Part shown: piece by piece, positions 1-64,000 of the stretch
Numbering within the stretch: position 1 is the first letter of the stretch
Layout: the number at the start of each line of letters is the position of its first letter
Assembly (NCBI GenBank): GCA_030068145.1
Contig: JAPJBO010000090.1
Location: 351,123-415,122, forward strand
DNA length: 64,000 nt
Direction: 5' to 3'
Origin: Diplonema papillatum
Lineage: Eukaryota; Euglenozoa; Diplonemea; Diplonemida; Diplonemidae
Program-made: the position numbers and the translations under genes
Notes under the pieces: model-generated
Told to the model about the DNA's origin: nothing
What the model saw: the letters and a program-made list of their open reading frames with translations, nothing else
The model's database searches: none

Positions 1-70
1 GGTGAGGCTCGCGCGGGGGGGGTGTGGGGTGGGGACGTTGTTATTGGTGCTGGTTTTGAGGGATTGAAAA

Positions 71-74
<4 letters not shown>

Positions 75-102
<28 letters not shown>

Positions 103-150
103 CGAGTTAGAGTGCAGGGACGATCTCTCCGGGGAGTATCCGGTCGCCCC
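75..150 (+). repeat. (GA)n microsatellite plus dispersed tail (family P)
   Basis: A GA run (75-102) leads directly into a tail reading CGAGTTAGAGTGCAGGGA then CATCTCTCCGGGGAGT-like sequence. The same tail follows GA runs at 51108 and 51748, and stands without one at 50397. The preceding TTGGTGCTGGTTTTGAGGGA block recurs at about 13519-13540. No gene is visible in 1-500. Confidence 0.75.
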
Positions 151-303
151 ACTACTGTCCCGTACTACTACGGCGGGCGTATGTCGCTACGTCGTGGGCG
201 CGGTGCGAGCCGCGGCCCTGTCATAGACGATGATTGCACCGATGGTGGCGCAGCCGGGGGCGTTCTGACTGACGGGGCGTAAGTGGGCGGAGTAAGAAAA
301 TCT

Positions 304-348
304 TTTTAGGGTTAAAGTTCGCTTGAAATTCCGGGGTTTTAGGGGAAT
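304..348 (+). repeat. Family D dispersed element, partial
   Basis: Carries AAAGTTCGCTTGAAATTCCG followed by GGGGTTTTAGGG. The family consensus continues GTCTCCGGGTGACCTTCGTC. About fourteen copies occur in the window (for example 12835, 15110, 16655, six in 37967-38829, 43388, 46500, 54323, 54585). Confidence 0.6.
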
Positions 349-507
349 CTTTTTTTTGTGGTGGTGGTCTCGCTGGCCCGGTAGTTTGTGCTCCCGCCAA
401 CTTCTTTTTACACTCGTTCTCTTCTCTACTCACTGTACTGTACGTACTCTTTCCCTCTTTTTCTCACTTTGACTAGCCAAAAAAGACTCCTGTAGCCGCG
501 GACACGT

Positions 508-625
508 ATATGGCGGACCATCATCAGCACGGTTTGTCAGGCGGCTGTTCACAACCAAGTCCATCCGTGCTACGAGATCACAGGCGAATCTGTCACGGGG
601 AGGAGGCCCCTACAAACGGGGTGGA
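508..625 (+). repeat. Family A dispersed repeat, 3' half
   Basis: Matches the 3' half of family A: GGCGGACCATCATCAGC, then GTTTGTCAGGCGGCTGTTC, then CACAGGCGAATC and CACGGGGAG. Fuller copies are at 26261, 37130, 43772 and 48268. Confidence 0.7.
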
Positions 626-696
626 GAGTGGGGGAGTGGGGGAAGGGGCATTTCTTTTTCTTTTTCTAGCTTTTGTCGTGGGTTTTCTCTGCAAAA

Positions 697-957
697 TACT
701 CGAGGGACTGCCCTTGCGCTCATTTCTACGGAGGCTAGAGGGGGAAGAAAACAATACACCTGCACATTTTTGTTGAACGCTTATCCGGCCACTAAACCCT
801 GTTTCGTGTGGGTTACAGCACATGTACATTCTTTGAGATTGGAATATTGTTGCGATAGTGGGGAGTCATCGGCATGCCGATGAGTACCACACTTCGAGAT
901 TTCGCAGCTGGCAGTCTCTTCAAGTATCACCTACAAAGCAGGTGCTTATACAAAGAA
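697..957 (+). repeat. Family C dispersed repeat with palindromic insert
   Basis: Begins AAAATACTCGAGGGACTGCC, continues through GAGGCTAGAGGGGGAAG and ends CTACAAAGCAGGTGCTTATAC. At about 857-890 it contains GTGGGGAGTCAT, a palindromic core, then ATGAGTACCAC. This is the hairpin module shared with copies near 3499, 14936, 32118 and 60943. Confidence 0.7.
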
Positions 958-1805
958 ATTGTGGGGGTTGGTGTTATCCGAATCGCAAGTACAAGACTCC
1001 TGTGAGGTGTCACAGTTGCTTTTTGGGAGTTACTCCACGACTATTGCTTGCCGTCAAACAGATAGTAATGTGGTCCCCTCTTTGTTGAATCTTGTTCACG
1101 GCTCGATAGATAATTTGACAAGCGAGTAATTTTTTTTTCCCGTGTTTTGAATACAGCAGGGGACTTTAGCTCTTCGTCTGACCAAGCATAATAGCCGGTT
1201 TCAGCCAAAACCCCGGTTTTGGGGCTCTGTGGTGCCTGTGGGTGTCTGAGTCCTGGAACCGTCGCCCCGCGCACGCAAACAAGGGGACGAAGGGGGGTGG
1301 TGAGATATAAGCTTGCGGTATTGGTGTGCTCACTATCAAACTACGGAGATGGCAAGTGAAAAGCTTCGAATTGCAGTGACACACCGTGACGCGCCATGTA
1401 ACTGCAGTACAGTACAGTACAGTACAGGGGCCACTTGAAGATCATAATTTTTATTCTTTTGAAAAACCGAAACCGGAAAAACCCGGTTTCTGAAACCGGG
1501 AACGGGTTTCCAAAGTCCCCTGGAATACAGTTAACCAACATGTTGACTTGTCGATTACAATATATCGATTCCAAGAAATGGGATCGGGTTTTGCGGTTTT
1601 TCTTCTGCAGTACCTCGGTGTGACGGTTGTTCCTTAGGTAGCAAAAAGGGTACAACTCCATAATGGAAATATGGGACCTCTGTAGTTCTTTTTCTCGGTA
1701 CGAGCCTGTTGGATAACACCAAAGTTGCGTATATTTGCTTACGTGGAACAACTAGGGGGGTGCCCTGACCCGCTTTGTTTATCTGGTGGCTGAGTCTGGG
1801 TTGCG
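958..1805. other. Intergenic, no gene seen
   Basis: No convincing coding frame. It holds small palindromes (CCAAAACC/GGTTTTGG near 1207-1224; AACCGG/CCGGTT repeats at 1468-1510) and a (CAGTA) run of about five units at 1402-1427. Confidence 0.5.
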
Positions 1806-1880
1806 GGGGGAAAATCTTAGTTAGCGGGGGGGAAAACTTAGTTTAATGTTTAGGCAGGACACTGCCTCATGCATGTTTGG
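1806..1880 (+). repeat. Family H dispersed repeat, partial
   Basis: G-run, then AATCTTAGTTTAATGTTTAG, then GCAGGACACTGCCTCATGCATG. Other copies are at 18140, 32836, 45818, 45957 and 61215. This copy lacks the downstream GATGCTAGCATC palindrome. Confidence 0.65.
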
Positions 1881-2015
1881 GGGGGGGAAAGTGTTGGGGT
1901 GGGTGAAGCGGGTTTTCTCGTTTGATCGTGTCCGCTCTGTGTCTTTGGGTTTTGGCGCGGTGCCGGCTGATGTGAGCGGGCAGCCGACAAAAACGTCATA
2001 GGTGTATACACGGTG

Positions 2016-2150
2016 TGAGTCCAGCCGCAGAAGCAGAAGCTAAAGCTGGAGTCAAAGAAGCGGGTGTCGCAATCACTGTTCGGGTGTTGATGTACACTCG
2101 TTTTGGTTGTAGCACACCCGCTTCAACTCCAGCTTCTGAGGCCGGACTCC
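2016..2150. mobile_element. Foldback MITE-like element, family S
   Basis: Left arm GAGTCCAGCC ... AAGCTGGAGTCAAAGAAGCG and right arm CGCTTCAACTCCAGCTTCTG ... GCCGGACTCC are inverted repeats around a centre of about 60 bp. A second complete copy is at 44833-44972; left arms alone occur at 48221, 49018 and 49175. It is too short to encode a transposase. Confidence 0.65.
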
Positions 2151-2329
2151 ATCGCGTAGTACGGGCCCAGGCTCTCTGTACCCAAGCAAGCCGAACGGGA
2201 CCGATAGAGAACCAATCTTCCTTCAGGGGTGGGATTATACACTTCGAACTGCGGGGCTTTGCATTCGTACAGCATGGCGCTGCAGACTTCTGGAGCAGTG
2301 AATTGTACAACCTAACCCCCCACCCGATT

Positions 2330-2440
2330 TTCTTTGGTGTTAACAATGCATTGTTGGTACTAAAAATTAGTAGTTGGCAGCGTACTACATGAAACTTACC
2401 AAAGCAGGTGAGTTCCGCTAGTGCGCACAAACAAAAGAAA
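2330..2440 (-). repeat. Family F dispersed repeat, inverted copy
   Basis: Reverse complement of the units at 33275-33390 and 33570-33690: GTTAACAATGCATTGTTGGT, ACTAAAAATTAGTAGTTGGC, then the CTTACCAAAGCAGGTGAGTT segment and GTGCGCACAAAC. Confidence 0.75.
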
Positions 2441-2800
2441 GTACTAATTTTTTTTTGTCTATCCGACGATCCCGGGGGACGTGCGGATTGGTGCCTTTCG
2501 ACCTTTTATATGTTTTGGTGAGCTACCCACTCACCCGCCACGTGCGTAATGCCCTGGGAAACCGGCTCCGACTGAATCAGATTCGGCTTTGGGTCATGCT
2601 TTGCATATTTGCATGGCATGGCCCAACGACCCTTCGATCTCGCTGCACGTTACGAGAGATCGAACTGGGGTGACTGAATCAGATCACCCCAGAATGACCT
2701 GGGAGCCCGCATCACCGACATGCAGCTTTACGTGTCTATGCCACCATCCATGGATATGTACAAGAACCCCGAAAACGAAGTGAACCTCTGGACGAGCGCC
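2441..2800. other. Intergenic with a family R copy
   Basis: 2448-2530 carries the CCGACGATCCCGGGGGACGT ... GGTGCCTTTCGACCTTTT block repeated near 34440, 37010 and 57740. The rest shows no gene. Confidence 0.5.
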
Positions 2801-3235
2801 GGTTCTGTATCATCATTCGGCACATTGGTTCGCCGCTTTACGAAGTTCTGGTCGAGCGTTATCTGAGCAGGAGGGTGCACCCGTGTGTACAGAGTAATGT
2901 GCACGGGTTCTGTATCGCCATTCGGCGCATTGGTTCGCCGCTATACGAAGTTCTGGTCAAACGTTATCTTAATCGCGGACTAGGTGCAGGGAGGGTGCAC
3001 CCGTATGTATGGAGAAATGTGCACGGGTTCTGAATCATCATTCGGCACATTGGTTCGCCGCTATACGAAGTTCTGGTCAAACGTTATCTGAATCGCGGAC
3101 TAGGTGCAGGGAGGGTGCACCCGTATGTCTGGAGAAATGTGCACGGTTTCTGTATCATCATTCGGCACATTGGTTCGCCGCTTTACGAAGTTCTGGTCCA
3201 ACACGTATACTGAATCGCGGACTTGGCGTGCCGGA
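2801..3235. repeat. Tandem array, ~105-120 bp x 4
   Basis: Four units start near 2801, 2906, 3025 and 3145. Each has GGTTCTG(T/A)ATC, CATTCGGC(A/G)CATTGG, TTCGCCGCT(A/T)TACGAAG and GGGTGCACCCGT. Short frames across it differ between units, so it is taken as non-coding. Confidence 0.8.
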
Positions 3236-3309
3236 GAGGGTGGACCTGTTGCTGTGGTCAAGTACAACACACACAAGGACCACAGGGGCAACCCCCCAGC
3301 AACGCCCCC

Positions 3310-3715
3310 CTTTCGAAAATACTCGAGGGGCTGCCCTGTGCTTACTTCGAAGGAGACTAGAGGGAAGAGAAAACAATACAAGTGCAAAGTCGGTCCTTTT
3401 TTGTTGAACGCTGGCGCCCGCGAATCCCAGATTTACCTGTATTTCGTGCGGAATACTGCACGTTTACCTCCTTCGAGATTGGAATATTGCTGCGAAAGTG
3501 GGGAGTCATCGGCATGCTGATGAGTACCCCACTATGCCTGCCTTTCGCTACGTGACACCGGGATGGGTCACTCTTGGCGCTTCCGTCGTGGTGCAACCCG
3601 CGACGGTTGCAACTGATGCTGGTAGCTTGTGACAAGTTCGTAGTCCTTTGAGATTTCGCAACTGGCAGCCTCAAGTATTTCCTACAAAGCAGGTGCTTAT
3701 ACAAAAAACTGTATT
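3310..3715 (+). repeat. Family C copy with nested hairpin segment
   Basis: Starts AAAATACTCGAGGGGCTGCC and ends CTACAAAGCAGGTGCTTATAC. Its middle is split by GTGGGGAGTCATCGGCATGC and a GCTACGTGACACC ... GGTTGCAACTG segment that is also found at 32040-32160 and 60945-61075. Confidence 0.7.
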
Positions 3716-3839
3716 CGGGCGGCTTTATTTTGCGGCCTGTCCTATCATGACAGCGAGTGTCGGAATGGCCAGTTGATTTTCTTTGAGATTTCGCAACTGG
3801 CAGCCTCAAGAAATTCCCACAAAGCAGGTGCCACTTCAT

Positions 3840-4055
3840 CCCCTTTTGTTCTTCGCTTACACCACCGTGTGTTGTTTTTCTCACTCAGGACTTTTGACCT
3901 GTTGTGTTTGTGTGATTTGTCGTGTAGGGGTAGACCCGCATGACCTCACGTCCGTTCAACACGTGGTTCGGTAGTTACAGCACTTGGGATCCCTTCTGTT
4001 CTTTGTCGGGCAGCATCGTCGAGCATTTCCTTTCAAGCTGGCGCTCATGTAAAAA
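3840..4055 (+). repeat. Family B dispersed repeat
   Basis: GTTCTTCGCTTACACCACCG ... GACCTGTTGTGTTTGTGTGA ... GTAGACCCGCATGACCTCAC ... GCAGCATCGTCGAGCATTTC ... CAAGCTGGCGCTCATGTAAA. Seven copies occur in the window, one inverted (36672-36963). Confidence 0.8.
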
Positions 4056-4309
4056 AACTGTAGTCGGGCGGCTTTATCATGTCCTATCACGACAGCGAGT
4101 GTCGGAAAACAAGCCAGTTGATTTTAGTTGATTTTAAGTGGGCAGGGTTTTCCTGCCGGCGGAGTTTGTTTTGAGCCAGCGCTGTTCTTTTTTCTCCCAG
4201 CCCACCACGGAGTGGTTGAAGCGCTTGGCAGGTTTCTGCTACTGACCACAGGAGTTGCTTGAATTCGTTGTTCGCAGGCACCAGTGTGAGCAGGTTCACC
4301 CTTTGCTGA

Positions 4310-4450
4310 TAGACTCCGTCCCTATCTCTTGAAACTCCATCGAAGTGCTTGCCGCTGTTTATCACACCACGGTCTATCAGGTCCATCTCTAGTCCCTAGA
4401 GCTGCATCGAATATGACGGTCTATCAAGAGGGGATGGACCGGCTCAAAGA
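4310..4450. mobile_element. Short inverted-repeat element, family L
   Basis: CCGTCCCTATCTCTTGAAAC at the left and GAGGGGATGGACCGGCTCA at the right, with CCACGGTCTATCAGGTCCAT between. Relatives at 49837-50016 and (reverse orientation) 53343-53526 have matching GAGCCGGTCC(A/G)TCCC ends. No coding capacity. Confidence 0.6.
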
Positions 4451-4464
4451 CTGCTAATAGACTG

Positions 4465-4530
4465 TGATACCGTCCAGCCTCTAATTTATAGGCCAATAAC
4501 ATGCGTGGTTTATAATTTATCGGCCTCCTT
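4465..4530 (+). other. Empty-site counterpart of the element at 40427-41776
   Basis: GATACCGTCCAGCCTCTAAT ... GGCCAATAA is followed directly by CATGCGTGGTTTATAATTT. At 40392-40426 and 41777-41800 the same two halves are separated by 1.35 kb of DNA with inverted-repeat ends. Confidence 0.7.
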
Positions 4531-4804
4531 GTACGTCCAAGTAAGGCCACCGGATCACGCCATAGAATGCAGAATATCGGTGGTGATGGCCTGCAATAGG
4601 TCACCAGGTGACCACTTCGATCGGAACTGTCGTAAGGGGGATCGGGGTGGACTGGCTAACAGTGGGGTACAATCAACGAAAACATCGTCGTCCTGTCGTA
4701 CTGCTGCTCCCCCGCAGCCGACCACGAGGGTGGTTGGGGTCTGAAGGTAGTGCTTTCGCCGCCGGCGAGAGTTGCTTGAGGTCGCTTTCTTGCCCCCCCT
4801 TTTA
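4531..4804. other. Intergenic, no gene seen
   Basis: Short unremarkable stretch with no recognised repeat or coding frame. Confidence 0.4.
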
Positions 4805-4890
4805 ATGACAGCAAGTGTCAGACTAGCGGTTGATTCCTATTTGGCAAGTTTTTTTTTTTTTTCCTTCTTTTTTTCAAGTTGCTTGGGGTA
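4805..4890 (+). repeat. Family E dispersed repeat, degenerate
   Basis: ACAGCAAGTGTCAGACTAGC, GTTGATTCC, then a T-rich tract and AAGTTGCTTGGGG. The family consensus AGTGTCAGACTAGCCTACCC ... GGAAGTTGTTTGGGT is clearest at 39387, 45128 and 57868. Confidence 0.55.
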
Positions 4891-4912
4891 CTTTCCTTTT
4901 TTGGTAAATTTT

Positions 4913-5017
4913 CCTTATATCCCACCCCAAACAAATTTGTGCCCTTATATCCCACTTCAAACAAATTTTGTGCCCTTATATCCCAGTTTGGGATTTAAGG
5001 GCACAAATTTTGTTTGA
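4913..5017 (+). repeat. Left terminal inverted repeat of the MULE
   Basis: Contains CCTTATATCCCA three times in direct order and once inverted, with AAACAAATTTGTG spacers (order: forward, forward, forward, reverse). Aligned with the reverse complement of 9704-9808 it differs at only about ten positions, four of them in the centre of the inner palindrome. Confidence 0.85.
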
Positions 5018-5031
5018 TTGTGAAAAAACCC

Positions 5032-5096
5032 TCTGACGGGATTCGAACCCCCACCTCCAGGGTTGAAAGCGGTGGCTCCTCGACTCGGCTACAGCA
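5032..5096 (-). tRNA. tRNA-like sequence (probable pseudogene or Pol III promoter)
   Basis: On the minus strand an A-box-like TAGCCGAGTCG and a perfect B box GGTTCGAATCC are correctly spaced. The acceptor ends do not pair well and the anticodon arm would need an enlarged loop, so no isotype is assigned. It sits 14 bp inside the left inverted repeat of the MULE and reads towards it. Confidence 0.35.
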
Positions 5097-5104
5097 TTCA
5101 TCAT

Positions 5105-5127
5105 TTTTTTTTTTTTTTTTTTTTTTT
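5105..5127 (+). repeat. Poly-T tract
   Basis: Uninterrupted run of 23 T just 5' (minus strand) of the tRNA-like sequence, so it is not a conventional SINE 3' tail for it. Confidence 0.9.
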
Positions 5128-5450
5128 GTTGAGCAAGCAACTACGGAAGACATGCAGGGGGCGAGAACTGCATTTACTTGTACGGGCAAGTCGTTCTTTT
5201 GTTCCTTTTGTCAAACTAGGAAAGAAGAAGGACGGACTCTTCCTGTGCATGGAGTGGAACTCCGACCGTGACTCATGCCACCATCACCAGATAGTCGTTG
5301 TTAGGATAGCTTACCCTTAGGCTGCTAAATTGTCTGTCGGTAAAGATCGTCAGTCGAATCAGATTCGAACATTGTAGTGGCAGCGACAATCATCAATTCA
5401 ATCTCTTAGTGTTATGTATTTTTCGGAAAAAAGATTTGTGGTGAGAAATA

Positions 5451-5668
5451 TTTGGACCAAAATTCGGACCAAAAATTCGGACCAAAAATTCGGACCAAAA
5501 ATTCGGACCAAAAATTCGGACCAAAAATTCGGACCAAAATTCGGACCAAAATTCGGACCAAAATTCGGACCAAAATTCGGACCCCAAATTCGGACCAAAA
5601 ATTCGGACCCAAAGTTTGGACCAAAAATAGGGACCAAAATTTGAACCAGAATTCGGATCAAAAATGGG
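5451..5668 (+). repeat. 13-14 bp tandem array, AAATTCGGACCAA
   Basis: About sixteen units of AAATTCGGACCA(A)(A), degrading at the right end (TTTGGACC, TAGGGACC, TTTGAACC). Unit length varies by one base, so frames through it are not maintained. It lies inside the MULE between the left end and the gene. Confidence 0.9.
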
Positions 5669-6317
5669 ATGTGATTGCGCGTGAGATGCCAAGGGCAGCG
5701 ATTTCCTCGCGATGAAGATGTGCACTGCACTGAACACCGAATGCCACAGTGCGCCACCTGCGGAACGACAACGGAGTGCCGCCTGGACGACGAGGAGACC
5801 AGTCGGCGAAGAACAACCAGACGCCACCTGAAGTGGCGACAGAAGCCATCAATGCATCCTGCTTAGTCGGACGAAGGCGGAACTACCAAGCGGTGCCTCA
5901 ACGTGACGATCAGATGCGAGAACACTTCTAGCCCAAGCTGCACACTGTTTTCCCTTGAATTTCCAAGCCAGCCTCTTTCATTTCGTTTGTTTTTGGTGTT
6001 TGCGTTGTCAGTGGAGGCATAAAGTGGGCTTCAATGCCCCACCCACGACGTCTCAGGCGTTCTGGGTGCCTCAGAGTTTTACACGACTGGTTGCAGTGGC
6101 GCAAGCTGGCTACGCCACACTTCCCGATCGGGCCTATAGCAAACGAGCACTCAAGATCAGAGGGCAGGCGCGCGGCCAGATGCTACAGCCGAGACACGGT
6201 CTCGTGATCCGTCATATTTGTCGATTGGGCCTGAATAACTTAGTAGAGACCTGTCACCCGAGAACTTGCTGATCACCCGAAGCTACAGGAAAACCTTCAC
6301 TGAAGAAAGCAATCGTA
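5669..6317 (+). promoter_or_regulatory. Upstream region of the MULE transposase
   Basis: 650 bp between the tandem array and the transposase start. A short frame at 5675-5866 contains CATCGTTTEC-like cysteines but matches nothing I recognise. No TATA box or leader intron can be named. Any promoter must lie here or in the inverted repeat. Confidence 0.35.
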
Positions 6318-9215
6318 ATGTCGTCAGCTTCCACAATCGGGGCCCTGTATAACCTTCTGCTGCCCATCGCATCAGTGCAGGACATATGTGATATCAGCGT
6401 TTACGCAGGCGATGCTGATCTCGCTCCTTATGTTGGGGCAGGGTTGCCTCCGGCCATTCTCCACCGTGTGCTTCTTCAGCGCCTTAGTCGTCCCAGTCCT
6501 GCACCTGTTGCTGCTGTTCCTTCGGCTTCACTGTCTGGGCCCCCTCCTGCAGCTGCTGCTGTTCCTTCAGCTTCATTGTCCGGGGCCGCTCCTGCTGTTC
6601 CTCTGTCTGGGCCCCCTCCTGCTGCTGCTGCTGGTCCTTCGGCCCCACTCCCTCGGAGTCAGACAGCTACAGATGCGATGCCTGTGGAGGTGAATCCTGC
6701 CGGATGTGCCGTTGTGGGTGGGCAGTACGCAACTGCCGCTGACTTCACTGACGCGGTCGTGGAGGAAGCTGTGGCCACCGGTCGGTGTCTGGTGCGGAGG
6801 AGGAAGGAGAAGGGACGCGTCCGCTTTGAGTGCTCGGGAACGACATCCAAAGGCGGGGCGTGCGCGTTCAAGTGCACCGCCATGCTCCACGCCGATACAG
6901 AGACGTATCACGTGTCCCGAGCTGACGCCCACTCCTGCGTTTTCACGACAGGCTCGGGCGATGAGAAGGCCAACGAGCTGGGCCGCCTGCACTCGGAGTG
7001 GGTGACCCGGCGGATAGCGGCCCATGTCGAGGCGGAGCCGGATCTGTCGGTGAAAGGCATCGTTGCGTCGATGCGCACAAACGGCGTCACCATCACAAGC
7101 AAGGTGGCGCGGTTGGCGAAAGCGCAAGCGCTGCAGGAGACGGGGCTGGACGCTGCATCGGGGTTTCGGAAGCTCCGAGCTTACTTTGCAGCCGTCAAAT
7201 GTGTCGATGCAGAAGCAGTAACAAGCATCGACACAAAGCCCGGCGTCGCGACAGAAGAGGACGCCAACCCGTGGGACGTCTTCGGATTCGCGTTCCTCGC
7301 TTTTGGAGCTTGTGTTCATGCAGCACGCTCCGCGATGTTCGTGTCGGTGGACGGAACCCACCTGACACACGGTGGTGTTTTGTTCGTAGCTGTGGTCCTC
7401 GACCCCATGCAGAAGGTCGTCCCCATCGCTTATGCTCTGGGCCAGACCGAGGACACTGCATCGTGGACCTCGTTCCTCGTGCAGCTGAAGGAGCTCCTGC
7501 CCGAGGGGTTCACCCTGATGTCTGACAGGGACAAGGGGCTCATGAGCGCAGTTAAAACTGTGCTGCCCACCACCCTCCACCTCATCTGCGTCAACCACGT
7601 TGTTCGCAATGTGAGTAAGAGCTTCGGGAAGGGAACCCAGCACCACGTGTGGAAGCTGGCTCATGCAAGCTCGCATGAATCTTACGCCAAGATTCTTGCG
7701 ATCGTTTCCAAGGAAAACGACGACCTGGCCTGCTATCTGGACAAGCTCCGGGACTGCATGTCGGATGCGTACCTGGTGGGGGGGTGTAGGTGCCACCACT
7801 ACACCAGCAATGTGAGTGAAGGCTTCAACAAGAACGCCAAGCTTGCAAGAAGCGCCCAGAATGCCATAAACCTTTTCGAAAGATTGCGCATAGGCCTGAT
7901 GCATCTGTTTGCATCAAGGGCTGGGCAGTTTCCGACCAGGGACGGCGCCACCTTCGTACCGTGGGTGGAGAAAAGGCTGGGTCGCATCGAGTACCAAGCT
8001 CGCGGCTTCTCTGCCACACCTGCAGGACGTGGAGAGTACGAGGTAAAGGAAGCGAAAAGCGGACGGCAGCAAAGGGTGCGCGTTTTGAACAAGGGCGCCG
8101 TCTACAAGTGCACCTGTGTTGGGCAACACGTGTCGCAGCTTCCGTGCGTTCACATTGTGTGTGTGTGCGGACAGCGAAAGGTGCATCCCTTGTCCCTTGT
8201 CGACGCCCTCTACACCGTGGAATCCCTGCGGTCGTTTTACGACGTCAGTGTCCCGACTGTGCTGGACGTAAAAACCCTCGCACTGGACAATCTTGCACCC
8301 CCCCGTCACAAGAATCCCTCAGGCCGACCAAAAGAGAAGCGCATCCCAAGCCGGGGTGAGATCGTCGACGACGACGACTTGCCATTCAAAGGCGCCAAAA
8401 AGAGAAAGGTTACCTGTGTCAGGTGCGGTGGCGAGGGACATTACAAGGTCACCTGCACGAATCCGCCTCTGCCTGCAAAAAAAGACAGCAAACAGGACCA
8501 AGACACGGAGCAAGATTCGAAGTGCCAAGAGCCCGCAGATTCGGGAGAAGAAGCACCGCCGGTGCCAAAGCCCAAAGGAAAAAAAGGGCAGAAAGATCAG
8601 AAATCTACCAAGCCTCCAGCGTCCAAACCTGGAAGGACCAACGTCACCAAGGGAACCTCCACTGGCAAACCCCCGGCCAACGAACAAAAGCCGTATCAGT
8701 CCCGTGCTCTGACCTGGGTGCAGACCACTGGAACGGAACTGGTCCTGGTCCCCGGTGATGGCGACTGCTTTTACAGCTGTCTGGCTAACGTCCCGAACAG
8801 TCAGAACATGTTCTTCTCTGCGCACAACGGAGACGGCCGTGGATCGCGCACATTGCGCACTATCCTTTTCCAAGAGGTGCAGAACTTGGAACCGGAGACA
8901 AGAGCGCTGTTCAAGCAGCGCATACAAAACGGACCGGACGTTCAGCTGCGTCGGGGCGAGTCCAAGATTCTCCTGGCGGCAATTGTATTCAAGGTGAAGA
9001 TTGTCCTCATCTCTGTCCTCCAGGTCCCAGAAGCAGAGCAACCAAGGCTCACGATGTTCACGCATCACCCCGTCGAAGAGCCGACCGTGTACCTGATACA
9101 CGAAGACGATTTGTCGGGTGCCAGCGACCACTTTTCGCTGGTGCGGGGCAAACCGTCACGGCAGCTCCTCCGGAAGTTGTCTATGCAGCTCCGTTTCAAT
9201 TCTGCACTGCTATAG
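6318..9215 (+). CDS. MULE transposase with SWIM, zinc-knuckle and OTU domains
   Basis: Single uninterrupted 965-residue frame with an ATG start. It catalyses cut-and-paste transposition of its element. Domains in order: an N-terminal Ala/Pro/Ser linker with three copies of a PSASLSGPPPAA-like repeat (about 63-112); a MuDR-type zinc-binding region (C172, C182, C186, H205, C207); a DDE/D core with SVDGTH (D345), MSDRDKG (D403), the MULE-typical C424-x2-H427, and SEGFN (E501); a SWIM finger C598-x-C600-x9-C610-x-H612; a CCHC knuckle C700-x2-C703-x4-H708-x4-C713; a lysine-rich linker (720-790); and an OTU-like cysteine-protease domain with PGDGDCFYS (D814, nucleophile C817) and DHFSLV (H938). All expected catalytic residues are present. 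The fused peptidase could act on ubiquitin-like conjugates, which is inference. Family assignment is firm; peptidase activity is untested. Confidence 0.93.
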   Translation: MSSASTIGALYNLLLPIASVQDICDISVYAGDADLAPYVGAGLPPAILHRVLLQRLSRPSPAPVAAVPSASLSGPPPAAAAVPSASLSGAAPAVPLSGPPPAAAAGPSAPLPRSQTATDAMPVEVNPAGCAVVGGQYATAADFTDAVVEEAVATGRCLVRRRKEKGRVRFECSGTTSKGGACAFKCTAMLHADTETYHVSRADAHSCVFTTGSGDEKANELGRLHSEWVTRRIAAHVEAEPDLSVKGIVASMRTNGVTITSKVARLAKAQALQETGLDAASGFRKLRAYFAAVKCVDAEAVTSIDTKPGVATEEDANPWDVFGFAFLAFGACVHAARSAMFVSVDGTHLTHGGVLFVAVVLDPMQKVVPIAYALGQTEDTASWTSFLVQLKELLPEGFTLMSDRDKGLMSAVKTVLPTTLHLICVNHVVRNVSKSFGKGTQHHVWKLAHASSHESYAKILAIVSKENDDLACYLDKLRDCMSDAYLVGGCRCHHYTSNVSEGFNKNAKLARSAQNAINLFERLRIGLMHLFASRAGQFPTRDGATFVPWVEKRLGRIEYQARGFSATPAGRGEYEVKEAKSGRQQRVRVLNKGAVYKCTCVGQHVSQLPCVHIVCVCGQRKVHPLSLVDALYTVESLRSFYDVSVPTVLDVKTLALDNLAPPRHKNPSGRPKEKRIPSRGEIVDDDDLPFKGAKKRKVTCVRCGGEGHYKVTCTNPPLPAKKDSKQDQDTEQDSKCQEPADSGEEAPPVPKPKGKKGQKDQKSTKPPASKPGRTNVTKGTSTGKPPANEQKPYQSRALTWVQTTGTELVLVPGDGDCFYSCLANVPNSQNMFFSAHNGDGRGSRTLRTILFQEVQNLEPETRALFKQRIQNGPDVQLRRGESKILLAAIVFKVKIVLISVLQVPEAEQPRLTMFTHHPVEEPTVYLIHEDDLSGASDHFSLVRGKPSRQLLRKLSMQLRFNSALL

Positions 9216-9703
9216 CCAATCAGCGCGTGCACCATGATCATCTCTCTTTCTTTGTTCAAGTTACTTCACCTCTCTTGTGTCTGGTTGAGGCAGCCTTGCC
9301 AGCTTTTCACGACGGTCCTAAAGTTTAGTTTCTCCTTTTGCTGCGATGTTGATGATGAACTGAGAGCTGACTTGAGGTCAGGATTAGCGGTGTCGGATAG
9401 TAGTATCGTCACAAAGTCCAGGACTCTTAGGAGTACGCACGGAGCTGACTTGGGGGCTGACCATGGTATCATCACAAAGCCCAGACTCTTAGGAGAAGGC
9501 CCTTTTGGGCCCCGACGACTCGGACAGTGACTCGTTGACGACATGCATTTAGGTCGCATTTTCCGAAAGATTTCTTTTTTTGCTTTTTTTGCCGTAGGAC
9601 TCTTCATGGTCGAGCCAACGAGCAGTGGGGTCCACGGCGAGCAGTCTCGGGTTCATTTCCCTCGCCCGGAGTTTTTATTGCCTTTTTATCGACCACAGAT
9701 TTG
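9216..9703. other. 3' region of the MULE, no gene
   Basis: Contains a short imperfect duplication (GAGCTGACTTG ... TCACAAAG(T/C)CCAG ... CTCTTAGGAG at 9364-9434 and 9441-9500). No coding frame. A polyadenylation signal cannot be assigned with confidence. Confidence 0.45.
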
Positions 9704-9808
9704 ACAAAACAAATTTGTGCCCTTATATCCCAGTTTGGGATATAAGGGCACAAAATTTGTTTGAAGTGGGATATAAGGGCACAAATTTGTTTTGAGTGGG
9801 ATATAAGG
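9704..9808 (-). repeat. Right terminal inverted repeat of the MULE
   Basis: One forward and three inverted TGGGATATAAGG units, the mirror image of 4913-5017. The central palindrome reads CCCAGTTTGGGA on both sides of the element in the same absolute orientation, so the four central bases are the main mismatch when the ends are paired. Confidence 0.85.
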
Positions 9809-10274
9809 GCATTACACCTCCTTTTTTTGTTTATTCCAATTGTGCTGCCTACTAGGGCAGCCTTTCATTTTTCAAATCCGAGATAGCTTTCTTGCCAACT
9901 CCTTTCCAAAACCAAAACTGAAAGACCCTGTGGTTCGCAGGGGGGCGGGGGGCGGTAGCTGAACGTGCCAGCAAGGAAAAAGACAGCTGCATTGTATTCT
10001 GTTTTCTGCTGTGTCTTCTTTCGTCGTGGAACCACAGCCGGCGAACAACCCCCACCATTGCCGTGGCTTGCATTGTTTTTTTGTTTGCCTCAGTTGATCC
10101 ACATAGTAGGGTCAGGTAGCGAATTGGTGGTATCTCACATGCGGGAGGGAGGATTCGTTCTGGGGTTCAATCTGTGGGCAGGACCTTGCTTCTTGCGAGT
10201 TTGATGCTGGGACATCTAACACGCGTGAGAGGCAGTGCTATGCCCGAGGGGAAGGGGAGAGATTTTCGTTCGAC
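9809..10274. other. Intergenic, no gene seen
   Basis: No recognised repeat apart from short homopolymers. Nothing coding. Confidence 0.4.
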
Positions 10275-10460
10275 GGGGGGATTGCAAGAACGTGCTTGGT
10301 ATAGGTATGTGCTCTACATGGCGCTGGACATCGGGCACCCGCAATGTGTTTCGGTCCTTAGCCACGGACATCATAAGCGCGGAACCTGAGTGACTGCAGA
10401 CAAGACAGCGGCGTGAGTCTGATTTGTCAGGCGGATGTTCTTCCCGCCAAAGCCCACCCA
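10275..10460 (+). repeat. Family A copy, diverged
   Basis: ATTGCAAGAACGTGCTTGG, GCGCGGAACCTGAGTG, CAGACAAGACAGCGG and TTTGTCAGGCGGATGTTC match the family, with several indels. Confidence 0.65.
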
Positions 10461-10579
10461 TGATCGTGGGTATATCAGTACACCATCTCCTTTCAGTATG
10501 CTTCACCGTATTCGTTAAGAACATAGGTTTGACTCCTGCACAAAAACCACTATTTCTACGTGTGGCAAAGTAGGGGTGG

Positions 10580-11880
10580 GCTCTGTGACCCCCGGGACCC
10601 AAGCGTATTCTGCATCTTGGGCATCAGTTGGTCACGTTGTCGATACCCTTTGCCACAGTATACTTACTACCTGTAAGTGTAGGAAACTAGGCAAAGATCT
10701 GTGTCCCTCCGGGACCCAAGCTTATTCTGCATCTTGGGCATTCAGTTGGTCACGTTGTCGATACCATTTGCCACAGTATACTTACTACCTGTAAGTGTAG
10801 GAAATTAGGCAAAGATCTGTGTCCCTCCGGGACCCAAGCTTATTCTGCATCTTGGGCATCCAGCTGGTCACGTAAACCATTTCCAACACTTCCTCGGTGT
10901 TTGCACAGAACTTAGGTTGTTCGCCTACACATAACAACGCATAACACTACTTGCACGTGTAAGAAGTGCCCATCCAGAGCCCAAGCTTATTCTGCATCTT
11001 GGGCATCCAGCTGGTCACGTTGTGTATACCATTTCCAACAATTCCTCGGTGCTTGTACGGAACTTAGGTTGTTCGCCTCTTAACACTACCTGTACGTGTG
11101 AGAAGTGTCCATCCAGAGCTCAAGCTTATTCTGCATCTTGAGCATCCAGTTGGCCACGTTGTTCACACCATTTTGCTAGTACTCGTACTACCGTTACGTG
11201 TAGGAAAGTAGGAAAATGTGTGTTCCTCCGGGGCCCAAGCTTATTCTGCATCTTGGGCATCCAGCTGGCCACGTTGTCTGTACCATTTCCGACAATTCCT
11301 GGGTGTTTGCACAGAACTTAGGTTGTTTCGCTTACACAAAACAACGAATAACATTTCGTGTTCGTGTAAGAAGTGTCCAACCAGAGCCCAGCTTATTCTG
11401 CATCTTGGGCATCCACTTGGTCAACAGTATTCTTCGGTGTTCGTACAGAACTAAGGTTGTGCCGCCCACAATTTAACACTACCTTTGGAGGAAAGTAGGG
11501 AAGACTGGTGTCCCTCCGGAGCCCAAGCTTATTCTGCATCTTGGGCATCCAGTTGGCCACGTCGCCCACACCTATTCCAACAGTATCATTTCGTGGCGTA
11601 GCTTAAAACTGTTCGCCTACAGATAAACACTTACCTTTACGCGTGGGAAAGTAGGGGAAGACCAATGTACCTTTGGGGCCCAAGCTTATTCTGCATCTTG
11701 GGCATCCAGGTGGTCACGCTGGTCGTACCTTTCCAACGGTATTCTTCCGTGTTCGTAAATTGTTCGCCACATACACGTTACATGTACGTGTGGGAAAGTA
11801 GAAAGACCTATGTCCCGCTGGAGCCCAAGCATATTCTGCCTCTTCGGCACCCAGCTGATCACAGTGTCTTCATCGCGTTC
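10580..11880 (+). repeat. Degenerate tandem array, ~110-160 bp x 10, with conserved hairpin
   Basis: Units near 10583, 10701, 10819, 10969, 11106, 11219, 11376, 11510, 11665 and 11812 share a 5' TC(C)CTCCGG(G/A)(G/A) block, then GCCCAAG-CTTATTCTGCAT-CTTGGGC, then CAGNTGGTCACGTTGT, TTCC(A/G)ACA and a GTAAGTGTAGGAAA-like end. The 7-bp stem is kept in most units. In the unit at 11118-11143 both arms change together (GCTCAAG with CTTGAGC). A lone relative is at 13052-13085. Confidence 0.85.
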
Positions 11881-12384
11881 TTTACAGAACTACACCTCAC
11901 CGCGGTTGTTACTATAAAAAAACGGCGGAAGAGATCGGGTGTCTACGTGGAGCTACGAACACGAACACCACCTTTTCCTCGACTTTTCGGAGGTGAAAGT
12001 TCGCTTGCGATCTTCTGCCAGGTGAGCAGAGTTGCAGCAAGACCTTCCGAAACTTGACAATTCGCCCTGATAATATGGTGGGAAGCACTGCCCAACTTCT
12101 GGATCCGATCAGGACGAGTCTCCTGAGGCACAATGGTATGCGGAGTCAATCACAAAGCTTTCCCAACAGCCCGCAAAAAACGTTAAAGTATGGATGCGGA
12201 TTTTTTCGCCGACCACTGGCAGTGGGGGACGGAAAATAAGCTCAAATACGTACACGAGTAAAGTGTCGAAGCAGCGTGTTATCTAACCCGTAGCGGAACA
12301 GGTATCCTTATTATTATTTGATGGACTGTACCGAATCCTGCTGACGGCAGACTCTTAATTCTGTGACACTACTATGGCACCCCC
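11881..12384. other. Intergenic, no gene seen
   Basis: No recognised dispersed family or convincing frame. Confidence 0.4.
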
Positions 12385-12605
12385 GAAATCCTGTATTGCG
12401 TAGTTTCTGCGTAGTTCGCGCGGGGTTTGTGAAACGGCGAGGGCTGGAATATTTCGCGGCAGTGGCAAGTTATACAAGCCCTGTCAGGACCGTTTAGACA
12501 CTCAGTTAGCCACTAGCTGCATATGGAGTCTAAATATGTAGCCCTAACCCGTATTGCGGAGTTTTTTGCGTATTTCGTTACTTCGGTTTTCGGGGTACCA
12601 TACTA
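12385..12605 (+). repeat. Single-copy relative of the 72-bp satellite and its left flank
   Basis: Aligns with 26757-26950. Shared blocks are AAACGGCGAGGGCT, CCTGTCAGGACCGTTT, ACACTCAGTTAG and AGCTGCAT, then one satellite-like unit ATGTAGCCCTAACCCGTATT ... TACTTCGGTTTTCGGGGTAC. There is no tandem amplification here. Confidence 0.8.
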
Positions 12606-13400
12606 GTTCTGTTTTTTTTAGCGTTTCTGGACTGTTTCTTTCTCTCTTTCTTTCATTGGGCTTTTTTTATAAATCGTCGTGAGGAGTTTTTTTTTTTTTT
12701 TTTTTTTTTTGTTGCAAGCCGGCAACGAGAGATACGCGTGGCTTGGCCATGGGGGTTGGTGCGATTCTTTCAGGCTTCTGGGAGTATTGCTGCTTGCGAC
12801 AATCCCGTAGGTTTGGCGTTGCTTGCGTGAGTTCGTTTTCTTTCGAGTTAAACTTCGCTTGAGAATCCGGGATGTTTTAGAGTCTCCGGGTGACCTTCGT
12901 CAAAATGGGGTTCTTTTGAGGCTAAATACGTGTAGTATGGCGTTCAAAAGCGCGAAACTGCGTGAAACCGACCGAAGGCTTTGCGTTGGGGTAGGAAGTT
13001 CTTTATGTGAGAAGTGGGTAGGCTGTTCCGCCAAGTGTGGGCTGTTGCCTCCCCTCTGGAGCCCAAGCATATTTTCATCTTGGGTGCCCAGCGGGTGCAA
13101 CTGGCCGCTGTAAGGAGTGGTCGGTATCATGAGGCTGAAAGGGAGAAATGGCAGCCTGCACATGGTCCAAAGCAATGTTGTGGATCTCCTGTTTCATAAT
13201 ATTATGTTCGAAGTGTTTTTCGGTTCTCTTTTCGGTACTCAGCTCGTCCCCTGTCAAGAATGACTACTGCTGGAACTCGACGGGAACTAACCTAAAGCAG
13301 CCCGAAAATTCGGAAAAAGAAGGATCACCTATAGAGTACAGTCCCCCATGGAAATTTTACAGGTACCACAGGAGGGGTCAATGGTGCTGATTTTGAGTAA
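12606..13400. other. Repeat mosaic: poly-T, family D copy, lone hairpin unit
   Basis: A poly-T tract at about 12688-12710; a family D copy at 12835-12915 with GTCTCCGGGTGACCTTCGTC; and a single hairpin unit from the 10580 array (GCCCAAG ... CTTGGGT at 13052-13085). No gene. Confidence 0.55.
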
Positions 13401-13760
13401 CAACGAAAGCCAAGCATTTTCTTGCTGCGGTCTCCTTCGGTCTGGTAGCTTGTGCCATCCTCCGTTCTTTTACACTCGTTCTCTTCTCTTTTTACCACAA
13501 GGTGGGGGGGTCGTTGTTGTTGGTGCTGGTTTTGAGGGATAAGGAAAAGGTAAAGAAATGTTTTCGCGGTGGTCTCCGCTGGGTCCTGGAGTTCGTGCTA
13601 TTCTCCGTTCGTTTTACACTCGTTCTCTTCTCTTCTCGCCTTTGGGGCAGTTGCGGCAGTTGACGACCGCGGGAAATTTCCTTCCGCAGTTTCAACTGGT
13701 GGAAACCTTTGACGACCGCGGGAAATTTTCCTTCCGCAGGTTCCACTGGTGTTGACGGTC
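13400..13760. repeat. Duplicated CTCGTTCTCTTCTCT block and a 57-bp tandem pair
   Basis: TTTTACACTCGTTCTCTTCT occurs at about 13470 and 13612 (also 408). GACGACCGCGGGAAATTT ... CTTCCGCAG occurs twice at 13660-13755. Confidence 0.6.
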
Positions 13761-13939
13761 CGTCACGGTCCACCAGGAGGGGGGAAGTCCGGCTTAGTGG
13801 GTGGTATTGCCGGCCGATTCGCTCAGCATCCCCAAACTGAGCGACTCGTGGCGGGCAAGGAGTTGACCAACACGGCCCGTCGAGAAAAATGAGGGTCTCT
13901 CCATCCGCGGCCATGGGGTGATCCGCCTACTGTTTAGCA

Positions 13940-14980
13940 GAAGTCTACACAACTCGTCTTCTTGTTGCGTTAGTGGTTGGCCCGGTTGCGAGGTGTGAGA
14001 GTGCCTACCTTGGTCCCCCATGAGTAGGAAGCCGACATGTATCCCGTAAACGGCACACATGCCGGGCTCTAGGGTTCTCAAAGCGGGTCACAGGCCCAGG
14101 CACGTGCCCAAGTCTCGTGTGCAGGACTATTGTAGCTGTCTCCATGCTTCCCGTTCGCGCCGACAGGCACGCAGAACGCGAGTAGCCGGGAAGAGCCGGC
14201 GGACGCGACCCGTGATGGGCGCCGTGGCCGAGGCCAACTTTTTTGACCATAGTTCTGCAAAGCTCTGCAAGGTTGCGAAAAAGTTGCAACAACATAACTC
14301 CACTAACGCAACAAGAAGTGTCAATACCACCCAACGACTGCGACCCAATGTCGGACGCTAGCGTCTGTCAAAAGCTCAGCCGTGTTTTAAAGGTGAGATG
14401 AGAGGCATCGGCTCATTCTGTCAAAGGACCATACCACTAACGCAACAAGAAGAGGCCGGCGACAAGGTGCGAGCCGTACCGCAAGCAGGACTCCGCAAAG
14501 CTGCGACGCTGAACGGCAGCTTTCGTCCCCAGATGCATTACCCGTCGGGATGGGAACGCAAGCAGGCCCGATGGAAACACGAAGTCAAGCAGGAGAAACG
14601 AACAGCGCAGAATGAGCGCAAGAGGGGCACCAAGAGCAGATCAGGAGTCCAAAAGCGAAGAAACAACACCAACACGGAGACGCAACCCGAAGGCAGACAA
14701 GCAGACCTCCCAGGGCAGGGGGAACCTGCGGCGGTGAAGAAACGAAGCTCATCCGAGTGGACGACTGCGACGCGCGTGCGAAATGTCGGACGCTAGCGTC
14801 TGTCAAGAGCATGCGTGACTCAGCCGTGTTTTAAAGGTGAGATGAGAGGCATCGGCTCACTCTGTCAAAGGACCATACCACTAACGCAACAAGAAGACGT
14901 ATTGATCTGAAATTCTGCGAAAGTTTCTGCTCATAGTGTGGTACTCATTTGCTTGCAAAATGACTCTCCACTAACGCAAC
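13940..14980. repeat. Family I modules (ACTAACGCAACAAGAAG) and a family T segment
   Basis: CACTAACGCAACAAGAAG occurs inverted at about 13960 and direct at about 14300, 14440, 14880 and 14970. Between copies lies GTCGGACGCTAGCGTCTGTC ... TTTTAAAGGTGAGATGAGAG (14350-14410 and 14785-14850; third locus 32205-32325). 14003-14135 (CCTTGGTCCCCCATGAGTAG ... CTCAAAGCGGGTCAC) is present inverted at 37430-37570. Confidence 0.75.
14398..14796 (+). CDS. Basic 132-residue frame, doubtful gene
   Basis: ATG-initiated frame of 132 residues, unusually rich in Lys, Arg, Gln and Thr (ERKQARWKHEVKQEKR, then KRGTKSRSGVQKRRNN). No domain is recognised. It starts inside one family I module and ends inside the next, so both ends are repeat DNA. 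The start codon sits in AAAGGTGAGATG, which also looks like a 5' splice site. It may be an exon of something larger, a decayed element gene, or a chance frame. The composition could suggest a nucleic-acid-binding tail, but this is inference. No regulatory site is visible. Confidence 0.2.
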   Translation: MRGIGSFCQRTIPLTQQEEAGDKVRAVPQAGLRKAATLNGSFRPQMHYPSGWERKQARWKHEVKQEKRTAQNERKRGTKSRSGVQKRRNNTNTETQPEGRQADLPGQGEPAAVKKRSSSEWTTATRVRNVGR

Positions 14981-14989
14981 AAGAAGACG

Positions 14990-15761
14990 GAATTCTGTGA
15001 AAGTTTCTGCTCAAAAATAGGTGGATCACCCCCAGGCCACCCCATTTTCCAAAACCGCACGCATTCGGTATGACGTTTCGGTGAACTTGTGATTGTCCTC
15101 TTTTTTTTTTTTAAGAGTAACAGTTCGTTTCGTTTCAGGTTCCGGGATTTTAGGGTCTCCGAGTGACCTTCATCAAATGACTTCTTTTAGAGTACGTAAG
15201 GGATGTGGGTGTGGTGTGTGGCTCGTTGACCAAGCGTTTTCCCAGCGCTTTTTTCGTAGTAACAACGCATTGTAAACACAAAAGAGAACGCTGGCTGCGT
15301 ATTTGGGAGACTCACCATCATTCACTGGCAGGCTAATCCTCTCCCGGCACGTACAAAAAAAAAACACGCGCCTGTTCTTCTTTTCAGTTTTCGGATACGG
15401 CGCGAGGGGTGGAGCTGACAAACCTCCAACCAGCAACTTTGTCCAAGGGAACTGTTTTCCAGCGCCCCCGACGCACCGTTGTCGATACCACCTCCCACCT
15501 GTCTAAAATACTGTGTTTTGTGTGTAGACCGTTGGGTCTAAATGTGCAACGTATACTAATCCCTGGTGGTTCTCAGGACCAACGGGAGTTTTGCACTGTG
15601 TAAGTAGCGGACTGTAGGGAGCTTGAAGGAAGATGATCACAAAAACGTTTTTTCTTTTACTTTAAAGAGGCTTCGAAGGTGGCGATCTGTAAAAAAAAAA
15701 CGTTTTTTTTTTTTTTTGTGCTGTCAAGAGTCTCAAGACTCAAGTGGGCATGAAAAAAGGA
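14990..15761. other. Repeat mosaic: family D and family F fragments
   Basis: Family D copy at 15110-15190. A family F fragment (GTAGTAACAACGCATTGTAA) at 15255. T-tracts near 15700. No gene. Confidence 0.5.
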
Positions 15762-15835
15762 GTTTGCAAGAACGTGCTTGGAATGGATATGTGCATTGGT
15801 CCCGTCTGCAGTATCAGCGCGGAACCTGAGTGGTT
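15762..15835 (+). repeat. Family A copy, internally deleted
   Basis: TTGCAAGAACGTGCTTGGAA, TATGTGC and GGTCCCGTCTGC are joined directly to ATCAGCGCGGAACCTGAGTG, skipping about 60 bp present in full copies. Confidence 0.7.
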
Positions 15836-16200
15836 TTGACCGCCAGTAAGAATGACTAATCAGAATGACTAGTCTTGACTAGTAAGAACTCACTAGTAAT
15901 TGAGGTCTACAATGCAGAATATCTGTAGCAATCTGGAATATCAACCTCTTCGAGCGTACCGTGTATGGTTCAAGCTGTGATAGCCTCAGTTCAGTAGTAA
16001 TAATATTATGACCATTCGTACAAGTGGTCAAATAGTCTTACTTCTGCAGTAGTCAATTCTTACTACTGACGTAGCAGTCAGATGACAAGTAAGATTTATG
16101 ACTGGCAAGATCAGCAGTAAATGACTAGTAAACGCGACTCTGGTGCTTGCCTGCGCCTTCGGGTGCTCAATACTAAGCTCGACCCCTGGATGCCGCTGTC
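15836..16200. other. Intergenic, ACTAGT-rich
   Basis: Many GACTAGT/ACTAGTAA words at 15848-15900 and 16075-16135, some inverted relative to each other; possibly a decayed inverted-repeat element. No gene. Confidence 0.4.
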
Positions 16201-16214
16201 GTGGGAGGCTGCAG

Positions 16215-16375
16215 GTCCACCATTGGTGCAGTCACGCGGGTGACCACCTGGGACACGCCCCGGGTGTCCCCAGTTTTCTGGGACACGCCCCGGGTGTCCC
16301 AGGTTTTATCCGGTCTGTCATTTACCCGTTCCAGCTTTAGTCCAGCTCAACATCATTCCAATTACGGTAAGTCTT
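16215..16375 (+). repeat. Family J repeat with duplicated GGGACAC/GTGTCCC hairpin
   Basis: GGGACACGCCCCGGGTGTCC occurs twice (from about 16250 and 16284), then CGGTCTGTCATTTACCCGTT and CCAGCTTTAGTCCAGCTCAA. Inverted relatives are at 52180-52330 and 50780-50905. Confidence 0.7.
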
Positions 16376-17440
16376 CTTCGCGGGAATGCAGAGTGTTTTT
16401 TGTGTTTTTTTTTTTCTCTGTTTCGGGACAGTGTGCGCGCGATTAGCCGGCTTGCCGGCTGATTAAATTTCGAGCCCTTTTTTGCTACCGGACAACATCA
16501 GCCGATTTTCAACAGTGTAAAGCTTTGGCTACGCCACCTATGGAGGGGAATCAGCTTGACGCACAAACCGGGCAAGACGTGAACCAAAATGTTGTATTGT
16601 TTCTCCCCCTCCAGCCTCCTTCGAAGTAAGCACAAGGCAGCCCCTCGAGTATTTTTAGAGTTATAGTTCGCTTGAGAATCCGGGATTTTAGAGTCTCCGG
16701 GTGACCTTCGTCGAATGGGTTCTTTTAAACTAATACGTACTGGGTGGGTTTGGGGGGGGCATGCATAGCTTCTTTCGTGTACACTTTATTTGCTCGCTTA
16801 GGCGAGTCAGGTTCGAAACAATTTGTGACCGACACCAAGTTCTCGCCAGGATAGGTGAGTGCTCTTGGGCTCCCCACGTCTTACAAGTATACAAGTATTT
16901 TTACCGGCAAAAAATCAGCTGCTTTTTCCCTAGCGCGAACACTGTTCGGGGGAAGGGGGTGGTCAGGAAAGATCAGATTTAAACAGAACGCTTTTGAATT
17001 TTTTTTCCACTGGTGGAGTGGTGGTTGTAGAGGTACTTTTGACTGGAAGAAGAAGTGCGCAGTTTTGGTTTATTCTTTTGCTTTTCGTTGTCGACAACAT
17101 TATTTACTTTCAGCGTCTTTTCATGCCTTTAGTGACGGTATTTTTGGTTTTCTTTCTCCATGGATTTTCTGGACTTTGTGGTGCCATAGAGTTGTCGCTC
17201 TCTCTCTATGCCGCCCGAAGAAATGCGTAGTTTTGTTTTATTCTTTTACTTGTTCGTTGTCGACAGTTTTCATGTCATGAACCACATGGATTAACATGCA
17301 CTTGTTGAGCAGCGGCTGCCAAAACTTGCCGTGACACCTGTGATCGTAAAGGAGGAAAGGAGAAAAAAACTGGTTCTTTTGTTCCGGCGGGTACACAAAT
17401 CTTCTAGCCGGGGTTGTGAAAAAGGGTGGAGATGCGGGAG
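16376..17440. other. Repeat mosaic, no gene
   Basis: Inverted family C fragment at 16612-16652; family D at 16655-16735; a block GCGTAGTTTTGTTTTATTC at 17223, related to 17050 and 58870; and ATGAACCACATGGATTAACA at 17277, shared with the 51-bp repeats near 62.5 kb. Confidence 0.5.
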
Positions 17441-18139
17441 GGTGTGCTTGGGGTGAGATGTGCTCATCACCGTGTCCTAATCTGCACGGAGATCCTTCTT
17501 GTAGAACGTGATGTCGGCGCTATACGATGGCGTTACGGTTCCGTCAATACCAGGTACCTTTGCGACTGTGTGGCAGTCCACCAACCGCCCACGTACTGGC
17601 ATCTGTAATGCGTATTACAACGAGTTCCACCGCCAGGAACCTAATATTCGTCCGTGATAGACCGTGAGGGCTGTTCTTAGGCGTCCAGCTTCGGGGCCTG
17701 CAGACTGGACAGCGATGTGAGTCTGGTTGGGTGAAGACGTGCGTGGCCGCGTCAGGCCGAAGCGGGGCCGGAAAGAAGGGAGGAAAAGGGGAGAGACAGA
17801 GAGAGAGAGAGAGGGATAAAGTAGTCGCGTCTCTTAGCAGTTCCAGGGTTCTCACCGCCCACCTGCATGTGTTCTCGTCGAGTTCAGGTCGTTGTCTCTG
17901 AATCTAATAACTAGGGCTCACCCAAAGTATCGCTTTGATTGTGCTTTCATTCTCCCCGTCCATTCAAAGAAGTCGACAGGTGTGGTTGTCCCGCCGTCTT
18001 CGCAGTCCCAGGACCTCTCCACCATGTGTGCACTCGGAGTGTTCAAGCAGGGGGCATCTCTCCGGGGGATTGCTACCCTGATCTGCTAAGGCGGGCGTAA
18101 GTCGTTTCGTTAGTAGGTGGCCGACGCTGGCGTACAGCC
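17441..18139. other. Intergenic, no gene seen
   Basis: A short (GA)n at 17798-17814. GAATCTAATAACTAGGGCT ... CTTTCATTCTCCCC at 17899-17960 is shared with 61380-61438. No coding frame I trust. Confidence 0.4.
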
Positions 18140-18310
18140 GGGGGGAAAATCTTAGTTTAACCGGGGGGGGGGGGAAATCTTAGTTTGATGTTTAGACAGA
18201 GCACTGCCTCTCATGCATGGTTGATGCTAGCATCAAGTCTTCTTCGAGGAAGATGTCTTCTAGGAAAGGGATGCAAAATAGAAAACAGAAAGTTGTAAAA
18301 AGGGGAGTGT
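18140..18310 (+). repeat. Family H repeat with 16-bp palindrome
   Basis: AATCTTAGTTTGATGTTTAG, CACTGCCTCTCATGCATGG, then TTGATGCTAGCATCAA (perfect palindrome) and GTCTTCTTCGAGGAAGATGT. The same palindrome is kept at 32910 and deleted at 45870. Confidence 0.75.
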
Positions 18311-18953
18311 ACGGCTCCCAAAGTGGGGAATGAAACCTTGAGGGACTAGCCCCCTGTGTTTTGATTCAATGTCCGTGCTTTCGCTGAGCTGAAATCAAGA
18401 GGCACATGTTTGACCTTTTCTATGGAGGGTGGGTTCTTCTGTACAAGTTTTGCAATTGCATCGGCTTCTTCGTTGCCTATCAACCCGGAGTGGGAGGGGA
18501 TATGTACAAATTTACCCACTGATGGAACCCAAGACGGGACGACTGCATCATCCGGGCTGTGGACGTGGTCAACAGGATCGTCACTACTTCAGATCGGAAT
18601 GTTCACGCACTCCCTTTCGGCAATCCCGCACGTCCGAGCAAGCTATTCAGTGGCAGCTAAGTCAAAGGATCCTAGCTTCATTCATTCAACCCGATCCCAA
18701 AAGGACCCCCGTAGCACCTAAGCAGACAATGAGCCGAAAAAGACAGGCGCTTCGTTTTGTTTGTGCGTGCCGGTTGATCTTTTTCCCACTTGTATTTACC
18801 CTGTGTGTATTCAGGTAAGGAATTCTGATCAACCACCAAAACACGCTGCCAACGTCTTTTTAGCCTGCACAATACATTGAAGGGCAACCCACAAGTTCGT
18901 TAGTACTAAAAACGACCCAATCCAGCCCAGAGTCGAAGACCGACGCATTCTCT
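18311..18953. other. 3' flank of the zinc-finger gene; family K copy
   Basis: 18757-18920 (TTGTTTGTGCGTGCCGG, AATTCTGATCAACCACCAAA, ACAATACATTGAAGGGCAAC) matches 44455-44600. Nothing coding recognised. Confidence 0.5.
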
Positions 18954-19617
18954 TTACCCGCCCTCGAACCCAGCGAAAACGTGGGGCCTCGACGGGGAGC
19001 TATAGGACCGCTTTCGGTCGCAGTACGGCTTCCTCTGCTGAGGCGCGAGGCGGCGCTCGTTGTAGCCGGCGGAGGGTGACGTCGACCGAGAGGAGGCAGC
19101 GGAGCCCGCGGAGGATCCGGGGACAGGCGGCGACGTGCCGAGGGGTTGGAACTCCGCAAACCGCTGTTCGATGGAGTCCAAATCAACGCACGGCATCCCG
19201 CGGCCCCGCACAGCGACGAACGCCTGGTGCTGCTGCTGCTGGGGAAGAGGAGCAGGCGGCGGCGGCGCGAACGTCTCGAAGACGAACGACCGCTTGCTCT
19301 CGGCCGACGAAGCCGAAGATGCCGCCGCCGCGAAGGAAGAAGCCTCGCCCGCCCTTTGAGCCCCGCACGCCGACGAGTAGCTGCCGTCGGCGGAGTCCCG
19401 GCTGCGGCCCGATGAGCCCAATGGGTCCACCGCCGCCGCCGGCGCGCAGAACGCGGGCTCCTCTACCCAAGCATACGGCTGGTGCTGGTGCACAACCGGC
19501 GTCCTCGGAGAAGCCGTCCTGCAAGAGCCAGCCGCCGCGGCATCGCCTCCGGCGGCGCCGGGCGGCGCGACAGGCGCGAGCCCCCCAGCCCACGTGTTGC
19601 ACTGCAGCATGGGTTGG

Positions 19618-19683
<66 letters not shown>

Positions 19684-20579
19684 GCTGCTGCCGCCTGGTA
19701 GTGGCAGCACGGAGCCGGGACGGCGTATGGGTGGTGGGTGTGCTGGTGCTGCTGCTGCTGCTGCTGCTGGTGCTGCTGCTGCTGGTGCAGCGCTACGGGG
19801 ATCACCAGCTGCGAGCAGAACGAGGCTTTGGGGGATTGCAGGTTTTGTTGCTCCAGCTGCTGGTGCTGCTGCTGCTGCTGCTGCTGGTGCAGCGGCGGCA
19901 CTACGGGGATCACCAGCTGCGAGCAGAACGAGGCTTTGGGGGTTTGCAGGTTTTGTTGCTCCAGCTGCTGGTGCTGCTGCTGCTGCCGGGACAGCATGGG
20001 GGGTGCAGCAGCCGCGGCCGCGTCCCACGAACCTTCGCAACCGGCGACGGTCGGGTAGCACGCGGGCTGCGCCGCCGGCCACGGCAGCGCGGGGGGGGCC
20101 GGCGCTCCCGCGGGGGTCAAACAACACTCAGCCCCAGCAGCAGCAGCAGCAGCAGCAGCGGTTGGGGCCGCGTTTCCGGCGGTGCCTCCACCTGCCGCTG
20201 CAGCTGCCGCTGCCGCCGCCTCGGCCCTGTCGCGGCGGAGCCGCTCTTCGGACGCGCGCGACCGGCGGATGTGGAGCAGGTGGCACGCGGGCCCAGCCTT
20301 CGGGCACTCGCCGTTGAGGAACGGGATGCAGCGGGCGAGGCCTTCCTGGCCCCGCCGCGCGCCCTTCGGCCACCGCCACGGCATCTTGCACTCGGCGCAA
20401 CGCAGCATCTTGACGCCCTTCCGCTGGCGGACGTCGTCCCAGCAGTTGTGCGCGCACGGCGGGGTGAACCGGCTCTCCTGCCCGGCCTCAGCCCCGTCGA
20501 AGTCCTCGCCCGCGAAGTCATCCTCAACCCTCGGCGCAGCGGCGGCGGCGGCGGCGGCGGCAGGGACGGCGGCGGACAT
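18954..20579 (-). CDS. CCCH zinc-finger protein, poly-Q/Ala-rich, one module
   Basis: 541 residues, ATG start, no intron needed. The N-terminal module has a first zinc site C42-x-H44-N-x-W ... RQRKGVKMLR-C61-x2-C64 and then a CCCH finger C84-x7-C92-x6-C99-x3-H103 ending LLHIRR. It is followed by an Ala-rich stretch, two near-identical copies of a LEQQNLQ(T/S)PKASFCSQLVIP block between short Q/H runs, a run of more than 20 glutamines (encoded by CTG repeats at 19617-19683 on the plus strand) and a Ser-rich tail. CCCH fingers usually bind RNA, so a role in mRNA metabolism is likely but inferred. The paralogue is at 55164-57653. A 240-bp GT run begins about 29 bp upstream of the start codon. High GC at third positions sets it apart from flanking repeats. 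Confidence 0.85.
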
Positions 20580-20607
20580 TCTTCTGTTGTTCCTACTTTT
20601 TCCGATG

Positions 20608-21437
<830 letters not shown>

Positions 21438-21915
21438 CCAACCTGTCTCACGACTCGTAAACCCGACACGGGATCTGGATGTGAATTTAGAAGTTGCCGT
21501 TCGCCGAAGCTAGTCGTGGCCCGATAAATCCGATATGCCCTGAGTAACTCACGCATTCCGATTTGCCTTAAATATGATGATTCAACCATTCATTCCATTC
21601 CATTCAAATTGACCAACATCGAGAGACTCTGGGTGGATTCATCACTTTTTTCCAAATTCACATCCGGGTTTCTCCTGATCCAACCCACTCTTTCGAGTGG
21701 AGCCGAACCAGGAGATAACCGTAGGAACCGGCCACAGGCTCAAACCCTCGGAACAACAAGGCTCCTCAGTGCGTTACGCCCGCCGGTCCATTCGGACTCG
21801 TATAGACCCGGTTGGAGCCACGGGATCTGGATGTGAATTTGGAAGTTGCCGTTCGCCGAAGCTAGTCGTGGCCCGATAAATCCGATGTGCCCTGAGTAAT
21901 TCACGCATTGGGTGC
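21438..21915 (-). repeat. rDNA-derived duplication
   Basis: CACGGGATCTGGATGTGAAT ... GAAGTTGCCGTTCGCCGAAG ... CCCTGAGTAA occurs twice (21468-21556 and 21819-21909). The left copy is preceded by CAACCTGTCTCACGACTCG, an altered copy of the LSU block at 22040. 21555-21700 recurs at 48650-48795. Confidence 0.7.
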
Positions 21916-21954
21916 TGGCTTCGAGGATTGTAACCGTAGATACCAGGGACTACA

Positions 21955-22127
21955 AACGGGAGTTCCTCTCGTACTACCCCGTATTGCTGTCGGAATGCGC
22001 TGGCCCGATGGGCTCTCTCTCCATCAGTAGGGTAAAACCAACCTGTCTCACGACGGTCTAAATCCAGCTCACGTTCCCTGTTTGTGGGTGAACAATCCAA
22101 CCCTTAGACAGTTCTGCTTGTCTAGGT

Positions 22128-22159
<32 letters not shown>

Positions 22160-22755
22160 AACGTCGCTATGAACACTTGGCTGCCACAAGCCAGTTCTCC
22201 CTGTGGTAATTTTCCTGTCACCTCCGGCTTCATCCCTTGAACATGAAGCAAGACCAAAGGATCGTTAGGCCATGCTTTCACACACCGAGGATCGGTACTG
22301 AAGATCGTGTATCGAGAAAGCTTTTACCCCTATGCTCTACGCGAGATTTCTGTCCCACTGAGCTTGCCTTAGGACACCTGCGTTAATGTGCATATAAGTC
22401 GAACCTTGAGTGCGTGTGCCCCTCCGAAAGAAAGGTCCATCACACTAGTTCCAGGCTACTTAGCCCGGGTCTCTGGGTCGCGTCCCCCTCCTTCTCTTGG
22501 TCGCCTGCTCTTGCGTCTTGCTGGTCCGTCCGGGCTGGTCGCTTCGCGCTTCTCCTTCGTCTTGCATCACCTCGTCTCCACTGGGCTTCTTCGGCTTGTG
22601 CCACCGCGGGCGACGCGGGCTGCTTCACTGCTCGTCTCCGCGTGGACTGCTCTGTACTCGTTGCCTTATCCGCGATTGCCGCTTCTCGTATCGACCGCGC
22701 CTGCCTTTCCTGCTTTAATGTGCAACAAATGTGCCGCCCCAGCCGAACTCCCCAC
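21955..22755 (-). rRNA. LSU (28S-type) rRNA 3' region, interrupted
   Basis: Minus-strand LSU sequence. 21963-21976 is the sarcin-ricin loop (AGTACGAGAGGAAC when reversed). 22020-22390 matches the conserved region from TTTACCCTACTGATG through GACCGTCGTGAGACAGGTT, CTTTTTGATCCTTCGATGTC and CTAAGGC. 22725-22755 gives GCCAGGTGGGGAGTTCGGCT and GGGGCGGC, the P-loop region. Between these lies a 322-bp insertion flanked by TTAATGTGCA repeats. The helix spanning the insertion still pairs with two G-U pairs. The conserved mid-molecule segments expected upstream are not found, so this is a fragment or pseudogene. Confidence 0.75.
22393..22714. mobile_element. 322-bp insertion in LSU rRNA with 10-bp direct repeats
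   Basis: Bounded by TTAATGTGCA at 22383-22392 and 22715-22724. Removing one repeat plus the insert restores continuous LSU sequence. The insert is purine-rich on the rRNA strand. I see no group I intron core, homing-endonuclease frame or inverted-repeat ends. Confidence 0.6.
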
Positions 22756-23899
22756 CTGGCTTTTCGTGATAACAATCAATTGTAATAATTGTTTGGAGAA
22801 GATTGGCCAGCCGATCATATTCTCTCACCAACAGGCTAATCCTCCGCTGCAAGTGGCGGATGCGCGGCTCGATCCGTTGCGAAGAGGTAGTACGCCTGAG
22901 AGTGCTTAATGCAGCCCGACGCCACAGTTTTTTCTGTGTATCATCCTTCCGCCCTTCTTGATCGTTGCCTTCAGGCGCACGAGCACACAACACCGCAACG
23001 GCTTACCCCCGGCTTCGTCCTATCCGCACGGAGAAACAGTCTACCATCTTTCGTCCGTTTGCTCACTATGGTACTCAGGAGCTCTGATGCCTAGAGACAT
23101 GGGTACCAGTATTGGGACCACTTGTGAAGCAGGTATCAACCACCTACGTACACCACATACACCCACAGGCCGCACTGGTTGTAGGCCATCGCGCGGCCGA
23201 GTTGGAAAGATTCGCTAACTTGTCCCGTGAATGCTTGCTTTGGCTTCGCTATTTCAATTCGAGCACTACCGACCGTCCGGTCAATCTATTTAAGTCTTTC
23301 ACGACGAAGGCATGCTTCTGGCGACCGTTCCCGTCCACCCCCCTCTCTTCGGCTAGTGCATCGAATTGCTACCACGGTCGTTCGTCGTACCTGCCGACCC
23401 ACGGCGCACTCGGCGGGCACTTTTCACTTACTGTACAACGAGCAGGAGAAACAGTGGAAACGCATGCAGAAAAAGGGCCGACTCTAGCCATGCCTCCTTT
23501 CAGCCTACCTACTCTATACAGCATCATGCTGTATGTGGTGGTATGTACGCACACCACAGCGAGTGCATACTGTGTGTATACATGGTACCAATATATGGTC
23601 CTCAGGACCTCTCAACGCGTCTCCCGCCGCTGCCTACTTCGGGCCAGGAGAAAAGGAGCGAGAAAACGGGAGCCCCTTCATTTGTTTTTCAAGTGGCTCG
23701 GTTCTACGTACTCTTCCTCCCGAGTGCATCCTTCTTTTTTTTCTTTGTTGTCAGACTGTTGTTTTCTTTCTTGAAGAGTGAAAACACTCGCTGTGGTGTG
23801 TCGCTTTGACACTCTGTGGTTTTCGAGTCACCGGTGACTTTCAGCAACTGGCGAATACACGAGGTATCGGGGCGTGTCTTCGCATGTCGTCCACGTTGT
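22756..23899 (-). other. Scrambled or diverged rDNA-like sequence
   Basis: 23000-23065 (GGCTTCGTCCTATCC ... ACCATCTTTCGTCCG) looks like a second, more decayed copy of the LSU domain II block at 23905-23985. A palindrome ATACAGCAT-C-ATGCTGTAT lies at 23515-23533. The universally conserved central LSU segments are absent. Confidence 0.45.
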
Positions 23900-24045
23900 G
23901 GGTCAGCCACTACCGCAACGGACCTCCACCAGGATTTCCCCGGCTTCGTCCTATCCAGGCATAGTTCACCATTGTTCGGGCCAACAAGTGTACTTAACCT
24001 CAAAGTCCGATTGCACCTCTCATAAAAGAAGTTCGCAAACACCGC
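23900..24045 (-). rRNA. LSU rRNA fragment, domain II
   Basis: Plus-strand text CGGACCTCCACCAGGATTTC ... GGCTTCGTCCTATCCAGGCA, TAGTTCACCATTGTTCGGGC and GATTGCACCTCT is the reverse complement of the eukaryotic LSU block that normally reads GGTGAACTATGCCTG. Confidence 0.7.
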
Positions 24046-24224
24046 GCGGCTCTGCAAATGGCAACTAAAATATGCGCCGTGCGACTTTTTAGCGTTTTAC
24101 TGTGGTTTAAGAGGTTTTCAGTGCCGGTTCCACCCCCTACTAATCGACTACACATTGCATGTGGCTGAAAGATTTATATTGAGTTTTCTTGTGGTTCCGG
24201 GCAATGGCCTCGGTTTTCGTGGAA
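24046..24224. other. Intergenic, no gene seen
   Basis: Short stretch without recognised features. Confidence 0.35.
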
Positions 24225-24417
24225 TCCCCTGGGATTCGAAAGGAGATGGTGATCCGGTGGCCTTACTTGCATGTACAAGGGGTGCACTTGGGAAGTTCAT
24301 GGGAAGTACAACTCTCATTTTACCCAATTTGGGGTGTACTTGGAGAGTACTCGGCAAGTTCTTAGTACGTTCGTGGGAAGTTAAGTTTTCTACTGTGGAT
24401 CACACCAGGAGAGCACA
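24225..24417 (+). repeat. Family M dispersed repeat
   Basis: GATCCGGTGGCCTTACTTG, then TGGGAAGTTCATGGGAAGT and GGCAAGTTCTTAGTACG. Related copies are at 47630-47730 and 50205-50370. Confidence 0.6.
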
Positions 24418-24645
24418 CAAAATACTCGAGGGACTGCCTTGTGCTCATTTCAAAAGAGGCTAGAGGGGGAGCAAACAAAACAACTACAAAGTGGGTCTTT
24501 TTTGTGGAACGCTTACGCCCGCCACTAAACCCAGCTTTACCTGTGTTTCGTGTGGGCTACAGCACGTTTACCCTCCTTTGATCTATCGCAACTGGCAGTC
24601 TCCTCAAGCATTTCCTACAAAGCAGGTGCTTATACAAAAATACTC
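24418..24645 (+). repeat. Family C copy
   Basis: AAAATACTCGAGGGACTGCC through CTACAAAGCAGGTGCTTATAC, joined directly to family B. Confidence 0.75.
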
Positions 24646-24925
24646 GTTGCTGCTTCGACTCCGAATGGAAGGGAGGAAATATAGAGGTAAGGGGCAAATA
24701 CAATACAAACACAATCTGATTTGTTCTTCGCTTACACCACCGTGTGTTGCTTTCTCACTCAGGACTTTGACCTGTTGTGTTTGTGTGATTTGTCGTGTCG
24801 GGGTAGACCCGCATGACCTCACGGCCGTTCAACACGTGGTTCGGTAGTTACAGCACTTGGGTTCCCTTCTGTTCTTTGTCGGGCAGCATCGTCGAGCATT
24901 TCCTTTGGCTGGCGCCTATGTAAAA
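24646..24925 (+). repeat. Family B copy, long form
   Basis: Includes the upstream GCTTCGACTCCGAATGGAAG ... GTAAGGGGCAAATACAATAC segment also present at 36900 (inverted), 46120 and 51190, then the core CGCATGACCTCACG ... GCATCGTCGAGCATTTCC. Confidence 0.8.
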
Positions 24926-25171
24926 AAAAAAAGGGTGCACGGTGTGGTCTGCGTTTGTCAGGTTTTGCGCCACCTCTCCAACCTCTCTTTTGGCGAGCGG
25001 ACACGAAGGAGCTCGCTCAGGGATTCCACCAACATGGCAACACCAAGGCAGCAGTCGTCAGCATTGCACAATCCTTGGCGGCGAGCGATTCGCGCACTTC
25101 CCCGTGCGAGCGAGTCTCGCGACTGGAATGAGGACTCAAAACTGTGACCGAAGTGGCGACTGCTGACCACG
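24926..25171. other. Intergenic, no gene seen
   Basis: No recognised family or coding frame. Confidence 0.35.
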
Positions 25172-26260
<1,089 letters not shown>

Positions 26261-26470
26261 GGATTGCAAGAACGTGCTTGAAATAGATATGTGCTCCAAC
26301 ACCGCACTGGTCCCGTCTGCGCCGTGTTTCGATCCTTTAAGCCATGGACACATAAGGCGGACCATCATCAGCGCGGAACCTGAGTGTGCTGCAGACAGGA
26401 TAGCGGTGTGAGTCTGGTTTGTCAGGCGGCTGTTCATAGCTCGTCACAGCCAGGACCACCCGTAGGTTTG
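26261..26470 (+). repeat. Family A copy, near full length
   Basis: GGATTGCAAGAACGTGCTTG, CAACACCGCACTGGTCCCGT, GCGGACCATCATCAGCGCGG, GTTTGTCAGGCGGCTGTTC and CACAGCCAGGACCACCCG. Confidence 0.8.
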
Positions 26471-26756
26471 CGGCGGTGTGGAGGGGGGCAGTCAATTACA
26501 CGACAAAATGACAAGTTTTATCACAGAGTGGCCCCTACGATGGTGACATACTCCGTGCGATTATCCACCCACTCACTCACTTTGAGGCCTCTAAAAACCA
26601 GCTGTCTGAGGGGAATCGCATACTTCGGCACTAGGCCAGTCCTTTGAGGAAGTTGCCTCACTTCAAGGGTGATACTGTGCAATGTTGTGTGTGTCGGCAG
26701 TGTGAAAAGTTCGCTTGTAACTCCGCGGAGAGTCTTTGGTAAAGTAATTGGTACCT
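26471..26756. other. Intergenic, no gene seen
   Basis: Left of the satellite; no recognised family. Confidence 0.35.
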
Positions 26757-26878
26757 CCGAAAACCCCGTAATGCGTAGTTCCTGCGTAGCTGAAACGGCG
26801 AGGGCTACATTTATAAGTCAAGTCACAAACCCTGTCAGGACCGTTTGGACACTCAGTTAGACACCAGCTGCATGTGAA
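26757..26878 (+). repeat. Left flank of the satellite, shared with 12385-12540
   Basis: CGTAATGCGTAGTTCCTGCG, AAACGGCGAGGGCT, CCTGTCAGGACCGTTTGG and AGCTGCATGTG align with the single-copy locus at 12385. Confidence 0.75.
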
Positions 26879-29800
26879 GTATCAAAATGTAGCCCTACCC
26901 CGTATTGCGGAGTTCCTGCGTACTTCGGTACTTCGGTTTTCGGGGGTACCGTATCAAAATGTAGCCCTACCCCGTATTGCGGAGTTCCTGCGTACTTCGT
27001 TACTTCGGTTTTCGGGGGTACCGTATCAAAATGTAGCCCTACCCCGTATTGCGGAGTTCCTGCGTACTTCGGTACTTCGGTTTTCGGGGGTACCGTATCA
27101 AAATGTAGCCCTACCCCGTATTGCGGAGTTCCTGCGTACTTCGTTACTTCGGTTTTCGGGGGTACCGTATCAAAATGTAGCCCTACCCCGTATTGCGGAG
27201 TTCCTGCGTACTTCGGTACTTCGGTTTTCGGGGGTACCGTATCAAAATGTAGCCCTACCCCGTATTGCGGAGTTCCTGCGTACTTCGGTACTTCGGTTTT
27301 CGGGGGTACCGTATCAAAATGTAGCCCTACCCCGTATTGCGGAGTTCCTGCGTACTTCGGTACTTCGGTTTTCGGGGGTACCGTATCAAAATGTAGCCCT
27401 ACCCCGTATTGCGGAGTTCCTGCGTACTTCGGTACTTCGGTTTTCGGGGGTACCGTATCAAAATGTAGCCCTACCCCGTATTGCGGAGTTCCTGCGTACT
27501 TCGTTACTTCGGTTTTCGGGGGTACCGTATCAAAATGTAGCCCTACCCCGTATTGCGGAGTTCCTGCGTACTTCGGTACTTCGGTTTTCGGGGGTACCGT
27601 ATCAAAATGTAGCCCTACCCCGTATTGCGGAGTTCCTGCGTACTTCGTTACTTCGGTTTTCGGGGGTACCGTATCAAAATGTAGCCCTACCCCGTATTGC
27701 GGAGTTCCTGCGTACTTCGGTACTTCGGTTTTCGGGGGTACCGTATCAAAATGTAGCCCTACCCCGTATTGCGGAGTTCCTGCGTACTTCGTTACTTCGG
27801 TTTTCGGGGGTACCGTATCAAAATGTAGCCCTACCCCGTATTGCGGAGTTCCTGCGTACTTCGGTACTTCGGTTTTCGGGGGTACCGTATCAAAATGTAG
27901 CCCTACCCCGTATTGCGGAGTTCCTGCGTACTTCGTTACTTCGGTTTTCGGGGGTACCGTATCAAAATGTAGCCCTACCCCGTATTGCGGAGTTCCTGCG
28001 TACTTCGTTACTTCGGTTTTCGGGGGTACCGTATCAAAATGTAGCCCTACCCCGTATTGCGGAGTTCCTGCGTACTTCGGTACTTCGGTTTTCGGGGGTA
28101 CCGTATCAAAATGTAGCCCTACCCCGTATTGCGGAGTTCCTGCGTACTTCGTTACTTCGGTTTTCGGGGGTACCGTATCAAAATGTAGCCCTACCCCGTA
28201 TTGCGGAGTTCCTGCGTACTTCGGTACTTCGGTTTTCGGGGGTACCGTATCAAAATGTAGCCCTACCCCGTATTGCGGAGTTCCTGCGTACTTCGTTACT
28301 TCGGTTTTCGGGGGTACCGTATCAAAATGTAGCCCTACCCCGTATTGCGGAGTTCCTGCGTACTTCGGTACTTCGGTTTTCGGGGGTACCGTATCAAAAT
28401 GTAGCCCTACCCCGTATTGCGGAGTTCCTGCGTACTTCGTTACTTCGGTTTTCGGGGGTACCGTATCAAAATGCAGCCCTACCCCGTATTGCGGAGTTCC
28501 TGCGTACTTCGGTACTTCGGTTTTCGGGGGTACCGTATCAAAATGTAGCCCTACCCCGTATTGCGGAGTTCCTGCGTACTTCGTTACTTCGGTTTTCGGG
28601 GGTACCGTATCAAAATGTAGCCCTACCCCGTATTGCGGAGTTCCTGCGTACTTCGGTACTTCGGTTTTCGGGGGTACCGTATCAAAATGTAGCCCTACCC
28701 CGTATTGCGGAGTTCCTGCGTACTTCGTTACTTCGGTTTTCGGGGGTACCGTATCAAAATGTAGCCCTACCCCGTATTGCGGAGTTCCTGCGTACTTCGG
28801 TACTTCGGTTTTCGGGGGTACCGTATCAAAATGTAGCCCTACCCCGTATTGCGGAGTTCCTGCGTACTTCGGTACTTCGGTTTTCGGGGGTACCGTATCA
28901 AAATGTAGCCCTACCCCGTATTGCGGAGTTCCTGCGTACTTCGGTACTTCGGTTTTCGGGGGTACCGTATCAAAATGTAGCCCTACCCCGTATTGCGGAG
29001 TTCCTGCGTACTTCGGTACTTCGGTTTTCGGGGGTACCGTATCAAAATGTAGCCCTACCCCGTATTGCGGAGTTCCTGCGTACTTCGGTACTTCGGTTTT
29101 CGGGGGTACCGTATCAAAATGTAGCCCTACCCCGTATTGCGGAGTTCCTGCGTACTTCGGTACTTCGGTTTTCGGGGGTACCGTATCAAAATGTAGCCCT
29201 ACCCCGTATTGCGGAGTTCCTGCGTACTTCGGTACTTCGGTTTTCGGGGGTACCGTATCAAAATGTAGCCCTACCCCGTATTGCGGAGTTCCTGCGTACT
29301 TCGGTACTTCGGTTTTCGGGGGTACCGTATCAAAATGTAGCCCTACCCCGTATTGCGGAGTTCCTGCGTACTTCGGTACTTCGGTTTTCGGGGGTACCGT
29401 ATCAAAATGTAGCCCTACCCCGTATTGCGGAGTTCCTGCGTACTTCGGTACTTCGGTTTTCGGGGGTACCGTATCAAAATGTAGCCCTACCCCGTATTGC
29501 GGAGTTCCTGCGTACTTCGGTACTTCGGTTTTCGGGGGTACCGTATCAAAATGTAGCCCTACCCCGTATTGCGGAGTTCCTGCGTACTTCGGTACTTCGG
29601 TTTTCGGGGGTACCGTATCAAAATGTAGCCCTACCCCGTATTGCGGAGTTCCTGCGTACTTCGTTACTTCGGTTTTCGGGGGTACCGTATCAAAATGTAG
29701 CCCTACCCCGTATTGCGGAGTTCCTGCGTACTTCGGTACTTCGGTTTTCGGGGGTACCGTATCAAAATGTAGCCCTACCCCGTATTGCGGAGTTCCTGCG

Positions 29801-31702
29801 TACTTCGTTACTTCGGTTTTCGGGGGTACCGTATCAAAATGTAGCCCTACCCCGTATTGCGGAGTTCCTGCGTACTTCGGTACTTCGGTTTTCGGGGGTA
29901 CCGTATCAAAATGTAGCCCTACCCCGTATTGCGGAGTTCCTGCGTACTTCGTTACTTCGGTTTTCGGGGGTACCGTATCAAAATGTAGCCCTACCCCGTA
30001 TTGCGGAGTTCCTGCGTACTTCGGTACTTCGGTTTTCGGGGGTACCGTATCAAAATGTAGCCCTACCCCGTATTGCGGAGTTCCTGCGTACTTCGGTACT
30101 TCGGTTTTCGGGGGTACCGTATCAAAATGTAGCCCTACCCCGTATTGCGGAGTTCCTGCGTACTTCGGTACTTCGGTTTTCGGGGGTACCGTATCAAAAT
30201 GTAGCCCTACCCCGTATTGCGGAGTTCCTGCGTACTTCGTTACTTCGGTTTTCGGGGGTACCGTATCAAAATGCAGCCCTACCCCGTATTGCGGAGTTCC
30301 TGCGTACTTCGGTACTTCGGTTTTCGGGGGTACCGTATCAAAATGTAGCCCTACCCCGTATTGCGGAGTTCCTGCGTACTTCGGTACTTCGGTTTTCGGG
30401 GGTACCGTATCAAAATGTAGCCCTACCCCGTATTGCGGAGTTCCTGCGTACTTCGGTACTTCGGTTTTCGGGGGTACCGTATCAAAATGTAGCCCTACCC
30501 CGTATTGCGGAGTTCCTGCGTACTTCGGTACTTCGGTTTTCGGGGGTACCGTATCAAAATGTAGCCCTACCCCGTATTGCGGAGTTCCTGCGTACTTCGG
30601 TACTTCGGTTTTCGGGGGTACCGTATCAAAATGTAGCCCTACCCCGTATTGCGGAGTTCCTGCGTACTTCGTTACTTCGGTTTTCGGGGGTACCGTATCA
30701 AAATGTAGCCCTACCCCGTATTGCGGAGTTCCTGCGTACTTCGGTACTTCGGTTTTCGGGGGTACCGTATCAAAATGTAGCCCTACCCCGTATTGCGGAG
30801 TTCCTGCGTACTTCGTTACTTCGGTTTTCGGGGGTACCGTATCAAAATGTAGCCCTACCCCGTATTGCGGAGTTCCTGCGTACTTCGGTACTTCGGTTTT
30901 CGGGGGTACCGTATCAAAATGTAGCCCTACCCCGTATTGCGGAGTTCCTGCGTACTTCGTTACTTCGGTTTTCGGGGGTACCGTATCAAAATGTAGCCCT
31001 ACCCCGTATTGCGGAGTTCCTGCGTACTTCGGTACTTCGGTTTTCGGGGGTACCGTATCAAAATGTAGCCCTACCCCGTATTGCGGAGTTCCTGCGTACT
31101 TCGGTACTTCGGTTTTCGGGGGTACCGTATCAAAATGTAGCCCTACCCCGTATTGCAGAGTTCCTGCGTACTTCGTTACTTCGGTTTTCGGGGGTACCGT
31201 ATCAAAATGTAGCCCTACCCCGTATTGCAGAGTTCCTGCGTACTTCGGTACTTCGGTTTTCGGGGGTACCGTATCAAAATGTAGCCCTACCCCGTATTGC
31301 GGAGTTCCTGCGTACTTCGTTACTTCGGTTTTCGGGGGTACCGTATCAAAATGTAGCCCTACCCCGTATTGCAGAGTTCCTGCGTACTTCGGTACTTCGG
31401 TTTTCGGGGGTACCGTATCAAAATGTAGCCCTACCCCGTATTGCAGAGTTCCTGCGTACTTCGTTACTTCGGTTTTCGGGGGTACCGTATCAAAATGTAG
31501 CCCTACCCCGTATTGCAGAGTTCCTGCGTACTTAGTTACTTCGGTTTTCGGGGGTACCGTATCAAAATGTAGCCCTACCCCGTATTGCAGAGATCCTGCG
31601 TACTTAGTTACTTCGGTTTTCGGGGGTACCGTATCAAAATGTAGCTCTACCCCGTATTGCAGAGTTCCTGCGTACTTCGGTACTTCGGTTTTCGGGGGTA
31701 CC
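26879..31702. repeat. 72-bp tandem satellite, 67 units
   Basis: Exactly 67 x 72 bp, from GTATCAAAATGTAGCCCTAC to TTCGGTTTTCGGGGGTACC. Units are nearly identical. The main variation is one base (CTTCGGTACTTCG versus CTTCGTTACTTCG), plus two ATGCAGCC units exactly 25 units apart (about 28474 and 30274). Divergence rises only at the right edge (GCAGAG from about 31155; CTTAGTTAC at 31535 and 31607). Because 72 is divisible by three and the unit lacks stops, very long frames run on both strands. Both begin at non-ATG codons and the 24-residue unit has no methionine on either strand, so I call it non-coding. Confidence 0.97.
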
Positions 31703-31750
31703 AGCAATGATTCGAGTGCACAGCAGTGCCGACGCTGCAATTTATTCGAT

Positions 31751-31779
31751 GGGGGCTGCCGCTGTGAGCGGCAGCCCCC
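31751..31779. other. Perfect 13-bp hairpin at the satellite's right edge
   Basis: GGGGGCTGCCGCT, loop GTG, AGCGGCAGCCCCC. A T-poor context argues against a terminator. It may be a relic of an element end. Confidence 0.8.
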
Positions 31780-32029
31780 GTCCAATAATCACCATTGAGT
31801 CGGGGCTTTTGTGTTTCCGACGATCACCGGTTTCGCCTTTCGACCTTTTGATTGATTGTTCTGGACTTGGTCACAGCCACTGCGCCCTCCACGGGTCTCA
31901 CAACTATCGCGTTCTCTCGCCGGCTCTCTTCGCGGCTACTCGCGTCCCCCGCACCTCGGCGTGCCTGTCGGCGCAAACGGGAAAGCGAAGATTCCGATTC
32001 CTTTTCGGAATATGAACTGGTCAGTAACT
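31780..32029. other. Family R fragment, otherwise unassigned
   Basis: GTGTTTCCGACGATCACCGG and CCTTTCGACCTTTT at 31811-31847. No gene. Confidence 0.45.
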
Positions 32030-32325
32030 TCCAAGAAAAGTTGCAACCGACAAGGGTTGCACCACGGCGAAAGCGCGGCAAAGGTGACCCTTTTGGAGTC
32101 ACGTAGCGAAAAGCTAGCATAGTGTGGTACTCATTTGCTAGCAAATGACTCCCCACTAACGCAACAAGAAGTGTCAATACCACCCAACGACTGCGACGCG
32201 CGTGCGAAATGTCGGACGCTAGCGTCTGTCAAGAGCATGCGTGACTCAGCCGTGTAATAAAGGTGAGATGAGAGGCGTCGGCTCACTCTGTCAAAGGACC
32301 ATACCACTAACGCACCAAGAAGACG
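32030..32325 (-). repeat. Family I module, inverted copy with palindrome
   Basis: GCAACCGACAAGGGTTGCAC, GGAGTCACGTAGCG, then CATTTGCTAGCAAATG (perfect palindrome, about 32129-32144), ACTAACGCAACAAGAAG twice and GTCGGACGCTAGCGTCTGTC. The opposite orientation is at 60920-61080. Confidence 0.75.
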
Positions 32326-32835
32326 ATTGATTGTGAAAAGTGCAGGTTTTTATTTCCGACCAGAAGCGTCAGAGACTAGCCCACCCAAGTGTTTCTAGCT
32401 CTTGCGAGCCACCCGTTCTTCTGGGAATTCATAATCAGGAACATTTTCTGTACCGCCAAAAGTATTTTACTTAGAATCCAACGATTCTAACCATTCAATG
32501 GGCGTTGCCTTGACAGTTTTTGCGTTGTGCTTCCCGAGTACAAATGCTCAAAGATTCCATTGTTTCCACGGGGTTCCGTTGGATTTCCAGAGTTTATTGT
32601 GGTTTGAAGATTCGGTGTTTTAGGGCCTATCCGATCTGGTCGACCCTTGAGGCTGGGGAGTCGGGGTAGTGAAAGGGACGTAGACATATTGTTTTGCACA
32701 CTTTACAGCCAAGTTGCGACTAATGAGACCGACACCGACGAACAAATTCGCTGCGAATTCAGTTTTGGGCCCCCCACGCGACCTCCGAGAGGAGGTTGCC
32801 TATGTGCTGGCGTTTGTTCTTCGCGTGTACAGGGT
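32326..32835. other. Intergenic, no gene seen
   Basis: No recognised family. The frames present are short and unsupported. Confidence 0.35.
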
Positions 32836-33000
32836 ATAAACCTCTCTGGGGGGAAAAACTTAGTTTAATGTTTAGGCAGGACACTGCCTCTCATGCATGT
32901 TTGATGCTAGCATCAAGTCTTCTTCGAAGAGAGTGTACAATAGAAAAGGGAAAAAGGAAAAGGGGGGGAAATCTTAGTTTCGTGTTCAGGCGCTACTGCT
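32836..33000 (+). repeat. Family H copy with palindrome
   Basis: AACTTAGTTTAATGTTTAGG, ACACTGCCTCTCATGCATG, TTGATGCTAGCATCAA and GTCTTCTTCGAAGAG; a second partial start (AAATCTTAGTTTCGTG) lies at 32970. Confidence 0.75.
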
Positions 33001-33274
33001 ACTGGGGGGGGGTGATTTTCCTGTATTAGCCTTTTTTTCGTTGGCTTCGTTTTCTCTTTCATGTGCAACCGTTGTTCCGGAAATGTTCCCGCCAGTACAG
33101 ATGTAATAAGAAAAAATTTCGGGTGAGAGCGAGTATCGTTTCTCTCCTAATATTCCTCCTCCATGCGCGTCTCGCGCTGCGATTAGCACCAATCTCGGTG
33201 CCGCTGCGTAAAAAGGCAACAATGATCTCCGTGTGTTTGCCACAATTTTCGCAGCAAAAATTAGTATGGCGCTT
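33001..33274. other. Intergenic, no gene seen
   Basis: No recognised feature. Confidence 0.35.
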
Positions 33275-33390
33275 CCTTTTGTTTGTGCGCACTGGCGGAA
33301 CTCACCTGCTTTGGTAAGTTTCATGTAGTACGCTGCCAACTACTAATTTTTAGTACCAACAATGCATTGTTAACACAAAAAGAGCAAGAG
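33275..33390 (+). repeat. Family F dispersed repeat
   Basis: GTTTGTGCGCACTGGCGGAA, CTCACCTGCTTTGGTAAGTT, GCTGCCAACTACTAATTTTT and AACAATGCATTGTTAACAC. Reverse copy at 2330-2440. Confidence 0.8.
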
Positions 33391-33794
33391 CGTGAGCTGT
33401 TGTGTGTGGGAGAGAGAGAGAGAGAGAAAGGTCCTGTACCACAGTATGTCATCAGCCGTTTAAATCATTTTGAGGACCTAAAGGCCCCAAAATGCTTTTT
33501 TCAAATTGTTGACAATTTTTGCCCAGTAAATTGTGCAGGCATTGTACTCGGCGATTTTTGAGCATGTTCGTATTTTCGGGTTTGCGCACTAGCGGCTTTT
33601 CACCTGATTTGGTGAGTTGCTTTTAGTACGCTGTCAACTACTAATTTTTAGTACCAACAATGCATTGTTAACACAAAAAAACAGTTTTTCAAATCATTTT
33701 GAGGACCTGAAGGTCCCGGATTAGGCCCCTAAGGTCATTTAAATGTGTTCTTAGGCCCCTGAGGTACTTTTCTCTAATATTAATCTCCTGCGAC
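33391..33794 (+). repeat. Second family F copy and GA run
   Basis: (GA)n at 33411-33428. Family F from 33580 to 33690 with GTGAGTTGCTTTTAGTACGC and CAACAATGCATTGTTAACAC. TTTTGAGGACCT(A/G)AAGG(C/T)CCC follows both copies, so the pair looks like a 290-bp tandem duplication. Confidence 0.65.
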
Positions 33795-34340
33795 CAGAAA
33801 ATACTCGAGGGGCTGCCTTGCTGCCTACTTCGAGAGCTAGAGGGAAGAAGAAGAAGAAGAAAAAGAAAAAGGCCGCTCCTGGTCCAGGAACGTGACGCTC
33901 AACCACAGCTTGCAAAGCTCGAGTCGGAGGCAGCACAGTGCCACAACCCCGTCCGCTCTGCCCTGCGGCTGACCGTCTCGACGAGCTTGTGTTCAGCGCG
34001 AGCGCCAAGCCCCAAGGTGCGCCAAGCCTTGATGCTTTAGTTTGGGAAATCGGTAGCCACTTGACCCGTAGGCCCGTGGCTCTGCAGTACCGCCGAACAC
34101 GTGAAGCTTGGCTCCCGTGTAGCAGGCTTTCCCTGGTACCAGAGCTTGAGGGAAAGAAGCAATACAGCAAGTGGGTCCTGTTTGTTGTTGTTTGAAGAGA
34201 CCCTGACTCCCGCCGCTGAACCCAGATTCACCTGTGTTTCGTGTGGACTGCACAGCACATGTACCCCCGTTGATAGGCATTGGCAACTGGCAGCGCTCCT
34301 CCAGTATTTCCTACAAAGCAGGTGCTTGTGTTGTTGAACA
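33795..34340. repeat. Family C split by inverted family G
   Basis: AAAATACTCGAGGGGCTGCC ... GAGCTAGAGGGAAG, then a reverse-oriented family G (33880-34135: CGTGACGCTCAACCACAGCT ... GCCGAACACGTGAAGCTTGG), then the family C remainder CCGCTGAACCCAGATTCACC ... CTACAAAGCAGGTGCTTG. Family G therefore inserted into family C here. Confidence 0.75.
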
Positions 34341-35111
34341 AAGGGCGCACCGTCTCGGTAACCTTAGCGAAGATCTACGACTGAGAAACCGAAGGTGTTG
34401 TGTGAGCGAAGATCTACGACTAAGAAACCGAAGGTGTTGTGCGTTTCCGACGAACCCGTGGGACGTACAGATTGGTGTCTTTCGACCTTTTGTTTGTCTC
34501 ACAAAGGGGGAAGAGGCCCCGATGGCCGCGGGAAACGAGCGAAACGAGCCGCTTGCACGATGAAGCCTTTTCGAAGGACGGGTTTCGCTGAAGGAAAATG
34601 GGGCTTAGGTTATGTGATCCGTCCGCGTACCTACGTTCTCGAGCACTTCTTTGAAGCTCAAGGGAAGGGGAGGAGGGAGACTTGTTTGAGGTAACTTGAG
34701 CTTTTTGGCTGGTAGAACACAACACTCGGTTGACATCAAGTCGTTCTCGTCCGGCTAGCAATACAACGACAGCCTGGAACCAGGACTTGCGTGCGCTAAA
34801 CCGGTTCATCCGTATCTCCTGGAACTGCATTACATTTGCCACCCGCTGCCCGCCACACGGCTAATGCAAGCTATCGCCACAGATTCTGTGCATGCCAACC
34901 TCAAAACTCACGGTGCGTCACGTCACACCGATCAGTCACGTCCAGCCCATCTTCCAGGGATGCATGGAACTGCACGGCGATGTCTGTCAAGGTGCGTACG
35001 AAGAGGTACCACCTGTCACGCGGGTTCAGGAGGGGATGGCCCGGCTTGCTGCGCTGAGAAAATAGGGGCATTCTTACAGTAGCACTCCTGAACTAGCCCG
35101 AACCAATAGGA
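34341..35111. other. Unassigned, with a 37-bp tandem pair
   Basis: GCGAAGATCTACGACT(G/A)AGA then AACCGAAGGTGTTGTG twice (34369-34442). Family R at 34442-34492. Nothing coding. Confidence 0.45.
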
Positions 35112-35335
35112 TCAAAATACTACGACTGCCTTGTACTCATTTCGAAGGAGGCTAGAGGGGGAGAATACAATACAAAGTGCGTCTTTTTTTGTTGAACGCT
35201 TACGCCCGCCACTGAACCCAGATTTACCTGTGTTTCGTGTGGGCTACAGCACATTTACCTCCTTTGATCTATCGCAACTGGCAGTCTCCTCAAGCATTTC
35301 CTACAAAGCAGGTGCTTATACAAAAAACTACCAAT
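35112..35335 (+). repeat. Family C copy
   Basis: GACTGCCTTGTACTCATTTC, GAGGCTAGAGGGGGAGAA, ACGCCCGCCACTGAACCCAG and CTACAAAGCAGGTGCTTATAC. Confidence 0.75.
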
Positions 35336-35698
35336 TCTTCGACGCCGGTCCGGAGGCCGGTCTTTCCTGCCCCAGGCGAAAATAGGCTGTTTACGCGAGC
35401 CTTCCACGAAAACGCGTTTGCGATTGCAAAACAAGGAGACGGCGAACACAATCACACGTGCGCGAGCTTTCGAAGATCGCGGGGAAGGAAAAATTGATGT
35501 GTGGTTAGAAAAGAGAGTACGTGTGCCGTGGCACGTTCTTCTCGCTGAGGCAAGTTAATCGAGACTGGGGGCCTATGAACATGCAATGTGAATAGCCTCT
35601 ATTCGAGCCAACCCGGCTTTTGTCTACACTAAAAAGTGTATTGTGTTTTGGACTGGATAATGGTGCGGAGCTAGCTTTTTCTTCCCCTGCCAAAATGC
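35336..35698. other. Intergenic, no gene seen
   Basis: No recognised family. Confidence 0.35.
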
Positions 35699-35769
35699 AT
35701 AGGGGTGGCAGAGTGAGCGGGCATCGGCCTTCAGGCCGGTAGGCCCGGGTTCGAACCCCGCCCATGACA
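35699..35769 (+). tRNA. tRNA-like sequence, isotype unresolved
   Basis: A box TGGCAGAGTGAG (35706-35717) and perfect B box GGTTCGAACCC (35748-35758). The T stem pairs at four of five positions and the acceptor at about five of seven. The anticodon arm CGGCC-TTCA-GGCCG would have a cramped loop. It may be a tRNA-derived promoter or pseudogene; TTTTCC follows within 10 bp. Confidence 0.4.
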
Positions 35770-35796
35770 CTTTTCCGGTCGAAGATTGTTTTCGAG

Positions 35797-35880
35797 GTCG
35801 TTTGTTGCCCGAACTTTGCTTCGCCCGAACTTTGCTTCACCAGAACTTAGCTTCGCCCGAACTTTGCTTCGCCCGAACGT
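35797..35880 (+). repeat. 16-bp tandem array
   Basis: About five units of TTGCTTCGCCCGAACT with single-base variants, directly downstream of the tRNA-like sequence. Confidence 0.8.
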
Positions 35881-36150
35881 TAACTGCTGCCTCCAGTCGC
35901 CCCGCGCCGGTAATAGCCGAGCGCACGTACTTTGTTTTCCGGCAATCCCGGTATGTGGTACCCGCTGCACGGGAGCCAGCTCGTCACGTGTGTTCGGCGG
36001 TACTGCAGAGCCACGGGCCTACGGGTCAAGTGGCTGCCGATTGGGCAGAGCGGACGAGGTTGTAGCACTGTGCTGCCTCCGACTCAAGCTTTGCAAGCTG
36101 TGGTTGACCGTCACGTTCCTGAACCACGAGCGGCCTTTTTTCTTTTTTTC
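35881..36150 (+). repeat. Family G copy, shortened
   Basis: CACGTGTGTTCGGCGGTACT, GAGCCACGGGCCTACGGGTC, then GGGCAGAGCGGACGAGGTTG and AAGCTTTGCAAGCTGTGGTT. The middle present at 60640-60700 is missing. Confidence 0.7.
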
Positions 36151-36299
36151 CTCTTCTCTTTCCGGCAATCCCGAACACGGTTTTATACGGCCTGAAGAAC
36201 TTCAGTTGTTGAGTGCCAAAGATTGGTTGTGCTGTTTAGTATTCGGTTTTGAACGAAACTCCCACATGGTAGCCCTGTTCACGTCAGGTTTTATAGTTT
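36151..36299. other. Intergenic, no gene seen
   Basis: T-rich; nothing recognised. Confidence 0.35.
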
Positions 36300-36664
36300 T
36301 GGTTGCCTGAGGCAGCGAAGAGAAATAGCCTCGACACGTACTTAGTACGTTAGAAGCAATGGATGATATCTAAACCTGTCAATGAACGCAATTGGTGGAC
36401 AAGTCTGGTGCCAGCACCCCGGGGTAATTCCAGCACCAATAGCGTATATTAATGCTGCTGCTGTTAAAAAGCTCGTAGTTGGATCCAGAGCTCAGGTTGC
36501 AAGGTGGCCCAGTTTGCTGGGCATCAGCGTACTGGTGCTTGAAAATGTGCGACCTCCGTGGGCAACAGGCGAGCCTGCTGGTCCTGCTGCTCTATGCTGT
36601 CTGATACCCCCGATTGTCCCCTGAACAAGCCTTGATCACCGAAGGGACAACCGACCCTGAATCG
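36300..36664 (+). rRNA. SSU (18S-type) rRNA fragment, truncated and diverged
   Basis: GAGGCAGCGAAGAGAAATAG, GACAAGTCTGGTGCCAGCA, GGGGTAATTCCAGCACCAAT, AGCGTATATTAATGCTGCTG and TTAAAAAGCTCGTAGTTGGA are the conserved 530-loop region with errors (CACCCCGGGG for CAGCCGCGG). After about 36500 the sequence is unassignable, V4-like in position. A second diverged copy at 54962-55140 starts at the same point. Probable pseudogene. Confidence 0.75.
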
Positions 36665-36965
36665 GATATTTTTTTACACAAGCGCCAGCTTGAAAGGAAA
36701 TGCTGCCCGACAAAGAACAGAAGGGAACCCAAGTGCTGTAACTACCGAACCACGTGTTGAACGGACGTGAGGTCATGCGGGTCTACCCCGACACGACAAA
36801 TCACACAAACACAACAGGTCAAAGTCCTGAGTGAGAAAGCAACACACGGTGGTGTAAGCGAAGAACAAATCAGATTGTGTTTGTAGTGTATTTGCCCCTT
36901 ACCTCTATATTTCCTCCCTTCCATTCGGAGTCGAAGCAGCAACGTCGAGTATTTCTCTTCTGGAG
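36665..36965 (-). repeat. Family B copy, inverted
   Basis: Reverse complement of the full long form: TTTTACACAAGCGCCAGCTT ... GTGAGGTCATGCGGGTCTAC ... GGTGGTGTAAGCGAAGAACA ... CTTCCATTCGGAGTCGAAGC. It abuts the SSU fragment. Confidence 0.8.
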
Positions 36966-37335
36966 AAGTGTTTATGGGCGCCACTGCTAACCATGGCCTA
37001 TAAAACCCTGAAACCCGAATGGGCGTACAGATTGGTGGCTTTCGACCTTCTTTGAGGTGTGGCTTGAAAGCCAGCTTGAGACTCTTGCATTACCTCCCTG
37101 AGTGATGGGCGGACTTCTAAGTGGGGGATGGGGATTGCAAGAACGTGCTTGGAATGGAAATGTGCTCCAACACCGCACTGGTCCCGTCTGCGCCGTGTTT
37201 CGGTCTTTTAAACCACGGACACAAAAGGCGGACCATCATCAGCGCGGAACCTGAGTGTCTGCAGACAGGATAGCGGTGAGCCTGGTTTGTCAGGCGGCTG
37301 CTCGTAGCTCGCCGCCACAGCCAGGACCACCCATG
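36966..37335 (+). repeat. Family R fragment then family A copy
   Basis: GGGCGTACAGATTGGTGGCT at 37020; family A from 37131 (GGGATTGCAAGAACGTGCTT) to about 37335 (CAGCCAGGACCACCCATGCT). Confidence 0.75.
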
Positions 37336-37966
37336 CTACTAGAGCATTTGTGAGAGTGTTTTCCAAATTACTTGAAAGCCCCCCCCCCCGACTGTAGTTA
37401 TTGAGGAAGGTGCAAACTTGGAGACTGCTGCACGAGACTTGGGCACGTGCCTCGCGCAGGGCAGGTGGGCCTGTGACCCGCTTTGAGAACCCTGGAGCCC
37501 GGCGTGTGTGCCGTTTACGGGATACATGTCGGCTTCCTACTCATGGGGGACCAAGGTAGCAAGGTAGCATGCAGGGTCAAAACCTTGTGTCTTTTTGGTA
37601 AGAGGGATTAAAATCATATACTATGATTTAGACCCAAAAAAAAGAAATGGCCACCCATTTTTTATGGGGAAAAATTGGGTTTTTGAAAAAAATAAATTTG
37701 GAACAAATACTGCGGTGATTTTCGATGAAGTTGGGCAATTTATTTTGATGTTTTGGAGTCCGCTGAGTACCGGGTAGAGAGAGAGATATAGAGCGAAAAC
37801 GTATCCGTACGTGCACACACTTGTCGTTGCATGCGTGCCGTTCGGACCAAAAGATAACGGAGACACCCTGAAAGCCAGAGCAACCTTGCTTTTCTGTTCT
37901 CTGACACTTCCTACAAGTACGCACGCGTTTTGTGGTTCTCTGACTTTCGTTTCGTCGATGTATGGG
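37336..37966. other. Inverted family T segment and unassigned DNA
   Basis: 37430-37570 is the reverse complement of 14003-14135. A C-run lies at 37379-37390. Nothing coding. Confidence 0.5.
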
Positions 37967-38829
37967 TACCCTTTCCTTTGAACTTTTTCAGAGAGCAAGT
38001 TCGTTTAGGGATCCGGGGTTTTATAGTCTCCGGGTGACCATTGTCGTAAAGGTTCCTTTAAGGTACACACAGAATTCCTGTGCAAAGTGGGGAGTCTGGG
38101 CGGGACTTGGCTTGCATGGTTGTTATACGTGAAAGATCGCTTGGGACACCGGATTTAAAAGTCTCCGGGTGACCTTCGGATGATTTCTTTACAGACTGAA
38201 AGTTCGCTTTCTTTGAAACAAAAAAAAAAAAACACGGTTCGGGCGCCCTTTGTTTGTGTGCACTTCCTTCAAACCTGATTTTAGCGTTCTTTGTGGATTA
38301 GAAGGTCGGTATTTTAAAGTCTCCGGTTGACCGTAGAGGCTTGGGGTTGAGAGGGTTGAGAAAAGTGAGAGGGTGCCGCTCGTTTCGGGTGATTTTCCTT
38401 TACCCTTTCCTCTGCACTTTTTCAGAGAGCAAGTTCGTTTAGGGATCCGGGGTTTTATAGTCTCCGGGTGACCATTGTCGTAAAGGTTCCTTTAAGGTAC
38501 ACACAGAATTCCTGTGCAAAGTGGGGAGTCTGGGCGGGACTTGGCTTGCATGGTTGTTATACGTGAAAGATCGCTTGGGACACCGGATTTAAAAGTCTCC
38601 GGGTGACCTTCGGATGATTTCTTTACAGACGGTAAGTTCGCTTTCTTTGAAACAAAAAAAAAAACGGTTCGGGCGCCCTTTGTTTGTGTGCACTTCCTTC
38701 AAACCTGATTTTAGCGTTATTTGTGGATTAGAAGGTCGGTATTTTAAAGTCTCCGGTTGACCGTAGAGGCTTGGGGTTGAGAGGGTTGAGAAAAGTGAGA
38801 GGGTGCCGCTCGTTTCGGGTGATTTTCTT
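37967..38829 (+). repeat. 434-bp tandem duplication containing six family D elements
   Basis: 37967-38400 and 38401-38829 are almost identical. Each holds three family D relatives ending TAGTCTCCGGGTGACCATTG, AAGTCTCCGGGTGACCTTCG and AAGTCTCCGGTTGACCGTAG. Differences are a few bases and A-run length. Confidence 0.9.
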
Positions 38830-39386
38830 CACGTAACGGGAGCGAGGATGGTACGCTGCGATCGGTCTTGGAAAATTGCATTTTGTTAGCCTGTTGACTT
38901 AGACACAAAACAATTTGACAACAGAGGCAAATATTGTTTTGTGCGCCCTGGGAGCATAGTTTCCCAAAGACGCCTCCAACGGTATTTGCTGCGTACGGGG
39001 ATCAGCGGTACTGCTGTTGTGAGGGGTGATGCTAGTTTCCCAAACGCTTCCAACGGTCTTTGCTGTGTGGATATCAGCGGTACTGCTGTTGTGAGGGTGT
39101 GATGCTAAAGTGTGATCAGGGGGGTTTCAGTTCAGCTGAGAACCGCCTGTGCCTGTCGTCAATCATCGGATTGTGTCCAACACGCCAACGGCGACTGCGT
39201 TGCCAAAACCACCCCTGTGGAACGGTGTGCAGCGCAAGGGGAGATGGGGAAGGTGGCGTCAAAAACCGATGACCAACCCCGTCGTGAACACAGCCGTTTC
39301 GAAGGCTCTCGTATCTCGCCTGCGGGACTGCCCTATTCGTTCGTTCGTTTCCATTCTGAACGTCTTTTTTTTTTTTTTTTTCCCGA
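38830..39386. other. Unassigned with a ~75-bp tandem pair
   Basis: AGTTTCCCAAA ... CTCCAACGGT(A/C)TTTGCTG ... ATCAGCGGTACTGCTGTTGT occurs twice at 38957-39105. A T-run lies at 39366-39381. No gene. Confidence 0.5.
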
Positions 39387-39600
39387 CGACAACTAGTGTC
39401 AGACTAGCCTGCCCGAAGGCAGTTGATTCCTTTAGGCAAGATTTCTCTACCGGCGGAAGTTGTTTGGGTTAACGTCTTTTTTTTTTGTTTGCGTGCGCAC
39501 GAGCGGAACTCACCCGCTTGGGTAAGTTTCTTGTAGTACTGCCGTCAACTACATTTCTTTCAGCACCAACAAGGCATTGCCAACACAAGAAATGGGGGCC
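39387..39600 (+). repeat. Families E and F, adjacent
   Basis: Family E: AGTGTCAGACTAGCCTGCCC ... ACCGGCGGAAGTTGTTTGGG (39395-39470). Family F: GTGCGCACGAGCGGAACTCA, GGTAAGTTTCTTGTAGTAC and AAGGCATTGCCAACACAAG (39490-39592). Confidence 0.7.
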
Positions 39601-40075
39601 CTCGAGCCCCTGAATAGTCTCAGTGTTTCCTACAAAGCAAGATGCCCATTCAAAACTCTAAAAAGCGGCTATTTTGCCCCCCCCCCCCCCCCCCCCCCCC
39701 TGTAGAGTGCGTGAATCGCGTTGACTCAGGCAGGACCTGCGACGACCGTTCTCTTGGGGTAAACAGCTAGAAATCCCGTGAGATGAGCGGTGTCCATTTT
39801 GAGCCGGTTGACCCCCTGCCCGATCGAACTTGTAGAATGTAATCGAGCGCGATCGTTTCAATTTAGTGTGAGTTTGGTCAAAGTAACCATCAAGGCAGCC
39901 CTTACAAAGACCAGCCACAGTCAACGCCGCGTGGGTGCGGGCTTTTGATATTAACCCCTTACCGACCAGCGACCTCCACAGGGGTCGTTAAATAGCCCAT
40001 TTCTTAGATACGCCGAAAAGTTGGGACAGGTGTGTCGAAAACGGCTTTAAGGGCGGAAATGAAAATATATGTGGC
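39601..40075. other. Intergenic with long C-run
   Basis: C-run at about 39678-39700. No gene or recognised family. Confidence 0.4.
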
Positions 40076-40293
40076 GTACCTAGCCCCACCCGTGCATAAG
40101 ATGGATAGCCAAAGCCCCTTGATTAAGATGGATACCGGGCGAGGATGCCAATCCATCTTAAACACGGGGGTGAGGTACCCCTGTGCAAAGTGACTACACG
40201 GTAGTCTACAGTGCCACCGTGTTTAAGATGGATACCGCCAAAACCCGAGTTTTTTATCCACCTTATGCACGGGGGGGGGGGGGGGGTAGGTAC
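40076..40293. mobile_element. MITE-like element, family U
   Basis: 218 bp with inverted ends GTACCTAGCCCCACCCGTGC and (reversed) GTACCTAC, C-run, GTGCATAAGG. CATAAGATGGATA/TATCCATCTTA words recur inside. A sister copy is at 45602-45822. No coding capacity. Confidence 0.75.
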
Positions 40294-40426
40294 AAATTAA
40301 TATCCACCACCTTGCAACTAGTAGACTACTCGTACCAACGGCATTGTTAACAGCCAAAAAGAAGCCCGTTTTTCAAAAGAAAGAGTCAGTCGGATACCGT
40401 CCAGCCTCTAATTTATAGGCCAATAA
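40294..40426 (+). repeat. Family F remnant and insertion-site flank
   Basis: CGTACCAACGGCATTGTTAA at about 40330; then GATACCGTCCAGCCTCTAAT ... GGCCAATAA, the left half of the sequence intact at 4465-4530. Confidence 0.6.
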
Positions 40427-41776
40427 TACCACGGATTGGAAACGATAGTTATATAAAACGATCATTTTCGAAAGTGAAATATCATCGTTTTTTATCGTTT
40501 TCAAAAAACGATCGTTTTTTGCTTCTCAAATTTTCCTGTTGTAATTATGAACCAACCAATCTTTGGCGCGTCTATTTCTTGTGCAAAATTGACTTTGGTG
40601 GCCAGATTCAGCTGTTTCATGGCCTTTCATGTAGGAAAGGGTAGCCAACATGCTCTTTTTCTCGTCCTTTTCCGCAATCGTGCGCTTTCTAGCCCACTCA
40701 AGGATTATCGACATGTATCCTTTTCAACTCAACTCTGAGGCTGGCGGCGTAGACTGAAGGTTTGCTGCTCATCGAAGTGCTTTTTCTACTTATTTGTGGA
40801 CTCATCCTCGAACACTAGCTGCAATTGCGCTTCCCAGCTGTGGCTTCTCCCGCCGGATGCCCTCGGCCGCGCTCCTGTGCTGTGGCGGCTTGTGGCAACT
40901 CTTGACCAAGCCAACAAGTTTCTGCTATTTCCAGCTTCTTGTCCAGCTCGTCCGTTTTGATGTACTTCTTCATGATTCCTGGGGGGGGGGTCGAATACAA
41001 GAGGTACCTCTTGTATTCGGCGTGCTGATCCTGCAATTTTCCCGAAAAAAGAAATAGAAAACAGCACCGCAAACCCGGAACCCGCGGGAACTCCCTTCTT
41101 CTTGGAAGAGACGCACGTAATTTGTGGTCCCGTCTATTTGGCACGGTTCTCTTCATCGGAGCTGAACGCGAGCACATTCGCCGAAAAAGGTCTGCTACAT
41201 GGGCCAGCAAAGAAATGTCACCAACCAGTGGGTCTATTCCCGTCCTTTCCATTGAAAATCTGTGGGTTCCACGCCCGGTGCCCCGCATCTGGCAAAGACC
41301 CACGAACCACGCACATGTTTTTTGGTCCCCGGGTCTATTTTTCACGGTTCTCTGCATCGGGATCAGAAAATCGTCGAAAAGGTCCGTTATGCGGACCAAG
41401 GAAAAATCCAACCTTTTTCCGGATTTCCAAAATGCCTCTTCTATTCAAGGTACCTCCTGTATTCAACCCCCCCCCCCAGTAACTTGAGTTTTGACTCATT
41501 CACCTAAGGCGATGCTTCGACTCCGGCGAACTCCGATGAACGGGGCTCCTTCGAAGACGAATCTGATGCCTACCCTCGACTGTCTGCTCGTTCCAGTGCC
41601 ATAGCGCTGTCGTGGCAATAATGTGATACACAAAACCTTACTCGAACTACTCGTCACTCGACACACCGAAGCAAACCCCTATGGAAAAAAAACGATCGTT
41701 TTTTTTTTTCACGATCGTTTTTCTTTAGGCCAAAATCACGAATTCTCGTAAACGATCGTTTCCAATCCGTGTAATA
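40427..41776. mobile_element. 1.35-kb inverted-repeat element, family V, with empty-site evidence
   Basis: Ends CCACGGATTGGAAACGAT (from 40429) and ATCGTTTCCAATCCGTG (to 41771) are inverted repeats flanked by TA or TAATA. The flanking halves are contiguous at 4465-4530. Inside are many AACGATCGTT palindromes, a nested poly-G element (40979-41478) and minus-strand coding-like fragments (40526-40714, ATG start, MSIILEWARKRTIAEKDEKK; and a stretch near 40815-40973 with KKYIKTDELDKKLEIAETC) that could be remains of a transposase. No DDE motif is recognisable. Confidence 0.7.
40979..41478. mobile_element. Poly-G-ended hairpin element nested in family V
   Basis: Left end: CCT, G-run, then a perfect 28-bp palindrome CGAATACAAGAGGT/ACCTCTTGTATTCG (40992-41019). 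Right end: TATTCAAGGTACCTCCTGTA, TTCAA, C-run, AG. The two ends are inverted copies of each other. Confidence 0.65.
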
Positions 41777-42107
41777 CGTGGTTTATAATTTCCCGGCGCG
41801 CTAATTTTTAAATCCTTCATTATCATTCTCGGCACCACTCTTTGTGGATCAATGAATCAACTTCTTTTTACAGGCCTTTGTTTTATGTTATGATAATAAT
41901 ATTATGTATATTCAAATTTCTCAATATTTATAAATTAAAAACTGCATATATTAGGAGCCAGACGGTACCCAGTTGCTACCCCTGCTGCACGGGGAAGAGC
42001 AGGGAGGACTCTGGCCTTTCTCTTTGAAATATCATCAAACAAATGAGCTGACGTGTGACGCGCACACTCTCATAGGACGATTAAGAGGGGTGGGAAAGGA
42101 GGGCAGT
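41777..42107. other. AT-rich intergenic, no gene
   Basis: Starts with the right half of the split insertion site (CGTGGTTTATAATTT). 41860-41950 is markedly A/T-rich. No coding frame. Confidence 0.4.
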
Positions 42108-42150
42108 GAAGGTCAAGACACACGCTGATGCGGTGTGTGTCTTGACCTTC
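42108..42150. other. Perfect 16-bp hairpin
   Basis: GAAGGTCAAGACACAC, 11-base spacer, GTGTGTCTTGACCTTC. No repeat family or gene explains it. Confidence 0.8.
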
Positions 42151-42329
42151 CGCCTTGAGTTGCGTAGGATGGTGGCAATCTGAGTGTCTCCGCTGCAGGT
42201 AGAAGTCGCCGAAGCAGCCGGAGACAGCGGGTGCCAGGGGCAGGCCTTGTTTTGCTTGATGTGTTGTTAGTTTTTACTCTCACGGGGGAGGAGGGACGCA
42301 GAGACCCCCCGGCAATCCCCGATTGTCCA
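42151..42329. other. Intergenic, no gene seen
   Basis: Nothing recognised. Confidence 0.35.
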
Positions 42330-42835
42330 ACTTTGGCCGCGAAAACGGCTTTGCGTCCGCCAGGAGGTTGGCCAAGGTCCGTTTCCCTGGCTTTGGCCAG
42401 GTCTGGGCTGGAAATGCACATTTTTTGAGTTCTGAAAAACGAGATGGTGGTGTCACTGGCTGCGGCAACCGTCGAAGGACAGACGGCAAGCAGACGACGA
42501 TTTCCCGCGAAACGGCTTTGCGTCCGCCAGGAGGTTGGCCAAGGTCCGTTTCCCTGGCTTTGGCCAAGTCTGGGCTGGAAAGGCACATTTTTTGAGTTCA
42601 GAAAAACGAGATGGTGGTGTCACTGGCTGCGGCAACCGTCGAAGGACAGACGGCAAGCAGACGACGATTTCCCGCTAAACGGCTTTGCGTCCCGCAGCAG
42701 AAGGTTGGCCAAGGTCCGGGCTGGAAGTGCACATGTTTTGAGCTCCGACCGTCAAAACAAAGCATGCACGCAGACGACGATTTCCCCGCGAAACGGCTTT
42801 GCGTCGCCAGGACGTTGGCCAAGGTCCGATTCCGA
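42330..42835 (+). repeat. ~168-bp tandem array, three units plus
   Basis: Units begin at ACGGCTTTGCGTCC near 42344, 42511, 42679 and (short) 42791. They share GGTTGGCCAAGGTCCG, CACATTTTTTGAGTTC, AACGAGATGGTGGTGTCACT and GGCAAGCAGACGACGATTTC. Frames through it shift between units. Confidence 0.85.
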
Positions 42836-43084
42836 ACCAACCCAGGCTGAAACCCTGTTGACACCTGAAATCAAGGCAGAACCTGAGCCGACTTCAGGCG
42901 AGCCAAATGCAGACGATCCAAAAGCAATCCGCATGCATGAGGGACCGGCGAAGGCAGAACTCAAGCCAACCTCAGGCCGAACGAACCGTGAGGACCAACC
43001 CAGGCTGAAACCACTTTGACACCAGCCAGACCTCCCGGTCAAGGCACAACCTGAGCCGACTAAATGCAGATCGATCCAGAAGTT
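42836..43084 (+). repeat. Short imperfect repeats downstream of the array
   Basis: CCAACCCAGGCTGAAACC occurs at 42838 and 42998; CCTGAGCCGACT with AAATGCAGA at 42881 and 43050. An open frame continues here from 42444 but is low complexity; I do not call it a gene. Confidence 0.5.
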
Positions 43085-43466
43085 CTTGCTCCCAGAGCGA
43101 TCTCTCTCTTCTTTCTCGAATCTGGACCTCGCTTCTTCTTCAGGACGGAGTTGCAGGTTTGGCGCGCGCAAGAAATACGCGAGAGGCTGCGTTGTGCTTA
43201 TTGCGACGGAGGCTAGAGTTGAACACGAGTTTGCGAAGGACCTGTCCTGTACCTTTGCGTGGCAGTTTCCAACGCTGCCAACTTTCTTTTTCGGAGTTGA
43301 GGTTGGCTTTTTTAGACTTAAAGTTTGCTTTTGTACGGACATGTTGTTCGACAAAAATCAAGACGGATCTGGCGTTCCCCTTTGTTGTTTAGAGTGAAAG
43401 TTCGCTTAAAGTCTCCGGGTGACCTTCGTCGTTTTGGGAAGATATCCTTTGTGCTCTGAGTGTCGT
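43085..43466. repeat. Family C fragment and family D copy
   Basis: AAATACGCGAGAGGCTGCGT ... GGAGGCTAGAG at 43170-43215; AAAGTTCGCTTAAAGTCTCC and GGGTGACCTTCGTC at 43398-43432. Confidence 0.55.
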
Positions 43467-43570
43467 AAGAGTGGTGGTTACACGAGGTAAGAGGATCGGT
43501 GGGTACCTTGGTTGTTGGTCATTGGTGGTTTCGGCCATTGTCCACATACCTTACTGTAGGCCCGCTACCG
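43467..43570 (+). other. Empty-site counterpart of the element at 46643-47280
   Basis: GTGGTGGTTACACGAGGTAA ... GGTTTCGGCCATTGTCCACA TACCTT is continuous here. At 46590-46642 and 47281-47300 the same halves (GGTTTCGGCCAT and ACCACATACCTT) are split by a 638-bp element. Confidence 0.75.
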
Positions 43571-43755
43571 CGTGTTGTTTTCTCCTCAGGACTTTGACCC
43601 GTTGTGTTTGTGTGATTTGTCGTGTAGGGGTAGACCCGCATGACCTCACGTCCGTTCAACACGTGGTTCGGGAGTTACAGCACTTGGGATCCCTTTTGTT
43701 CCTTGTCGGGCAGCATCGTCGAGCATTTCATTTCAAGCTGGCGCTTATGTAAAAA
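43563..43755 (+). repeat. Family B copy
   Basis: CCGCGTGTTGTTTTCTCCTC, GTAGACCCGCATGACCTCAC and GCATCGTCGAGCATTTCATT, ending CTGGCGCTTATGTAAAAAAG about 20 bp before family A. Confidence 0.8.
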
Positions 43756-43771
43756 AGACAAAGCGGGGGGG

Positions 43772-44035
43772 GGGATTGCAAGAACGTGCTTGGAATGGGT
43801 ATGTGCTCAACACCGCACTGGTCCCGTCTGCGCCGTGTCTCGGTCCTTTAAGCCACGGACACATAAGGCGGACCATCATCAGCGCGGAACCTGAGTGTCT
43901 GCAGACAGGACTGCGGTGTGAGTCTGGTTTGTCAGGCGGCTGTTCGTAGCTCGTCCCAGCCAGGACCACCCGTGCTACTAGAGCACAGGCGAATCCGTCA
44001 CGGGGAGAAGGCCCCTACAACCGTGTCTGAGCAAT
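43772..44035 (+). repeat. Family A copy, full length
   Basis: GGGATTGCAAGAACGTGCTT through GGCGAATCCGTCACGGGGAG and GAGCAATCAGTG. Immediately downstream of family B. Confidence 0.85.
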
Positions 44036-44037
44036 CA

Positions 44038-44197
44038 GTGGGGGGGGGAGTCGAATAATAGCACCTGTGTTATTATTCGATTTGTCGAATACGAAAAAAA
44101 GTTTCGGGTAGCCGAACAGTAGCAGGTTCAAGTCGTAGTAGTGTGTTTTAGACAACCAGACGTGTGTCAAATAACTGCTAGTATTCGACCCCGCCCT
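44038..44197. mobile_element. Poly-G-ended hairpin element, short
   Basis: G-run, then TCGAATAATAGCAC-CT-GTGTTATTATTCGA (14-bp hairpin with one G-T pair, 44051-44080); right end GCTAGTATTCGACCCC then C-rich. It has the same plan as the left end of 40979-41478. Confidence 0.6.
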
Positions 44198-44231
44198 CCT
44201 CTAGATCCGACGGCAAAAACTGGGAAACCTA
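44198..44231. other. Spacer and TA target
   Basis: 34 bp between two elements, ending in TA at 44230-44231. Confidence 0.4.
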
Positions 44232-44446
44232 GGCATAGTGGTCAAACGATCCGCATTATCGCATATTATCGCATTTGGGGGTTTGGCGCCAAATATCGCA
44301 TTTTCATTCGCATTGTCGCACGCATAAAACCTGGGCAAATACAGTAGTATGGACTATCGCATATTATCGCACGCTGATGATATGCGATAATTGTGTGCGA
44401 TAGTGCGATAATTATTGTCGCATGCGAATCGTTTGACCACTATGCC
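44232..44446. mobile_element. 215-bp MITE with 24-bp inverted ends and TA target
   Basis: GGCATAGTGGTCAAACGATC (left) mirrors the right end, which reversed reads GGCATAGTGGTCAAACGATT; the match continues CGCAT with one offset. TA dinucleotides at 44230-44231 and 44447-44448 suggest a Tc1/mariner-type TA duplication. The interior is packed with TATCGCA words in both directions. Confidence 0.8.
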
Positions 44447-44454
44447 TAGGGGAG

Positions 44455-44600
44455 TTTGTTTGTGCGTGCCGGGTGATCGCTTTCCCACTGGTGAGGAATT
44501 CTGATCAACCACCAAAACACGGTGCCTTCGTCTTTTTAGCCTGCACAATACATTGAAGGGCAACCCGCAAGATTGTTTGTACTAAAAATCCTAACCTCAC
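44455..44600 (+). repeat. Family K copy
   Basis: TTTGTTTGTGCGTGCCGGGT, AATTCTGATCAACCACCAAA and ACAATACATTGAAGGGCAAC, as at 18757-18920. Confidence 0.7.
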
Positions 44601-44832
44601 TTTGTCCCCTGCAACATTTTGAAGGGGAAAAAACTGGGATTTCTGAAGTAACACTCTCCTCCTCGACCGTCTCGCTGCTCTCGTCCTTGCTGCTGCTATA
44701 GTTTGTTAGACACAAAAATACTCGGGGGGACTGCCTTGTGCTCCTTTCCGACGTTCCCGTAAGAAGATACGTGTTCTAACGCCGAAAAGTACGCTTCCGA
44801 TTCGTATCAGGCCGCGTACCAAGACAGCACCA
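44601..44832. other. Intergenic with family C fragment
   Basis: AAAATACTCGGGGGGACTGC at about 44717. No gene. Confidence 0.4.
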
Positions 44833-44972
44833 CGGTGGACGCCAGCCTCAGAAGCTGCAGTTAAAGCTGGAGTTAAAAAAGCGGGTCACACCCACTTTTC
44901 GGGTGTGGATTCACACGCGTTTTGCTTGGTAGCACACCCTCTTTAACTCCAGCTTCTGAGGCTGGACCTCAC
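44833..44972. mobile_element. Foldback element, family S, second complete copy
   Basis: CCAGCCTCAGAAGCTG ... GGAGTTAAAAAAGCGGGT and its inverted partner CTCTTTAACTCCAGCTTCTG AGGCTGGAC. Confidence 0.65.
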
Positions 44973-45601
44973 CCCGTGTGGGGCTCCCGCCCCTCCAACT
45001 TTTTCGGTCTACCGTTTCCGGATGCTGCTTTGGGGTTTGGTGGCATTCGCCCAACTTCTTTCTTTTCTTTGCGTCCCCGGCGATGTTCGCTCGGTCTGTT
45101 CGTGTTGCTGTTTTTTTTTTTCCCCCCGACGATAACTAGTGTCAGACTAGTCTACCCGAAGGCAGTTGATTTCTTCAGGCAAGTTTACTCTACCGGCGGA
45201 AGTTGTTTGGGTTGGCCGCCTTTTTTTTTCACCCCTTTTACGGTACCCCTGCCCGACGACAGCAAGTGGCTAGCTCACCCGAAGGCAGTTAATCTCGTTT
45301 GGCGGGTCATCTTTTTGCAGTGCAAGTTTTTGTGTTACCGTCGATCCCGAGGGACGTTCGCTCGATCAGTTCGTATTGAAACTTCGCTTGATACGCTGGG
45401 GTACAGCCGGTTTCCGTTGACGAGTACTGACCACGGTCTGCATTGTTCCCACCCACCAATCAAATTCAGTCAGGCGATTATAGCAGGAGTCTTAGAGTCA
45501 GGTTCTTATGCGTTTGGTGTGGTTGGATGATCCGCTCTGTTCTTCTTTTCGAGCAAAAGCCTCGTGTGGTAAACGCGGGTGGGAGAGGAAGAATAGAAGC
45601 A
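44973..45601 (+). repeat. Family E copies and unassigned DNA
   Basis: AGTGTCAGACTAGTCTACCC ... ACCGGCGGAAGTTGTTTGGG (45138-45213) and a second start ACAGCAAGTGGCTAGCTCAC at 45258. A family R fragment lies at 45333. A long frame crosses this but begins at a non-ATG codon and is built from repeats. Confidence 0.55.
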
Positions 45602-45822
45602 GTACCTACCCCCCCCGTGCATAAGATGGATAGCCACACCCCCTTGATGAAGATGGATAACGGGCGAGAATGCCAATCCATCTTAAACACGGGGTGAGGT
45701 ACCCCCGTGTAAGGCGACTACATTGTGGTCTACAGTGCCCCCGTGTTTAAGATGGATACCCCCCTTGATTAAGATGGATACCACCAAAACCCGAATTATT
45801 CATCCATCTTATGCACGGGGGG
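45602..45822. mobile_element. MITE-like element, family U, second copy
   Basis: GTACCTACCCCCCCCGTGCA and ATCCATCTTATGCACG with a G-run form the inverted ends. It is collinear with 40076-40293 plus an extra CCTTGATTAAGATGGATACC segment. Its right end runs directly into family H. Confidence 0.75.
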
Positions 45823-46035
45823 AAAATCTTAGTTTAATGTTTAGGCAGAGCACTGCCTCTCATGCATGGTCAAGTCTTCTTCGAGGAAGATGTCGTCTAG
45901 GAAAGGGATGCAAAATAGAAAATAGAAAGTTGTAAAAAGGGGAGTGTACGGCGGGAGGGGGGGGGATCTGAGTTTATAATTAATGCTCAGGCAGGACACT
46001 GCCTCTCATGCATGTTTGATGCTAGCCCTACCTTA
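45823..46035 (+). repeat. Two family H copies in tandem
   Basis: First copy lacks the GATGCTAGCATC palindrome (CATGCATGG joins TCAAGTCTTC near 45870); the second (about 45957-46027) is truncated within it. Confidence 0.7.
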
Positions 46036-46395
46036 GTATTTTTTTCACCGCAGTGTTGTGTGCACCTCGCTTCGTCTCGGGTTTCCCTCGTGAACGCAGA
46101 CCAATCCAAAAATACTCGACGTAGCTGCTTTGACTCCGAATGGAAGGGAGGGAATGTAGAGGTAGAGGGGGCAAATACAACACAAGCGCAATCTGATTAT
46201 TCTTCGCTTACACCACCGTGTGTTGTTTTCTCACTCAAGACCTTGACCTGTTGTGTTCGTGTCTTGTCGTGTAGGGGTAGACCCGCATGACCTCAACACG
46301 TCGTGGTTCGGTAGCTACAGCACTTGAGATTCCTTCGGTTCTTAGTCTGGCAGCTTTTGTCGAGCATTTTCTTCCAAGCTGGCGCTTATGTAAAA
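46036..46395 (+). repeat. Family B copy, long form
   Basis: AAAATACTCGACGTAGCTGC, GACTCCGAATGGAAGGGAGG, CGCATGACCTCAACACG and TTCCAAGCTGGCGCTTATGT. Confidence 0.75.
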
Positions 46396-46642
46396 GAGTC
46401 AGAGATCATCAGAGGGTGGGGCTTTCCCCTGAGGGGACAGGGATGGGGTGAAGCAACAGGGCGCACCACCCACCGGGGCAAGCCGGGTTTCGATTCGTTT
46501 TTTAGAGTGAAAAGTTCGCTTGAATCCGGAGTTTTAAAGTCTCCGGGTGACCTTCGTCAATATGGGAAGATATCCTTTGTGCTCTGAGTGTCGTAAGAGT
46601 GGTGGTTACACGGGGTAAGAGAATCGGTGGTTTCGGCCATTA
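46396..46642 (+). repeat. Family D copy and split-site left half
   Basis: AAAGTTCGCTTGAATCCGGA ... GTCTCCGGGTGACCTTCGTC at 46507-46557, then GATATCCTTTGTGCTCTGAG and GTGGTGGTTACACGGGGTAA, collinear with 43395-43540. Confidence 0.7.
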
Positions 46643-47280
46643 CAGGGGGGGGGGCTAAATACAATTGTCTTGGAATACAATTGTGTCCTTTGAATACAAT
46701 TGTCTTTTTTTTTGGCCGGTTTCAGAGTCCGTCCAGCTGAATAGAATTGTGTTGGAACACAGTTGGCTTTGGTGCAGTTGCCTTGGAATACAATTGTGCA
46801 CACGGTTTCTAATCGTGGACCCTCCACAACAGGTCTGGACTCCGGTAGACTGGAGACCGGTGGTCAAGTTGTCAGTGACCGTGATGACCCGGCAGGCACG
46901 TGGTTTGTCGTAAGCGGTCGGCGGTGGCGAAGGACGACGCCCAGTGCTGTGGCGTCGCCGACTTCTCGAGATCTACTGCTGCGGCCTGCCGGCCGTAGAA
47001 GGTTTGCGCAAAATCAGTGGAGAAGTAGAGTGATTTTGGAAGGTGGCACATTCGTCGGCGGAGCGTTTGTAGGTGGCGCTTTGGTGGGCGCCCTTGGACG
47101 AATCGGCTCGTGCAGCTTGGCCGGACTGTCTCCGTCTTGGCCGCGTGACAAGGCGACTTCTGTAGAAACAATTGTATTCCAAGACAATTCTATTCAACAA
47201 CTGTCAAGTTCTGCCGGGGCAGGGATTGGCGTGCGTGCTTTGGAATACAATTGTGCACAATTGTATTTAGCCCCCCCCTG
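46643..47280. mobile_element. 638-bp element with poly-G inverted ends, family W, with empty-site evidence
   Basis: Ends CAG, G-run, CTAAATACAATTGT and ACAATTGTATTTAG, C-run, CTG, flanked by TA on both sides. GGAATACAATTGT recurs several times near both ends. The right end contains the 22-bp palindrome ATACAATTGTG/CACAATTGTAT-type structure at about 47245-47267. The interior (46900-47150) has no recognised coding frame. It sits in a copy of the sequence intact at 43467-43570. Confidence 0.8.
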
Positions 47281-47629
47281 TAACCACATACCTTGGTAGG
47301 CCCTCCTCAGTAGGGTGCCGTAGTAGGTGTCTCCTGCTGGGTACCGTACGACCGTCTCTTTTCGTGTACTTTTGGTGCACAAGTAGAGTATCCTGCAACG
47401 ATATCGCAATGCAATAAGTAGAGTATCCTGCAACGATATCGCATTGCAATAAGATGTTGGGGTGCTGCAATTGTTGTGTAGCAGGACATCGAGTGCCTGG
47501 CGAAAAAGCGAAATCGACGCACTATCACCAACTTAACATCTTCATGAGACCGAATCAGAGCGATCCGTTTAGATCACCACCCGCTGCCTCATCATGTGCA
47601 GATATGCCGCAGAAATCGCCATTTTAGCC
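47281..47629. repeat. Split-site right half and a 35-bp tandem pair
   Basis: AAGTAGAGTATCCTGCAACG then ATATCGCA(A/T)TGCAAT twice (47381-47450). Otherwise unassigned, no gene. Confidence 0.6.
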
Positions 47630-47895
47630 TATTTGGGATATACATGGGGTGTAGTTGGGAAGTACTTGGGAAGTTCTTAGTAGGGTCTTTGTAAGTTCAT
47701 GGGGAATTCGTGGCGGACCGCACAAACGACCGGACTTTTTTTCATTCATTGAACGAGTATCAATTTAATTCAGAATGCTGCGGGGTTTCTTTGTCTGGGC
47801 TTCAGGACCATCCACAGAAAGCGTCATAACGAGGGATACCAAATGAAAGGGGCCACGACATGGATACAAGGTGCAAATCGTGGACAGCCCTTTTT
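47630..47895 (+). repeat. Family M copy and unassigned DNA
   Basis: CCTATTTGGGATATACATGG, TTGGGAAGTACTTGGGAAGT and TTAGTAGGGTC at 47627-47690. No gene. Confidence 0.5.
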
Positions 47896-48100
47896 GTTCT
47901 TCGCTTACACCACCGTGTGTTGTTTTCTCACTCAGGACTTTGACCTGTTGTGTATGTGTGATTTGTCATGTTCGGGTAGACCCGCATGACCTCACGTCCG
48001 TTCAACACGTGGTTCGGTAGCTACAGCACTTGGGATCCCTTCTCGTGCAGCATCGTCGAGCATTTCCTTTCAAGCTGGCGCTTATGTAAAAACATTTGAG
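47896..48100 (+). repeat. Family B copy
   Basis: TTCTTCGCTTACACCACCGT ... CGCATGACCTCACGTCCGTT ... CTTTCAAGCTGGCGCTTATG; GTCTTTGTCGGGC is partly deleted. Confidence 0.8.
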
Positions 48101-48267
48101 TGAGAGATGATGACCTGTGGTTGGTTACCAGAAGTCTTTCTTCACTGCGGAAACACAGGGTTCGCTGAGAGACCAGTGTGGGTGGGTGTGTGTTTCTGGA
48201 ATCCTGTATCCGTAACCCGGTGGAGTCCAGCCTCAGAAGCTGGAGTCAAAAAAAGCGGTGTCACACA
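48101..48267. mobile_element. Half of a family S foldback element
   Basis: GTGGAGTCCAGCCTCAGAAG and CTGGAGTCAAAAAAAGCGGT at 48220-48262, truncated before its inverted partner and joined to family A. Confidence 0.55.
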
Positions 48268-48545
48268 GGGGATTGCAAGAACGTGCTTGGAATGGATGTG
48301 TGTGCTCAACACCGCACTGGTCCCGTCTGCGCCGTGTTTCGGTCCTTTAAGCCACGGACACATAAGGCGGACCATCATCAGCGCGGAATCTGAGTGTCTG
48401 CAGACAGGACAGGACAGCGGTGTGAGTCTGGTTTGTCAGGCTGCTGTTCGTAGCTCGTCACAGCCAGGACCACCCGTGCTACCAGAGCACAGGCGAATCC
48501 GTCACGGGGAGCAGGTCCCAACGACCGCGTCTGATCAATCAGTTG
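48268..48545 (+). repeat. Family A copy, full length
   Basis: GGGATTGCAAGAACGTGCTT through CGAATCCGTCACGGGGAGCA and CTGATCAATCAGTTGACC. Confidence 0.85.
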
Positions 48546-48649
48546 ACCGCCTGGGCTGTGTGTCTGCGACTCGCTAGGCAGGAGAGAGAAAAGAGGCAGG
48601 TTTGGTAAGGTGCGACTAGAGATCAAGGGAGATTCCCCTTGAGATCCGT
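48546..48649. other. Short spacer, no gene
   Basis: Nothing recognised. Confidence 0.35.
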
Positions 48650-48795
48650 CTTTCGATTTGCCTTAAATATGATGATTCAACCATTCATTCCATTCCATTC
48701 AAATTGACCGACATCGAGAGACTCTGGTGGATTCATCACTTTTTTCCAAATTCACATCCGGGTTTCTCCTGAACCAACCCCACTCTTTCGGCTCT
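48650..48795. repeat. Displaced rDNA-flank segment
   Basis: CGATTTGCCTTAAATATGAT ... TTCAAATTGACC(G)ACATCGAG ... CACATCCGGGTTTCTCCTGA matches 21555-21700 with few changes. Confidence 0.75.
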
Positions 48796-49338
48796 AGGCA
48801 GCACTGACTTGTCTTCTTTTTACGGTGGCAATCTGCAGTAAACTCCGCAGAGCACAGGGGACATGGGGCTGCCGTGTGCAGCACCAAAGGTTGAAGTATC
48901 AAAAGGAAAAGAGTGCGATGGGGAGGCTCTGGAGAGCTGACGGCAAACAGGTTCCGATGAGGGGCAAGTTTCAACGAACGGGTCCGTGTGTGTGTTTGTG
49001 GAAACCTGTATTCGTGGCACGGTGGAGTCCAGCCTCAGAAGCTGGAGGTGAAAAAAAAATAGCGCTGTCACACGGGGAGGGGGCTCTGGAGAGCTGACGG
49101 CAAACGGGTTCCGATGAGGGGCAAGTTTCAGTGCCATCGAACGGGTCCGTGTGTGTGTTTGTTGTGATCCTGTATTCGTGGCACGGTGAAGTCCAGCCTA
49201 AGAAGCTGGAGGTAAAAAAAGAAAAGCGCTAGGGGGCTCTGGAGAGCTGACGGCAAACGGGTTCCGATGAGGGGCGAGTTTCAGTGCCCGTTGAATGCCG
49301 CCACTCTCTGCATCAGGGTTCGCCTGACTGGAAACCAG
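48796..49338 (+). repeat. ~155-bp tandem array containing half family S elements
   Basis: GGCTCTGGAGAGCTGACGGC AAAC ... GGTTCCGATGAGGGGC begins at about 48924, 49081 and 49228. Each of the first two is followed by GTGTGTGTTTGT and GTCCAGCCT(C/A)AGAAGCTGGA. Confidence 0.7.
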
Positions 49339-49619
<281 letters not shown>

Positions 49620-49836
49620 GGGATCCCTTCTGTTTCTTCGCTATTCCTCGAGTATTTCTTTTTGGGATGCATCAGTCAGGGAACGTGTCGGTTGGACTTT
49701 TGTGGACACTTCCAAAATCTAGCTGACACGTTCCCTCAGGGTATTAGCTTCGACCTGCCAGTGGGCTTGCGGATTTGGGCCCACCAGTGGATTCATAATG
49801 CGCGCGGTGGCCAAAACCTCAAAACTACGATGTTGA
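49620..49836. other. Intergenic, no gene seen
   Basis: CGTGTCGGTTGGACTTTTGT near 49685 and GCTGACACGTTCCCTCAGGG near 49722 contain inverted GGGAACGTGTC/GACACGTTCCC. No gene. Confidence 0.4.
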
Positions 49837-50016
49837 GCCGGTCCGTCCCTATCTCTTGAAACTGCATCGAAGTGCCTGCCGCTGTTTAGCACAGTGAATC
49901 ACGGTCCACCACGGTCTATCAGGTCCATCCCTAGTCCCTAGAGCTGCATCGAATTGCCCGGTGCTGTATTCTTCGGTCTATCACGGTCTATCAAGAGGGG
50001 ATGGGCCGGCTCAGAG
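49837..50016. mobile_element. Short inverted-repeat element, family L, complete
   Basis: GAGCCGGTCCGTCCCTATCT at the left and GAGGGGATGGGCCGGCTC at the right; interior CCACGGTCTATCAGGTCCAT and CTAGAGCTGCATCGAATTG. Confidence 0.7.
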
Positions 50017-50204
50017 ATAAAGCTAATACCCTGGCGTCGCTCCATCGTGAAACTTTAGTGTGCTCCCCTATCGCGTTAAGCCACTTCCGAGCTGGGGAGA
50101 ATCCCTAATCTTTTTTTCCCCTGAGGGTCCTCTTTTTTTCCTTTTCCAAACCCAGAAAGCCGGTCCTAACTTAAACCCTGATCCATGTGGTCACTAAAAT
50201 CGAC
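50017..50204. other. Intergenic, no gene seen
   Basis: Nothing recognised. Confidence 0.35.
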
Positions 50205-50440
50205 CCGGTAATGGTGTGATCCGGTGGTCTATACTTGGGGATACAAGTACTCGGGAAGTTCACGCGAAGCACTAAAAGCAAAAGAAACGCCAGAACCCGC
50301 CATTTTACCCTATTTGGGGTTGTCCATGGGTGCACTTGGGGGAAGCTCTGCGGATCGCACCAATCGTTTCGGGGAACATGAAGCGGGAGAACAGGCGACT
50401 TAGAGTGCAGGGACCATCTCTCCGGGGAGTGTGTGGTCGC
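50205..50440 (+). repeat. Family M copy, then family P tail
   Basis: GTGATCCGGTGGTCTATACT ... TGGGTGCACTTGGGGGAAG; then TTAGAGTGCAGGGACCATCT and CTCCGGGGAGTG at 50401-50431. Confidence 0.55.
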
Positions 50441-50779
50441 CTCCCTCATTTGAACGCCCGGAAGCCTGCGGCCTGGGTAATCCTTGTCACAACAAACACA
50501 CGGCTGGATACGGGAGGGGCTGCACGTACACTGTGGCAAGCGTCTTAGCCTTAGCACTCGGAAGATTTCGGGTTTCTTTTTTTAGAGCCAAAGTTGGTGT
50601 CAAGGGGGGGCCTCCTCATCGCAATAGGCGCAAACGTTTCACGACCGTGATTGGACAGTCGGGATGCCGGGGGCGGGTCTCCATGAAGAAGAGAAATGTA
50701 AAGCAAGACCTGCCCCTGCGCCTGCTGTCTCCAGCTGCATCGGCAGACGACACTCACACGGGGGAGGGGGGGAGGGGGG
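50441..50779. other. Intergenic, no gene seen
   Basis: No recognised family. Frames are short. Confidence 0.35.
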
Positions 50780-51179
50780 TAGGTAATTGGAATAATGTTG
50801 AACTGGAATAAAGCTGGAACGGATTAATAGCACCTGGGTCACCTAGCAGCACATCCTACAGCCCGTGCCGCTGTCATAGGATGCAGGCCCACCACTCGTA
50901 GATACGATGGCACCCATGGATCGGTTTGCATTCTCTCCCAGCCTCCGTCGAAATCAGCACACGGCAGTCCCTCGATTATTATAGGTGGGGATTCGCGGAG
51001 TAAAACTCCGCTGTGAGCACAGTGGCGCGGGGGGCTAGGAACAGGAGACTTCGGGCAGAAAAGACCCTGGAAAAAAAAGAGAGAGAGAGAGAGCTCTCTC
51101 GTTTGAGACGAGTTAGAGTACAGGGACCATCTCTCCGAGGAGTTTCCGGTGCCTCACTACTACAAAAAGAAAAAAGATA
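50780..51179. repeat. Family J and C fragments (inverted) and a GA/P copy
   Basis: TAATTGGAATAATGTTGAAC ... AAAGCTGGAACGG at 50785; inverted family C TCCCAGCCTCCGTCG ... GGCAGTCCCTCGA at 50936; short GA run and ACGAGTTAGAGTACAGGGAC at 51070-51150. Confidence 0.6.
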
Positions 51180-51545
51180 CTCGACGTAGCTGCTTCGACT
51201 CCGAATGGAAGGGATGAAATATAGATGTAAGGGGCAAATACAATACAAACACAATCTGAGTTGTTCTTCGCTTACACCACGCCTGCTTCACCCACTCCAC
51301 CGCGGGCTCCCTGCTCCACTTCATCCCGTTTTGTTCTTCGCTTACACCGCCATGTGTTGTTTTCTCACTCAGGACTTTGCCCTGTTGTGTTTGTGTGATT
51401 TGTCGTGTAGGGGTAAACCCGCATGACCTCACGTCCGTTCAACACGTGGTTCGGTAGTTACAGCACTTGGGATTCCTTCCGTTCTTTGTCGGGCAGCATC
51501 GTCGAGCATTTCCTTTCAAGCTGGCACTTATGTAAAAACGCCACG
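51180..51545 (+). repeat. Family B copy with internal duplication
   Basis: TACTCGACGTAGCTGCTTCG; GTTCTTCGCTTACACC appears twice (51263 and 51332), then AACCCGCATGACCTCACGTC and CTGGCACTTATGTAAAAAC. Confidence 0.8.
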
Positions 51546-51766
<221 letters not shown>

Positions 51767-52150
51767 ACAGAACAACAACGCACGCGGTTGATGCTGGCTT
51801 CACAAAACCAGACCCGGTGAGAATATTTGAGGGTGCTTGCATAGACGCCACTTTTTTTGCTGCCATTTTTTTAAAGTTCAAGCTTTTTATCTTCCCCCCT
51901 CCGGGCCCTTCCCAATGGCAGCCAGTGTCAGACTAGCCCTCCCTGAGGTGGTTGATTCCTGCAGGCAGGGGTTTGCACCGAAGTTGTTTGAGTTTGCTTT
52001 TTACTTTGTGGCATCTAACGTTGTCTTTCGACTTCTTTGTTTTTCTCGGGGTTCAACTGACCCGCTGGACCTGGGAACGTTGTATCACTACAAACACACG
52101 ACAAGGCGCTGACTTTCAGTGCAGACTGGATAGAACGGGGACGCTGCATG
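51767..52150 (+). repeat. Family E copy and unassigned DNA
   Basis: GCAGCCAGTGTCAGACTAGC ... GAGGTGGTTGATTCC ... GAAGTTGTTTGAGTT at 51918-51995. No gene. Confidence 0.5.
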
Positions 52151-52330
52151 GGGAGAGAGGGGGTTTCGCCAGCTACCGTAATTGGAATAATGTTGAGCTG
52201 GACTAAAGCTGGAACGGGTAAATGACAGACCGGGTAAAACCTGGGACACCCGGGGCGTGTCAACCTACCGGTGGTGGTCCTGCAGCCTCCAATGACGGCG
52301 GCATCTAGGGGTCGAGCTGAGTATTGAGCA
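52151..52330 (-). repeat. Family J copy, inverted relative to 16215
   Basis: TAATTGGAATAATGTTGAGC, AAAGCTGGAACGGGTAAATG, ACAGACCGGGTAAAACCTGG and GACACCCGGGGCGTGTC. Confidence 0.75.
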
Positions 52331-52990
52331 TCCCGAAACCCTTCCAGGACGAGGGCAAGGCAAAGAGAGCAATGTTTGCTTCTGTCAATAAATGCGTTAC
52401 GAAACCCTTTCAGGACGAGGACAAGTCAAAGAGATCAATGCTTGCTTCTGTCAATAAATGCGTTACGAAACCCTTCCAGGGCGAGGACAAGTCAAAGAGA
52501 TCAATGCTTGCTTCTGTCAATAGATGCGTTACGAAACCCTTCCAGGACGAGGACAAGTCAAAGAGATCAATGCTTGCTTCTGTCAATAGATGCGATACGA
52601 AACCCTTCCAGGACGAGGACAAGTCAAAGAGATCAATGCTTGCTTCTGTCAATAAATGCGTTACGAAACCCTTCCAGGGCGAGGACAAGTCAAAGAGATC
52701 AATGCTTGCTTCTGTCAATAGATGCGATACGAAACCCTTCCAGGACGAGGACAAGTCAAAGAGATCAATGCTTGCTTCTGTCAATAAATGCGTTACGAAA
52801 CCCTTCCAGGGCGAGGACAAGTCAAAGAGATCAATGCTTGCTTCTGTCAATAGATGCGTTACGAAACCCTTCCAGGGCGAGGACAAGTCAAAGAGATCAA
52901 TGCTTGCTTCTGTCGAAACCCTTCCAGGACGAGGTCAAAGAGGACCAAGGTTTGCTTCTGTGAATCGATGCGTTATGAAACCTTTCCGAG
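52331..52990 (+). repeat. 66-bp tandem array, about ten units
   Basis: Unit: CGAAACCCTTCCAGGACGAG, GACAAGTCAAAGAGATCAAT, GCTTGCTTCTGTCAATAAATG. The plus-strand frame encodes a 22-residue repeat (KPFQ(D/G)EDKSKRSMLASVN(K/R)C(V/D)T) but its 5' end begins at a TTG. All three plus frames and one minus frame are long because 66 is divisible by three. Variants alternate in a near-dimeric (132-bp) order. Confidence 0.9.
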
Positions 52991-53184
52991 GAGCCCTTCG
53001 TGCCCCACTTTGGAGTCGCAAGACTCTTGAGTTCGACCCAGTGCTCCCCCTGAAGGGTTTCTTGCCCTGAGGGAATGGCGTCATCTTCTTCCGCCCGCAA
53101 GGGGGATACCTGATTCTCGGGGCAGCAGCTAGATCCAGCCGGGCCGCCCGTTGGTCGCGAGCATACGGTACATGGGATCAAGCT
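52991..53184. other. Array 3' flank, no gene
   Basis: Low-identity continuation of the array frame to 53070, then unassigned. Confidence 0.35.
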
Positions 53185-53342
53185 TCACGTGTTCGGCGGT
53201 AATGCAGAGCCACGGGCCTAGGGCTCAAGTGGCTACTGATTTTTCCAAACCAAAGCAGCAAGGCGTAGCGTACTTTGGGGCTTCGGGCTTGCGTGGGTTT
53301 GGAAATGTTTGACCTTCTTCATTTGGTTTGCTTTTTATTTTT
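53185..53342 (+). repeat. Family G variant
   Basis: AAGCTTCACGTGTTCGGCGG, TAATGCAGAGCCACGGGCCT and CTTTGGGGCTTCGGGCTTGC. A second copy of this variant is at 53690-53830. Confidence 0.7.
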
Positions 53343-53526
53343 GTGCAGCCGGTCCATCCCCTCTTGATAGACCGCGGTGGACCGAAGAATACAACACCGG
53401 GCAATTCGATGCAGCTCTGGGGACTAGGGATGGACCTGATAGACCGTGGTGGACCGTGATTCACTGTGATAAACAGCGGCAGGCACTTCGATGCAGTTTC
53501 AAGAGATAGGGACGGACCGGCTCAGC
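53343..53526. mobile_element. Short inverted-repeat element, family L, reversed copy
   Basis: CCGGTCCATCCCCTCTTGAT ... AAGAGATAGGGACGGACCGG CTC, the reverse of 49837-50016. Confidence 0.7.
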
Positions 53527-54040
53527 TGCGCTTAATTAGGGTAAGGCGGATTCTGTTTTTGACCGTCTTTCTCACGGTGACGCTGGATTCTTTCTACCCC
53601 CCTCCGATGGCAGCAAGCGCAAGACGAGCCCATCGAAAGGCAGTTGATTCCTTCAAGGCAAGATTTCTGGTCGAGCATAACCTACACAGGGTCAAGCTTC
53701 ATGTGTTCGGCGGTAACGCAGAGCCACGGGCCTAGGGCCCAAGTGGCTCCTGATTTTTCCAAACCACAGCAGCAAGGCGAAGCGTACTTTGGGGCTTCGG
53801 GCTTGCGTGGGTTTGAAAACGATTGACCTTCTTCATTTTTTTCGCTTTTTAGTTTTGTGTTGCGCTTGATTAGGGAAGGCGGATTCTGTTTTTGACCGTC
53901 GTTCTCACGGTGACGCTGGATTCTTTCTACCCCTCTCCCACGACAGAAAGCGCAAGACGAGCCGATCTGAAGGCAGTCATTCCTTCAAGCAAATTTTCTC
54001 TACCGGCAGCAGAAGTTGTGGCTAGCTTCTTGTTCTAGAG
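53527..54040 (+). repeat. Duplicated E-G block
   Basis: AAGGCGGATTCTGTTTTTGA CCGTC ... TGACGCTGGATTCTTTCTAC occurs at 53551 and 53876, each followed by family E (GCAAGACGAGCC); family G lies between (53690-53830). Confidence 0.7.
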
Positions 54041-54796
54041 GCTTTAAGAGTTAAGGTTTTTGCGTGTTTCGTCTTCTTTCGTGCTTCTGGCGATATTCGC
54101 TCGTGGGTTTTTTTTTTTTTTTTTTTTGATGTATTCTTTCGGGCGCAATGTTATCTTTGAGTCTTGAGCCTGAACGTAATTAGGTGAAGCACAGTAACAA
54201 CCAGTCTTCCTTAGCCTGAGTGCTTCAGCACAGGCGCTTATACTAAAAGAAGAGCTCGTCGCTCGCACAACCGCGGCTGATACAAAACTAATGATGGGAA
54301 GAGAGAGATGTCCTGATGGTTTTAGAGTGCAAGTTCACTTAGAAACCCGGGGTTTCAAAGGCTCCGGGTGACCATTGTCGGAAAGATTCCTTTAAGGTAC
54401 CGTGGACTAGTGTGCGTATCTCTGCGGTAGTGGCACTGCTGCGTGTGCTTGTGCGTGTGTCTTTTGTTGCCTATTGCCGACTAGACTTATTTTCCTCAGC
54501 AGCAGCCCTTCACGGACGGAGTTCACGACGAGCTTCTCATTTCCTCCAACTTCTTTAGAGTGAAGGTTCGCTTGAGGTTTTTTAGAGTTAAAGTTCGCTT
54601 GAAATTCCGGGGTTTTAGGGTCTCCGTGCGACCGTTCATGATTGGGTTCTCTTAGGGCAAGAAAGGGCTATGCGGTTACGTGCTGTATTTTTAGTGCACG
54701 CTTTCGTTATGGGTTATGGGATGATATTTTTGGTAGAAAGACAATGGGGCGGACAGCGGCTTCACCTGCTTCACGTCGCAAGACAACTTTGGAAGT
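54041..54796 (+). repeat. Family D copies and unassigned DNA
   Basis: Family D at 54323-54395 and twice at 54548-54650 (GTTAAAGTTCGCTTGAAATT CC). T-run at 54108-54127. No gene. Confidence 0.5.
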
Positions 54797-54935
54797 GTCA
54801 AGGCGGTTCGGAAGAAGGGGAAAGCCCGAGACCGCTGGACCACAGCAAAAACGCGTTGGATTCGGCCGATGCTGCCTGGATGTGCAGCAGGTCGCGGCTT
54901 CAGGCACTCGCCTTCAGGAACGGAATGCACCGCCA
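54797..54935 (-). pseudogene. Decayed 3' copy of the two-module CCCH gene
   Basis: Matches 55161-55365, the C-terminal end and second CCCH finger of the neighbouring gene, including its stop region (GTGTCAAGGCGGTTCGGAAG) and CCGCTGGACCACAGCAAAAA. It lacks about 55 bp (Arg/Glu/Ala-rich helix after the finger) and about 12-15 bp inside the finger between the second and third ligands, so the finger cannot form. It lies on the same strand as the gene, about 220 bp beyond its stop codon, separated by the SSU rRNA fragment. It suggests an old tandem duplication that decayed. Confidence 0.75.
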
Positions 54936-54961
54936 GATACGCAAGTTGCCCAAAAGCAACG

Positions 54962-55140
54962 CTGGTGAGGCAGCGAAGAGAAATGGCCTCGACACGTACC
55001 TCGCACGCGTTTAGAAGCAACGGGTGATATCTAACCCAACACCATGGGTGGACAAGTCTGGTTTCAGCACCCGATTAATCAGTAGCGTAAGTGAATGCTG
55101 CATGCTGGTGAAAACAGTCTAAAAAGCTCGTAGTTGTCGG
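54962..55140 (+). rRNA. SSU rRNA fragment, second diverged copy
   Basis: TGAGGCAGCGAAGAGAAATG, GGTGGACAAGTCTGGTTTCA, then a badly altered 530 loop and CTAAAAAGCTCGTAGTTG. It starts at the same base as the copy at 36300 and shares private changes (GAAGAGAAAT(A/G)GCCTCGACACGTAC), so the two derive from one truncated ancestor. Confidence 0.7.
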
Positions 55141-55163
55141 GTACATTAGGTGGATTGAAAGCG

Positions 55164-57653
55164 TCAAGGCGGTTCGGAAGAAGGGGGAAGCCCTAGACCG
55201 CTGGACCACAGCAAGAACGCGTTGGATTCGGCGGAAGCTGCCAGGGCTGCCTCCGCGCGATCCTTCAGCAGCCTCTGCTCCGACGCTTTGGAGCGCCGGA
55301 TGTGCAGCAGGTCGCACTCCGTCCCAGCCTTCGGGCACTCGCCGTTGAGGAACGGAATGCACCGTGCCAAGCCCTCCTGCCCTCTTCTCGCTCCCTTCGG
55401 CCACCGCCACGGAGCCCTGCACACGGCGCAACGCAGCATTTTGACGCCCTTGCGCTGGCGAACCTCGTCCCACGTGTTGTGGTCGCAGGGCGGCTTGAGC
55501 CTCTCGTCGGCGGCGTCGGCCTCGTCTTGTCCACTTTGGGGCTCGGCGGGCGGCGACGGAGGCTCCCCCGCCGCGGGATGAAGCTGGAACGACGAAGAGA
55601 CCGGCGGGCAGTGAAGGGACGAAAGCATGTGCATCGTCTGCATCAGGGCCACTTGCGCTGGGGGCAGCTCCTGCTGCTGCTCCTCCAGTTGCGGTTGCTG
55701 GGTTTGCTGCTGCTGCGGCAGACTTGGAGTCTTGTGCTGCGGCTGCTGCTGGGTCTGCTGCTGCTGGGTTTGCTGCTGCAGCTGCGCATGCAGGGTTTGC
55801 GCCTTCTGCTGCAGCTGCGCGAGCTGCTGCAAGAAGTGTAAGGTGCACGGGCCCCCCGCCGGGGGCGGCGGCGGGGACGGAGCGGCCCGCGAACTGGGAG
55901 ACGACGCCTGCTGCGCCGACCTCTGCTCGTCGGGCGGCAGCAGCAGCGGCGGTTGCCGCTGCTGTCCTAGCTGCTGCTGCTGCTGATGCTGCTGATGCTG
56001 CTGCCCCAGCTGCTGCTGCTGCTGCTGCCCCAGCTGTTGCTGCTGATGCTGCTCCTGCTGCCCCAGCTGTTGCTGTTGATGCTGCTCCTGCTGCCCCAGC
56101 TGCTGCTGCTGATGCTGCTGCTGATACTGCTGCCCCAGCTGCTGCTGCTGATGCTGCTGCTGATACTGCTGCCCCAGCTGTTGCTGCTGCAGTTGCGGTT
56201 GCTGATTCTGCTGCTGCAGGGTTTGCGGGGCCTGCCGCCGCAGCGAGTCCATCGACGGGACTCTCGTCGCGAACGGCGGCGCGTCTTCGCAGCTGTCGAG
56301 GGAAGCAGACGCCCGCATGTGGACCGCAGACGCGGGGTAGTTGATGGACACGGGTGCTTGCATGTTAACATCATCTGGACGGGCGCCGAGAGGCGAGCTT
56401 AGCATCACAGCCGCAATTTCGTCAAGGGAAGCAGACGCCCGCATGTGGGGATGGCCGGTGGATGCTGGTGCTTGTCGGTTGGCGCCTTCGGTCGGACGAG
56501 TGCCAAGAGACGAACTTCGCACCAAACCCGTAATTTCGTCGAGGGAAGCAGATGCCCGCATGCGGACTGCAGACACGGGGTAGTTGGTAGGCACGGGGGC
56601 CTGCGGGCTCGCAAGCAGCGTCGCGCCTTCGGTCGGATGCTGCAAAGTCGTGAACTCGTTAAAGGAAGCAGAGTACGGGTATCCGCTGGGCATTGGTGCT
56701 TGCATGTTAACATCTCCGACTGGGCGGGCGCCGGGAGGCGAGCTTAGCATCGAAGCCGTGATATCGTCGAGGGAAGCACGTACCCGCATGGGGGGGTAGC
56801 CGCTGGGCACTGGTGCTTGCATGGGAACATCTTCCGTCGGAAGGACGCCGAAAGACGAAGTCTGCACCAAGGCTGTGACTTCGTTGAAAGAAGCAGGTGC
56901 CCGCATGTGGGAGTACCCGCAAGGCATCGGCGTCCGCTGGTTGGCATCTTCAGTCGGACCCGTGCCTGGAGACGAGGTTTGCAGCAATGCCGTGACTTCG
57001 TTGCCGGAAGCAGATGTCGGGTAGTTGATGACCGTGTGGGCTTGCGGGCTTACGAGCGCCGCTGGGGCGTTTTCAGCTCGGCTGGTCTCGCTGGGGGGGC
57101 CGCCAGGGGGTGACGGTGGGTGGAAAGCGCGTGCTAGGAGGGCCCTATCGGAGGCTAATGGACCCGCAGAAAAACTGGGCGGCAAGGGGCAGACGCTGGG
57201 TGACGCTTCGCTGGGAGAGCTGGGATACTGCGTCGGGAGACCTGCCGCGGCGCAGCGGGGTTGCCGGGCGGCGCCGTCGTCGGACGACGAAAACGACGCG
57301 TTTTGGGACGCCGCCCGCCGGGCGCGATCGGCGGGGGTGCGGTGAGTGATCGGCCCCGCCTCGTCCGGCGCGCGCGCCCGCCGGATGTGGAGCAGCGGGC
57401 ACTGCGGGCCCGGCAGCGGGCAGTCGCCGTTCAGGTACGGAATGCACCGCGTCGGGGCGTCGCCGCCGTTCCTCGCCCCCTTCGGCCACCTCCAAGTCAC
57501 CTGGCAGACGCAGCAGCGCAGCATTTTAACGCCCTTGCGCTGCCGAACGTCTGCCCACGAGTTGTGACCGCACGTCGGCCTCAGGTCCATTTGTTCCACC
57601 GGCTCGCCGCCGCCCACAAACATTGCAATGAACGGCGCAGCGGTCGGTGCCAT
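55164..57653 (-). CDS. Two-module CCCH zinc-finger protein, poly-Q
   Basis: 829 residues, ATG start, intronless. Two copies of the module seen once in the 541-residue paralogue: N-terminal C28-x-H30 ... C47-x2-C50 plus CCCH C70-x7-C78-x6-C85-x3-H89; C-terminal C723-x-H725 ... C742-x2-C745 plus CCCH C765-x7-C773-x6-C780-x3-H784. Between them lie a Ser/Pro region, about seven degenerate repeats of M(R)ASASLDEIT ... RP(T)EDVNMQAP (roughly 215-460) and a Q-rich tract in QQLGQQ(Y)QQQ units (about 480-690). Metal ligands are intact at both ends. Likely role: RNA binding or mRNA regulation, with the Q/Ser core as a self-association region (inference). A decayed copy of its 3' end lies just downstream. 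Confidence 0.87.
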   Translation of the reverse strand: MAPTAAPFIAMFVGGGEPVEQMDLRPTCGHNSWADVRQRKGVKMLRCCVCQVTWRWPKGARNGGDAPTRCIPYLNGDCPLPGPQCPLLHIRRARAPDEAGPITHRTPADRARRAASQNASFSSSDDGAARQPRCAAAGLPTQYPSSPSEASPSVCPLPPSFSAGPLASDRALLARAFHPPSPPGGPPSETSRAENAPAALVSPQAHTVINYPTSASGNEVTALLQTSSPGTGPTEDANQRTPMPCGYSHMRAPASFNEVTALVQTSSFGVLPTEDVPMQAPVPSGYPPMRVRASLDDITASMLSSPPGARPVGDVNMQAPMPSGYPYSASFNEFTTLQHPTEGATLLASPQAPVPTNYPVSAVRMRASASLDEITGLVRSSSLGTRPTEGANRQAPASTGHPHMRASASLDEIAAVMLSSPLGARPDDVNMQAPVSINYPASAVHMRASASLDSCEDAPPFATRVPSMDSLRRQAPQTLQQQNQQPQLQQQQLGQQYQQQHQQQQLGQQYQQQHQQQQLGQQEQHQQQQLGQQEQHQQQQLGQQQQQQLGQQHQQHQQQQQLGQQRQPPLLLPPDEQRSAQQASSPSSRAAPSPPPPPAGGPCTLHFLQQLAQLQQKAQTLHAQLQQQTQQQQTQQQPQHKTPSLPQQQQTQQPQLEEQQQELPPAQVALMQTMHMLSSLHCPPVSSSFQLHPAAGEPPSPPAEPQSGQDEADAADERLKPPCDHNTWDEVRQRKGVKMLRCAVCRAPWRWPKGARRGQEGLARCIPFLNGECPKAGTECDLLHIRRSKASEQRLLKDRAEAALAASAESNAFLLWSSGLGLPPSSEPP

Positions 57654-58150
57654 TCGACGCGCAACAGTCGACGGGTTTCCGCGCCTTTCCGTTGGTTTCC
57701 CTACTGGGTCTAACGCACTCTCAGAATTACCTCTTTTTTGTGTTTCCGACGATCCCGAATGGACGTACAGATTGGTGTCTTTCGACCGTTTGTAGGCTTG
57801 TGAAGTTCAGCTTCGTGCGTGCTTGTGGTGATAGGTGGGGTTCCCAAACCTTTTTTTTTCTTTCCCGACGATGGCAAGTGTCAGACTAGCCTACCCGAAG
57901 GCAGTTGGCTTCTTTTTAGGCAGGTTTTCTCTGCCGGCGGAAGTTGTTTGGGTCAGCGATTTTCTTTTTAGCGTTTATTTTCCTTCTGTCTTTTCTTCCT
58001 TCCTTCCTTCTTTTTTTTCTTCTTCTCCTCTTCTTTTCGTCGTCCCGGCCGTACGCACGCGTTTTTTTCCGACTGGAAAAACAAAAAAAGAGATTTCGCA
58101 GCTGGCAGTCTCCTCAAGTATTTCCTACAAAGCAGGTGCTTAAACAAACA
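57654..58150 (+). repeat. Upstream of the zinc-finger gene: families R, E and C
   Basis: Family R TTTCCGACGATCCCGAATGG ... CTTTCGACCGTTTGT (57741-57792); family E AGTGTCAGACTAGCCTACCC ... CCGGCGGAAGTTGTTTGGGT (57878-57954); family C end CTCAAGTATTTCCTACAAAG (58111-58143). No distinct promoter recognised. Confidence 0.65.
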
Positions 58151-58945
58151 AATGCCCCTTAATAAAAGAAAGCAGGCTACAGTGAAAGCTAGGTGCGGTG
58201 AAAAACAAACTGCGGAAGAGGCGGGGGGTCGTTGTAGGCGGGGGGGGGTGGTGTTCGAAGGTTCCGCCAATGCCCTTGTTGGAATGTATGTATTGCGTGC
58301 CGCTATGCCTGCGTTTGAGCGTTTTCTTTGCGTGTGTTGTTATTCTTTTTTACGTATTTCCTACAGAGCGAAAGTTCGGTCGAAAACTTTCAGCGCTCTT
58401 TCGTGGTTTTCAGAAAGTCTGTGTTCAATTTTTCTTTCGAAGAAGGGTTGGCTTTTTAGTGCGTGCGGTCGACTTTCCGCCGAAGTGTGGTATTTTTCTG
58501 CTTTTGTATAGGTTGGTAGTTCTTCGCTCGTTGACGTTCGTGTTGAGAAAGGCGGAATATATATTGTCTTTGTTATTCCCTGTTTGCTGCGGTCATGCAA
58601 CGTGCCAAGTTCCTTCCTCGGACTGGTTTTTGTGTTTCCGGCGGATATTCGCTCCTTTTTTTTTTTTTTTTTTTTTTTTTCTTTCGTTTGCGTGTTGTTG
58701 CTTGGGTGCCTGGGTTCCCTTGTGCTTCGTTTCTTTTCCTTTTCGCCCCCCGTTAACGACACACAGTGTCAGACTGGCCCGCGCAATGAGGGGACGCAGG
58801 AAGCTGCCCCTCAGTGGCAGTTTCTCCGCACAAACGGGTTCTACTGGGGGGGAGGTGTTGGAAAGAGATGCGTAGTTTTGTTTTATTCTTTTACACGAGA
58901 GAAGGGAAAGAAGAAACAAGTCCTGTGCTTACTCCTCTCCGAAGG

Positions 58946-58947
<2 letters not shown>
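58151..58947. other. T-rich intergenic, no gene
   Basis: T-run at 58657-58680; family E fragment ACAGTGTCAGACTGGCCCG at 58763; GCGTAGTTTTGTTTTATTCT at 58870, shared with 17223. No reliable coding frame. Confidence 0.4.
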
Positions 58948-59002
<55 letters not shown>

Positions 59003-59135
59003 TGTGTGTGTGGTGCTGCTGTGTGTGTGTGCTGTGTGTGTGGTGTATTGTGTGTGTTGTGGTGGTGTGATATGTGCCTGTGTGTGTGTGTGTGTGTGTG
59101 TGTGATGTGTGTTGTGTGTGTGTGTGTTTGTGGGT

Positions 59136-59172
<37 letters not shown>

Positions 59173-59206
59173 TGTGTGTGTGTGTGTGTGTGTGTGTTGT
59201 GTGTTG
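58948..59206 (+). repeat. Interrupted (GT)n microsatellite
   Basis: GT runs broken by GCTGCT, GTGGTG, GATATGTGCC and GGGTGGG, so it is more degenerate than the other two GT loci. Confidence 0.95.
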
Positions 59207-59964
59207 ATTATCTACTTGACCCGACAAGGTAGCCTGCACAGATACAAGACGCTGCGGTGAATAAAGACTGCAGACGAGAAAAAAAAAAAAACGAAGGGGA
59301 GAAAAGCAAAAAGCTTCTGGGGAAGACGGCATCTCTGCTTTTATTCTGTTTGACTTGTGTGTGTGTGTGCTGTGGTGGTTCCTCTTTTTTTACTCGTGTC
59401 AGAGGACCGAGAATTTTTAAGTTGTTGCGGTGACCGTTTTCAGTTCTCCGGTGGTTGTTTGAGTCCTCGGGAGAACGTGAAACACGCGAACGACACGGTG
59501 CGGGGGGCGCAGCAACTTCACGACGCGCGAGACTCCTTGTCCCTTTCGGCGTTTTTCTGAGTTTTTTGTGGTTTTTTTTTTTTTTTTTTTTTTTTTCCCA
59601 GAGGATTCTGGGGAGGACCGACACAGAGTCAGCGGGTGAGGATGCGGACAGACGAGAAAAATGAGACTTGGAGTTGACGGCAACGAAGGTTCTCGTCTCT
59701 TTTCTTTTAGGTGCGGTGCGCGGGCGTGAGTTTTGATTCTCGTCGGTGTCTTCTCCCCACCACCCCTGGATTCGTTTAGGCGGAACGCGTGCGAATCTCT
59801 TGTTTTTTTTTTTTGTGTTTCCGGCGATATTCGCTCAGCCAGTTTTAGAGTTGTTCCCACCGTGACCCCAAATCCTCCGCCGCCCCCCCCCCCCCCCACC
59901 CCCTACTTTTTTTTTCCTGCTCTTGCTTGAGAGAAGATAGGTAACAGGGAAAGTCTGAAGCTAA
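59207..59964. other. Homopolymer-rich intergenic, no gene
   Basis: A-run at 59279-59291, T-runs at 59570-59596 and 59804-59814, C-run at 59884-59897. Nothing coding. Confidence 0.4.
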
Positions 59965-60446
59965 GCGTCACGTGTTCGGCGGTACTGCAGAGCCACGGGT
60001 GGCGTGTCTTGAGACACGATGGTAGATGTGCCTCCTGGGCTTGGGACACGTACTACTGGATGGTCGAATAAATGCAATGCCGTGATGCTGCAGGGGATGG
60101 GTAAGATGCTGGGCTGCGGTGGCGTGTCTTGAAACACGATGGTAGATGTGCCTCCTGGGCTTGGGACACGTACTACTGGATGCAATGCCATGATGCTGCA
60201 GGGGATGGGTAAGACGCTGGGCTGCGGTGGCGTGTCTTGAGACACGATGGTAGATGTGCCTCCTGGGCTTGGGACACGTACTACTGGATGGTCGAATAAA
60301 TGCAATGCCGTGATGCTGCAGGGGACGGGTAAGATGCTGGGCTGCGGTGGCGTGTCTTGAGACACGATGGTAAATGTGCCTCCTGGACTTGGGACACGTA
60401 CTACTGGTCGAATAAATGCAATGCTTTGATGCTGCAGGGGATGGGA
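59965..60446 (+). repeat. ~120-bp tandem array truncating a family G copy
   Basis: Family G starts (GCGTCACGTGTTCGGCGGTA ... GAGCCACGGG) and breaks at 59999. Four units then begin at 60001, 60121, 60229 and 60349: GGCGTGTCTTGAGACACGAT, GGTAGATGTGCCTCCTGG, GGGACACGTACTACTGGATG and GATGCTGCAGGGGATGGGTA. The second unit lacks TGGTCGAATAAA (108 bp). Confidence 0.9.
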
Positions 60447-60544
60447 ACCGCACTTTCCAAATGCGGCTTCACCATGACCCATGTGTTTTTGGCTCATTGA
60501 TTTTGTTGTTTCGGTTGGTCCACAACAACCGAAAAGGGTACCAG
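60447..60544. other. Spacer, no gene
   Basis: Contains a short inverted repeat GGTTGTTGTGGACC-like around 60517. Nothing else. Confidence 0.35.
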
Positions 60545-60795
60545 GGAAAGCCTGCTACACGGGAGCCAAGCTTCACGTGTTCGGCGGTACTGCAGAGCCA
60601 CGGGCCTACGGGTCAAGTGGCTACCGATTTCCCACTAAAGCATCAAGGCTTGGCGCACCTTGGTGCTTGGCGCTTGCGCTGAACACAAGCTCGCCGCAGG
60701 GCAGAGCGGACGGGGTTGTGGCACTGTGCTGCCTCCGACTCAAGCTTTGCAAGCTGTGGTTGACCGTCACGTTCCTGGACCAGGAGCGGCCTTTT
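60545..60795 (+). repeat. Family G copy, most complete
   Basis: GCCTGCTACACGGGAGCCAA, GCTTCACGTGTTCGGCGGTA, GCATCAAGGCTTGGCGCACC, TGCTGCCTCCGACTCAAGCT and CGTTCCTGGACCAGGAGCGG. Confidence 0.8.
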
Positions 60796-61214
60796 TCTCT
60801 TTCTTCTCGGTTGGTCCAATGGATTAGAGATTTTGCTCCTCGCAGTATTTCCCACGCGTATACAGGAAACGAAACGGGTCTTTGAAATGGTGCTCGCCAT
60901 TTCTCGCTTTTTCGCAACCTGTTGCGTCTTCTTGTTGCGTTAGTGGGGAGTCATTTGCATGCAAACCAAACGAGCACCACACTGTGCCAGCTTCTCGCTA
61001 CGTGACTCCAGAAGGGTCACTTTTTCCGCGCCTTCGGCGCGGTGCAACCCTTGTCGGTTTGCAACTGTTGCTTGCGTTTCGGGGTCCTCCCGTGGGCCGG
61101 ATCGGGTTTCCTCTTTCTTAAGTTCTATTTATTTTATTTATTTTTTTGCGGGGCAGGGACTTCGATAAGAATCTCCGACCAACGCCCGGCGGACGGATCC
61201 GTAACAAAGTCGCT
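60796..61214 (+). repeat. Family I module with palindrome-like segment
   Basis: CTTCTTGTTGCGTTAGTGGG, GAGTCATTTGCATGCAAACC, GAGCACCACAC, CTCGCTACGTGACTCCAGAA, GGTGCAACCCTTGTCGGTTT. Opposite orientation to 32030-32325. Confidence 0.7.
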
Positions 61215-61912
61215 GATTAGTGGGGAGGGGGGTCGGAGCTTTAATGTGCAGGTAGAACACTGCCTCTCCTCATGCATGTTTGAAACATATTTGAGAGAGT
61301 TTGAATAGAGTATCTATTTGGTATCGGAAAGTAGGTGCGAGATCAGGCAAACCTTGTGCGCTAGCTTCGTTTAACCGTGAATCTAATAATCAGGGCTTAC
61401 CCCACATTCTCGCTTTCATTTTATTTCCATTCTCCCCAAGTATTAATGCCGATCCGCAAGGATAGCCGGCCGCGCTGAAGCGTCGACGGGTGATGGATCC
61501 TGACTGGGCGGCTGCTGAGGAAGCGGCGGACGGGGCCACGCGGGAGTGGCGCATGTGGAACCCGTGCGAGCCCGGGGAGACGATGCACGCCCCTCCTCTT
61601 GCGGGAAAGGAAGGAAGGACCGGTCGCTGCTGAGGACCGGCTTGGAACGGTCGCCTGGGGGCTGGTCCCCCCCAGCCGACTCCGAACTTGAAGGACCTGG
61701 CGGGAGCATGACGACTGCTCTGCTCTCGTCGCCTGCTGACGATGGCGGAAAGCAGGAAGACCCGGGAAGCGCACCAACCAATTCTCCCGGGCACCACCCA
61801 GCTCGCCCCTCCTTCTGCGACAGTCGTTTCCCAACGCGACAGAAACCCTTGCCCGACGCCGGCTTTTTGCCTCGGCAGGTCAGGGGGTTGAAGTCGCGAA
61901 GGTCGAGACTGC
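61215..61912. other. Family H fragment and unassigned DNA
   Basis: G-run, GCTTTAATGTGCAGG, ACACTGCCTCTCCTCATGCA at 61219-61280; GAATCTAATAATCAGGGCTT at 61380 shared with 17899. The minus strand of 61441-61990 stays open in more than one frame but has no ATG-anchored recognisable product. Confidence 0.4.
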
Positions 61913-62533
61913 TCAGGGGAAGGCAGCTTTTCCTGCGGCTCCACCCCCACTTCTGAAGGAGTTCGTCCGCTCCAGGTCGGCTCTCTGTATGCCCTCAAAT
62001 CCCGGCCGCCTCGCCACCAGTCGGGACCACGTCTTCGCCCTCAAGTCCGCACTAACTTCATGTCCCCTCTTCGAAGGTGCCGAGGCTAACGGGTCATATG
62101 TTGCACCATTCCTCAGCGTGCGAGACAGGGGCCCGGGTCCCCATACGTGTCCACACTCCTCCATGCTCCTCATCGCCAGTCCAACTGGCCCCAGGGGTGG
62201 GTCCCCCTCGGCGTATCTTCCCCGGATGCTCTCCATCAGAGGCAGCAGTCGTGGCAACCTCTCGCACGCCGCGTAAAACGCTGTCGTCACCCTATATGCT
62301 AGGCATGTACCGGGATCCGTCAGGTGGCCCTTCTCCTGAAAGTTTAGGACCATCTCCCTCGCGCGCTTCGGCCCCAGATCAGTCCCATCACCGACGTCGT
62401 CAGCCGTTTCATCGCCACCTTCGATACCGGCGCGAAAGAGCAGCCTGACAGCGCCGCCGGTAGCACATTCGACTGCACAATCCGGACCCGCTTTTCGTAC
62501 CGGAACGGCGCATGGCGCCGTTCCGTTTAGCAT
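61913..62533 (-). CDS. Hypothetical protein, 206 residues
   Basis: ATG-initiated minus-strand frame with balanced composition, for example HLTDPGTCLAYRVTTAFYAA, CERLPRLLPLMESIRGRYAE and GFEGIQRADLERTNSFRSG. I recognise no family, membrane segment or zinc site. The start codon lies in ATGCTAAACGG at the edge of a 51-bp direct repeat; the other copy of that repeat (62774-62824) also ends in an ATG that opens a roughly 50-codon frame. The frame stops in a Gly/Ala-rich run, and overlapping open frames continue downstream, so a frameshift or unannotated intron is possible. It could be an element-borne gene fragment. Expression evidence is needed. Confidence 0.35.
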   Translation of the reverse strand: MLNGTAPCAVPVRKAGPDCAVECATGGAVRLLFRAGIEGGDETADDVGDGTDLGPKRAREMVLNFQEKGHLTDPGTCLAYRVTTAFYAACERLPRLLPLMESIRGRYAEGDPPLGPVGLAMRSMEECGHVWGPGPLSRTLRNGATYDPLASAPSKRGHEVSADLRAKTWSRLVARRPGFEGIQRADLERTNSFRSGGGAAGKAAFP

Positions 62534-62573
62534 TGAGTTCTTTTAAGTACATGAACCACATGGATTAGCATGC
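62524..62573. repeat. 51-bp direct repeat, left copy
   Basis: CGTTTAGCATTGAGTTCTTT then TAAGTACATGAACCACATGG ATTAGCATGCAC, essentially identical to 62774-62824. A shorter relative is at 17273-17300. Confidence 0.85.
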
Positions 62574-62773
62574 ACTGCCTTGAAAGTCAGGTTATCGGAT
62601 GACGTCGTCGCCTGCCATTGCGTCGTCAAGGTCGAGCATTTGTGGAGCTAGCGGGGTTTGGCTTCCTTGCGATTCCAAAGACTGAGTCGGCGAGTACGAG
62701 GGCGGGCAGGAGTGCCCGTTTTCCACTTTCGAGGGCATTGGTGTGCCCGTGGTCCCCGGTCGTTTCTGAGAGC
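62574..62773. other. Spacer between the direct repeats
   Basis: On the minus strand a frame of about 50 codons starts from the right-hand repeat (MLNELSETTGDHGHTNALES) and stops near 62630. Function unknown. Confidence 0.35.
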
Positions 62774-62824
62774 TCGTTTAGCATTGAGTTCTTTTAAGTA
62801 CATGAACCACATGGATTAGCATGC
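62774..62824. repeat. 51-bp direct repeat, right copy
   Basis: Same sequence as 62524-62573; followed by ACGTTTAGCAGCGGTTGCC, which also follows the relative at 17300. Confidence 0.85.
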
Positions 62825-62850
62825 ACACGTTTAGCAGCGGTTGCCGAATC

Positions 62851-62932
<82 letters not shown>
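62851..62932. repeat. (AT)n microsatellite
   Basis: About 80 bp of AT with two GTA interruptions. Confidence 0.97.
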
Positions 62933-62934
<2 letters not shown>

Positions 62935-63478
62935 TACGATGCCAAAAGGGGGGGGGGGGGGTTTGGGCGGAAAAATCCCCGCATAGTTCACCAGGGTCTG
63001 ACGGGTACTGAGGCCCCATACCCTTCCTAAAACATCATTCTGCGTTCAAATACGCCCTCAGAAGCCTCCGGAGAGCCTTCTATGATGTCCCAAATGCGAT
63101 TTTGTGGGTTTTTAGGGGGTCCCCCCGCCTGCTGGCCGTAAACCACCATAGAAGACACATACGCAACCTGATGCTGGGTCGCTTCTCTGTGCAAGATCCC
63201 AGCCCAAACACACGTTTTCGGCGTTCTCTAGCACTCTCCAGGTGCATTCGACCCTCGGGCTTCGTGGTTTCTTTCACTCACAGGTGTTCCGGGACGTGCA
63301 AAGATAAGGAGAATGGCCCCCTGCATTGGGGACAGACCGAACAACGCCCTGCCTGTCTAAACAGGCTTTGGGGTCAAATTGCACCGGCTTTGGCGCCACA
63401 TCCACCGTTTCGGGCTTCGTTTGTGCTGCTTTGGGGTCCATTAAGAACTCTGGTCTGATTTGCGGGACGCTTTCCTCG
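62933..63478. other. Unassigned, weak coding-like features
   Basis: G-run at 62948-62961. The minus strand from 63498 to 63274 encodes a Pro/Lys-rich frame without an ATG (EFLMDPKAAQTKPETVDVAP). No recognised gene. Confidence 0.35.
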
Positions 63479-63503
63479 GTTTTGGCGCCCACTTTCACTG
63501 TTC
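63479..63503 (+). repeat. Left arm of a 25-bp inverted repeat
   Basis: GTTTTGGCGCCCACTTTCAC TGTTC pairs with the last 25 bases of the window (63976-64000) with one mismatch, 472 bp apart. Confidence 0.85.
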
Positions 63504-63638
63504 TAAGGCCTGTTCAGGCTTCTACCTGCATCATGTTATGCTATTCTGGTGATTCTGCAAGGCTTGGTGAACGAAGTAGGACAAGCGTTAAGTAACAGGC
63601 GATCATCAGCCGTTCTCAAGCGGTTGACTACGACGCGT
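63504..63638. other. Unassigned
   Basis: Nothing recognised. Confidence 0.35.
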
Positions 63639-64000
63639 TCACTTCATGATTTTGAAGCAGGCTTCACCGCTTTCAGGGCAGGCTTTCAGAGCTTTCCTGG
63701 CAATGTCTTCCCTTCTGGCATCTTTCTCACCCATGGCTGCAAAGTGCTTCTCGCTGGATGTCTTTGCACAGGCGGCACATGACCCGAGGGATGTGTGGCT
63801 CTGTGCAGTGAGCTTGGTCAGACAAACTGTGTGGCGCACACACCCGCCATGGTCGGCAGTATCACCTGGGTCACAGTTTGAGTCCTGTTCCGAGACCCGT
63901 TCACGGTGAAGTGGCGTCTACTGGGTCGCTTCCTCTCCAGCTTCGGCGCAAAGTCTGCACCACTGGATGCACTTTGAACGGTGAAAGTGGGCGCCAAAAC
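63639..64000 (-). pseudogene. Cysteine-rich coding fragment, runs off the window
   Basis: One minus-strand frame reads from the window edge (FGAHFHRSKCIQWCRLCAEA GEEATQ) through a single TAG (63918-63920) and on to a stop at 63639: NCDPGDTADHGGC, CLTKLTAQSHTSLGSCAACA, a Lys/Arg-rich segment and KACPESGEACFKIMK. Regular C-x2-C and C-x3-C pairs suggest a zinc-binding C-terminus, as in some DNA transposases, but no family is recognised. The opposite strand also has an ATG frame (63646-63909), so the choice rests on the cysteine spacing. It may be a pseudogene or a gene using TAG as a sense codon. Confidence 0.3.
63976..64000 (-). repeat. Right arm of the 25-bp inverted repeat
   Basis: GAACGGTGAAAGTGGGCGCC AAAAC; overlaps the start of the cysteine-rich fragment, so the left arm at 63479 is probably an inverted copy of its coding DNA. 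Confidence 0.8.

Follow-up and report, generated by a model that had tools for sequence, protein, structure and literature searches.

Within the window analysed here, a 64,000-nt stretch of Diplonema papillatum DNA on contig C90 of a 271-Mb assembly, we found a complete Mutator-like (MULE) element whose transposase frame ends in an OTU-like domain. Fragments of rRNA mark the assembly as eukaryotic; genome searches for alveolin, light-harvesting and T-box families had no matches, a weak result for alveolin and T-box, since the T-box control matched nowhere and the alveolin control matched only in a bacterium. Comparison with relatives across the assembly makes us lean towards a reading in which the family of this element, referred to here as family A, consists of autonomous MULEs that were active recently and whose transposase would carry an OTU-type deubiquitinase in cis, behind a SWIM-type motif and a zinc knuckle.

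Results

The transposase is encoded on the forward strand at positions 6318–9215 in a single ATG-to-stop frame of 965 codons, as a sequence-only reading of this DNA had described. Pfam places a MULE DDE core at residues 342–431 (7341–7610, forward strand; PF10551, E 9.9e-13, 48.8 bits against a cut-off of 27.6), Transposase_mut likewise scores above its cut-off (E 4.8e-8), and D345, D403 and, further on, E501 (7818–7820) are invariant across six aligned MULE families, which bears out the complete DDE core of that reading. The SWIM finger and CCHC knuckle that it had also named hold at the level of residues but not of Pfam profiles. C598-x-C600 and C610-x-H612 (8109–8153, forward strand) are invariant in the six aligned families, but the SWIM model is not among the Pfam matches for the window protein and stays below its cut-off in some relatives. 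The pattern CX2CX4HX4C is present at residues 699–715 (8412–8462, forward strand) and is kept in five of the six families, the sixth frame (L031) stopping upstream of the knuckle, but the zf-CCHC score of 12.8 bits falls below the cut-off of 20.8. No match to Peptidase_C48 (PF02902), the domain that would mark a KIU-type protein, was found in the frame by Pfam at E up to 1, and none of the five Pfam families matching the frame is an integrase model of the kind that would mark a Ginger1 core.

Copy comparison and target-site duplications place the element at 4903–9818 (forward strand, 4,916 bp), with termini GGTAAATTTTCC... and ...GGCATTACACC, directly adjoined by a perfect 9-bp target duplication, TCCTTTTTT, on the left (4894–4902) and the right (9819–9827). 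Its terminal inverted repeats (TIRs) have arms of 104 bp at 4913–5016 (forward strand) and 9705–9808 (reverse strand), the left one carrying repeated CCTTATATCCCA units and being 92% complementary to the right, and an internal tandem array of 12–13-bp units, GGACCAAAAATTC, at 5433–5682 (forward strand) differs in length among copies. The ends, inverted repeats and target-site duplication are additions to the sequence-only reading, which had omitted them. Ends were checked in 13 family A copies (the window copy and 12 others); both were found by pattern in the window copy, L003, L018, L019, L021 and L022, and all six have target duplications of 9–10 bp (TCCTTTTTT, TATAAACCA, ATTTAAAAA, AAATAAATG, GTTTTGTGAA and TTATATTAT), L021 having the right-end pattern twice with the duplication at its second occurrence. 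For L002, L004–L008 and L020, at least one end lies beyond the stretch or does not fit the pattern. Target duplications of MULEs are usually about 8–11 bp, and the window element combines a duplication of this length with a MULE/Mutator DDE domain and long TIRs. A search with the left terminus scored 40 of 930 candidate places, each with a stretch of at least 95% identity, and 35 of these 40 are on contigs with no family A transposase match; two of the places were read (L041 and L042), and their likeness to the window element is confined to the terminus and to related sequence just inside it, with no coding match. Motifs resembling tRNAs near both element ends had been considered, and ARAGORN found no tRNA in the window; Rfam matches within the element do not come near the gathering scores, and the inverted repeats account for the matches at its ends.

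A genome search with the transposase gave at least 67 matching stretches (47 of 3,334 candidates scored), and 14 matches, the window copy included, span the whole query without an internal stop. All 12 of the other full-length copies that were read (C1435, the thirteenth, was left out) encode 986 residues. They amount to three distinct proteins and six different coding sequences, and no two copies differ by more than seven mismatches over the 2,961-bp coding sequence. The window copy differs from these 12 at 4–9 of 2,898 coding sites and, in the region 3′ of the frame, from ten of them at 13–15 sites (419–484 compared), L004 and L020 being far more divergent from it there than the other ten. 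We read this near-identity as the mark of recent amplification. Because all 12 other copies encode 986 residues, the window copy must have lost 57 and 6 bp within its OTU-like domain, at in-frame deletion junctions between 8966 and 8967 (19 residues) and between 9081 and 9082 (2 residues; both on the forward strand). The 19 residues that it lacks, FDAWVRVQSAHRAWASTEA, have conserved counterparts in the alignment with families A′, B and C and also align with a YGD-containing stretch of OTU domains from retroelements of the same genome; the window copy has the nucleophile C817 and H938 but not the whole of the part between them. An intron in place of the 57-bp gap is ruled out, as the stretch is coding and alignable in the sister families A′, B and C. 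The C-terminal OTU domain announced by the sequence-only reading is therefore a property of the family, in the form of an OTU-like domain, and is not intact in the copy on which that reading was made. The window copy is a deletion derivative with a probably broken and inactive OTU-like domain, and it could have been moved in trans by intact copies.

The OTU-like domain occupies positions 8709–9212 (forward strand) in the window copy, with D814 and C817 in the motif DGDC and with H938, the last two residues being exactly where the earlier reading had put them; in the numbering of intact copies this His is H959. Across 13 sampled MULE lineages the domain occurs with the nucleophile Cys in six (A, A′, B, C, D and F) and without it in one (E), and its C-terminal position is kept in all seven (A′ and F were read in pieces). 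Families A, A′, B, C and D all have the invariant motif D-x-x-C; the first four, at 29–72% identity to A, also retain His-Phe, and in family D (L027), whose end is misplaced in the domain-only alignment, GHFQV was read by eye and is in register in the full-length alignment. An aromatic residue after the catalytic His has been described as a ‘gatekeeper’ that marks deubiquitinases (PMC7391069), and the equivalent residues are His-Tyr in all seven retroelement OTU domains. This residue would favour a ubiquitin-like substrate over general proteolysis. Family F (L031) has GDGCCFY, with the Cys, in a domain split over two frames, and His-Cys where His-aromatic is expected.

Family E (L026, C65), a multi-copy family, has NGSFY instead of DGDCFY and no His-aromatic, in a domain that is nevertheless homologous to that of family C (BLASTP E 2e-14); in the MULE search, five places, L026 included, share the L026 score with 999-codon frames. 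Since this family retains the domain although both the Cys and the His are gone, catalysis is dispensable in at least one lineage, and binding alone may suffice in some. This lends some weight to an alternative that we consider unlikely, though deserving of attention, namely that the OTU-like domain serves to bind ubiquitin or to target the protein, guiding the transposase to ubiquitinated chromatin or host factors, with catalysis secondary or lost. Against it, only one of the seven lineages has the dead form, and five families retain both D-x-x-C and, in their alignments (for D the full-length one), His-Phe.

Assignment of the domain to the OTU fold had been left by the sequence-only reading to an HMM search, and at that level the outcome falls short. 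Nothing in Pfam matches the window domain on its own, even with E values up to 10 allowed, and the intact family A domain has PF02338 as its best Pfam match at E 0.0029, with an alignment covering positions 1–121 of the 128 in the profile but 18.5 bits against a cut-off of 23.3. The sister family A′ domain likewise matches PF02338 best (E 0.015, below cut-off), the full 986-residue protein has an OTU match at E 0.074, and the domains of families B and C show weak motif matches to Peptidase_C65 (otubain; E 0.073 and 0.094). An unrelated Pfam match of similar strength was observed for the family C domain. Among the MULE sequences scanned (isolated domains from A, A′, B and C; full frames from A, B, C, D and E), no OTU domain reached the curated Pfam cut-off. 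In the PDB, phmmer gave, for the window domain, short motif matches to polymerase-borne viral OTU constructs at E 0.24 and worse, and a profile of four MULE families found OTU proteins mainly through the motif, at E 0.065 and worse. The best PDB match of the window domain (E 0.036) is a nanobody and surely due to chance.

Stronger, though indirect, support came from comparison with the retroelement OTU domains of the same genome, three of which gave a profile that matches OTUD5 (E 6.9e-9), OTUD3 (1.4e-8) and other OTU structures in the PDB. The MULE profile aligned to this retroelement profile over 130 columns with a probability of 93.9% (E 1.6e-7), in alignments of only four and three sequences respectively; a five-family MULE profile reached 95.6%, and a control comparison of the MULE profile with an unrelated endonuclease alignment gave 0.9% (E 0.064). 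Against a profile of seven retroelement OTU domains, built without MULE domains, six of the seven MULE domains, the damaged window one included, scored above all 200 of their own shuffles, the match being limited to the nucleophile motif for family A and spanning 95 profile positions for family D (L027); the family E domain was not separated from its shuffles, 60 of 200 scoring as high. Single-sequence AlphaFold2 models had a mean pLDDT of 36.0 for the damaged window domain and 37.4 for the DDE region, too low to inform on whether C817 lies near H938, the placement that the sequence-only reading had set as its fold check. The OTU reading is supported by profile comparison, conservation of the triad and purifying selection, and we infer that the family domain folds as an OTU. 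That it is instead another papain-like or an unrelated domain with a chance DGDC motif, as the sub-threshold Pfam scores and the matchless window copy might suggest, we regard as improbable given the near-full-length PF02338 alignment in intact family A, the shuffle comparison and the profile–profile match.

For five of the 13 lineages a six-frame search of the fetched DNA gave no OTU match, and by eye these five end instead in a Cys-rich stretch; L032 has no OTU match either, but its frame runs off the stretch and it was not called. High scores of L026 and L027 with the A6 profile are circular because both are in that profile, and L031 is the only match in that run from outside it. In a phylogenetic tree the five OTU-less lineages form one clade (support 98/99), whereas A, A′, B, C, E and F group together at 84/94, below the mark for firm branches, and family D sits on a long branch with unsure placement. 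One old gain and one loss of catalysis make the simplest history, and by this evidence the OTU-like domain is not a recent capture but an old fusion common to several MULE families of the genome. Family B (L010 and L009) is framed by 87-bp TIRs that are 97% identical, with no target duplication visible, and in family C (L011) the TIRs measure about 109 bp and are 96% identical, with ATATTTATA on either side by eye. Judging by their flanks, L010 and L009 look like one place on two contigs. No relative was found in viral contigs with either the full transposase alignment or the OTU-domain alignment.

Comparison of A with A′ gives the OTU-like domain a dN/dS of 0.18 (L015, 180 codons), 0.17 (L016, 149 codons) and 0.20 (L024, 108 codons) at a dS of 0.96–1.10. 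Elsewhere in the protein the ratio is 0.34 at the N-terminus, 0.08 for the DDE core, where dS is 1.7 and close to saturation, 0.12–0.13 for the part with the SWIM-type motif and knuckle, and 0.91 in the linker, the last from a small sample of 30 alignable codons. Purifying selection acts on the OTU-like domain across MULE families that are old. Certain OTU proteases of viruses cut their own polyproteins, and a self-processing protease that frees the transposase or zinc knuckle from the C-terminal part would suit a domain that sits behind a long Lys/Pro-rich linker and that, in this genome, also occurs in multi-domain retroelement frames. We give this little credence, as a His-aromatic gatekeeper is reported to favour Gly-Gly substrates (PMC7391069) and the poorly conserved linker leaves little room for a kept cleavage site. 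MULEs can also carry host fragments, but a neutral passenger, a functionless piece of a host gene from a Pack-MULE-like event, is highly improbable here and accounts for the damaged window domain but not for purifying selection or a C-terminal position kept in seven of 13 lineages.

Outside the MULEs, PF02338 has at least 150 matches above cut-off in the genome (all of the 150 scored, of 656 candidates), many of them in frames of more than 1,000 codons that recur at identical score. Seven of these 150 loci, representing different score groups, were fetched, and their OTU domains, unlike those of the MULEs, lie above the Pfam cut-off. Five (L034, L036, L037, L039 and L040) are LINE-type frames with a reverse transcriptase (RT) by Pfam and the OTU on its N-terminal side, four of them also with an endonuclease domain. 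The other two, L035 (GIY-YIG) and L038, are Penelope-like frames in which a region that looks RT-like by eye precedes the OTU, a naming that draws on GIY-YIG in L035 only (Pfam) and, by eye, on RT-like motifs and the likeness of L035 to L038; Pfam RT is listed for neither, and the L038 contig ends before the GIY-YIG region. A genome search with PF02902 (Ulp1) gave five matches among seven candidates. Such abundance of OTU against the rarity of Ulp1 suggests that mobile elements of this genome favour OTU, and each element class may have acquired its OTU independently. We put forward only tentatively the broader proposal that the MULE clade, the LINE-type elements and the GIY-YIG (Penelope-like) elements each acquired an OTU deubiquitinase, with SUMO-protease-type domains remaining rare; if true, ubiquitin conjugation would rank among the chief restraints that this lineage places on mobile DNA, and unrelated elements would have answered it alike.

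Discussion

In the mechanism we envisage for the deubiquitinase reading, the SWIM-type motif and knuckle would keep the transposase attached to DNA or RNA, and the OTU-like domain would meanwhile remove ubiquitin from the partners that the transposase binds. The most likely substrate would be chains on the transposase itself, which could thereby escape proteasomal clearance; alternatively, chromatin or repair factors at the excised and target DNA may be the substrates. Removal of ubiquitin marks by the element, as the sequence-only reading had proposed, is thus plausible.

Proteases for ubiquitin-like modifiers recur on mobile elements, where an OTU may aid transposition. A possible activation of repair factors by such domains in the course of transposition was suggested by the Ginger1 authors (PMC2836005), and protection from degradation of proteins that transposition needs by the authors of the VTD work (PMC9741609). 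Near-identical intact copies, a deletion derivative, a sister family that lacks the nucleophile and could serve as a natural control, and OTU domains on further classes of element all occur in this genome and together make it directly testable whether a tethered deubiquitinase protects the transposase, the target site or a repair step.

MURA-type transposases of MuDR have a DDE core, a SWIM motif and a zinc knuckle, all of which (as a SWIM-type motif in the second case) the window family shares, and to our knowledge they have no OTU domain, which sets the window family apart. The Ulp1-bearing MULEs (KAONASHI/KIU Vandal elements of plants, and Mutators of hydra and lancelet) likewise join the Mutator superfamily to a protease for ubiquitin-like proteins (PMC2836005, PMC13317346); KIU elements, however, are described as carrying Ulp1 (C48) on a VANC-type gene (PMC13317346), whereas in the window family the OTU-like domain is in the transposase itself. 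Ginger1 follows a nearly identical logic, in that an OTU or Ulp1 is added at the C-terminus of a DDE transposase, but on a Gypsy-integrase-type core with CCGG/CCGT target duplications (PMC2836005), in place of the MULE core and 9–10-bp duplications found here. Helitrons and Helentrons with OTU and VTD similarly encode deubiquitinase-type domains (PMC9741609), but are Rep-helicase rolling-circle elements with another domain order; VTD was shown to be active, and transposon OTU domains were unassayed as of 2022, according to that source (PMC9741609). OTU has thus been published for Helitrons, Ulp1 for Mutators, and either of the two for Ginger1 transposases (PMC2836005). We found no MULE with an OTU domain among the open-access literature matches listed, which is weak evidence as these are mostly titles and abstracts; in the retrieved text of a choanoflagellate survey, OTU stands only for operational taxonomic unit (PMC6875170). 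The pairing of a transposase with a deubiquitinase is a known theme, and the window copy, though itself a poor example, leads to what is new here, that theme on a MULE core.

Repeats and tRNA-like stretches within the MULE element

The MULE element carries an array of 12–13-bp tandem units (window 5433–5682), which by exact-pattern counting comprises 11 units in the window copy and 18–66 units in 11 of the 12 other family A copies, these counts being subject to the clipping of some of the other arrays by the ends of the fetched stretches and to the L005 stretch ending short of the array (0 units there). Near each element end lies a tRNA-like stretch with a B-box-like motif (window 5028–5100 and 9605–9672). 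By exact pattern, the left motif is present in 8 of the 13 family A copies; its position falls outside the fetched stretch in L004, L005 and L008, and the pattern is absent from L002 and L007, although these stretches should cover the motif position. The right motif has an exact match, among the same 13 copies, in the window copy only.

Other features of the window

Immediately downstream of the element, a tandem repeat family occupies window 10596–11861; its ten core units are each 40 bp long, with a spacing of 115–157 bp. Isolated LSU and SSU rRNA fragments were identified with Rfam at 22040–22405 on the reverse strand and 36325–36439 on the forward strand, and a 541-aa reverse-strand frame (18954–20579) contains long poly-Q and poly-A runs, with Cys-rich motifs close to its start.

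Other MULE lineages and OTU-bearing retroelements

The family E MULE at locus L026 has a homologous C-terminal domain (2220–2696) from which the nucleophile Cys and the His are both absent, and in the MULE search of the genome five places, the L026 locus among them, have 999-codon frames with this same score. Five further loci (L025, L028, L029, L030 and L033) form one MULE clade in which OTU was not detected, and their frames end in Cys-rich stretches, approximately WxCxxCDxDYCxxC, that appear similar by eye. OTU domains exceeding the Pfam cut-off also occur in retroelement frames of the same genome, where they are placed N-terminal to the RT in the LINE-type frames (L034, L036, L037, L039 and L040) and after the RT-like region in the Penelope-like frames (L035 and L038).
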